The notes under the pieces are model-generated. The model searched no databases. It saw nothing but the letters and a program-made list of their open reading frames with translations, and was not told where the DNA came from. Both the position numbers and the translations under genes were made by a program. From assembly GCA_030429125.1 (NCBI GenBank), contig JAUIDF010000003.1, forward strand, positions 1 through 37,564: 37,564 nt of DNA, in the 5' to 3' direction. Shown here one piece after another: positions 1 to 37,564 of the stretch. Each line of letters opens with the position of its first letter. Within the stretch, counting starts at the first letter, position 1. This stretch comes from Gammaproteobacteria bacterium (GTDB taxonomy: Bacteria > Pseudomonadota > Gammaproteobacteria > Arenicellales > CAJQKF01).

Positions 1-722
1 TTCCCACCGTGGACTACGGCAACAACATCCGCCAGCAGGCGGCCGACCAGGGCGTGGAGAACGCCTTCGAGTTTCCCGGCTTCGTGCCCGCCTACATCCG
101 GCCGCTGTTCTGCAAGGGCGTCGGCCCGTTCCGCTGGGTGGCGCTGTCCGGCGACCCCGAGGACATCTACCGCACCGACGAAAAGGTGAAGGAGATGATC
201 CCCGACGACCAACACCTGCACAACTGGCTCGACATGGCGAAGGCGCGCATCGCCTTCCAGGGGCTGCCGGCGCGCATCTGCTGGGTCGGTCTCGGCGAGC
301 GTCACCGCCTCGGTCTTGCCTTCAACGAGATGGTCAGGAAGGGTGAGTTGAAGGCGCCGGTGGTGATCGGCCGCGATCACCTCGATTCCGGCTCGGTGGC
401 CAGTCCCAACCGCGAGACCGAGTCGATGATGGACGGTTCCGACGCCGTCTCGGACTGGCCGCTCCTCAATGCCCTGCTCAACACCGCCGGCGGCGCCACC
501 TGGGTGTCGCTGCACCATGGCGGCGGCGTAGGTATGGGATACTCTCAGCACGCCGGTGTCGTCATCGTGTGTGACGGCACCGAGGCGGCCGACCGGCGCA
601 TTGCGCGCGTGCTGTGGAACGACCCGGCCACCGGCGTGATGCGCCATGCCGACGCGGGCTACCGCGACGCGAAGGACTGGGCGAAGAAGCAGGGGCTCAA
701 TCTCGGTGCCATCGAGCTTTGA
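1..722 (+). CDS. hutU: urocanate hydratase, C-terminal part (cut by window edge)
   Basis: Urocanase converts urocanate to 4-imidazolone-5-propionate, the second step of histidine degradation, using tightly bound NAD+ in the cytoplasm. The reading frame is open from position 3, so the gene begins outside the window; about 239 of the usual ~555 residues are present. Visible landmarks are DYGNNIRQ in the nucleotide-binding region, the family signature [10 protein letters not shown] with its conserved cysteine, and the glycine-rich [13 protein letters not shown] stretch. A GTG at position 9 could be mistaken for a start but lies inside the conserved domain. The gene is followed 63 bp later by a TRAP transporter on the same strand, which may bring in histidine, urocanate or another acid; that link is inference. 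The identification is very secure. Confidence 0.96.
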
Positions 723-785
723 AGCAGCGACAATAACCACGGGTGGATACCTGAAAACCAACGCGACCCCTCATCGGAGGTAATC

Positions 786-1874
786 ATGCAAAGACGACGT
801 TTCCTTCAATCCGCAGCGGCCGGCACGGTCGCCACCACCGCCCTGGCGGCGCCCGCCATCGCCCAGGACAAGCGTGAATGGAAGATGGTCACCGCCTGGC
901 CGAAGAACCTGCCGGGGCCCGGCGTGGCCGCGCAGATGCTCGCTGACCGCATCACCGCGCTGTCGGGCGGGCGCATCGAAGTCAAGCTGTACGCCGCTGG
1001 CGAACTCGTGCCCGGCAACGGCGTGTTCGACGCCGTTTCCGAGGGTACCGCCGAGCTCTACCACGCGGTGCCCGCGTACTGGGGTTCGAAGTCCAAGGGC
1101 ATCCTGCTGTTCGGTTCGCAACCGTTCGGCTTGCGCGCGGACGAGCAGGTGGGCTGGCTCACCCACGGCGGTGGCCAGGCGCTTTACGACGAGATGTATG
1201 CCCGCTTCGACCTGAAGCCTTTCCTGTGCGGTAATTCCGGTCCGCAGTGGGCGGGCTGGTTCCGAAACGAGATCAATTCAGTCGATGACCTCAAGGGCCT
1301 GCGCTTTCGCACCGCCGGACTCGCCTCGGAGATGTGCGCGAAGATCGGCATGGCGGTGCAGGCCATGGGCGGTCGCGACATGTTCCAGGCATTGCAGTCC
1401 GGCGCGCTCGATGCCGGCGAGTTCATCGGTCCGTGGACCGACAGCGCGCTCGGCTTCTACCAGGTGTCGAAGAACTACTACTGGCCGGGCGTCGGCGAAC
1501 CGTCCTCGGCCGAGGAATGCGCGGTCAACATGGACGCCTACAACGCGCTGCCCGACGATCTCAAGCAGGCCGTGCAGTACGCCTGCGAGAGTCTCTACAA
1601 CCCGGTGTGGACCGAGTACACCACCAAGCACGCGCAGGCGCTCACGCAACTCGTCGCCGAGCAGGGGGTGCAGGTGAAGAAGCTGCCGGACGACGTCATG
1701 GTGGCGCTCGGCAACGCCGCCGGCGAGGTCATCGCCGAGCTGCGCGAGGATTCCGACGAGCTGGTCAAGCGCATCGTCGAGAGCTTTCTCGCCTACCGCG
1801 AGTCGGTGTCGAACTACATGGTGTACGCCGACAACGGCCAGATGAACGCGCGCAACCTGGACTACAAGTACTAG
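786..1874 (+). CDS. dctP: TRAP transporter substrate-binding protein (DctP/TakP-like)
   Basis: Periplasmic binding protein of a tripartite ATP-independent transporter; it captures an organic acid and delivers it to the DctQM permease. The 362-residue product starts with a twin-arginine signal (RRRFLQ, then a hydrophobic stretch ending AAPAIAQ), so it is probably exported folded by Tat. The core has the family layout: FRTAGL contains the arginine that normally contacts the substrate carboxylate, and GEFIGPWTDSALGF followed by YYWPG resembles TakP-type alpha-keto acid binders. The start is supported by a clear GGAGG at 777-781. The gene leads the dctP-dctQ-dctM operon and is followed by an intrinsic terminator before dctQ. 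The substrate cannot be read from sequence; an oxo- or hydroxy-acid is the best guess. Confidence 0.92.
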   Translation: MQRRRFLQSAAAGTVATTALAAPAIAQDKREWKMVTAWPKNLPGPGVAAQMLADRITALSGGRIEVKLYAAGELVPGNGVFDAVSEGTAELYHAVPAYWGSKSKGILLFGSQPFGLRADEQVGWLTHGGGQALYDEMYARFDLKPFLCGNSGPQWAGWFRNEINSVDDLKGLRFRTAGLASEMCAKIGMAVQAMGGRDMFQALQSGALDAGEFIGPWTDSALGFYQVSKNYYWPGVGEPSSAEECAVNMDAYNALPDDLKQAVQYACESLYNPVWTEYTTKHAQALTQLVAEQGVQVKKLPDDVMVALGNAAGEVIAELREDSDELVKRIVESFLAYRESVSNYMVYADNGQMNARNLDYKY

Positions 1875-1923
1875 CGGCCGAGCCGGCTGCCGTGCGGCGA
1901 TGCGCCGCGCGGTCCTGACCCGG

Positions 1924-1951
1924 GGCGGCCCGCACCGCGGGCCGCCTTTTT
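1924..1951 (+). terminator. intrinsic terminator between dctP and dctQ
   Basis: A perfect 10-bp stem (GGCGGCCCGC / GCGGGCCGCC) with a 3-nt loop is followed directly by five T residues. It lies 49 bp after the dctP stop and 16 bp before the dctQ start. If it is partly read through it would reduce permease relative to binding protein, the usual stoichiometry in TRAP operons. The structure is seen directly; the read-through is inference. Confidence 0.85.
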
Positions 1952-1967
1952 GCTGTGGGGCTGATCG

Positions 1968-2474
1968 ATGACTGCATTCTCCGACCGCGTCGACGTCATC
2001 AACCGCACCGTGGGCGCGGTGGTACGCTGGTGCGCCCTGCTCATGGTGCTGCTGCAGTTCGCCCTGGTGGTGCTGCGCTACGTCTATGGCGTCAGCTTCA
2101 TCTACCTCAACGAGGGCGTTCTGTACCTGCATGGCGCGTTGTTCATGCTCGGTGCCGGATACACGCTGCTGGTGGACGGCCACGTGCGCGTGGACATCTT
2201 CTATGCCCGTGCCTCCAGGCGCGCCCGCGCCATCATCGACATCGGCGGACACCTGCTCCTGCTGCTGCCGTCGATGACGGTGCTGCTGATTTACTCGTGG
2301 CCCTCCGTGCGCCGCGCCTGGTCCATCTTCGAGGGGCCGATCTCGGTCGGCGGCATCCCCGCCTCCTTCCTGCTCAAGTCGCTGATTCCGGCCTTCTGCA
2401 TCCTGCTCGTCATCCAGGGCGCGGCCAACCTGGCGCGCGACATCGGTCGCCTGCGCGACGGCGGGGGCGCATGA
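1968..2474 (+). CDS. dctQ: TRAP transporter small permease (DctQ)
   Basis: Four-helix small membrane subunit of the TRAP transporter that packs against the large subunit DctM in the inner membrane. The 168-residue protein has four hydrophobic segments at roughly residues 15-40, 50-70, 88-110 and 130-155. Conserved DctQ features are visible: NEGVLYLHGALFMLGAGYTL and then GHVRVDIFYAR, the motif after helix 2. The ATG at 1968 follows a weak GGGG ribosome site. Its TGA stop overlaps the dctM start in an ATGA, so the two permease subunits are probably translationally coupled. Confidence 0.92.
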   Translation: MTAFSDRVDVINRTVGAVVRWCALLMVLLQFALVVLRYVYGVSFIYLNEGVLYLHGALFMLGAGYTLLVDGHVRVDIFYARASRRARAIIDIGGHLLLLLPSMTVLLIYSWPSVRRAWSIFEGPISVGGIPASFLLKSLIPAFCILLVIQGAANLARDIGRLRDGGGA

Positions 2475-4024
2475 TGGAACTGCCGCTGGATCTGATGATG
2501 TTCGCGGCGCTGATCGGCGGCATCCTCATCGGCTACCCGGTGTCGTTTACGCTTGCCGGCGTGGCCACGCTGTTCGCCTTCCTCGGCGCGCTCACCGGAC
2601 AGTTCGATCTCTCCCTGCTCGGCGCGCTCGGCCAGCGGGTGTTCGGACTGATCACCAACGATGTGCTCATCGCCATTCCGTTGTTCGTGTTCATGGGCGT
2701 GGTACTGGAGAAGAGTCACATTGCCGAGGACCTGCTCGAGACCATGGGGCGCCTGTTCGGTCGCATGAAGGCGGGGCTCGGCATTTCCGTGGTGCTGGTC
2801 GGCGCGCTGCTGGCGGCGTCTACCGGCATCGTCGGCGCCACCGTGGTGGCCATGGGGTTGATTGCCCTGCCGACCATGCTGCGCAACGGTTATTCGCCGA
2901 GCCTGTCCTGCGGCGTCGTCTGCACTGCCGGCACCCTGGGCCAGATCATCCCGCCATCGACGCTCCTGATCATCCTCGCCGACGTCATGTCCAACGCCTA
3001 CCAGCAGGCGCAGTTCGCCCAGGGCAAGTTCACCATCGATACGATTTCCGTGGGACAGACCTTTGCCGCCGCCTTCGTGCCGGGCCTGATGCTGGTGTCG
3101 ATCTACATCGCCTACCTGCTGGTCAGGGCGAGGATCACGCCGCGCAGCGTGCCCGCGCTGGCGCAACTCGACGAGCGGCCGTCGCGGGGCGCCGTGGTGC
3201 GCGCCGTGGTACCGCCGGTGCTGCTCATCGTGGCGGTGCTCGGCTCCATTCTCGGCGGCGTCGCCACGCCCAGCGAAGCGGCCTCGGTGGGCGCCGTCGG
3301 TGCGCTGCTGATGGCCGGTTCGCGCCTCGGCGTGTCGTCGAAACTGATCGTGCCGGGCGCGGTGGCGCTGGTACTGCTGGCCGTCGTGGCGGGCACGATA
3401 CCAGTGCGCCTGCAGCGCGGCGATACCACCGGCGGCGACTACGTGCTGGCGGGCATCTACACCATGCTCGCCGTTGCCGGCATCCTTGCCATGACGTATT
3501 CGCTGGCGCGGCTGTGGCGGCGCGAACGGCTGAAGCCCGCCATGGATTCGACGCTGACCATCACCGCCATGATCTTCGCCACGATTCTCACCGCCAGCGT
3601 CTTCTCCCTGGTCTTCGTCGGCCTCGGTGGCGAAGAGCGCATCGCGGCCATCCTCGAGGCCATGCCGGGCGGTGCGTTCGGCGCCTTGCTGTTCTGCATG
3701 GCACTCATCTTCGTGCTCGGATTCTTCCTCGACTTCGTCGAGATCACGGTCATCGTCCTGCCCCTGGTGGCGCCGCCGCTTATTCTCATGGGTCATGACC
3801 CGATGTGGCTGGCGGTGCTCATCGCCATCAACCTGCAGACGTCCTTCCTGACGCCGCCCTTCGGCTTCTCCCTGTTCTACCTGCGCGGTGCCGCACCGAA
3901 GGAAGTCACCACCGGACAGATTTACCGCGGCGTCGCGCCGTTCATCGTGTTGCAGGCCCTGGGCGTCGCGCTGGTGTGGATGCTACCCGCGATCGCGACG
4001 TGGCTGCCGAGGGCCTTGTATTGA
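2471..4024 (+). CDS. dctM: TRAP transporter large permease (DctM)
   Basis: Large inner-membrane subunit that forms the Na+-coupled transport path of the TRAP system. The 517-residue protein is highly hydrophobic. It carries family landmarks such as IPLFVFMGVVLEKSHIAEDL near the N terminus, GATVVAMGLIALPTML, GTLGQIIPPSTLLIILAD, ATPSEAASVGAVGALL, and near the C terminus FLDFVEITVIVLPLVAPPL and NLQTSFLTPPFGFSLFYLRG. It is longer than the common ~425-residue DctM because of extra hydrophobic segments around residues 290-380, a variant found in one TRAP subgroup. The frame stays open upstream to 1955, but the ATG at 2471 (ATGA overlap with dctQ) begins the recognisable N terminus; an ATG at 2474 is a possible alternative. 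Confidence 0.93.
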   Translation: MMELPLDLMMFAALIGGILIGYPVSFTLAGVATLFAFLGALTGQFDLSLLGALGQRVFGLITNDVLIAIPLFVFMGVVLEKSHIAEDLLETMGRLFGRMKAGLGISVVLVGALLAASTGIVGATVVAMGLIALPTMLRNGYSPSLSCGVVCTAGTLGQIIPPSTLLIILADVMSNAYQQAQFAQGKFTIDTISVGQTFAAAFVPGLMLVSIYIAYLLVRARITPRSVPALAQLDERPSRGAVVRAVVPPVLLIVAVLGSILGGVATPSEAASVGAVGALLMAGSRLGVSSKLIVPGAVALVLLAVVAGTIPVRLQRGDTTGGDYVLAGIYTMLAVAGILAMTYSLARLWRRERLKPAMDSTLTITAMIFATILTASVFSLVFVGLGGEERIAAILEAMPGGAFGALLFCMALIFVLGFFLDFVEITVIVLPLVAPPLILMGHDPMWLAVLIAINLQTSFLTPPFGFSLFYLRGAAPKEVTTGQIYRGVAPFIVLQALGVALVWMLPAIATWLPRALY

Positions 4025-4246
4025 CCATGGCATAAACCGTTCGGTGTTTGGGGTACAGGACGTGATGCCGTCCCGCAGGCGCCTCATTCGCTGGCTTGCC
4101 CGAGATCCCTGGCGCCATGCGCAATTCGGCATGGTCCTGGCGAGGACGCCGACACGTCGCGCATTCGCCAAGGAAACGCGAGCGGGTCGATTCTTGTTAT
4201 TCTCCGCAGTCGATCGATTTTTCGTTAAGGTAGAACGAAATACAGG

Positions 4247-4759
4247 ATGAAAGTCGCCAGTCTGGAAGCTGTTTTCAAGGCTCTGAACGAGGCCGATGTC
4301 CGTTATCTCGTGGTCGGTGGATTGGCCGTCGCCGCTCACGGCCATGGACGACTGACGTTCGATCTGGACATCGTGCTGCAACTGCAATCGGACAACGTGC
4401 TCAGGGCGATGCGAGCATTCGAATCCCTGGACTACAAGCCGCTGGTTCCCGTGCCCGCTGCGTCATTCGCCGATGAAGACGTAAGGGAATCCTGGATAAA
4501 GGATAAGAACATGGTGGTGTTCCAGCTTCACAGTGACAGCCACCGTGATACGCCGATCGATCTATTCGTCACCGAGCCCTTCGACTTCGAGTTCGAGCAT
4601 TCGCACGCAATGGAAGGAGAACTACTTCCTGGTTTGACGGCGAAATTCGTGCGGATCGAAACGCTCATCACGATGAAGCAATCCGCGGGACGCGAAAAGG
4701 ACCTGGAGGACGTTCGTCAATTGAAACTGTTGCTGGAGCATTCCGACGATGAATCGTAA
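4247..4759 (+). CDS. nucleotidyltransferase-fold protein, AbiEii/MNT-like (possible toxin)
   Basis: A 170-residue protein of the minimal or AbiEii-type nucleotidyltransferase group. The active-site pattern is readable: a GG pair at residues 24-25 (VVGGLAVAAHG), then R35 and the DLD acid pair at D39/D41. A C-terminal segment AGREKDLEDVRQL with the conserved lysine-aspartate pair is typical of these proteins. Family members transfer nucleotides to RNA or protein, and several are toxins of two-gene modules or abortive-infection systems. The gene is followed by a small basic ORF overlapping by 11 bp, as in toxin-antitoxin pairs, but the partner is not a recognised antitoxin. The start lacks a strong ribosome site (CAGG directly before ATG). 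Base use is slightly less GC-rich than its neighbours, hinting at transfer. Confidence 0.72.
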   Translation: MKVASLEAVFKALNEADVRYLVVGGLAVAAHGHGRLTFDLDIVLQLQSDNVLRAMRAFESLDYKPLVPVPAASFADEDVRESWIKDKNMVVFQLHSDSHRDTPIDLFVTEPFDFEFEHSHAMEGELLPGLTAKFVRIETLITMKQSAGREKDLEDVRQLKLLLEHSDDES

Positions 4760-4952
4760 GGGAAGGTCACGACCCTCGGGGCGCCCCGATCCCTGGCAGC
4801 AGCACCAGGTTGCGCAGTTGAAGTATTTCCGCTCGCTCACGCTACGTGAAAAATTCGAGGCTATCGAAGGCATGGCGGACGTCGTAAAGAGACTTCGATC
4901 GTCGCGATTCAGCGGTGGAACGAGATCGAGGGACGAGAAAACGCCGTCGTGA
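4749..4952 (+). CDS. small basic protein overlapping the nucleotidyltransferase
   Basis: A 67-residue hypothetical protein that starts inside the preceding gene (11-bp overlap) and ends in a GTGA overlap with the hydrolase gene that follows. The centre (RPDPWQQHQVAQLKYF, then LTLREKFEAIEGMADVVKRL) looks like one or two amphipathic helices, and the ends are rich in arginine, lysine and serine. No known family is certain. The tight coupling suggests that it is expressed with the nucleotidyltransferase and could be its cognate partner. The helical core, and overlaps at both ends without any stop, argue that the ORF is real. Function unknown. Confidence 0.55.
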   Translation: MNRKGRSRPSGRPDPWQQHQVAQLKYFRSLTLREKFEAIEGMADVVKRLRSSRFSGGTRSRDEKTPS

Positions 4953-5839
4953 CGCGGCCGCTGATGGAAAGGACAAGCCCGCCAACGGCCGTCTTCGGCC
5001 CCTACGACCAGGTCGCCCTCGACGCGCAGTACGATCAGCGCACACTCGTGCCGGACATCGAACCCTACGTGATGCGATGGCGCGAAGAGAGCGAGCGGCT
5101 GCGCCGGGATCTCGACTGCCGATGCGACGTGCCCTATGGTGACGACCCCGTGGAGCGGCTCGATTTCTTTCCGGCCGGCCGCGACGGCGCGCCGATCGTG
5201 GCCTTCATTCACGGCGGCGCCTGGACCCGCCAGTCGCGAAGTGAGTCGGCCTACCCGGCGGCGGCCGTGGTGGCGTCGGGCGCGTGTTTCGCCGTCATCG
5301 GCTCGGCCCGCGTGCCGGGCGTTACACTGGAAACGCAAGTCGACCAGAACCTGCGGGCCATCGCCTGGCTGGCCCGCAACGCGGCTTCCCTGGGCGGCGA
5401 TCCGCAACGCATCTACCTGCTCGGCCATTCCTCGGGCGCTCACATCACCGGCATGGCAGTCACCGAGGACTGGACGCGGTTCGGCCTGCCGCCCGACCTG
5501 GTCAAGGGCGCCATGGCGGTGAGCGGACTGTACGACCTCGAGCCGGTGCGCCTGAGCGCGCGCAACGACTACCTGGGTCTCGACGCGCAACGCGCTCGTG
5601 CGATGAGCCCGATTCGCCGGATCAAAGAGGCAGCTTGTCCGCTCGTCGTGGCCTGGGGCGAGGGCGAACTCGACGAGTTCAAACGCCAGTCGCGTGATTT
5701 TTCCGACGCGTGGCATCGCTCGGGAAATGTATGCGAGACACTGACCCTCGCGGACTGCAACCACTTCGACATGACGTTTGAGCTGATGGCGCCCCAAGGG
5801 CGGCTGATGTCGCGCCTGTGCGGGATCGTGCTAAGGTGA
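4949..5839 (+). CDS. alpha/beta hydrolase, arylformamidase/esterase-like
   Basis: A 296-residue cytoplasmic serine hydrolase. The oxyanion-hole motif HGGAW is at residues 88-92, the nucleophile elbow GHSSGAH at 159-165 puts the catalytic serine at 161, and the late DCNHFDM supplies the catalytic histidine. This arrangement matches the kynurenine-formamidase-like and hormone-sensitive-lipase-like esterases. The N-terminal phrase YDQVALDAQYDQRTLVPD also resembles arylformamidase-like enzymes. The GTG start at 4949 overlaps the TGA of the small ORF (GTGA); an in-frame ATG at 4964 has no better ribosome site. No tryptophan-pathway genes lie nearby, so the substrate is open. It is followed 37 bp later by the TAXI-type TRAP genes. 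Confidence 0.8.
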   Translation: MTRPLMERTSPPTAVFGPYDQVALDAQYDQRTLVPDIEPYVMRWREESERLRRDLDCRCDVPYGDDPVERLDFFPAGRDGAPIVAFIHGGAWTRQSRSESAYPAAAVVASGACFAVIGSARVPGVTLETQVDQNLRAIAWLARNAASLGGDPQRIYLLGHSSGAHITGMAVTEDWTRFGLPPDLVKGAMAVSGLYDLEPVRLSARNDYLGLDAQRARAMSPIRRIKEAACPLVVAWGEGELDEFKRQSRDFSDAWHRSGNVCETLTLADCNHFDMTFELMAPQGRLMSRLCGIVLR

Positions 5840-5876
5840 ACGACGACACGATCATGCTCATCCAGAGGTAGCCTAC

Positions 5877-6840
5877 GTGAAACGACTTGTCCTCGCCGCC
5901 GCCCTTGTCGCGGCGGCATCCGCCGCCCCTGCCAACGCGCAGCAACCGGTCGCCATCGGTTCCCTGCCGCAGGGTTCGCTCGGTTATTCCATTGCCTCGG
6001 CCATGGCTAAAGTGGCGACCGAGGCCGGCGGAATCGATACGCGCGCGGTTGGTCTCGGCGGATCGAGCGTTTATATCCCGCAGATCAACGCCGGCGAGAT
6101 GGAGTTCGGCACTTCCAACACGTTCGAATCGATCTTCGCCACGCAGGGCACCGGCAATTTCGAGGGACGTCCCAATCCCAACCTGCGCGTCGCTGCCGCA
6201 CTGGTACCGTTCACCGTTGGCTTGATGGTCCAGAACGATTCGGACATCCGCGAGATCACCGATCTCGAGGGCAGGCCGTTTCCGACCGGCTATGCGCGCA
6301 TGCGGCTGGTCGGCATTATGCAGGAGGCGATCTTCGGCGCGCCTCGGCATGGATGAATCGAATCTCGACCCGGTGCCGGTGCCCAACTTCGTCAAGGGCG
6401 CGGAACTGCTTGCCGAAGGCGCCGTGGCCGGCGTGCTCCTGGCTCCCGGCTCCGGTGTGGTATCGAAGACCAATGCGCAGACGCCGATCCGCTTCCTGTC
6501 CATTCCCGACACGCCGGAAGTGGCGCAGTCCATCGCCGCGGCCTTGCCGAGCACCTACCTGACGGTGGTGGAGCCGAATCCGCGCCTCGCCGGCATCGTT
6601 GAGCCGACCACGCTGCTCGGCTACCAGTACACGCTCGTTACCCATGCGGGCGTTTCCGACGACACGGTCTACCAGGTGGTGAAGGCTCTGCACGAGAACC
6701 AGGCGGCACTGGCCGCGGCACACGGCGTCTTCAACCGGTTCGACCCTGCGCAAATGGCCGTCGAACTGCCCGGGGCCGAGTATCACCCGGGGGCAATCCG
6801 GTACTACGAGGAGCAAGGTCTTTGGCCGCCGAAGTCGTGA
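5877..6840 (+). pseudogene. TAXI-family TRAP binding protein, broken by a one-base frameshift
   Basis: This should encode a ~320-residue periplasmic solute-binding protein of the TAXI branch of TRAP transporters. The first part (GTG start at 5877 with AGAGG at 5864-5868) has a clear signal peptide and the family opening IGSLPQGSLGYSIASAMAKV, then stops at 6354-6356. The rest of the protein continues from about 6343 one base out of phase (LGMDESNLDPVPVPNF) to the stop at 6840. Removing one base in the GC run at 6336-6343 joins the two parts as IFGALGMDESN, a seamless family sequence. It is either a real null allele or a one-base sequencing or assembly error. The downstream fused permease is intact, which favours a recent event or an error. 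Confidence 0.85.
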
Positions 6841-6920
6841 CCGCGCACCGTATCGCGCGCGACTGAGCCACCGTCACCGGAGGCGCCGACATCCCGGCGG
6901 ACCCCGAGACGCCCGGACGG

Positions 6921-8798
6921 TTGACCCGGGCGTGCGACCAGGCGAGCAACCTGCTTGCCTTTTGCCTGACGCTCACCGCGGCGGCCTGGGCGGCGGACGT
7001 GCCGCGGATGCTGCGCTGGCCGCTGTACACCGAGCAGTTCCTCGGCGCCATGCTCGGTCTTGCCCTCGGTCTCGTCTTCCTGCGTGTGCGTGTCCGCGGC
7101 CCGGTCGGCCCCGCGCCGCCATGGTACGACATCGTCGCGGCCGGACTCGGCCTCGGTGCCGGCGCCACCATCGCCGTGGCCTATCCCGAGCTGTCGCTCG
7201 AACTCGCCTACCAGCCGACACGCGGCGTCGCGCTGGCGGTGGTGCTACTGGTGCTGATCCTCGAGGGACTGCGTCGCGTGGCCGGATGGTCGCTTACCGT
7301 TATCGTCATCGGGTTCATCGGCTACGGCCTGGTCGGCCACCTCGTCCCCGGCCGGCTGGCAGGGCGCGATCTCGCCATCGAACGCATGCTGACCCAGCTG
7401 CTGCTGGACACCAACGGCCTGCTGGGTACGCCGCTGGTGATCGCTACCACCGTCGTCGTTGCCTTCGTGCTCTTCGGTCATGTGCTCAATCGCTGCGGCG
7501 GCGGCGCCTTCTTCACCGACCTGTCGCTGGCGCTGATGGGCCGCTACCGGGGCGGGGCGGCGAAGATCGCCATCGTTGCCTCCAGTATCTTCGGCTCGAT
7601 ATCGGGCAGCGCGGTGTCGAACGTCGCCACCACCGGCGTCATTACCATCCCGCTCATGCGCCGTGCCGGGTTCAGCGGTGCCACGTCGGGGGGCGTGGAA
7701 GCCGTGGCGTCTACGGGCGGTCAGCTGATGCCGCCGATCATGGGCGCATCGGCGTTCCTGATGGCCGAGTTCCTGCAAGTGCCCTACACGGACGTGGTCG
7801 TCGCGGCGCTGGTGCCGGCGCTGCTCTACTACCTGGCCCTGTTCGTGCAGGCCGACCTGCGGGCCGCGCGCGCGGGCATTGCCGCGGTGCCTGCGTCACA
7901 GATACCGCCACTTGGCGCCACGCTGCCGTCGGCATGGTTCTATGCCGCGCCGTTCGTCGTCCTCATCGCCACGCTCTTCTTCCTGAACTATCCGCCGGCC
8001 AAGGCGGGACTCGGCGCGGCCGCGGTGGTCGCGCTGCTCGGCTTCCTGTCGAGGCGCAAGGGGCGGCGCCTGGGCCTGGTCGACATGCTGCGCGTGATTC
8101 GGGACGTCGGTTTCGCCGTGCTCGGCATCATCCTCATCACGGCCGCCGCGGGGCTGATCATCGGTGTGCTCAATCTGTCAGGACTGAGCTTTGGCCTGAC
8201 GCTGGTGCTGGTCGAACTCAGCCAGCACAGTCTGCTGCTCCTGCTGATGGTCGCGGCGCTGGTGTCTATCGTCCTCGGCATGGGCATGCCGACCATCGGC
8301 GTGTACGTGTTGCTGGCGGCGCTGGTGGCACCGTCGATGGTCGAACTCGGCATTGAGCCCATCGCCGCCCACCTGTTCGTGCTGTACTTCGGCATGATGT
8401 CCATGATCACGCCGCCTGTCGCCATCGCCGCCTTCGCCGCCGCGAGCATTGCCGAGTCGAATCCCCTGCGCACCGCCTTCGAGTCGATGCGCTTCGGCTG
8501 GCTCGCCTACGTCGTGCCGTTTCTGTTCGTCGCCTCGCCGAGTCTCCTGCTGATGGGCGACCCGCAGCGAACGGCCGTCGCCGTGGCGACCTCGGTGGCG
8601 GGGGTGTGGCTGGTGTCGGTAGCCATGGCCGGGCACTTTTCGCGTCCGCTCGGTGCCGTCAACCGCCTCGCCTGGGCCGCCGCCGGCCTGGCCCTGCTGG
8701 TGCCCGCCGGCGGCTTCGCCGGCGCGGCGTGGTCCGACGCGGCGGGGGCGTTGCTCGGCGCTGTCCTGCTGTGGCGCGAGCGGCGCCTGGCGCGTTGA
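6921..8798 (+). CDS. TRAP transporter fused permease (DctQM-type, TAXI system)
   Basis: Inner-membrane TRAP permease in which the four-helix small subunit is fused to the twelve-helix large subunit, as is usual in TAXI systems. The product is about 625 residues and nearly all hydrophobic. Landmarks are GRYRGGAAKIAIVASSIFGS, GSAVSNVATTGVITIPLM, ASTGGQLMPPIMGASAFLMA, GMGMPTIGVYVLLAALVAPS and MMSMITPPVAIAAFAAASIA. The start is uncertain: the TTG at 6921 has no ribosome site, whereas a strong GGAGG at 6879-6883 sits 7 nt before an in-frame ATC at 6891, which would add ten residues. It pairs with the frameshifted binding protein upstream and ends 13 bp before the convergent cupin gene. Confidence 0.9.
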   Translation: MTRACDQASNLLAFCLTLTAAAWAADVPRMLRWPLYTEQFLGAMLGLALGLVFLRVRVRGPVGPAPPWYDIVAAGLGLGAGATIAVAYPELSLELAYQPTRGVALAVVLLVLILEGLRRVAGWSLTVIVIGFIGYGLVGHLVPGRLAGRDLAIERMLTQLLLDTNGLLGTPLVIATTVVVAFVLFGHVLNRCGGGAFFTDLSLALMGRYRGGAAKIAIVASSIFGSISGSAVSNVATTGVITIPLMRRAGFSGATSGGVEAVASTGGQLMPPIMGASAFLMAEFLQVPYTDVVVAALVPALLYYLALFVQADLRAARAGIAAVPASQIPPLGATLPSAWFYAAPFVVLIATLFFLNYPPAKAGLGAAAVVALLGFLSRRKGRRLGLVDMLRVIRDVGFAVLGIILITAAAGLIIGVLNLSGLSFGLTLVLVELSQHSLLLLLMVAALVSIVLGMGMPTIGVYVLLAALVAPSMVELGIEPIAAHLFVLYFGMMSMITPPVAIAAFAAASIAESNPLRTAFESMRFGWLAYVVPFLFVASPSLLLMGDPQRTAVAVATSVAGVWLVSVAMAGHFSRPLGAVNRLAWAAAGLALLVPAGGFAGAAWSDAAGALLGAVLLWRERRLAR

Positions 8799-8811
8799 CG
8801 TCGCGACAATC

Positions 8812-9216
8812 CTAGCCCGCCACGGGCCGGTGCTCGGTGCCCTCGCCGGCGGTAACGAACAGCATGCGCGAAGGCGCGGCGACGCGCGCGGTGTGCCAGG
8901 TGCCGCGAGGCACCACCAGGAAGGCGCCGCTGTCCGAGAGTCGCACGCTCTGTTCGCCGTCGACGTCGAGCACGAAGGTGACATCGCCGTCGATCAGGCA
9001 GACGATCTCGTCGCCCTCGGGATGGCGTTCCCAGCCCGACCAGTCGGTCTCGAATGCGTGCAGGCTGACGAGATACTCGTGGTGAAAGTCGCCCAGCTGG
9101 CCCGAGGTGAGGCGGGGCCAGAAGGTGTCGTCGACGGGCAGGGTCTCGATGGATGCGTCGGGGCGCAGGCGCGCGAAGGTGGCGGCGAGATGGTGCGCGG
9201 CGACCGTTGGCTTCAT
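8812..9216 (-). CDS. cupin-domain protein
   Basis: A 134-residue single-domain cupin. The first metal motif is around WERHPEGDE (H65, E70) followed by an IDGDV turn; the second is GAFLVVPRGTWHT with H108. These are the residues that usually hold one divalent metal in a small beta barrel. The frame is open to 9285, but the ATG at 9216 (MKPTVAAHHL) is the sensible start because upstream residues are compositionally odd and would run into the MscS leader. It is convergent with the TRAP permease and divergent from the MscS gene. Whether it is an enzyme or a binding protein cannot be told from sequence. Confidence 0.82.
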   Translation of the reverse strand: MKPTVAAHHLAATFARLRPDASIETLPVDDTFWPRLTSGQLGDFHHEYLVSLHAFETDWSGWERHPEGDEIVCLIDGDVTFVLDVDGEQSVRLSDSGAFLVVPRGTWHTARVAAPSRMLFVTAGEGTEHRPVAG

Positions 9217-9296
9217 GGTGTATCCCGATTGATTCGAAGTGTTCAAGGGTGGACTGTTATCATGCCCCGCTTTTCGCGGCAACACGGGGAGCGGAC

Positions 9297-10403
9297 ATGA
9301 CCGGCATCACATCGTGGCTCGAGCGATTCGGACTACAGTTCTGGATGGTCGAGGTCTTCCTCATCGTGCTGGCGACGTTGACCCTCGCGCTGGTCGCGAA
9401 AATCGTCCTGGCCCGGCTCGGCGGCCGGCTGGAGCGAACCAGGAACGCCTGGGACGACACCCTCGTGGATGCCTTGTCGCGCCCGGTGTCGGTGCTGATC
9501 TGGATACTCGGTCTGTCGCTTGCCGTCGAGGCCATGCAATTCGACCGTCCCGGCGTACTGCTGCAGGTCGTCGATCCGGTGCGCGAGGTGGGCGTCATCG
9601 TCGTCGCCGCGTGGTTCCTGATCCGCTTCATCAAGCGCGGGGAACAGCGCCTCGTCGAGAAGCGTGAGGCGAAGGGCGAGACCATCGACCGCACCGCCGT
9701 CGATGCCATCGCCAAGCTGCTGCGCCTGTCGGTGGTGATCACCGCCGTGCTGGTCATCCTGCAGACGCTGGGTTTCTCGATTGCCGGCGTGCTCACCTTC
9801 GGCGGTGTCGGCGGCATCGCGGTGGGCTTCGCCGCCAAGGACCTGCTGTCGAACTTCTTTGGCGGCCTGATGGTCTACCTCGACCGGCCGTTTTCGGTGG
9901 GCGACTGGATTCGATCGCCCGACCGCGACATCGAGGGCGTGGTCGAACACATCGGCTGGCGGGTGACGCGCATCCGCACGTTCGACAGCCGCCCGCTCTA
10001 CGTGCCCAATGCGACGTTCGCCAATATCGCGCTGGAGAATCCTTCGCGCATGCAGAACCGGCGCATCTACGAGACCGTCGGCATCCGCTACGACGACGCC
10101 GCGCGGATGCGCGTCATCGTCGACGACGTCACCGCCATGCTGAAGGCGCACGACGATATCGATCAGGGCAGCACCCTGATGGTGAACTTCGACGCGTTCG
10201 CCGCGTCCTCGCTGGACTTCTTCATTTACTGCTTCACGAAGACCACCAACTGGCAACGCTATCACGCCGTCAAGCAGGACGTGCTGCTGAAGACGCTGGA
10301 TATCGTCGAGGGCCACGGCGCCGAGTGTGCCTTCCCGACCTCGACGCTTCACGTGGCCTCGCTGGCGGTGCCGGACCACGCACCGACCGGCGAGTCCGCC
10401 TGA
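9297..10403 (+). CDS. MscS-family mechanosensitive channel
   Basis: A 368-residue inner-membrane channel that opens under membrane tension and releases solutes during hypo-osmotic shock. There are about five hydrophobic segments, more than the three of E. coli MscS, as in the YnaI/MscM-like branch. The pore-lining helix and the start of the beta domain are clear at residues 169-205 (GGVGGIAVGFAAKDLLSNF, then DRPFSVGDWI), and the beta/alpha cytoplasmic vestibule follows with YVPNATFANIALENPSR. The ATG at 9297 has a good GGGGAG at 9286-9291. The frame is open upstream to 9153 but only with shadow sequence. It is convergent with the DUF1127 gene. Confidence 0.93.
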   Translation: MTGITSWLERFGLQFWMVEVFLIVLATLTLALVAKIVLARLGGRLERTRNAWDDTLVDALSRPVSVLIWILGLSLAVEAMQFDRPGVLLQVVDPVREVGVIVVAAWFLIRFIKRGEQRLVEKREAKGETIDRTAVDAIAKLLRLSVVITAVLVILQTLGFSIAGVLTFGGVGGIAVGFAAKDLLSNFFGGLMVYLDRPFSVGDWIRSPDRDIEGVVEHIGWRVTRIRTFDSRPLYVPNATFANIALENPSRMQNRRIYETVGIRYDDAARMRVIVDDVTAMLKAHDDIDQGSTLMVNFDAFAASSLDFFIYCFTKTTNWQRYHAVKQDVLLKTLDIVEGHGAECAFPTSTLHVASLAVPDHAPTGESA

Positions 10404-10433
10404 GACGCGGCGCGGCCGGTGTCGAGACGGGGG

Positions 10434-10781
10434 TCAGGTACCCGCGCAGCATCCCGCCTTCGGCGCGTCGTTCGCCGCCAACACGGAACGCGTCGCGGTG
10501 TCCGCGTCGCCGGCGGCGGTGGCGAAGTGCCGTGCGGTCATGTCGCGGGCGACCCGGGGCACGTCTTCGCGAGCCAGGCCGATATCGTCGAGCGCTCTGT
10601 CACCGAGGCGGTAGAGGTCGTGCATCGCCGCGCGGACCATTCGGTACTGCTGTAGCGCGATGCGAAGGCGGTATAGCGTCGTGAGTGCGATGCGTCCCCG
10701 GTTCGACAAGCCCTCTGCCAGCCGGCGGGAGCGGCCCAGGGTTCGAGCGGTTTCGTTCGAGAGGAATGATGTAAGCCACAT
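10434..10781 (-). CDS. DUF1127 (YjiS-like) protein
   Basis: A small basic protein of 115 residues. Residues 38-80 form the DUF1127 domain, recognised by the arginine-rich helix and the pattern LYRLGDRALDDIGLAREDVP. Some DUF1127 proteins are small RNA-binding or stress and metabolic regulators; the role here is unknown. The start at 10781 is decided by a near-perfect AAAGGAGG (complement of 10789-10796), so the longer frame to 10871 is rejected. The C terminus (KAGCCAGT) carries a cysteine pair. It is divergent from the LysR gene 156 bp away, which may control it. Confidence 0.85.
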   Translation of the reverse strand: MWLTSFLSNETARTLGRSRRLAEGLSNRGRIALTTLYRLRIALQQYRMVRAAMHDLYRLGDRALDDIGLAREDVPRVARDMTARHFATAAGDADTATRSVLAANDAPKAGCCAGT

Positions 10782-10891
10782 GGCGAACCTCCTTTCAGGT
10801 TGGCGCCGGTCACCAGATGCGATAGGATCACTAAAGTATTTGGCTTCGGCATGGTGTATCGTGACGCCCAATTTTCCGCGTTTTGGTAGCG

Positions 10892-10921
10892 TTCACAAGC
10901 GAGAATTTCTGGCAATATAAA
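10892..10921 (+). promoter_or_regulatory. sigma70-type promoter of the GcvA-like regulator
   Basis: TTCACA (10892-10897) and TATAAA (10916-10921) are separated by 18 bp; each differs from consensus by one base. The predicted transcription start near 10928 leaves only about ten bases before the ATG at 10938, and no Shine-Dalgarno is present there, so translation may be nearly leaderless. Confidence 0.6.
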
Positions 10922-10937
10922 TTAGAAAATCTTTAAT
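10921..10937. promoter_or_regulatory. AT-rich imperfect palindrome, possible LysR autoregulatory site
   Basis: ATTAGAAAATCTTTAAT has ATTA...TAAT arms and an AT-rich centre, sits between the -10 box and the start codon of the LysR gene, and stands out in GC-rich surroundings. The size and symmetry fit a LysR-type recognition site (T-N11-A like). Binding is inferred only. Confidence 0.35.
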
Positions 10938-11858
10938 ATGAGCCGGAAGTTGCCACCACTCAACAGTCTGCGCGCCTTCGAGGCGGCCGCCCGTCACCTG
11001 AGTTTCTCCAAGGCGGCGGCCGAACTGCACGTGACGCCGGCGGCGGTGAGCCAGCAGGTCAAGGCGCTGGAAGCCCATTTTTCGATGCCCCTGTTCCGGC
11101 GCCTCACGCGCGCACTGCGCTTGACCGACGCCGGGCAGGCCGTCCTGCCGCTGCTTGGCGAGGCCTTCGACAAGCTGGCCGAGGCCGACCGCGTGCTGCG
11201 CCATCGGCGCGACGACGATTCGCTGGTGGTGAGCGTACCGCCGTCATTCGGCGCGAAGTGGCTGGTGCCCCGGCTCGGACGCTTTCGCCAGGCCTGTCCC
11301 GACTACGAGGTGCGGCTCGATGCCACGGATCGGCCGGCGGATTTCGCACGCGAATCGGTGGACCTCGCACTGCGCTACGGTCGCGGTCATTATCCCGGCC
11401 TGCATGTCGACTGCGTGCTGGAGGAGTTCGTCATTCCGGTGTGCGCGCCGTCGCTGCTCGAGGGTGAGCACCCGCTGCGCGAGCCCGCCGATCTCGAGCA
11501 CCATACGCTGATCCACCTGCACTGGACCGGCGAGCCCGAGGCGGCGCCGAACTGGCGCATGTGGTTGAATGCAGCGGGTGTGAAGGGCATCGACGTGGAG
11601 CAGGGGCCGCGCTACAGCATGGAGAGCATGGCGGCGCAGGCGGCACTGGACGGGCAGGGCGTGGCGCTGGTGTCGAGCGCGCTGGTGGTGGACGACATCG
11701 CGCGCGGCAACCTGGTTCGCCCGTTCCCGCAGGCGACACACGTGCAGAATGCATTCTGCTACTACTTCGTGTGTCCGCCGGCGCATCTCGCCCGTCCGGG
11801 CGTGGCGGCGTTTCGCGACTGGGTGCTGGAGGAGGCGAAGCGGTCGCCGACCGGTTGA
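10938..11858 (+). CDS. LysR-family regulator, GcvA-like
   Basis: A 306-residue DNA-binding regulator. The winged helix-turn-helix is at residues 6-65 (PPLNSLRAFEAAARHLSFS, SQQVKALE), with the exact opening of the GcvA subgroup. The substrate-binding half begins at about residue 90 with VVSVPPSFGAKWLVPRLGRF. Members respond to small metabolites and usually control an adjacent divergent gene, here the DUF1127 gene. Two further details are the near-leaderless promoter and the absence of a ribosome site. It ends 150 bp before the first repeat element, with only GC-rich hairpins in between. Confidence 0.9.
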   Translation: MSRKLPPLNSLRAFEAAARHLSFSKAAAELHVTPAAVSQQVKALEAHFSMPLFRRLTRALRLTDAGQAVLPLLGEAFDKLAEADRVLRHRRDDDSLVVSVPPSFGAKWLVPRLGRFRQACPDYEVRLDATDRPADFARESVDLALRYGRGHYPGLHVDCVLEEFVIPVCAPSLLEGEHPLREPADLEHHTLIHLHWTGEPEAAPNWRMWLNAAGVKGIDVEQGPRYSMESMAAQAALDGQGVALVSSALVVDDIARGNLVRPFPQATHVQNAFCYYFVCPPAHLARPGVAAFRDWVLEEAKRSPTG

Positions 11859-11887
11859 AGGCGACCGCCTCGCCGGGATGAGCCGGT

Positions 11888-11937
11888 CTGGCGTGTGTAC
11901 GCGCCAGCTTGTTCACGGGAGGCCGACCTTCGGTCGG
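11888..11937 (+). other. two GC-rich hairpins after the LysR gene
   Basis: The stretch between the LysR stop (11858) and the repeat element holds CTGGCG...CGCCAG (about 11888-11908) and CCGACC-ttc-GGTCGG (about 11923-11937). Neither is followed by a T run, so they are weak candidates for a terminator or transcript end. Nothing else is recognised in 11859-12006. Confidence 0.35.
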
Positions 11938-12006
11938 TCCGGGGCGTGTACTCGCCGCCCGGGTTCCGCCGCCATGCGCCGGGTGAACGACCCGCCGCGA
12001 GATCCC

Positions 12007-12185
12007 TCGGCCCGCCGGCACGATGCCGGCCGAGCGAAATCTCCGGCTGTTCTTCGCATCCCGCAAGGCGCGTTGAGGCATCATGGTGGTTCCCCGGCGA
12101 CGCCATGCAACGCTGTCGGGGCACCCTTGATCATGCAAGGGGCGCCCGCCAGCCTGCCGCGGATGGATCGTGTGAACGGGCCCTA
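12007..12185 (+). mobile_element. MITE-like repeat, copy 1
   Basis: First of three related ~180-bp repeats. The core (about 12060-12125) matches copies at 19021 and 21661: CAAGGCGCGTTGAGGC, ATGGTGGTT and ATGCAACGCTGTC. The right end, read on the reverse strand, is CTAGGGCCCGTTCACACGA, close to the perfect inverted end of copy 2. The left end is decayed and recognisable only by alignment (GGCCCGCC, CACGATGCC, GAGCG). An internal CCCTTG...CAAGGG hairpin is present. The terminal CTAG supplies the stop codon (TAG, minus strand) of the secreted-protein gene at 12183. No transposase is encoded, so the element is non-autonomous. Confidence 0.72.
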
Positions 12186-13640
12186 GTCGACGTCGTCGCG
12201 GGACACGCGGGTGACGGATGGCGCGTCGTGAAGGCGACGGCCGCCGAGTGCGAGGGCGGCACGCTTCATTTGCCTCGCGGCACTGCCGAATCCGCCGCGG
12301 CCGCTGCCCGGGGTGATGGTGCCGAAATCCGGGTCGTCGTCCACCGGCTGGCCGGCAAGGCCCAGGTCCGTGGGCACGGCGCCGGCCGGGGGCGCGCCGC
12401 GACCGCCGTCGGTGGAGTCGTCGACCGGCTGTCCCGCCAGCACGAGGTCGGTCATCCAGTCGGCGGGATCGGTTTGCACGGCCATCCGGGGGGCGTCGTC
12501 GTCGTCCACCGGCTGGCCGGCAATATCGACGGGCTTGGGCATTTCCTCGGCGAGCCGGCGCTGCTCTTCCTCGGTCAGGCTCGGCCTCGGGGCGCTGCCG
12601 GCGTCATCCGGGCGCGGCTTGTCGTCCTTGCCGAAGGTCTGCACCGGTTTCTTGCCGCGCTCGTAGCGCGTCAGCACGTAGTTGCCCTCGTCGTCGGAGA
12701 TCTTGACCCATACCACGTCGCCATCGGTCACGATGGTACCGGTTCGGGTGCCGGCCGGCGACGGCAGGTTGTCTCCGTCCATGCCGCCGGTCGACGCTTC
12801 GCCGTAGGTCATCTCGTAGTAGACCTTGGTGTCGTCGTTGGTGGTCTCGCCTTCGCTGTCGTCGCTCATGGCCATGCCGCGGCCCTTCCTGCCGGCTTCG
12901 CGCGCATCGTCAGGACCCGGCCCGCTGCCGGCGCCGTCGCCGTCGTCGCCGCCGAGCAGGGAGCGGCCGCTGCGCGGGTCGCGCGCGGCGACGTTTCGCG
13001 ATCCGGCGACGCCCTCGCCGGTGAGGGGGTTCGTGGCCGCCCGGGGCCGTGCCAGCGTGAGCGGATTGCCGGTCATGGGGTCGGTGGCTCCGACCCGGGG
13101 ACCGACGTCGGGCCCGAGGCCCGCCTGCTCGAGTTCATGCTTCGCCCTGATGCCGGCGAGCCGCTTCTCCAGGTGAGCAAGTCGTGGCAGCACCACTACG
13201 CCGCGGGGGACGGTTGCCGTCGGGGCGGCCGCCGCCTTGCGAGGCGTAACCACCTCGGCGTTCGGGTTCGCGAAGGCCCGGGGGGACGCGGCCCTGGCCG
13301 TCTTCGCCGGCCCGGCCGAACTTGCCGTCGCACCAGGCTTGTCGCGAGACGTCGTCGCCACCGGATGCAAGGTCTTTTTCGCCGGCGCCGGGTTCGCGGC
13401 GCGCATCGCGCGCTTCTTCTTCCCTACCGTCGCGGTGCTGCGGTCGACCGCAGTCGACCGGGGTTTCTTCGCCTCGATCCGGGGCGTTGCCGTCGGTATC
13501 GTCGCGATTCCGGGCAGGGATTTTTGTGCGACTGAAATGGTCGGCAACGTCTTTACCGTCGCCGCCGCGAAAGCGGCGCCGGTGAGCAGAAACGTGCTGG
13601 CTGCCGCGACGGCAGCGCAACGGCGTCGATTCCGGTGCAT
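12183..13640 (-). CDS. unrecognised exported protein with AGQPVDD repeats
   Basis: A 485-residue protein that I do not recognise. It has a basic N terminus and hydrophobic signal (residues 1-27, cleavage near AAFAA). Next comes a low-complexity Lys/Ala/Pro/Thr region (30-145), then two similar phrases DPMTGNPLT and ATNPLTGEG (187-210). A likely folded segment follows at about 270-330 (KVYYEMTYGE, GTIVTDGDVVWVKISDDEG, YVLTRYERG). The acidic C-terminal region has three AGQPVDD units near residues 374, 402 and 429, spaced 27-28 residues. The ATG at 13640 is preceded by GGGGGA. The acidic Asp-rich units could bind cations. Its TAG stop lies in the end of repeat copy 1. A long opposite-strand frame is a shadow. 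Confidence 0.68.
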   Translation of the reverse strand: MHRNRRRCAAVAAASTFLLTGAAFAAATVKTLPTISVAQKSLPGIATIPTATPRIEAKKPRSTAVDRSTATVGKKKRAMRAANPAPAKKTLHPVATTSRDKPGATASSAGPAKTARAASPRAFANPNAEVVTPRKAAAAPTATVPRGVVVLPRLAHLEKRLAGIRAKHELEQAGLGPDVGPRVGATDPMTGNPLTLARPRAATNPLTGEGVAGSRNVAARDPRSGRSLLGGDDGDGAGSGPGPDDAREAGRKGRGMAMSDDSEGETTNDDTKVYYEMTYGEASTGGMDGDNLPSPAGTRTGTIVTDGDVVWVKISDDEGNYVLTRYERGKKPVQTFGKDDKPRPDDAGSAPRPSLTEEEQRRLAEEMPKPVDIAGQPVDDDDAPRMAVQTDPADWMTDLVLAGQPVDDSTDGGRGAPPAGAVPTDLGLAGQPVDDDPDFGTITPGSGRGGFGSAARQMKRAALALGGRRLHDAPSVTRVSRDDVD

Positions 13641-13868
13641 GAGCGATCCCCCAACGGTTCGTGATTGTCGACCGGTGGGTCGCGCATCGTGCGCCGGCGG
13701 TTCAATCGACCGCTCGTGCCCCCGGTCGTGGCGACCTGAACCGGGAATGCCGTGCTGTGGTTGCGTGTGGTGCCGGCTCGTGTCGCGCCGGTCAAACCGC
13801 GTTGCGAGTCTTCGTCGTGGCGGCGAGGCGGCCGCGTGCCGACCGCGGTACGCCGTCGACCGGGCCCG

Positions 13869-14261
13869 CTAGGGGGACAGCAACTGCAGGCCGAGCGCGA
13901 TCACGCACAGCCAGCCCGCGGCGAACGCCAGCGTCCGAATCCAGGGAATGGCGAACGTGTAGGCGATGGCGTGAACCAGCCGCGCCCAGAAGTAAACCGC
14001 GCAGGCAAGTACGGTCGTCTCGTTGCTCACGGATGCCGCGTGGGCGACGAGCACCAGCGCGGCGAATACGACCAGGTTCTCGATCGCGTTGTAGTGAGCC
14101 GCCTTGAGTCGTTCCGCCCAGGGCGCCATGGGTTTCGGGTCGGTCGGGTAACCCACCGCGTCGATCAGTCCCCGTACCGCGATCATGTTGAGAATGTACG
14201 GTATCCACAGTACCGCCGTGAGCAGCGCAACCCAGCTGAGGTAAGTCAATTCCGCGGTCAT
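13869..14261 (-). CDS. MAPEG-family membrane protein
   Basis: A 130-residue protein with four hydrophobic segments. It carries the MAPEG signature region HYNAIENLVVFAALVLVAHA, followed by VYFWARLVHAIAYTFAIPWI and RTLAFAAGW. The family covers membrane glutathione transferases and eicosanoid enzymes; many bacterial members have no assigned substrate. The start is set at the ATG at 14261, which has GGGAG eight bases upstream; the GTG at 14270 overlaps that ribosome site and is rejected. It is a single gene, with 173 bp to the next gene on the other strand. Confidence 0.85.
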   Translation of the reverse strand: MTAELTYLSWVALLTAVLWIPYILNMIAVRGLIDAVGYPTDPKPMAPWAERLKAAHYNAIENLVVFAALVLVAHAASVSNETTVLACAVYFWARLVHAIAYTFAIPWIRTLAFAAGWLCVIALGLQLLSP

Positions 14262-14434
14262 GATTCTCACTCCCGTGTCGAGGTCACCACCTGGTTGGAG
14301 GGAACCTGAATGTTGTCACAGCCGCCCGGGACCGGCAACGGCGCGGCCGCTCCTGAACGCGCGGCGCGGGGTTGATATACTGGCCACGCTCGCGGACACT
14401 GCGTAGTCGATCGACGAATCCGCGACCACGAAAG

Positions 14435-14821
14435 ATGATGAAACCGATCCCGATTCCACGACTTGTCGCCGGGTGCCTTGCATTGTCGTTGCTGACCGAC
14501 GCCGATGTCGCTCGCGCCGACGGCGATTCGCTGGCCCAGGGTGCCGGCACACAGACCTGTCGCCAGATGTACGACCTATCCGAGAGCAAGTGGAACAGCA
14601 ACCGCAAGGTGGCGCCTTTTTACCAGAGCTGGTTCCAGGGCTTCCTGAGCGGCATGAACGTGGCCAACTTCGCCCATGTCACCCGGCGTGCACCATTCGT
14701 TGTCGGTTCGGGCGATCTGCGCGCATGGGTCGAATCGTACTGCGACGCCAATCCGCAGGAAGACTTGCTGACCGTCGCGGTGAAACTGTACTACTCGCGC
14801 AACGAGTCCCCGGCGCAGTAG
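14435..14821 (+). CDS. small exported protein with Rap1a/Tai-like pattern
   Basis: A 128-residue protein with a signal peptide ending near DVARADG (residues 1-28). The mature part has a cysteine in TQTCRQMYDL, an aromatic SWFQGFLSGMNVANF segment, and WVESYCDANPQEDLLTVAVKLYYS. The two cysteines probably form a disulfide. The pattern (Cys, a QGFLSG-like turn, then W-x3-YC-x2-NP) resembles periplasmic Rap1a/Tai immunity-like and related small proteins, but no type VI effector lies nearby, so an immunity role is not supported here. The start is ATG at 14435 (a second ATG follows at 14438) with only a weak ribosome site. It is followed by the large membrane protein gene 55 bp later. Confidence 0.62.
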   Translation: MMKPIPIPRLVAGCLALSLLTDADVARADGDSLAQGAGTQTCRQMYDLSESKWNSNRKVAPFYQSWFQGFLSGMNVANFAHVTRRAPFVVGSGDLRAWVESYCDANPQEDLLTVAVKLYYSRNESPAQ

Positions 14822-14876
14822 CCGCTCGCGCGACGCCTTTCGATCCCGCGCCGTCAGCGAACATCCGCGCCGCGTC

Positions 14877-16376
14877 GTGAACGCCCGCCCGTCTGCGTCC
14901 CTGGCACCATGGCTCCTGGCCCTGGCGGCGGCCGGCATGGCGTGGTGGGTGGTGCGAGTCACCCCGTGGCTGCGCACCTCCGCCGACGACTTCATGCCGG
15001 CGCGGCTGTATCACGACCTGTTCGTCGACGGGGGCGCGCTGGCCGACTGGTACCTGCCCGCGTCGCCTTACTGGTTTCCCGACCTGGCGGTCTACTTCGG
15101 CCTGTTGGCCGCGGCCGTGCCGCTCGACGCCGTGGCGACGGCTTACGCCCTGGTCATCGCCGTGGTCACGGTGGCCTCGACGGCGTGGTTGTCGCGCGCG
15201 CTGCTGACCAACAGTGTCAATGCATGGTTCGTCGCCCTGGCGACCATGGCGGGGTTGATCGCTGTGGGCGAGGCGGACACGTTCTGGAACCGGCCGATCT
15301 TTCACTACGGCGTGTTCATCAACGCGCTGCTGGCGGCCGGGTGTCTCCTGCGCAGCGCGGCGAGGCCGGCATGGTTGTTGCCGCTGTTCGCGATCGTGGC
15401 CGCGGCGGTGGTCTCGGATTTCCTGTTCATTCCGATCATTACTGCCGCGACCACGGGATTCGCGGCGGTCGCCTGGCTCCGCGGCCGTCGCGCCGCGCGA
15501 ACGCTCGCCTGCCTGCCGGTGGTGGCCGCCGCCGTGCTATGCGGCTATGGACTGTATTTTCTCCTCACCCCGAACGCCCCCGGCGACCCGACCTGGGCCA
15601 GCGGGCTGCACCTGCGCTACGGACTGTTTCATCCGCTGACTCATCTCGAGGGCATCCGTTTCGCAGCGTCGCAGTTGATCGATCCCTACTATGGCGTCGC
15701 CCTCGTGCCGGTGGTGGGGGCGCTCGTCGTTACCTGGGGGGGTGAGACCCGCTCGAGGTTTCTCGCCGTGTCCGCGTTCTTCGCCGGTGGCATGCTCGCC
15801 AACCTGCACGTGGTGGGCCTGGACACGGAGCCGAGCGCCTTCGCCCGGTACAGCCTGTTCGCCACCAACGGCGCCATTGCCTGGGCCGCGCTCAGTACGG
15901 GCTTCATCCTTGATGCCCTGGCGCCGGTGCGTCGCGCCGCCCCCGCCGCGCTGTTGGCCTGTGTCGCGGCCGCGCTGGCATACTCGACATCGGCGCGGCA
16001 CGACGCGCGCGCGGCCGAGCTGCAGCGGGCGCGGGACTGCCTCGTCGAGCTGGCCGAGCGCGAAAACCTGCGGTACGGCATTGCCTCCTATGACGATGCC
16101 AATCGCTACAGCGTGTTGACGGGGCATCGGCTGCGACTGCGGCCGGTCAAGGGCAATTCGCTGGCGCCGCTGCGCTGGCAGCGCTCGCGCGCGTGGGACG
16201 CCTGGCCGGTTCGACTGGTGCTTGCCGATCCCCCGGTCCCGACCTCGGTGTACGCCTCCGCGCGGTTGAGCTATCCGCTCGACGAAGGCGTGGTGACCGC
16301 GGCCGCCGGCGAGCCCGTCGCACGGTACGACTGTCCGGGCGTTACCGCACTGGTGTACCCGCCGGGCACGTTGTAA
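14877..16376 (+). CDS. polytopic membrane protein, GT-C glycosyltransferase-like layout
   Basis: A 499-residue inner-membrane protein with about ten to eleven hydrophobic segments over residues 8-370 and a soluble C-terminal part (about 370-499). The first extramembrane loop contains SADDFMPARLYHDL and SPYWFPDLAVYF. An acidic pair in the first loop is the hallmark of GT-C (lipid-sugar-using) glycosyltransferases, which is the reason for the tentative label; no exact family is recognised. The GTG start at 14877 has no convincing ribosome site, so the true start could lie slightly downstream. No glycan-biosynthesis cluster surrounds it; the next gene is a LOG-family hydrolase. Confidence 0.6.
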   Translation: MNARPSASLAPWLLALAAAGMAWWVVRVTPWLRTSADDFMPARLYHDLFVDGGALADWYLPASPYWFPDLAVYFGLLAAAVPLDAVATAYALVIAVVTVASTAWLSRALLTNSVNAWFVALATMAGLIAVGEADTFWNRPIFHYGVFINALLAAGCLLRSAARPAWLLPLFAIVAAAVVSDFLFIPIITAATTGFAAVAWLRGRRAARTLACLPVVAAAVLCGYGLYFLLTPNAPGDPTWASGLHLRYGLFHPLTHLEGIRFAASQLIDPYYGVALVPVVGALVVTWGGETRSRFLAVSAFFAGGMLANLHVVGLDTEPSAFARYSLFATNGAIAWAALSTGFILDALAPVRRAAPAALLACVAAALAYSTSARHDARAAELQRARDCLVELAERENLRYGIASYDDANRYSVLTGHRLRLRPVKGNSLAPLRWQRSRAWDAWPVRLVLADPPVPTSVYASARLSYPLDEGVVTAAAGEPVARYDCPGVTALVYPPGTL

Positions 16377-16445
16377 CCCGGCTCGGCACGTCGACAGTCC
16401 CGCTATCCGATAACGTCCCAAATCTTCACCCAGGAGTGTGCATCA

Positions 16446-17258
16446 ATGGACCAGCCATCGCGATTCGTCAAGGCCTATCGGAACGATCCGTTCCTCAATG
16501 GCAAGGAAGGGCGCACCCTGCGCATCCTTGCCGAGTATCTCGAGCCCGAGAGTCGGTTCGAGCACTACCAGGTGCAGGACACCATCGTGTTCATGGGTTC
16601 GGCGCGCACGCCGTCGCAGGAAAAGGCCGAGGCCGCGCTGGCGGATGCGCTGGCGAACGGCGGCGACGTCGAACGTGCCGAGATCGACGTCGAGATGGCC
16701 GCCTATTACGAGAAGTCGAGGGAGTTGGCACGCCGTCTCACCGAGTGGTCCAAGGGCCTGTCCGATCCCGAGCGCCGTTTCGTCGTCTGCACCGGCGGCG
16801 GTCCCGGCATCATGGAGGCCGCCAATCGAGGTGCATCCGAGGCGCGAGGCATGAACGTGGGCCTGACGATCTCGTTGCCCAAGGAGGAATTCGACAACCC
16901 GTATACCACGCGCGAGTTGTCGTTCCACTTTCACTACTTCTTCATGCGCAAATTCTGGTTTGCCTACCTGGCGAAGGCCGTGATCGTCTTTCCCGGCGGT
17001 TTCGGCACCATGGACGAGTTGTTCGAATTGCTCACGCTGCTGCAGACGGGCAAGATCCGCAAGCACCTGCCGCTGGTGTTGTTCGGCAGTCGCTACTGGG
17101 ACGAAGTGGTCAACTTCGATGCGTTGGTGAAGTACGGCAACATCGATGCCGCCGACGTCGACCTGATGATGCGAACCGATTCCGTTGACGACGCCTACGA
17201 TTACATCGTCAAGGAGCTTTCCGCCCACGGGATGCCCGAGCCGGGCGCGACGCTGTAG
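16446..17258 (+). CDS. LOG-family nucleotide phosphoribohydrolase (TIGR00730-like)
   Basis: A 270-residue Rossmann-fold enzyme of the family long misannotated as lysine decarboxylase. Members hydrolyse the N-glycosidic bond of nucleoside 5'-monophosphates (cytokinin-activating LOG or PpnN-like). The two diagnostic motifs are present: GGGPGIMEA at residues 117-125 and PGGFGTMDE at 183-191. The extra ~80 residues relative to minimal LOG lie at the N terminus and between strands 1 and 2. The ATG at 16446 is preceded by AGGAG at about 16431. Its 3' end overlaps the convergent LysR gene by 50 bp. Confidence 0.9.
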   Translation: MDQPSRFVKAYRNDPFLNGKEGRTLRILAEYLEPESRFEHYQVQDTIVFMGSARTPSQEKAEAALADALANGGDVERAEIDVEMAAYYEKSRELARRLTEWSKGLSDPERRFVVCTGGGPGIMEAANRGASEARGMNVGLTISLPKEEFDNPYTTRELSFHFHYFFMRKFWFAYLAKAVIVFPGGFGTMDELFELLTLLQTGKIRKHLPLVLFGSRYWDEVVNFDALVKYGNIDAADVDLMMRTDSVDDAYDYIVKELSAHGMPEPGATL

Positions 17259-18186
17259 TCGCGCGCATCGCCGATTCGATTTCCCGGTCCCAGTAGGGTA
17301 TGCCGTCGTAGCGTTCGGCGAGGAAGTCGATAAAGGCGCGCACCCGGTAGGACAGGTGGCGGGTGGGTGGGTACACGGCATAGGCGGAACTGACCGGCCA
17401 GTCGTACCCGGTGAGGACGGGCACCAGTTCGCCGCGCGCGATGTGGCCGTGGACGATGAACGTCGGCTGCATGACGATGCCGTAGCCGGCGACCGCCGCC
17501 TGGCACAGGTACTCGCCGCTGTTCGCCTTCAGCGCCACCTTCACCTGCACCGAATGTTGCTCGCCGTCGTCGTCCCACCACGACCAGCGATCGGACAGCG
17601 GCACGTTGGTGTAGACCAGCACCTCGTGGTGCACGAGGTCGTCCGGCGTCGCGGGCGCGCCATGGCGGTCGATGTATCCCGGGCTCGCGACGATCACGGT
17701 GCGGGCGTCGAACAGCCGTCGCGCCACCAGGCTCGAGTCCTCCAGCCGGCCGATGCGCACGGCGAGGTCGAAGCCGTCCTGGACGAGATCCACGCGACGG
17801 TCGTTGAAGTCGAGGTCGAACTCGATGCGCGGGTGTCGCTCGCCGAAAGCGCAGAGCGCGGAGGACAGGTGGCGCAGGCCGAAGGACATCGGCAGGGCGA
17901 TACGCAGCCGCCCGCTCAACTCGCAGTTTGCCTGCGCCACGCGTGACTCCGCTTCGTCGAGGTCCTCGATGATGCGCTTGGCGTGCTCGTAGAATCCGCG
18001 ACCGTTGTCGGTCAGGTTGAGGCGGCGCGTGGTGCGGTGGAAGAGTTGCGCCCCGAGTCGCTTTTCCAGCTCGGCAACGCGTCGGCTGACCGCCGATTTC
18101 GCCATCTCCAGGTCGTCCGCGGCGGCCGTGAAGCTGCCGCTCTCGGCGACGCGCACGAACGTATTGAGCTCGTCGAATCGGTCCAT
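17209..18186 (-). CDS. LysR-family regulator divergent from azoR
   Basis: A 325-residue LysR-type regulator. The winged helix-turn-helix is at residues 4-62 (MDRFDELNTFVRVAESGSFT, AKSAVSRRVAELEKRLG), and the effector domain begins with LRIALPMSFGLRHL. It resembles the AaeR/DmlR-like group that governs divergent redox or efflux genes. The ATG at 18186 has AGGAGAAC upstream (complement of 18191-18198), so the longer open frame to 18468, which would run through the azoR gene, is rejected. It shares a 133-bp AT-rich intergenic region with azoR and probably regulates the azoR-doxX-pirin set. The last 50 bp overlap the LOG gene. Confidence 0.92.
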   Translation of the reverse strand: MDRFDELNTFVRVAESGSFTAAADDLEMAKSAVSRRVAELEKRLGAQLFHRTTRRLNLTDNGRGFYEHAKRIIEDLDEAESRVAQANCELSGRLRIALPMSFGLRHLSSALCAFGERHPRIEFDLDFNDRRVDLVQDGFDLAVRIGRLEDSSLVARRLFDARTVIVASPGYIDRHGAPATPDDLVHHEVLVYTNVPLSDRWSWWDDDGEQHSVQVKVALKANSGEYLCQAAVAGYGIVMQPTFIVHGHIARGELVPVLTGYDWPVSSAYAVYPPTRHLSYRVRAFIDFLAERYDGIPYWDREIESAMRATTASRPARASRGRKAP

Positions 18187-18217
18187 TATTGTTCTCCTGT
18201 AAAGAACAAACAGTTTT

Positions 18218-18243
18218 CTTATAGATAGTTTATTCCAAATAAG
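18218..18243. promoter_or_regulatory. operator candidate in the LysR/azoR divergent region
   Basis: TTATTCCAAATAA (18230-18242) is a perfect inverted repeat (TTATT-CCA-AATAA) with the T-N11-A form of LysR boxes. It lies inside a wider CTTAT...ATAAG pair (18218-18222 and 18239-18243). It is in the AT-rich centre of the 133-bp gap between the two divergent starts. The repeat is seen; LysR binding is inferred. Confidence 0.6.
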
Positions 18244-18319
18244 ACAACGATCACAATGCCTCCCACGTCGCGACACCGGTCGCGGAACGAGATCGGAAAA
18301 CCCAATCGGAGGCACGAAC

Positions 18320-18970
18320 ATGAAAGCACTGCAAGTCGAGGGGGCAACCCCGGCCCTTCGGATTCTTCGCGTCGACGCCAGCGGTCGCGTCGCCGGATCC
18401 AGCACCCGCCAACTCACCGCACAGGTGGTGGACGCCATCGCGGCGGCTGCCGGTCCCGTGTCGGTCACGCGGCGAGACGTCTCGCGCGGCGTGCGCCTGG
18501 TGGACGAAGCGTGGATCGATGCCTACTTCACGCCCGACGGCGAGCGCAGCGATGCCCAGCGCTCGGAACTCTCGCAGTCCGACGCCATGATCGGCGAATT
18601 GCAGGCGGCCGACGTCGTCGTCATTGGCGTGCCCGTCTACAACTTCGGCGTTCCCGCTGCGCTCAAGGCCTGGGTGGACATGGTGGCGCGCAGCGGCGTC
18701 ACGTTTCGCTACACCGAGAACGGGCCGGTCGGTCTGCTCGAAGGCAAGAAGGTCTACCTCGTGGTGGCGTCGGGCGGCGTCGGGATCGACGATCCGATCG
18801 ACTTCGCCACGCCCTGGCTGCGCCACGTGCTCGGCTTCCTCGGCATGACCGAGGTCGAGGTCATCGGCGCGGACCGGCAGAACATCGTCGGCGAAACCGC
18901 TGTCGACAACGCACGTTCGCAGGTCGCATCACTCGATTTTTCCCGGGTGACGCGACGCGCGGCGGCCTAG
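18320..18970 (+). CDS. azoR: FMN-dependent NADH azoreductase/quinone reductase (AzoR)
   Basis: A 216-residue flavodoxin-like oxidoreductase that reduces quinones, azo dyes and other electrophiles by two electrons. The FMN-binding motif PVYNFGVPAALKAWVD is at residues 105-120, and the early phosphate-binding segment is VDASGRVAGSSTRQL. A later ASGG segment fits the family. The ATG at 18320 has a strong GGAGG (about 18308-18312). It is divergent from its likely LysR regulator. The TAG stop (18968-18970) is made from the end of repeat copy 2, so the C-terminal boundary of the protein coincides with the element. DoxX and pirin genes follow on the other side of the element. Confidence 0.92.
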   Translation: MKALQVEGATPALRILRVDASGRVAGSSTRQLTAQVVDAIAAAAGPVSVTRRDVSRGVRLVDEAWIDAYFTPDGERSDAQRSELSQSDAMIGELQAADVVVIGVPVYNFGVPAALKAWVDMVARSGVTFRYTENGPVGLLEGKKVYLVVASGGVGIDDPIDFATPWLRHVLGFLGMTEVEVIGADRQNIVGETAVDNARSQVASLDFSRVTRRAAA

Positions 18971-19149
18971 GGCCTGTTCACACGACGCTGAGCGAGTGAG
19001 TTTTCGTGCCCGCGAGAAAACGACCCGTCTCGCATCTGACAAGGCGCATCGAGGCGTCATGGTGGTTCCATGGCGACGAGATGCAACGCCGTCAGGGCGA
19101 AAAAAGGGCCGAAAGATCGCCGCGAACGCGTCGTGTGAACAGGCCCTGG
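18967..19149 (+). mobile_element. MITE-like repeat, copy 2 (best preserved)
   Basis: About 180 bp bounded by inverted ends: GGGCCTGTTCACACGACGC at 18970-18988 and its exact reverse complement at 19128-19146. TA on the left (18968-18969) and TG on the right fit a decayed TA duplication in a CTAG-like site. The core (about 19038-19099) is shared with copies 1 and 3: GACAAGGCGCATCGAGGCG, ATGGTGGTTCCATGG and GAGATGCAACGCCGTCAGGG. The right interior differs from the other copies, so their CCCTTG-type hairpin is absent. There is no ORF. It sits between azoR and doxX and may separate their transcripts. Confidence 0.82.
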
Positions 19150-19343
19150 TGTCCTGGCGGGTGAACCGCTTGCCCGCCCCGGCGCCTGGCGTGATCGCTG
19201 TCGGCGCGTACAGACGGCTCGTCGTCGAACGATGGCGGGATGTCGAGACGCGCGACAGCGGGTGCGACAGGACAAGCGGCGGCTGGCCAATACATCGCAC
19301 AGGACACCGGATTTCCATACGTCCTCACTGGAGACAACAGATC

Positions 19344-19766
19344 ATGACCACGCAACGAAACGCCGACTACGCGGCCCTCATCCTGCGCCTCGCCCTCGGC
19401 ACCATGTTCCTCGCCCACGGCCTGCTCAAGGTCGTCGTGTTCACGCTGCCCGGCACGGTGGCGTTTTTCGAGTCGACGGGATTTCCCGGGTGGCTCGCCT
19501 ATGTCGTCACCGTTGCCGAGATCGGCGGCGGCGCCGCGCTGATCGCGGGCATCGCCGTGCGCTGGGTCAGCCTCGCGCTGGTACCCGTCCTGCTCGGCGC
19601 CCTGTCCGTGCACTGGGGTGCCGGCTGGGTGTTCTCGAACGAGGGTGGCGGTTGGGAGTACCCCGCGTTCCTGGCCATTGCGTCGATCGTGCAGGCGCTG
19701 CTCGGTGCCGGCGCGTATCGCCTCAACCTGCCGGTTCGCGAGGGCGACAAGGCCGCCTACGCATAA
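19344..19766 (+). CDS. DoxX-family membrane protein
   Basis: A 140-residue four-helix inner-membrane protein. The DoxX pattern is clear: ALILRLALGTMFLAHGLLKV near the N terminus, a short segment FFESTGFPGWLAYVV, and AEIGGGAALIAGI in the second helix pair. DoxX proteins are commonly found with thiol or quinone redox enzymes and pirins and are thought to act in membrane-linked redox homeostasis. The ATG at 19344 has GGAG at 19330-19333. The open frame upstream into the repeat element is not coding. The 195 bp between the element and this start hold no recognised gene or clear promoter. Confidence 0.88.
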   Translation: MTTQRNADYAALILRLALGTMFLAHGLLKVVVFTLPGTVAFFESTGFPGWLAYVVTVAEIGGGAALIAGIAVRWVSLALVPVLLGALSVHWGAGWVFSNEGGGWEYPAFLAIASIVQALLGAGAYRLNLPVREGDKAAYA

Positions 19767-19860
19767 CGCCATCGAATCGGGACTGGCCGGCGGGCAGGGC
19801 GGCGCCTTCCCCGCCGGCCGGTCGTGATGCACAATGCAGTCCACATGGGAGAATCCTGAC

Positions 19861-20718
19861 ATGACCGTACGCAATGTTTCGCAGCTGGTGCGCGCCACCG
19901 CCGTGTCCGAGGGCGCGGGCGTGACCGTGCACCGGACCATCGGTACGCCGGCGCGGCGCAACCTCGATCCGTTCCTGATGCTGGATCATTTCGGCAGCGA
20001 CGATCCCGACCAGTACATCGCCGGTTTTCCGTCGCACCCGCACCGCGGCTTCATCACCCTGACCTACATGCTGGACGGCCACATGGAGCACCAGGACAGC
20101 ATGGGCAACCAGGGCGACCTGCGGGCCGGTGGCGCGCAATGGATGAAGGCCGCGAGCGGCGTGATCCACTCGGAGATGCCGAAACAGACCGAGGGCTTGA
20201 TGCGCGGTTTCCAGCTCTGGATCAACCTGCCGTCGAGCGAGAAGATGTCCGAGCCCGCCTACCAGGAGCTGACGCCGGGCGCGATCCCGGCGGTGGAAGC
20301 CGCTGGCGCGCGGGTGCGGGTGCTGAGCGGCGAGTACGGGGGCGTGACAGGCCCCATCGACGATCCCAACACCCACGTCGTCTACCTCGACGTCGAACTC
20401 GAACCGGACGCCGTTTTCGACTACGAGCTGCCGGTATCACACACCGCCTTCGTCAACGTCTTCGAGGGCGTGGCGCGCATCGGCGACGCCGAGTTGCCGC
20501 GCCATCATCTCGCGGTGCTGGGCGAGGGCGATCGCGTGCTCGTCGCGGCCGGCGAGTCCGGGGCACGCTTCATCCTGGTCGGCGGACGGCCCATCGGCGA
20601 GCCGGTGGTGCAGTACGGCCCCTTCGTGATGACGAGCAGCGAGGAAATCGAGCAGGCCATGAGGGATTACCGCGACAACCGGCTGGTGCGCGCACGCGCC
20701 GCGTTTCACGCCAGCTGA
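19861..20718 (+). CDS. pirin-family protein (bicupin)
   Basis: A 285-residue two-domain cupin. The metal ligands of the N-terminal barrel are in place: H59 and H61 in HPHRGF, H103 and E105 in GVIHSEMP. HMEHQDSMGN is the usual segment in between. Several bacterial pirins are quercetinases or redox-sensitive modulators; which applies here cannot be read. The ATG at 19861 has a GGGAGAA ribosome site at 19847-19853. It follows doxX by 94 bp and belongs to the azoR-doxX-pirin set. Confidence 0.93.
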   Translation: MTVRNVSQLVRATAVSEGAGVTVHRTIGTPARRNLDPFLMLDHFGSDDPDQYIAGFPSHPHRGFITLTYMLDGHMEHQDSMGNQGDLRAGGAQWMKAASGVIHSEMPKQTEGLMRGFQLWINLPSSEKMSEPAYQELTPGAIPAVEAAGARVRVLSGEYGGVTGPIDDPNTHVVYLDVELEPDAVFDYELPVSHTAFVNVFEGVARIGDAELPRHHLAVLGEGDRVLVAAGESGARFILVGGRPIGEPVVQYGPFVMTSSEEIEQAMRDYRDNRLVRARAAFHAS

Positions 20719-20736
20719 TCGCCGCGAGCGCGCGTC

Positions 20737-21621
20737 ATGGAAGGCGAACTGCTTCGCAACCTGCTCATTCAGCAAACGCGCCTGCTCACGCTCGAGCAGG
20801 CGCGTTACCTGGACGCGCTCAAGGCCGAGCCGCGTCATCGCGGTGAACGCTCGCTGATTCCCTTCGGTGCGAAGATCTATTCGCAGAACGACGAGGATGG
20901 CATCCTCGCGGAAATATTCCGTCGCATCGGTATTACCAACCGCCGCTTCGTCGAGATCGGCGTCGGCGACGGCCTGGAGAACAACACCCTGGCGCTGCTG
21001 TTCGAGGACTGGCGCGGCACCTGGATCGAGGGCGACGCCGCGGCCGGCGAACGAATACGTCGTGGCTTCGCGAAGGTCATCGGCGAGCGCCGTCTCGAAC
21101 TGGTGAATGCACGGGTGTCGCGCGAGAACATCAACGACCTGCTCTCGCGCGGCCAGCGGGACGACATCATCGATCTCCTCTCCATCGATATCGACGGCAA
21201 CGACTGGCACGTGTTCGATGCCATCGAGGGACCGCGAGCCCGTGTCGTGGTGATGGAGTACAACGCGCGCTTCACGCCGCCCGTCGAGTACTGCCTGGAT
21301 TACGATCCGCGGCACGCCTGGGACGGATCCGACTGTTTCGGCGCCTCCCTTGCCTTCCTGGCGAAGGTCATGGCCGCGCGGGACTATCGACTGGTCGGCT
21401 GCAGTCTCATCGGCGGCAACGCGTTCTTCGTCGATCGCGACGCCTCGGGCGATGCCTTCGAGGCGCCGTACACCGCCGAGCATCACTACCAGCCCGCGCG
21501 TTACTTTCTTTCTCCGCTACGTAACGGTCATCCGCCGAGCTACGACACGCTGGCGCGGGCCATGTCCCCGGCCGCCGGCGAACAACACGCGCGGCGCGAA
21601 TCCGATTCGGCGTCCGATTGA
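20737..21621 (+). CDS. methyltransferase-like protein (FkbM-related Rossmann fold)
   Basis: A 294-residue protein with the glycine-rich first motif FVEIGVGDGLENNT at residues 71-84 and a following acidic strand-end TWIEGD. It also has the FkbM-like second motif LLSIDIDGNDWHVFDAI and the strand VVVMEYNARF. This suggests an S-adenosylmethionine-dependent methyltransferase fold, perhaps acting on a sugar or lipid, but the first motif deviates from canonical E-x-G-x-G-x-G. It starts 18 bp after pirin with no clear ribosome site. Its 3' end merges into repeat copy 3, so the last few residues (RRESDSASD) may derive from the insertion. Confidence 0.7.
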   Translation: MEGELLRNLLIQQTRLLTLEQARYLDALKAEPRHRGERSLIPFGAKIYSQNDEDGILAEIFRRIGITNRRFVEIGVGDGLENNTLALLFEDWRGTWIEGDAAAGERIRRGFAKVIGERRLELVNARVSRENINDLLSRGQRDDIIDLLSIDIDGNDWHVFDAIEGPRARVVVMEYNARFTPPVEYCLDYDPRHAWDGSDCFGASLAFLAKVMAARDYRLVGCSLIGGNAFFVDRDASGDAFEAPYTAEHHYQPARYFLSPLRNGHPPSYDTLARAMSPAAGEQHARRESDSASD

Positions 21622-21790
21622 ACGGGACGACTCTGGGCGAGCGAGATTTCGAGCAATTTTCGCCTCCGACAAGGCGCATTGAGGCGTCATCGTGGTTACA
21701 TGACGACGAGATGCAACGCCGTCAGGGCGCCCTTGATCAATCGAGGGCGCCCGCAAGCTTGCCGCGATCGGATAGTGTTGACAGACCCTA
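21610..21790 (+). mobile_element. MITE-like repeat, copy 3
   Basis: Same orientation as the other two copies. The core (about 21664-21728) is nearly identical to copy 2: CGACAAGGCGCATTGAGGCG, GTGGTTACATGACG and GAGATGCAACGCCGTCAGGG. The right end, read in reverse, is CTAGGGTCTGTCAACACT, a diverged inverted end with an intact CTAG. The left end is degraded and overlaps the end of the methyltransferase-like gene. A perfect hairpin GGGCGCCCT (21725-21733) / AGGGCGCCC (21744-21752) could act as a terminator between two convergent genes. The left boundary is uncertain by about 20 bp. Confidence 0.72.
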
Positions 21791-21815
21791 GCCCGGGCGC
21801 AGGCGCGCCTCGCGT

Positions 21816-23786
21816 TCAGGCAATGCCGAGGGCGTGCTTTCGCTGGCGACTCCACTGGCCGATCAACTGGTCGGAAATGATGCCGATGAAGGCGATGCAC
21901 AGGCCCGCCACCAGCCCCGCGCCGATGTCGCTGTAGGACAGGGCGAGCATGATCTCCCGGCCGAGGTCCTGGGTGCCGATCAATGCCGCGATGACGACCA
22001 TGAACAACGCGAACATGATGGTCTGGTTCAATCCCAGCAGCATCTCGGGCAGGGCCATCGGCAGCCGCACCCGCCAGAACAACTGGCGGCGCGTGCAGCC
22101 CACGCTGACTGCCGCCTCGACGATATCCGACGGCACGCCCCGAAGCCCCAGGTTCGTGTAGCGAATCATCGGGATGACGGCCCAGATGACCACGGCCATG
22201 ACTGCCGCGACATCGCCGACCTTGAACAGCATCACGACCGGGATCAGGTAGACGAACGAGGGAAAGGTCTGAAACGTGTCGCACCACAGTGCGATGACGC
22301 GGTTGGCGGTCTCGTTGCGCGACGCGATGAAACCCACGGGAATGCCGATAACGACACAGAGGATGATCGACACCGTGACCAGGTACACGGTCAGCATGGT
22401 GACATCCCAGTAGCCGCTGGCCGCGATGGCAAGGAGCATGGCGGACACCAGCGCGCACAGCCGCCATCCGCCGAGGCGAAACCCGATGGCGCCGACGGCG
22501 AGGATGACGAGACTCCATGGCAGTGACTGGCAGGCCTTCTTGATCGGCAGGAAGACGTAGATGACGAGGAAATTCTTCACCACGGTGAGCACGCCGTAGA
22601 GTCCGTCCGTCACCGCGCGGATGGAGTCGTCCCAGAATGCCGCCGTCGATATCGTCCACGACGCGGGCAGGGCGTGAAGGATCGTCCAATGCTGCGAGAG
22701 GGGAATGAGCACGGCCAGCGCGAGCAGCGCGGCGATGCCATGGGCGTGGCGCGCCGTCCAGCGCTCGGGACGGTGCCGCAGCCACGGCGCCTCCTCGGCA
22801 TAGGCCTGGCTCAGCCGATCGAGCACGATGGCGATGACGACGATGGCGAGACCCTGCTCGAGGGCACGGCCGAGCTTGAGGTTCTGCAGCGAGAACAGCA
22901 GATCGTAGCCGAGGCCTTTCACGCCGATGAGCGACGCGATGACGACCATGCCGAGGGTCTGCATGATGACCTGGTTGAGCCCCACCATGAGCGTGGGGCG
23001 GGCGGAAGGCAGTTCGACCTTGACCAGTCTCTGCCACGGCGTGGTGCCGCACATCGCGCCGGCCTCCAGTACTTCGGCGGGCACGCGTTTCAATCCGAGC
23101 AGCGCGCAGCGGGCCATCGGCGGCGTCGCGAAGGCGATGGTGGCGATGGCGCCGGGGGCGAGACCGATACCAAAGAAGAACACCACCGGCAGGAAGTACG
23201 CGTAGTGCGGAATGCTCTGCATCAGGTTGACAAGCACGACCACCGGCTTCTCGATCCAGGGCCGGCGCGTGGCGGCGACCCCGAGCACCAGACCGATCAA
23301 TGCCGCCGCGGGTACGCAGACGATGACCACCGACAGCGTCTGCATGGCGGGCCGCCACTGGTCGAAGACGGCGAGATACACGACGCCCAGCGACGCGGCG
23401 AGCGCCAGTCGCCAGCCGCGAATGTAGTGGCCGACAATCGCCACCAGGCACAGCACACCGAACCAGGGAATCCGCACGGCACCGTCCTCGCCGAATCCCG
23501 ACACCAGGGCGGATTCCGTCCACTCGAGCGGTACGCTCACCAGCCAGGCGAGGGCCCGCGTCAGCTCCTTGAACGTGAACAGGCCGAAGTCGAGGGAGAA
23601 GATGAGCCAGTTGGCACCGCCATCGACGAGTTCGATGATAGGCAGCTGCCATTCGGACGGGTAGTCGAGGATCCAGGGAAAGGTGTCGCCCAGCGCGACC
23701 ACGATCGCCGCCAGTATCGCGAAGACGACGAACCCGGGAACCGCGAAGCCCGCACGGGGTATGCCCTGGGCATTGTCGATGCTCAA
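21816..23786 (-). CDS. double-length ABC permease, betaine/proline type (tandem ProW)
   Basis: A 656-residue inner-membrane permease made of two ProW-like domains in one chain. Domain 1 has its ATPase-contact loop at about 236-277 (RVPAEVLEAGAMCGTTPWQR then GLNQVIMQTLGMVVIASLIG). Domain 2 repeats it at about 550-603 (GVPSDIVEAAVSVGCTRRQL then GLNQTIMFALFMVVIAALIG). Family members move glycine betaine, choline or related osmolytes. The start is the TTG at 23786, supported by GGAG nine bases upstream; no ATG fits. It follows the binding-protein gene, separated by a 30-bp palindrome. No ATPase gene is found in the window; downstream is repeat copy 3. Confidence 0.9.
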   Translation of the reverse strand: MSIDNAQGIPRAGFAVPGFVVFAILAAIVVALGDTFPWILDYPSEWQLPIIELVDGGANWLIFSLDFGLFTFKELTRALAWLVSVPLEWTESALVSGFGEDGAVRIPWFGVLCLVAIVGHYIRGWRLALAASLGVVYLAVFDQWRPAMQTLSVVIVCVPAAALIGLVLGVAATRRPWIEKPVVVLVNLMQSIPHYAYFLPVVFFFGIGLAPGAIATIAFATPPMARCALLGLKRVPAEVLEAGAMCGTTPWQRLVKVELPSARPTLMVGLNQVIMQTLGMVVIASLIGVKGLGYDLLFSLQNLKLGRALEQGLAIVVIAIVLDRLSQAYAEEAPWLRHRPERWTARHAHGIAALLALAVLIPLSQHWTILHALPASWTISTAAFWDDSIRAVTDGLYGVLTVVKNFLVIYVFLPIKKACQSLPWSLVILAVGAIGFRLGGWRLCALVSAMLLAIAASGYWDVTMLTVYLVTVSIILCVVIGIPVGFIASRNETANRVIALWCDTFQTFPSFVYLIPVVMLFKVGDVAAVMAVVIWAVIPMIRYTNLGLRGVPSDIVEAAVSVGCTRRQLFWRVRLPMALPEMLLGLNQTIMFALFMVVIAALIGTQDLGREIMLALSYSDIGAGLVAGLCIAFIGIISDQLIGQWSRQRKHALGIA

Positions 23787-23884
23787 CGTCGCGGTCTCCG
23801 GGTAGTCATGATGATCCGTCTCGGACGCAGGCCGGCATGCCGTTTCGATGCCGCCCGATCGCGCACGGGCGGTCCGGATCGTTG

Positions 23885-23914
23885 CATCGCCGGACCCCGC
23901 GGGGTCCGGCGATG
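23885..23914 (-). other. perfect 30-bp palindrome between binding-protein and permease genes
   Basis: CATCGCCGGACCCCG is followed at once by its exact reverse complement. In the transcribed (minus) direction it forms a strong hairpin just after the binding-protein stop, but no T run follows on that strand. It therefore fits an RNA 3' end stabiliser or attenuator better than a full terminator. On the plus strand it is followed by TTTT, where no gene precedes it. Confidence 0.65.
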
Positions 23915-23923
23915 TTTTCCGGT

Positions 23924-24910
23924 CTAGCCTTCCAGACCTTCCATCCAGGCCTTCCAGACGGCTTCATTGGACTCGAGCCACCGGGCGGCGGCGTCCTCGG
24001 GCGAAAGTTCGTCCACGTCGACGAGCGCCGCGGCTTCCGCGATCTGGGCGTTGGTGAAGTTTACCCGCTTGAACAGTGCCAGGGCGGTGGGAAACTTGTC
24101 CTGCATACCGGACCATGCGGCCTTCTTCAGCCATCCCTTTTTCGGCGCGCCGCAATCGTAGGCGAGGTCAGGATTCATGCCCCATGACGGGTCGCTCAGG
24201 CATTCGGGTTCGAAGTCGGGAAAGTCGACGAAACGGCCGTTGTACTTGGCTTCGACCCAGTTGGGCGTCCAGTTGAACAGGACGATCGGTTCCTCTCGGC
24301 GGTAGGCGGCGTCGAGCTCGGCCCATAGCGTCGATGCCTGACCCGCGTTGACGACGACGAAGTCCATGCCGAGCGCCTGTACGCGTTCGTTGTGGTGCTT
24401 GCCCCAGTCGATCGGGCCGCCCAGATAACGCCCCTTGGGCGCGGTTTCAACGGTAGCGAATTCCTCGGCGCACGCGTGCAGTGCCTCCCAGTCGGGCAGG
24501 CCCGGGCAGCGTTCCTCCATGTAGGTCGGGTACCACCACTCCTCGCGGGTGATCGCATCGTGCGCGCCGACGTCCAGCAAGTTGCCGGAATCGACGAACT
24601 TTTCGAAGTTCGTCTTGTGCGTGCCTTCCCACACTTCCACCTGCAGGTGCAGATCGCCATTCGCCATGCCGGCGAACTGCAACTGGTTGTCCGACGGAAC
24701 GAGTTCGACGTTGTAACCGAGCTTCTTGAACAACTCGGCGGCAACGTTTGCCAGCACGACCTGGCTCGTCCAGTTGTTCAGCACGATCTTGATCGGATCA
24801 TCCGACTCGGGCGCCGCGGCCTGCGCGCTCGATCCCAGTAGCAGGCCGGCGCATGCGGCGCCGAGCATCGACATCATGACGGGGTGGCGTTTCTTCAGGG
24901 CTGGTTGCAT
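23924..24910 (-). CDS. glycine betaine-type ABC binding protein (OpuAC/ProX family)
   Basis: A 328-residue periplasmic protein with a signal peptide (residues 1-32, ending SSAQAAA). The mature part opens with IKIVLNNWTSQVVLANVAAE, the standard OpuAC start. Tryptophans at about 47, 94, 125-126, 169, 214 and 218 (NNW, VEVWEG, EEWWYP, DWGK, FNWTPNW) could provide the aromatic box that holds a quaternary ammonium group. The ATG at 24910 has GAGGAAG six bases upstream. It lies downstream of the DUF1989-GcvT gene and upstream of the double permease, so a methylated amine is the likely cargo. The exact ligand is unknown. Confidence 0.92.
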   Translation of the reverse strand: MQPALKKRHPVMMSMLGAACAGLLLGSSAQAAAPESDDPIKIVLNNWTSQVVLANVAAELFKKLGYNVELVPSDNQLQFAGMANGDLHLQVEVWEGTHKTNFEKFVDSGNLLDVGAHDAITREEWWYPTYMEERCPGLPDWEALHACAEEFATVETAPKGRYLGGPIDWGKHHNERVQALGMDFVVVNAGQASTLWAELDAAYRREEPIVLFNWTPNWVEAKYNGRFVDFPDFEPECLSDPSWGMNPDLAYDCGAPKKGWLKKAAWSGMQDKFPTALALFKRVNFTNAQIAEAAALVDVDELSPEDAAARWLESNEAVWKAWMEGLEG

Positions 24911-25033
24911 GGTTGCGCTTCCTCAATAGACGATTCATGGGGTTGGGGGTGGCTCGTCGATCCGGCGGGCGCGCGCTCGCGCGAGAGCCGTCCGGTATCG
25001 TCTCGAACGGTTGTTCGATGAATCAGTGACATG

Positions 25034-27361
25034 TCAGGCGCGTACCCGCTTCTTCTCGGGGTCGTAGAAGGGCAGGGCGCTGGTCACGGCGGCGATGCGT
25101 TTGCGATGGTGATCCAGCTTGCCGACTTCCACGGAACGTCCGGGTTCGGCGTGCGTTGCCTTGATGCGGCACAATGCAATGTTGGATCGAAGGATTGGCG
25201 ATCGCGTTGCGCTCGTGATCGTGCCGACGTGTTCGCGATCGACGTAGACGCCATCGCCCGCAATCGCCATCTCATTGCCGTCCAGTTCGAGTCCGACCAG
25301 GCGGTGGCGCGAATACGAGCGTGCCTGTGCCAGCGCTGCCTTGCCGATATAGTCGTCCTGCTTGGTCTTTGCTACCGTGAAGCCGATTGCCGACTCGAAT
25401 GGCGTATGGGTATCGTCGAAGTCGATGCCGGCGAAGACGAGGCCCGCCTCGATGCGCAGCATGTCCAGCGCGTCGAGGCCGGCCGGTCGCAAGCCACGGG
25501 GCGTGCCGGCATCGAACACCGCGTTCCAGACGGTCTCGCCGTCGTCGGGATGGCACCAGACCTCGTACCCCAGTTCTCCCGTATAGCCGGTCCTCGAAAC
25601 GACGACGGCGCGGCCGTTCGCGTCGCCGATGCGGGCAATCGAGAAACGAAACCAGCCCAGCTCGTCGATGCGCGGCCGGGTCGGTGGCGTCCACAGCACC
25701 TCGGTGAGGATGTCGCGGCTGAGCGGACCTTGCACCGAGAGGTTGTGCAGCTGGGCCGTGCTCGACTTCACCTGCACGTTGAAGCCGTGATCGAGCGCCT
25801 GCCTGCGAATCCATTCGCCGGCATAGGGTTCTGCGCAGACGAGGCGGAACTGATCGTCGCCGAGGCGGAACAGCGTCACGTCGTCGAGCAGGCAGCCGCT
25901 GTCATAGCACAGGCTGCTGTAGACGACCTGGCCGGTATCCAGGCGACGAACGTCGCGAGTCAGGACGAACTGCAGCAGTGCCTCGGCGTCGGGGCCCAGT
26001 ATCTCGAATTTCCTCAATGCCGACAGGTCGAACGCCGCGGCCTGTTCGCGGCAGGCATGGTACTCCGCAATCGGCCCGCTGGCCGTGTAGTCGCTCGGTA
26101 TCCAGTAACCGCGATACTCGGCGTAGTTGCGAGTCAGTCGTGACGTCGACGAATGAAATCCCGTCTGTTTCGTCAGTTCCGTTGTTGATTCCGGGTTCAT
26201 GCGAAACCCCGTTGCCTTGGGAAACGAATGCCGCGCCGGGTAGACGCGCACGTGTATGTCGGTCGGATGCCACGCATTCGCCGGTGAGATGTCGTCGGGA
26301 CAGGCCGATGTCGCGCACACGAGATCGCACTCGGCGCGAAAGAGTACGTAGTCCCCGGCGCGCGACCACGGTGAATCGAAGTAGATCTGGTTGGCCGCGT
26401 CCACGCCGGTGTTGAAGAAGAGATTCAGCGCCGGCCAGCCGGCGCGGCTCGCGACACCGAAACGGTTTAGTTCGGCATTGAAATTGTCGGTGCAATTGAC
26501 ATGGCCGGGGTAGCCGGCGTCCTCGTAGTAGCGTGCCGTGCAGGCCAGTCCGAAGGTGTCATGGCGGCCCACGGTGTCCTGCATCACCTCGACCAGCGCC
26601 CTCATGTCCTGATCGTAGAACCGCGAGTGAAGACCGGGAGACGGGTAGCTGGCGCCCATCAATGTTCGGGTCGTCGTCGCGTCGAGATGGCGCTCCACGC
26701 CCGACTGAAGTCGCCGTGCATCGAATGCGAGAAAGTCCGAGCATTGCTGGCCGGCGACGTCGATGATCTGGATGAACTCGCCCGCCGCGACTTCATAGGC
26801 CAGCGCGCTTGCCGCGGGGACCGTGAATTCGAGCCGTGGTTCGGCGAACGGTTCGGGAAGGCGCGATTCAGCCGCCGGCGCGGGCACGGCGCGGGTCACA
26901 TGCAGCGCGAGGTCCGTCGGTGGTGTGGACTGATCGGGACGCATGGCGGTGCCCGGTGCACTGATGACCAGTCGCGCATCCTGTCGCGCGATCAGCCGCA
27001 CGGTCGTACCGGGGGGTTCCTGCCGGCCCAGTACGGTATCGTATCGCGCGTGGGCGAGATCGAGGCCGTGATCCGCCGGTGCACGCCGGTCCGCGCCGCC
27101 AGCCGGCGCCACGTCCGGGAGTGTCGGCCGCAGGTCGCCCGACAGCACGTCGCTTGCCGGGACGCCACTTGTCGTGAACGCGAAAACGACGCAGGGTTGT
27201 CCCCCTTCCGGATCGTGAACCGACAACGCGTCGCCGGCGGCCACGTCGATGGCAACACAGCCGCCGCCGCGAATGGTGTACTGCTCTTCGCCCGCCGCGC
27301 CGCGAGTGAATCCCGGCAGGCGGGGCGCCGTCGTCACGTAGCGGGCGGCGGGGGTCGTCAC
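25034..27361 (-). CDS. DUF1989 - aminomethyltransferase (GcvT-like) fusion
   Basis: A 775-residue protein with two parts. Residues ~178-375 form a DUF1989 (urea-carboxylase-associated) domain: DVAGQQCSDF, LDATTTRTLMGASYPSPG, HDTFGLACTARYY, FFNTGVDAANQ, CDLVCATSACPDD. A related, more degenerate segment sits at 25-165. Residues ~405-775 form a GcvT-like tetrahydrofolate-binding domain: AFDLSALRKFEILGPDAEAL, VVSRTGYTGELGYEVW, GLRPAGLDALDMLRIEAGL and a C-terminal barrel. Such proteins transfer one-carbon units from amines (as in GcvT, dimethylglycine-dehydrogenase or DmdA relatives). The GTG at 27361 is preferred because sequence upstream is AT-rich promoter DNA; CGGAG lies 11 bases before it. 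Its neighbours suggest methylated-amine degradation. Confidence 0.85.
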   Translation of the reverse strand: MTTPAARYVTTAPRLPGFTRGAAGEEQYTIRGGGCVAIDVAAGDALSVHDPEGGQPCVVFAFTTSGVPASDVLSGDLRPTLPDVAPAGGADRRAPADHGLDLAHARYDTVLGRQEPPGTTVRLIARQDARLVISAPGTAMRPDQSTPPTDLALHVTRAVPAPAAESRLPEPFAEPRLEFTVPAASALAYEVAAGEFIQIIDVAGQQCSDFLAFDARRLQSGVERHLDATTTRTLMGASYPSPGLHSRFYDQDMRALVEVMQDTVGRHDTFGLACTARYYEDAGYPGHVNCTDNFNAELNRFGVASRAGWPALNLFFNTGVDAANQIYFDSPWSRAGDYVLFRAECDLVCATSACPDDISPANAWHPTDIHVRVYPARHSFPKATGFRMNPESTTELTKQTGFHSSTSRLTRNYAEYRGYWIPSDYTASGPIAEYHACREQAAAFDLSALRKFEILGPDAEALLQFVLTRDVRRLDTGQVVYSSLCYDSGCLLDDVTLFRLGDDQFRLVCAEPYAGEWIRRQALDHGFNVQVKSSTAQLHNLSVQGPLSRDILTEVLWTPPTRPRIDELGWFRFSIARIGDANGRAVVVSRTGYTGELGYEVWCHPDDGETVWNAVFDAGTPRGLRPAGLDALDMLRIEAGLVFAGIDFDDTHTPFESAIGFTVAKTKQDDYIGKAALAQARSYSRHRLVGLELDGNEMAIAGDGVYVDREHVGTITSATRSPILRSNIALCRIKATHAEPGRSVEVGKLDHHRKRIAAVTSALPFYDPEKKRVRA

Positions 27362-27429
27362 GTGGTGTCTTGCTCCGGGTAACTGGCGACGGGCCGAGGG
27401 TCGATACCAAAAAGGTGACCGAATGTGTG

Positions 27430-27459
27430 GTAGTATGTGGCAAAAATTAGTTTTGTCAA
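27430..27459 (-). promoter_or_regulatory. promoter of the GcvT-betaine operon with internal operator
   Basis: On the minus strand a perfect TTGACA (27459-27454) is followed after 18 bp by TACTAC (27435-27430), a weak -10, giving a leader of about 60 nt before the GTG at 27361. An inverted repeat CAAAA-attag-TTTTG (27441-27455) lies in the spacer and overlaps the -35 end, which is ideal for a repressor, most simply the neighbouring DeoR protein. The motifs are seen; the regulation is inferred. Confidence 0.55.
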
Positions 27460-27641
27460 TGGAATTATGTGGTTTTAGTTGGCTTTCTGCATGATTTTGG
27501 ACGATCAAGCGGGCGCCCCAACCATCGGTATCCACCGATGCCCCGGGGGTTTCAGCGCGGGCAGATGTTTCCGTGGCGCAACCGTGCAGGGGCCGGTTAT
27601 CTTTCCAGGGCGGCACCATTCCCGTTTCCGTCCTGATCGTT

Positions 27642-27669
27642 CGGGTGCCGAAACCCGGGTGTCGGAACC
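27642..27669 (+). repeat. 14-bp tandem repeat upstream of the DeoR gene
   Basis: CGGGTGCCGAAACC is followed at once by CGGGTGTCGGAACC (12 of 14 identical) and ends 6 bp before the ATG at 27676. Direct repeats are typical operators of DeoR-family proteins, so it may be an autoregulatory site; it also occupies the place where a ribosome site would be expected. Confidence 0.55.
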
Positions 27670-27675
27670 ATCCAG

Positions 27676-28443
27676 ATGAAATACACCAAGCGGCAGCCGC
27701 AGATTCTCGAGATGCTTCGCCAGCGTGGTTCCTGCGGTATCTCGGAACTTGCGGGCGAACTCGGCGTTTCGCTGGAGACGATCCGCCGCGACCTCAGGCC
27801 GCTGGCCGAAAGCGGCGAGTTGATCAAGATTCACGGCAGCGTCATGCTGCCGAACTACGGTCGAGAGGCGCGCTTTCGCAAGCGGATGGAGGAGAACGTC
27901 GACGCCAAGCTGGTTATCGCGCGGGCCGTGGCGGGGATCATCGAGAGCGGTTCGACGGTGATGATCGAGACCGGCAGCACGGCCAATTTCATTGCCCGGC
28001 AACTCGTCGCCCGGGACGATCTGACCATCGTCACCAATTCCGTCGAGATCGCGCGCATCGTCGCTTCGTCGAACCGGCATCGATTGTTTCTTTCCGGCGG
28101 CGAGGTGCGGCTCGACGACGGCGCCGCGCTGGGCAGTGCGGCGGTCGACTACGTGCGCAGGTTCAACGTCGACTACGGGATCATTTCCGCCGGTGCGATC
28201 AGCGTGGCGGCCGGGTTGACCAACTACGATCCGCTCGACAGCGAATTCTGCCGGGCGTTGCTGGCCCAGGCGTCGGTACGTATCGCCGCCCTGGACCGGT
28301 CGAAGTTCGGGCGCGAAACCCTGGTGCACGTCTGCCACCTCGACGGCATCGACATCCTGGCCACCGATCATGATCCCGGCGATGCCTTTCGCGAGGCCCT
28401 GGCCAGCGCCGGCGTTCGGCTCGCGGTCGCGCAATCCGTGTGA
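27676..28443 (+). CDS. DeoR-family transcriptional regulator
   Basis: A 255-residue regulator. The N-terminal helix-turn-helix (residues ~6-58) carries the DeoR signature GISELAGELGVSLETIRRDL then LAESGELIKIHG. The C-terminal sensor domain has TVMIETGSTANFIARQL, VTNSVEIARI and LSGGEVR, the sugar-phosphate-isomerase-like fold that normally senses a phosphorylated metabolite. It is divergent from the DUF1989-GcvT/betaine operon and most probably controls it. No ribosome site is visible before the ATG at 27676; a tandem repeat occupies that stretch. Confidence 0.9.
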   Translation: MKYTKRQPQILEMLRQRGSCGISELAGELGVSLETIRRDLRPLAESGELIKIHGSVMLPNYGREARFRKRMEENVDAKLVIARAVAGIIESGSTVMIETGSTANFIARQLVARDDLTIVTNSVEIARIVASSNRHRLFLSGGEVRLDDGAALGSAAVDYVRRFNVDYGIISAGAISVAAGLTNYDPLDSEFCRALLAQASVRIAALDRSKFGRETLVHVCHLDGIDILATDHDPGDAFREALASAGVRLAVAQSV

Positions 28444-28524
28444 GTACCGGGCGTAAGCGCCCGCCCAACGGCGGCGGTTCGGGTCACGCATTGCGGGCCA
28501 TGGGGCATGAACCGCGGGACGATC

Positions 28525-28553
28525 GGGACACGCGCCCCCTGTTCTGCTAGAGT
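28525..28553 (+). promoter_or_regulatory. possible promoter of the exported-protein operon
   Basis: GGGACA (28525-28530) and the extended -10 TGC-TAGAGT (28545-28553) are 17 bp apart, each 4 of 6 to consensus. They precede an A-rich leader (28560-28590) and the first gene of the operon at 28596. This is a weak but correctly placed candidate. Confidence 0.35.
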
Positions 28554-28595
28554 CGGCGAATAACAACCCTACAAACAACAAGAAAAAGACGGGAG

Positions 28596-30680
28596 ATGAG
28601 GACACGATCATCCCGATCCCGGCGCCCGGCGGCCTTTGGACTGTGCCTGCTGCTCGGCGTCTCGACTGCGGCGCCGCCAACCGCCCATGCGGATTGGCGG
28701 CCTTCGCTGGCGCCCCCGCTGGACGCCTATCGCGCGCCGCTTGATCCGCTGAGAATCGACCTGCCCGCCGACATGCCGCAGGGGGATCTCGACTACCTTG
28801 CCCTGGACCTGGACCGGGTCGATGTCACGGCGCGCGTCTATGTCGACGGTGCGCAGCTCGTTTACGAACCGCCCGCGGCATTGCCGATCGGCGAGCATCG
28901 ACTGCGCCTCGTGCAGTATCGGCCGGACGGCGGCGTCGACGTGCGAGGCGATTGGCGGTTCGACGTCGACGAATCCGCCGCCGATGTCACGCGGATTCGC
29001 CTGGACGGCAGCGCGTCGCTCACGGCGCGCTACCGGGTCGCGGATGACGGTTCACGGGACTACGGCGCGGTCGATCACGGCAGCGGCGCGCTCGACGCCG
29101 CGGGTACGGCCGCGAACGCGCACGGGTCGGTCGAGGGCAGCGCCTCGCTGCTTTACGACAGTGCCGGCGTGCCGGTGGACGCGGACGACTTCGACGAGGA
29201 CGGCACGGCGCGCCCGGGCACGCGCGAAGTCGAACTTGGCGAGTATGTGCTCTCGGCGCGCTCGCGCGCCTTGTCTTCGACACTCGGACACCACCGCCTG
29301 CCACGGGAAAGTCTCGTCATGCGGGACTTTCATCGCCGGGGCGCATCGGTCACCCTGGCGGGTCGGGAGCGGTTCAGCGCCAGCGGCTTTGCCTTGCGCG
29401 CCGAGCCGGTGGTCGGATTCGATCGCATTACCGGCATCGACGATGACGACGACCGTGTCGTCGGCGCCATTGCCTCCGGTACGCTCGCTTCCACCGGCAG
29501 CGGCGATCTCGACCTGACCGCCATGGTCCTGTCCGGGGAGGGAAGCGATCGGACAGGTGCCGGTATTGCCGCGGCCGCTGCGCCGGTGGACGGCGATGCC
29601 GCCAGCGTTGCCCTGGCCGCGGGGTTTCACGACGAGCGCCTCGTGCTACGGGGCGAGGTCGCGCGCAGCCGTTTCGATTTCGACAGCGGCGATGCCGACG
29701 ATCGCAAGATCGAGGACGACGCCTACCAGTTTTCGATTACCCTCGATCCGTGGCGCTCGCGCCTGATTGGCGATCGTCCGGCCTATTGGCAGACGCAACT
29801 CGAGTACGAGCAGATCGGCACTTTCTTTCGCAGCGTCGCCAACCCCGGGGCGATCAGCGATGTTCGCGCGTTGCGGCTGTCCTCGGCGTTCAGCGCGCTC
29901 GGCTGGAGCGTCGACGCCCGATTGAGCCGCGAGCAGGACAACGTCGACGACGACCCGTCGATCGCCGCGTATCAATCCGACATCGCCAGCCTGTTCGCGA
30001 GCTTCACACCGCCCCGCGAGCTGGCGGGCGACACGGGCGGGCGATGGTTCGGACAGCCGGTCTTTCTCTTCGGCGTCGACTACACCCGCCAGCGTGACGT
30101 CTCGACACCGGATATCGGCGGCGGTCTCGATTTTGCGCTCGACGGTGTCACCCGCCAGTTCACGTTCGGTGCGAACTTCGTTCACGACCGGTGGGACTGG
30201 GGCTTCAACCATACCTTCGGCGAGTCCGAGGACCGCCTCGATCGCACGCCCGACAGCGAGAACTCGCTGACCGACCTGTCGCTGAACTACCGCTTCGGCG
30301 ACCGGCTGTATCTTGGCACCCAGTTTCAGCGCAGCAACCTGCGCGAGATCGGCACCGGCGTCGACATCGACGGATACCTGGCCGGGATCAATGCCTACTT
30401 CGTCATCGTGCCGGGCAGGCTGTCCGGTTCGACCTACCTGAGCTGGCATCGCCAGCGTGCCACGGACGGATCGTCGTCGACGCGCACGCGCACCCTCGAC
30501 CTCGATCTTCAGTGGCAGGCACGGGCACCGAGGACCAACCGGCCGGGACTGAAGGTCTTCCTCAAGGGACAGTACCAGCAGGTCGAGGACAATCGATTCG
30601 ACGACATTGAAGACGATCCCTACCAGGTCTTCGTGGGTCTGACCATGGATGCCCCGTTCTCCCTGCAACGGCCGCGCTGA
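28596..30680 (+). CDS. exported protein, probable outer-membrane beta-barrel
   Basis: A 694-residue protein that I do not recognise. A basic N terminus and hydrophobic signal end at about residue 33 (AHADW). Residues ~45-135 look like an Ig-like or beta-sandwich domain (VTARVYVDGAQLVYEP, LPIGEHRLRLVQY). From about residue 220 the sequence alternates polar and hydrophobic residues in strands joined by acidic turns, e.g. YWQTQLEYEQIGTFF, QFTFGANFVHDRWDWGFNH, LYLGTQFQRSNL and a final YQVFVGLTMDAPF, as in outer-membrane barrels. The ATG at 28596 directly follows ACGGGAG, unusually close. Its TGA overlaps the next start (TGATG), so expression is coupled to the following two genes. A surface or outer-membrane role is inferred. 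Confidence 0.65.
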   Translation: MRTRSSRSRRPAAFGLCLLLGVSTAAPPTAHADWRPSLAPPLDAYRAPLDPLRIDLPADMPQGDLDYLALDLDRVDVTARVYVDGAQLVYEPPAALPIGEHRLRLVQYRPDGGVDVRGDWRFDVDESAADVTRIRLDGSASLTARYRVADDGSRDYGAVDHGSGALDAAGTAANAHGSVEGSASLLYDSAGVPVDADDFDEDGTARPGTREVELGEYVLSARSRALSSTLGHHRLPRESLVMRDFHRRGASVTLAGRERFSASGFALRAEPVVGFDRITGIDDDDDRVVGAIASGTLASTGSGDLDLTAMVLSGEGSDRTGAGIAAAAAPVDGDAASVALAAGFHDERLVLRGEVARSRFDFDSGDADDRKIEDDAYQFSITLDPWRSRLIGDRPAYWQTQLEYEQIGTFFRSVANPGAISDVRALRLSSAFSALGWSVDARLSREQDNVDDDPSIAAYQSDIASLFASFTPPRELAGDTGGRWFGQPVFLFGVDYTRQRDVSTPDIGGGLDFALDGVTRQFTFGANFVHDRWDWGFNHTFGESEDRLDRTPDSENSLTDLSLNYRFGDRLYLGTQFQRSNLREIGTGVDIDGYLAGINAYFVIVPGRLSGSTYLSWHRQRATDGSSSTRTRTLDLDLQWQARAPRTNRPGLKVFLKGQYQQVEDNRFDDIEDDPYQVFVGLTMDAPFSLQRPR

Positions 30681-32536
30681 TGGACTGCATGATGACACCA
30701 CGCACATTGATCGCGATGCTGGCGGCTGTCGTTTCGCTTTTCGTTGCGGGCGAGGCGTTCGCGGTGTTCAACATCAACGCGCCGCCGCCGCGGACCGTGA
30801 CGCCCGACAATCGTGTCGTGACCGTCAACTGGACCATGACCACGGACGACAACCTGCAGCCGATCCTCTCGCTGGACCCCGGGCAGATCGAGTCTCCCGG
30901 TGGCCAGATCCTGGCATTTACGGGCACGTTTTCCGTCGGGCCGGGCGCTTTCGCCTATGCGTTCAGCGACAACTTCCTGGTACCGGCATCGGTCATCGAT
31001 GCCGCCATCGACAACGGTTTCGCGTTTCTCAACTATGTTCGATTCTTCGGGCAGGGGGCGGAGATCCCCCTCGAGCGCACCGTGCGAATCGATATCGGCG
31101 CACTCGTCACCGGCGGCTCGGTGCGTCCGTCCCCCGTGGCCGTCGCGCCCGGCGCCGACCAGGTGTTCGATCTCCAGTGGCGGCTCGACGTCGCCGGTTC
31201 GTCGGCCACGGTGACGTCCAACGAGGGCCGATTCCGTCGATCCCCCCGCGGTGCCGCGATCGGGGCCGTCGTGAACCAGCGCCTGCGCGCCAATGCCGGC
31301 GGCGGCGCGCGCCTGCGAGAGCGACTGGTGGTGCCGGCTGCCGTGGTCGCGGCAGCCGCCCGACAAGGGCTTCGCCGCATGGTCTACGCGCGCGACTTCA
31401 TCGCCGGCGGCAGCGTGTCGCGAATCGCGCTCGACATCGACATTCTCGACGCGCTGACGCAGGTGACGGGCACGGCCGGCGGCGCACGCCTGGCCAGCGG
31501 TCGCGCCGGCAGCGTTCCGCTTCGCTGGACCGCGCGGTTCACGCGTCGCGGTGGCTCGCCGCAGCTCACGCTGCGCTCCGCCGGTGGCCGTTTCCTGGCA
31601 GCGGACGGCAGCGTGCTGGGGGTCTTCTCCGGCGACCTTGCGCGGCCGGGCGCCGGCAACGGCTCGGTGACCGTTACCGAGAATCTGCTCGTGCCGGCGG
31701 CCGTCACGGTACGCGCACGCCAGGGCGGACATCCGGCGGTCATCGTCGAGCGCACTTTCAGCGACGGACATTCCGAACGAACGGCGCGGGTGCGCCTGCC
31801 CCTGGTCGGCGCGGTTGGTGCCGGTTTCAACGTGGGTCGCCTGGACCTGCACTTCCCCGATTTCTCGCGCATCAGGGTCGTGAACGGCGGCGACGACGTC
31901 ACGGTGGTCGCCGACCTGTCGACCACTGGCTCGGGTCTTCTCGATGCGGCCTGGGAAGTGGCGTCGCCGTCGCCGGGTGGGCCGTTGATCTTTCGCACTG
32001 TCTCGCTGGTTCGGCAACACCTGGGCGGCGCCGGCCGAAAACGATTGACCAGCCCACCCCTGCCGGCGCTGCAGCCGGGTCTTCACGTGGTGAGGCTCAA
32101 CGTCAACAGCCCGGCGTTCGCCTTTGAACCGCCGGTGGTTCGTTACTACGTCGGGACCGCGGATGAAGACGCGATCTTCGGCGACGAGATGCTGCGACCG
32201 ATCCGGCTGACCGGTCCCGAGGCGGGAACCCTGCTGGCGGACGACACCCGCTTCCAATGGCAACGGCTCGACGGTGTCGATGCCTACGTGCTCGAGCTCT
32301 ATCCGCTCGGCCGCGAGCCGCTGCCGCCGCCCGGCAGCGCCGTTACGGATGACGCCTACCGGCGGATCGCGGCGGGACTGGTAGTGCCCGGCGAGGATTC
32401 GGCGACCGCGCTGTCGCGACTCGCGTCCGGCTACCTCGTCGCCGGCGAAGCGTATCAATGGCGCGTGATCGCGATCGGAAACGACGGCCGGTACGTCGGC
32501 GAAAGCGACACCGGCGTGATACGCGTACCTCAATAG
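30680..32536 (+). CDS. exported protein with a triplicated ~118-residue beta domain
   Basis: A 618-residue protein of unknown family with a signal peptide (residues 1-28, ending EAFA). Three tandem units of 117-120 residues share the core [NR]-[FL]-[LV]-VPA, at residues 98-103, 215-220 and 335-340. Each unit has an earlier W segment (VNWTM, LQWRLD, LRWTARF), a G-x-[FI] strand, and after the core a segment ending in an R-rich strand. Two further beta-rich segments follow (about 385-495 and 510-618); the last, RFQWQRLDGVDAYVLELYPL, has an Ig/Fn3-like look. The ATG at 30680 overlaps the previous stop. Probably a periplasmic or surface partner of the barrel-like protein upstream. Confidence 0.68.
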   Translation: MDCMMTPRTLIAMLAAVVSLFVAGEAFAVFNINAPPPRTVTPDNRVVTVNWTMTTDDNLQPILSLDPGQIESPGGQILAFTGTFSVGPGAFAYAFSDNFLVPASVIDAAIDNGFAFLNYVRFFGQGAEIPLERTVRIDIGALVTGGSVRPSPVAVAPGADQVFDLQWRLDVAGSSATVTSNEGRFRRSPRGAAIGAVVNQRLRANAGGGARLRERLVVPAAVVAAAARQGLRRMVYARDFIAGGSVSRIALDIDILDALTQVTGTAGGARLASGRAGSVPLRWTARFTRRGGSPQLTLRSAGGRFLAADGSVLGVFSGDLARPGAGNGSVTVTENLLVPAAVTVRARQGGHPAVIVERTFSDGHSERTARVRLPLVGAVGAGFNVGRLDLHFPDFSRIRVVNGGDDVTVVADLSTTGSGLLDAAWEVASPSPGGPLIFRTVSLVRQHLGGAGRKRLTSPPLPALQPGLHVVRLNVNSPAFAFEPPVVRYYVGTADEDAIFGDEMLRPIRLTGPEAGTLLADDTRFQWQRLDGVDAYVLELYPLGREPLPPPGSAVTDDAYRRIAAGLVVPGEDSATALSRLASGYLVAGEAYQWRVIAIGNDGRYVGESDTGVIRVPQ

Positions 32537-32553
32537 CGAACGGTACTGGCACC

Positions 32554-34803
32554 ATGAAAAAGATCCGAAAGCTGCTGATCGGCCTGGTCGGCGTGGTCGG
32601 CGTCCACGGCGTTGCCGGCGCCGACACGCTCACCTACCAGGCCTACACGGAGTACCCGGTAAAGCAGACCGGCGCGATCAATGCGGCCGGCGTGAACTGG
32701 TCCTGCGCCGGATTCAAGTGCGAGGCGCAAGGGTTCGGCGCACTGGGCGTGAGCCAGTGCAAGGCCCTCGCCGCCCGCATCGGTTACATCGGCTCATTTG
32801 CCTGGGGCGGGTCGCAACTGGGCGCGGCCCAACTCGACGCCTGCAATGCCGGTATCGTCATGGGGTCGGAGATCGAGGTGCCGGCGCCGGAAATCTCACC
32901 CGCGTCGCCGTCGGTCGGCTCGTCGTCGACCGCGTCGCCAGCCGAAACGCGACACCGGTATCGCGCGCGCACGCGCGCGGCGCCGGGCGCGACGAAAGCC
33001 GTGTCGGCCGGCGGACTTCGATTCCGCTGCAGTGCCGGCGGCGATTGTTCCGCCGACGGGGCAGCGTCGGCGTTTTCCGTGTCGACGTGCCGCTCGCTTG
33101 CCGCCAGCGTCGGACACCTCGCATCGTTCAATCGTGACGGCCGCGCGATGGATGCCGCGGAACTCGCCCGGTGCAACCAGGGTCTGCGCTTCACCTTCGT
33201 CGCCGAGCTCTCGCGGCCGGTGCGGGACGGACGCATCGACGTCGCCGGCGGCAGCTGGCAATGCCGCGGGCGACGGTGCGAAATCTCCACCGGGTGGGAA
33301 GCGCCGACCGTGGCGTCCTGCAGTCTGCTCGCCGACCGCGCCGACGCGCGGGTCACACGATTCTCGGGAGACGTCGGCGGTGAGCTCAACGCGGGCGAAC
33401 TCGCCCGCTGCAACCGGTCTGCCGGCGGCGTGGCGGTTATCGCCCGCATCGACAGTGCCGGACAACTGCCGCGCCAGGCGGTCATCGGCGGTGTGCCGTG
33501 GGAGTGTCGCCGCACCGCGGGCCGCTGGGAGTGTAGCGGACGAATGAGCCGCGATACCTTCCTCGCCGGATTCAACATCGGCACCTGCCGGCAACTGGCC
33601 GCACGCCTCGGTCCGGTGCAGGCCTTCGGCGAGGACGGTGGCGATCGGCAACTCGCAGCCGCGCAACTGGCGCAATGCAACCAGTCGGCGCTGGAAGGTC
33701 GACTGCCAGGTGGCGTCGACCCGGAGTTTCGCGTCGTCGACGAGCTCGAGGGACGGCGCGGCATCGGCGGCGCGCTGGTGCGGCGCGACGACGGCAGCGG
33801 GTACGGCGTCGCGTCGCAGCCATTGACCGCCGGTGACGACGAACTCGGCGTGCTGCGCCAGGCCATGTTGGGCAATACCTGCCTGATCGACCCCGACTGT
33901 GGAACCGGTCGATGCCGGGAAGGTTTCTGTGCTCCCGAGGACGGCGAGGGCGCCTCTCCGTGGGAGTTCGGCGACGCCGGACGCACCGACTATTGTCATC
34001 ATGACAATCATTGTCGAAGCAACGTGTGTGTCTGCGACGACCCGGATCACAAGGACGGCGCTTTCTGCCGCGCGAACGGCAAGATCAAGCCGGGCAAGTG
34101 CTCGGCGCACACCAGGATCCCACTGGGTCAGCCGTGCAATCGAAAATTCATGTGTGCCAGGGCAACCGCCAATGCCGCGCAATGTGTCCAGGGCAAGTGC
34201 GCGCCGGAGGACGATACCGGCACCACGGGGATGTACTGCCACCACAACAATCACTGCATTTCCGGCAAGTGCATCGGCAACCAGTGCCAGGCGCTCGTCG
34301 ACGTCGGCGGGTCGTGCAAGCGCGACCACCACTGTCGTGGCGGCAACCGGGCTTTCTGGGGTGGAGACTGGACCGCACGGTGCGAAAGGGGAAAATGCGT
34401 GCCGCGCGATTTCGTCGGCGACAACGGCGATTTCTGCCAGCACGACAATCACTGTGCGTCGATGGTCTGTGCCCAGAACCGCTGTTTCGGCGGCGCGCTG
34501 CCGCTTGGCGCCAAGTGCAAGAAAGAGGAGCAATGCGCCGGCGGCAACCGCCAACTGCTCGGCGACCGGTGGACCACCCACTGTCCGCAGGGTCGCTGCG
34601 CGCCGAAGGACCGCACGGGCGATCCCGGCACCTACTGCCACCACGACAACCACTGCACCCAGGGTCTTCGCTGCAAGTGTCCGGGCCGCGGCCGCTATGG
34701 CGAGCGCTTCCTCAACGGCGTATGCATCCGCACCGACGATCAGAGCGACGAGGACATGCGCAACAAGGTCGCCAGCCGCACGGAATTCGTCTGCAAGATC
34801 TGA
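32554..34803 (+). CDS. cysteine-rich exported protein with two repeat families
   Basis: A 749-residue protein with a signal peptide (residues 1-23). The N-terminal half has four units (about 41-100, 150-210, 228-289, 309-379), each W/F-x-C...C...C-x2-LA...F...LA-x-CN: four cysteines per unit, ending in LARCNQ-type motifs. The C-terminal half (about 443-725) has dense cysteines and four copies of an [YF]-C-[HQ]-H-[DN]-N-H-C module at residues 480, 561, 627 and 694. Two longer segments with GGNR and W-T-x2-C repeat between modules. The His/Cys modules could bind metal or form disulfide-knotted EB/Dickkopf-like folds. The ATG at 32554 is 17 bp after the preceding stop. It is the third gene of the operon; function unknown. 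Confidence 0.7.
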   Translation: MKKIRKLLIGLVGVVGVHGVAGADTLTYQAYTEYPVKQTGAINAAGVNWSCAGFKCEAQGFGALGVSQCKALAARIGYIGSFAWGGSQLGAAQLDACNAGIVMGSEIEVPAPEISPASPSVGSSSTASPAETRHRYRARTRAAPGATKAVSAGGLRFRCSAGGDCSADGAASAFSVSTCRSLAASVGHLASFNRDGRAMDAAELARCNQGLRFTFVAELSRPVRDGRIDVAGGSWQCRGRRCEISTGWEAPTVASCSLLADRADARVTRFSGDVGGELNAGELARCNRSAGGVAVIARIDSAGQLPRQAVIGGVPWECRRTAGRWECSGRMSRDTFLAGFNIGTCRQLAARLGPVQAFGEDGGDRQLAAAQLAQCNQSALEGRLPGGVDPEFRVVDELEGRRGIGGALVRRDDGSGYGVASQPLTAGDDELGVLRQAMLGNTCLIDPDCGTGRCREGFCAPEDGEGASPWEFGDAGRTDYCHHDNHCRSNVCVCDDPDHKDGAFCRANGKIKPGKCSAHTRIPLGQPCNRKFMCARATANAAQCVQGKCAPEDDTGTTGMYCHHNNHCISGKCIGNQCQALVDVGGSCKRDHHCRGGNRAFWGGDWTARCERGKCVPRDFVGDNGDFCQHDNHCASMVCAQNRCFGGALPLGAKCKKEEQCAGGNRQLLGDRWTTHCPQGRCAPKDRTGDPGTYCHHDNHCTQGLRCKCPGRGRYGERFLNGVCIRTDDQSDEDMRNKVASRTEFVCKI

Positions 34804-34851
34804 TGTCGTCTCGCCCGGGTGATTCAGGGCCGTGCCGCGGCCGGTGCGGGT

Positions 34852-35646
34852 TCAGCTCAGCGGCCAGTCGTCCTCGCCCGATACCTTGCGCATCTGCGTC
34901 ACCGTGATGTCGCGTTCGCCGGGGATGGCGATCATGTTCACCGAGACGATGTTGCCGAAGATGTCGTGGTTGACGCGGCGAAAGTTGTCCGGGTTGAACA
35001 ACGGCGGCGTGTGCCACCATAGCTCGTAGCCCAGCCCGGCGATGTGGCGGATGAGCTCGGGCGAGCGACCCGGGTCGTGGTTTTCCACGTAAAGCGCCGG
35101 TCGAAAGCGTTCCACGGTGTTGACCGCGCCTCGCAACACGGCAAGTTCCATGTCCTCGACGTCGGCCTTGATCAGGCTGCAACGCGCGAGGTCAAGGCCG
35201 TCGATGGTGCGCACGGCGGCGCGTTCACCCTGCTCGACGCCCAACATGGAGACGCCGCCGAAATTGCACGGCGATGTCGGATCGATCGACGGTGCAAGGG
35301 ATTCCCCGGACGTTTCGCCCAGCATGGCGGCGTAGGTCACGACGTTGGTGCAACTGTTCAGCGCCACGTTGGCGTTGAGTGCCTGGAAGGTGAGGCGCAC
35401 GGGTTCGAAGGCATGGACACGACCGGTCGGACCGACCAGCTGTGCCAGCGGTATCGTGTGCGCGCCGATGTTGGCGCCCGCCTCGACCACCACGTGCCCC
35501 GGGCCGAGCAGTTGCCGGAACAGCTCCACTTCGCTCCACGAGTACTCGCCGTAGACGATCAGCGACTTGCCGACGTAGACGTCGTTGCGATTGACCAGCA
35601 TTTGGCCGAAACGCGTGGACGTGAGGACATTGAACGGATCCGTCAT
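34852..35646 (-). CDS. FkbM-family methyltransferase
   Basis: A 264-residue S-adenosylmethionine-dependent methyltransferase. The first motif VVVEAGANIGAHTIPLA is at about residues 52-68, the second HAFEP at 78-82, and the FkbM motif IKADVEDMELAVLRGA follows at about 160-175, then ALYVENHD. FkbM proteins O-methylate sugars, polyketides or glycolipids. It is convergent with the cysteine-rich protein gene (48 bp apart, no terminator seen). The ATG at 35646 lacks a clear ribosome site. It is distinct from the weaker FkbM-like gene at 20737. Confidence 0.9.
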   Translation of the reverse strand: MTDPFNVLTSTRFGQMLVNRNDVYVGKSLIVYGEYSWSEVELFRQLLGPGHVVVEAGANIGAHTIPLAQLVGPTGRVHAFEPVRLTFQALNANVALNSCTNVVTYAAMLGETSGESLAPSIDPTSPCNFGGVSMLGVEQGERAAVRTIDGLDLARCSLIKADVEDMELAVLRGAVNTVERFRPALYVENHDPGRSPELIRHIAGLGYELWWHTPPLFNPDNFRRVNHDIFGNIVSVNMIAIPGERDITVTQMRKVSGEDDWPLS

Positions 35647-35737
35647 GCCGGGTCGCGGTCGCCGGGTTGTTGAAACCCGGCGAGTTTACGCCACGGGGCG
35701 GTGCGCCGAGAACCGGCGCGATCGCCCCGAGCGATCG

Positions 35738-37132
35738 TCAGGACGCGGAGCGTCTCCTTGCGCGGCCGGGTTTGCCCGCCGGGTTGCCGCCGGCGCGGTG
35801 ACTGGATCGCGGCTTGTGCCGGGATGCCGGCTCGGCCGGCCGGTTGCGCCGGCCCTGGCCCGGCTTGTTCTCGCGACGGCCCTCGAACGTGCGGCTGTCG
35901 CCCGACTCGCCGCCGCGCGCCCGCGGTGGACGGCCCTGGCCTTCGCGGCGTCGTTCGTCGCGCGCCGGCGTCGTGCGTGGGCCAGGCGCCGAACGTGGTT
36001 CGGCGCCTTCGACAACCGGCGCCTGGGCGCGCGGAACCTTCGTTCCGAGCAGGCGCTCGATATCGCGCAGGTAGCCCTGCTCGTCCGGTGCCACCAGGGA
36101 TACGGCTTCACCGGTCATGCCGGCGCGGCCCGTGCGGCCGATACGATGAACGTAGTCCTCCGGCACGTTCGGCAGCTCGAAGTTGACGACGTGCGGCAAC
36201 TGCTCGATGTCGAGACCGCGGGCGGCGATGTCGGTGGCGACGAGCACGCGCACGCGCCCCGCCTTGAAGTCGGCCAGCGCGCGGGTTCGCGCATTCTGGC
36301 TCTTGTTGCCGTGAATGGCGGCGCTCGCAATGCCGTCGTCCTCGAGGTGTCGGGCGACACGGTTGGCGCGGTGCTTGGTGCGGGTGAAGACCAGCACCTG
36401 GCGCCAGCCCCCGTCGCGGATCAGCTTCGACAGCACCGGTCGCTTGATGTCCGCCGGTACCGCGTAGGCGAGCTGTGAGACACCCTCGGCAGTGGTCGTC
36501 TCCGGCTTGACGTCGATGTGCACCGGATCGCGCTGCATGGTCGCGGCGAGCTTTCGAATCTCGCTCGACAGGGTGGCCGAGAACAACAGCGTCTGGCGGG
36601 CCTTCGGCAGCAGGCCGATGACGCGCCGGATATCGTGAATGAATCCCATGTCGAGCATGCGATCGGCCTCGTCGAGGACCAGGATCTCCACTGCCGACAG
36701 GTCGATGGTGCGCTGGGACACGTGATCCAGCAGTCGGCCGGGCGTCGCCACCACGATGTCGGCGCCGCGGCGCAGGTGCTCGATCTGCGGACCGATCTTT
36801 ACGCCGCCGAATATTACCGAACTGCGCAACGGCAGGCGCCGGCCATAGTCGCGCACGCTGTCGCAGACCTGCATGGCCAGCTCGCGGGTGGGTGCGAGCA
36901 CCAGTGCGCGGACCCGCTTGGCGCCCTTTGCCGGTCGACCGGACAGGGTCTGCAACAGGGGCAGGGTGAAGGCAGCGGTCTTGCCGGTGCCGGTCTGGGC
37001 GCGGGCGAGGATGTCGCGGCCCGACAGGATGACCGGGATCGCCTGTTGCTGAATGGGCGTGGGCGAGGTGTAGCCAAGCGACGCGATAGCGCGCAGCAGC
37101 GCGTCGTCGAGATTCATCGAATCGAAATTCAT
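35738..37132 (-). CDS. rhlE: DEAD-box RNA helicase (RhlE-like)
   Basis: A 464-residue ATP-dependent RNA helicase. All motifs are visible: Q motif TPIQQQAIP (25-33), Walker A AQTGTGKT (45-52), PTRELA (81-86), TPGRLLDH (130-137), DEAD at 154-157, SAT at 185-187, then [20 protein letters not shown] and [10 protein letters not shown]. The C-terminal ~90 residues are an arginine/glycine/proline-rich basic tail that should bind RNA non-specifically. The ATG at 37132 ([10 protein letters not shown]) is chosen over the frame start at 37171 because the family begins there and TGGAA lies upstream. It is on the same strand as the RRM gene, suggesting joint action in RNA remodelling or cold adaptation. 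Confidence 0.93.
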
Positions 37133-37276
37133 GTCGTTTCCAGTGTTGAAAGCATGCGAATGATCTCGCATGCACCGGATGCTCGACGGCGCGGGCGAGT
37201 GGTTTTCTGTCTTGCGTCCCGGGCGGTTGCCCGAAGAGGCGGGGTTATGCGTGGCGGGAGAAGTGCCTCGACCGGT

Positions 37277-37549
37277 TCAACGGCGCTTGCCGCGGCCCTT
37301 GCCGCGGCCGCGCGGATCCTCGAAGCGAATCTTCAGCGGCTTGCCCTGGAATTCCCGGCCATCGAGGCCGGCGATCGCGGCGCGCGCCTCGTGGCCTTCC
37401 ATCTCGACGAAGCCGAAGCCGCGGCAGCGGCCCGAGAACACGTCGGTGGCAAGCTGGATGGATCGTACCGTGCCATATTCGGCGAACAGGGCGGACACGT
37501 TTGCCTCGGTGGCTTCCTGCGGCCATCCGCCGACGTACATCTTCTTCAA
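37277..37549 (-). CDS. RRM-type RNA-binding protein
   Basis: A 90-residue protein consisting of one RNA recognition motif (residues 2-78). RNP2 is MYVGGW and RNP1 is CRGFGFVEM, with the aromatic residues that stack on RNA. A short RGRGKGRGKRR tail follows. Small RRM proteins in bacteria are often cold- or stress-induced and act with DEAD-box helicases. The start is TTG at 37549 with AGGA eight bases upstream, or ATG at 37540; both keep the whole domain. It lies upstream of the helicase gene on the same strand with 144 bp between. The promoter is outside the window. Confidence 0.92.
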   Translation of the reverse strand: MKKMYVGGWPQEATEANVSALFAEYGTVRSIQLATDVFSGRCRGFGFVEMEGHEARAAIAGLDGREFQGKPLKIRFEDPRGRGKGRGKRR

Positions 37550-37564
37550 ATCGAGTGTCCTGTT

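Follow-up and report, generated by a model that had tools for sequence, protein, structure and literature searches.

In the window, by which we mean the whole analysed stretch of 37,564 nucleotides (contig C52 of a 76% complete draft genome of 3.69 Mb from an uncultured gammaproteobacterium), three consecutive genes, here called A, B and C, are arranged as follows.

28596..30680, plus strand: gene A, 694 aa (ORF listing)
30678..30682, plus strand: TGATG, in which the start codon of B overlaps the stop codon of A (sequence)
30680..32536, plus strand: gene B, 618 aa, beginning within the stop codon of A (ORF listing)
32537..32553, plus strand: gap of 17 nt between B and C (sequence)
32554..34803, plus strand: gene C, 749 aa, with ATG 32554 as the start (mechanical ORF 32458-34803)

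This layout, with its overlap and its 17-bp gap, had been given in a preliminary description of the same DNA and was confirmed in the sequence. The start codon chosen for gene C, 17 nt past the stop codon of B and immediately 5' of MKKIRKLLIGLVGVVGV..., has its counterpart at the matching position in a sister species. The signal peptides proposed earlier were also recovered, as judged by hydropathy only: in the N-termini of A, B and C a hydrophobic stretch comes after a basic segment or a polar start, a lipobox is absent, and the three proteins have no other strong transmembrane helix; each thus apparently carries a Sec signal peptide. All three are real genes under purifying selection, as follows from their coding-like codon-position composition together with dN/dS ratios of about 0.2-0.3 in comparison with the sister species (about 0.25/1.09 for the first 500 codons of A, 0.30/1.03 for B and 0.23/1.07 for C).

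The sister species has the identical order A-B-C, spread over two contigs with an assembly gap inside A, and the proteins are about 61-69% identical between the two species. In the window, a gene for a DeoR-type regulator is located 5' of A, and a gene for an FkbM-type methyltransferase lies 3' of C on the opposite strand. Since the regions upstream of A and downstream of C show no likeness between the window and the sister species, the operon was taken to consist of A-B-C. A scan of this operon for sigma-70 promoters and terminators gave results near chance level. Elsewhere in the window (12183-13640, minus strand) there is a gene for an exported-looking protein of 485 residues, rich in Ala, Pro and Gly and with acidic stretches, which has no Pfam match. 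In style it resembles a 540-residue protein encoded upstream of a second A-B copy in the same genome; a BLAST comparison of the two gave no match.

The product of gene A is predicted to be an outer-membrane beta-barrel protein, with many amphipathic strands following the signal peptide. An AlphaFold2 model obtained with six aligned relatives as input (pLDDT 77, pTM 0.64) has an N-terminal beta domain at about residues 52-124 and a barrel of about 26 long strands at residues 133-693, the strand count being that of a single model. Structure comparison with Foldseek and VIA yielded matches to the ushers FimD and PapC, MtrB, AlgE, OprD-type porins and TonB-dependent receptors, with VIA Z values against outer-membrane barrels of up to 17.9. 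These matches cover all kinds of large barrels, and what they indicate is a large outer-membrane barrel rather than a particular function or a role in export. Sequence comparison gave nothing of weight in Pfam (E<=1) or NCBIfam, no usher match for the aligned relatives, no relative in the PDB and no match among plasmid records.

Gene B codes for an exported protein built as a chain of Ig/FN3-like domains. Among these, three units of about 118 aa (residues 33-152, 152-265 and 265-385) are mutually related, with pairwise scores exceeding those of all 1000 shuffles; they are followed by one Ig-like and one FN3-like domain, for which the same shuffle test gave no such relation. The AlphaFold2 model is confident for residues 255-618 only and contains three beta-sandwich domains in that part, which are of Ig/FN3 type by their structure matches. 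Relatives of B have from one to several repeat units, as read from their sequences. Searches with B gave nothing of weight in Pfam or NCBIfam and no PDB relative by sequence.

The distribution of the two genes was examined in a class sample of 369 gammaproteobacterial genomes and a phylum sample of 299 genomes; the relatives from the named collection are gammaproteobacterial MAGs. The profile of A matched 22 of the 369 class genomes and, in the phylum sample, one genome besides the present one. The profile of B matched 17/369, and all 13 genomes with a strong B match also possess A, so that in no sampled genome does a strong B occur without A. Wherever the contig extends beyond a close homologue of A, which is the case in 18 loci, B follows A directly, and genome G245 provides one more case. 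A and B therefore form a conserved, inseparable two-gene unit of patchy occurrence across the class, belonging to a family that is undescribed, and the invariable order in close relatives together with the 13/13 co-occurrence strongly supports a joint function. Few outer-membrane barrels are very large, and those that are well known either move large cargo, such as pilins and LPS, or hold large partners, such as cytochromes. The putative barrel family of A is of that size and is found one-to-one with an Ig-chain partner across many gammaproteobacterial families.

More distant relatives of A sit among very large extracellular proteins of FN3/Ig type, the types being read by eye. Three of them (L067, L068, L070) are found in operons with FN3/Ig/PKD-looking exported proteins of more than 1800 residues, without a typical B. 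In L070 the distant A relative is directly followed by a gene for a small protein (L070:5608-6078) in which a B-related domain comes with a lipoprotein-like signal (LTAC).

In its usual form the locus is more extensive, with the order A-B-ECF sigma-anti-sigma-subtilase. An ECF sigma factor gene directly follows B in 10 of the 18 loci, after which there is generally an anti-sigma factor gene and, in most cases, a subtilase gene; in G002 the same three genes lie near A-B. The other A-B copy of the present genome has a subtilase gene after B, and the contig ends soon thereafter. That copy (L010, contig C246) adjoins a transporter gene that runs off the end of the contig, and G002 has the same layout with its ECF and anti-sigma genes located beyond the transporter. 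The cassette directly after B is missing from the window copy, its sister, G006, G169 and both loci of G285. In a tree of A, these cassette-less copies group with the canonical copies of the present genome and of G002, with 86/96 support, which is below the starred level. From the distribution of the cassette and from this tree it follows that the window copy is a second, diverged paralogue of a module that normally carries regulatory genes, with C standing in place of the usual cassette.

The frequent presence of regulatory genes leads to an alternative in which A and B would act as a sensor of the state of the envelope or cell surface that signals to the linked anti-sigma and ECF factors. 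The subtilase could then be an effector or serve to cleave the anti-sigma factor, and the window copy would be an orphan paralogue that is still connected to that ECF factor, with C as one of its targets. Apart from gene order, this proposal draws on properties of the cassette proteins: the anti-sigma factors possess a hydrophobic segment followed by a conserved C-terminal domain (e.g. L027:13666-14235 and L011:1051-1641 from relatives, alignment A6), three of ten match the fervidolysin prodomain model, i.e. a subtilase prodomain, with the subtilase being the next or a nearby gene, and the linked subtilases retain their triad residues. An anti-sigma prodomain mimic that is bound or cut by a subtilase would be an unusual route for the release of an ECF sigma factor. 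However, the window copy has no adjoining ECF, anti-sigma or subtilase gene, no shared promoter motif or dyad above shuffled controls was detected upstream of the A genes, and direct profile comparison of the C-terminal anti-sigma domain with the linked subtilases revealed no similarity. A literature search did not retrieve a locus that combines ECF, anti-sigma, subtilase and barrel genes. We regard signalling as the role of A-B as a serious possibility, albeit a rather unlikely one.

The protein encoded by gene C consists of two distinct parts. The first, about residues 25-386, contains four domains of the CC_3452 family, recognised as four stretches by the 92-position NCBIfam model NF047636 at 146.7 bits (cut-off 40), and a whole-genome scan agrees with this assignment. 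When the four units are aligned with five other members of the family, a central Cys and a CN motif occur in all rows, the latter as a C-terminal L..CN motif, and the position of the first Cys pair varies. The second part, about residues 440-749, is rich in cysteine and contains four motifs of the CHHDNHC type (CxHxNHC type), at residues 481, 562, 628 and 695. Pfam matches of C were limited to weak ones to EB/DUF7107, no PDB relative was found by sequence for either C or its C-terminal half, and C had no match among plasmid records. Since the class sample contained no relative of the Cys-rich half other than a chance-level match of 38 residues, this half appears unique to the genus within what was searched.

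The architecture of the three proteins agrees in outline with what the preliminary description had read from the letters, namely a barrel-like first product, three similar units of about 118 residues in the second and two families of cysteine repeats in the third, and the predicted barrel supports the envelope role suggested there. Its statement that none of the proteins belongs to a nameable family stands for A and B but is to be corrected for the N-terminal half of C.

Of the 52 cysteines encoded by gene C, the first part has 16 and the second 36, and all 52 are kept in the sister species at 69% protein identity. The conservation and the even number suggest 26 disulfides, although the protein may bind metal instead. 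The latter is of relevance for an alternative explanation, according to which a large substrate would enter through A as a porin-like channel, with B and C at the surface as substrate-binding or scavenging proteins that act, for example, on a metal or peptide by means of the His/Cys-rich repeats of C. The repeated CHHDNHC motifs and the fold matches of A to AlgE, OprD-type porins and TonB-dependent receptors are in line with this. The same applies to the one expression table that was found in the literature on CC_3452, according to which Caulobacter CC_3452 expression rises 2.5-fold when iron is limiting and likewise in a fur mutant (PMC3751524 Table 1). On the other hand, the model of A has no long insert and no apparent plug domain, the operon is without a known transport gene, and the cysteine pattern of C is no less compatible with disulfides than with metal sites. 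Uptake seems distinctly unlikely as the function of the operon.

The function of the CC_3452 family is unknown, and the A-B locus provides a first genomic context for its domain. The preliminary description had seen the three genes as encoding one machine and had proposed conserved synteny as a check, with independent occurrence of the genes as evidence to the contrary. For A and B the idea holds well, because the two are inseparable in order and occurrence, but it fails to extend to C as a general component: C adjoins A-B only in this genus and is missing from the other A-B loci examined, including the A-B-subtilase copy of the same genome. There is, however, a statistical connection between the domains of C and gene A. 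Matches to the CC_3452 model were found in five of the 369 class genomes, the fifth being a weak match in a 66-residue frame, and A is present in four of the five (Fisher p 4.6e-5; 6e-4 when the present genome is left out). In G001 and G006, which are outside the 369-genome sample, CC_3452 and A are both present as well. G169, a member of another family, has a CC_3452-domain protein different from C as the divergent neighbour of A, and the contig ends of G285 are compatible with a similar layout. In G006, G073, G169 and G285 the domain is located near the N-terminus of exported-looking proteins of which the C-terminal parts look unrelated to that of the window protein. The CC_3452 proteins of G006 and G073 are encoded on contigs other than those with A-B; in G073 two of them (L087:11841-13874 and 5181-6041) are about 8 kb apart. 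Most A-B loci are found in genomes without any CC_3452 protein, and Caulobacter, used as a control match, has one. Since the genomes are not independent samples and few families are involved, the association of CC_3452 with A may be taken as a good lead rather than as proof.

With these data it can also be asked whether C belongs to the module at all. It could be a passenger, i.e. a lineage-specific, exported Cys-rich protein that shares a transcript with A-B and has no physical or functional tie to them, which would explain its absence from other A-B loci and its position as the last gene of the operon. Against this, the order A-B-C has been kept between two species whose proteins have diverged as far as described above, the CC_3452 domain is statistically tied to A, and another CC_3452 protein adjoins A in a different family. 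We consider an accidental association unlikely.

The explanation that we favour, with a probability of about 40%, is that A-B exports, folds or holds CC_3452-domain proteins at the cell surface, and that C is the client of the window copy. A would serve as a wide outer-membrane channel or assembly platform, with B as a soluble partner dedicated to it that binds either the barrel or the N-terminal domain. The four CC_3452 domains of C could form the docking part, and the disulfide-rich half may be the functional, protease-resistant part that is exposed on the surface. A domain near the N-terminus in combination with differing C-terminal parts is what would be expected of a common docking domain; given that most A-B genomes lack CC_3452, the clients there would be of other kinds. 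For this reading we count the A-B order (18/18 plus G245), the presence of A in 13/13 genomes with a strong B, the predicted large barrel, the Ig/FN3-like nature of B, the CC_3452/A statistics with the joint presence in G001 and G006, the CC_3452 neighbour of A in G169, the G285 contig ends that would allow the same arrangement, and the very large extracellular proteins near distant relatives of A. Counted against it are the restriction of adjoining C genes to one genus, the location of CC_3452 off the A-B contigs in G006 and G073, the occurrence of CC_3452 in Caulobacter and the fact that A matches large barrels of every kind in fold. C itself is probably a surface or secreted protein handled by A-B. 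A more far-reaching version, in which A-B would constitute a novel system for export or display at the outer membrane with some clients marked by CC_3452, controlled by ECF, anti-sigma and subtilase proteins in its common form and here duplicated and specialised for a single disulfide-rich surface protein, is doubtful when taken as a whole. A-B, often with its own sigma/anti-sigma/subtilase cassette, offers a defined target with testable clients.

Comparison with known systems starts from C. Its four NF047636 stretches place it with the CC_3452 family, but here the domain is repeated four times in tandem and joined to a Cys-rich half. That half weakly resembles the EB module (PF01683), with a score of 20.1 bits that is below the Pfam gathering cut-off of 24.3 for the family. 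With MtrB (6r2q chain B), A shares the size class of large barrels (Foldseek E 4.5e-8, VIA Z 15.2 over 406 residues), although A lacks a Pfam sequence match. An MtrCAB electron conduit, in which multihaem cytochromes accompany the barrel, was considered and rejected, as the CxxCH haem motif is absent from A, B and C. The common form of the A-B locus is reminiscent of FecA/FecR/FecI in that barrel genes adjoin ECF sigma and anti-sigma genes. It differs in that A has no resemblance to TonB receptors or plugs by profile and in that a subtilase is the usual fifth gene, and the window copy, having neither ECF nor anti-sigma gene, is not of the FecIRA type. In comparison with the chaperone-usher systems, A and B have no Pfam match and A falls outside the usher sequence family; an usher has a 24-strand barrel, a plug, an NTD and two CTDs, and the single model of A (pTM 0.64) shows an N-terminal beta domain and about 26 strands, with no plug or CTDs apparent; B is a multidomain chain instead of a two-domain PapD-type chaperone; and Pfam identified no PapD-type chaperone or pilin-like gene in the A-B-C operon. 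Nevertheless, FimD and PapC are the top Foldseek matches of A, with VIA Z values of 15-17 over about 345-400 residues. As in the ushers, an N-terminal soluble domain is predicted to precede an outer-membrane barrel of very large size, and the barrel gene is genetically tied to exported Ig-like proteins.
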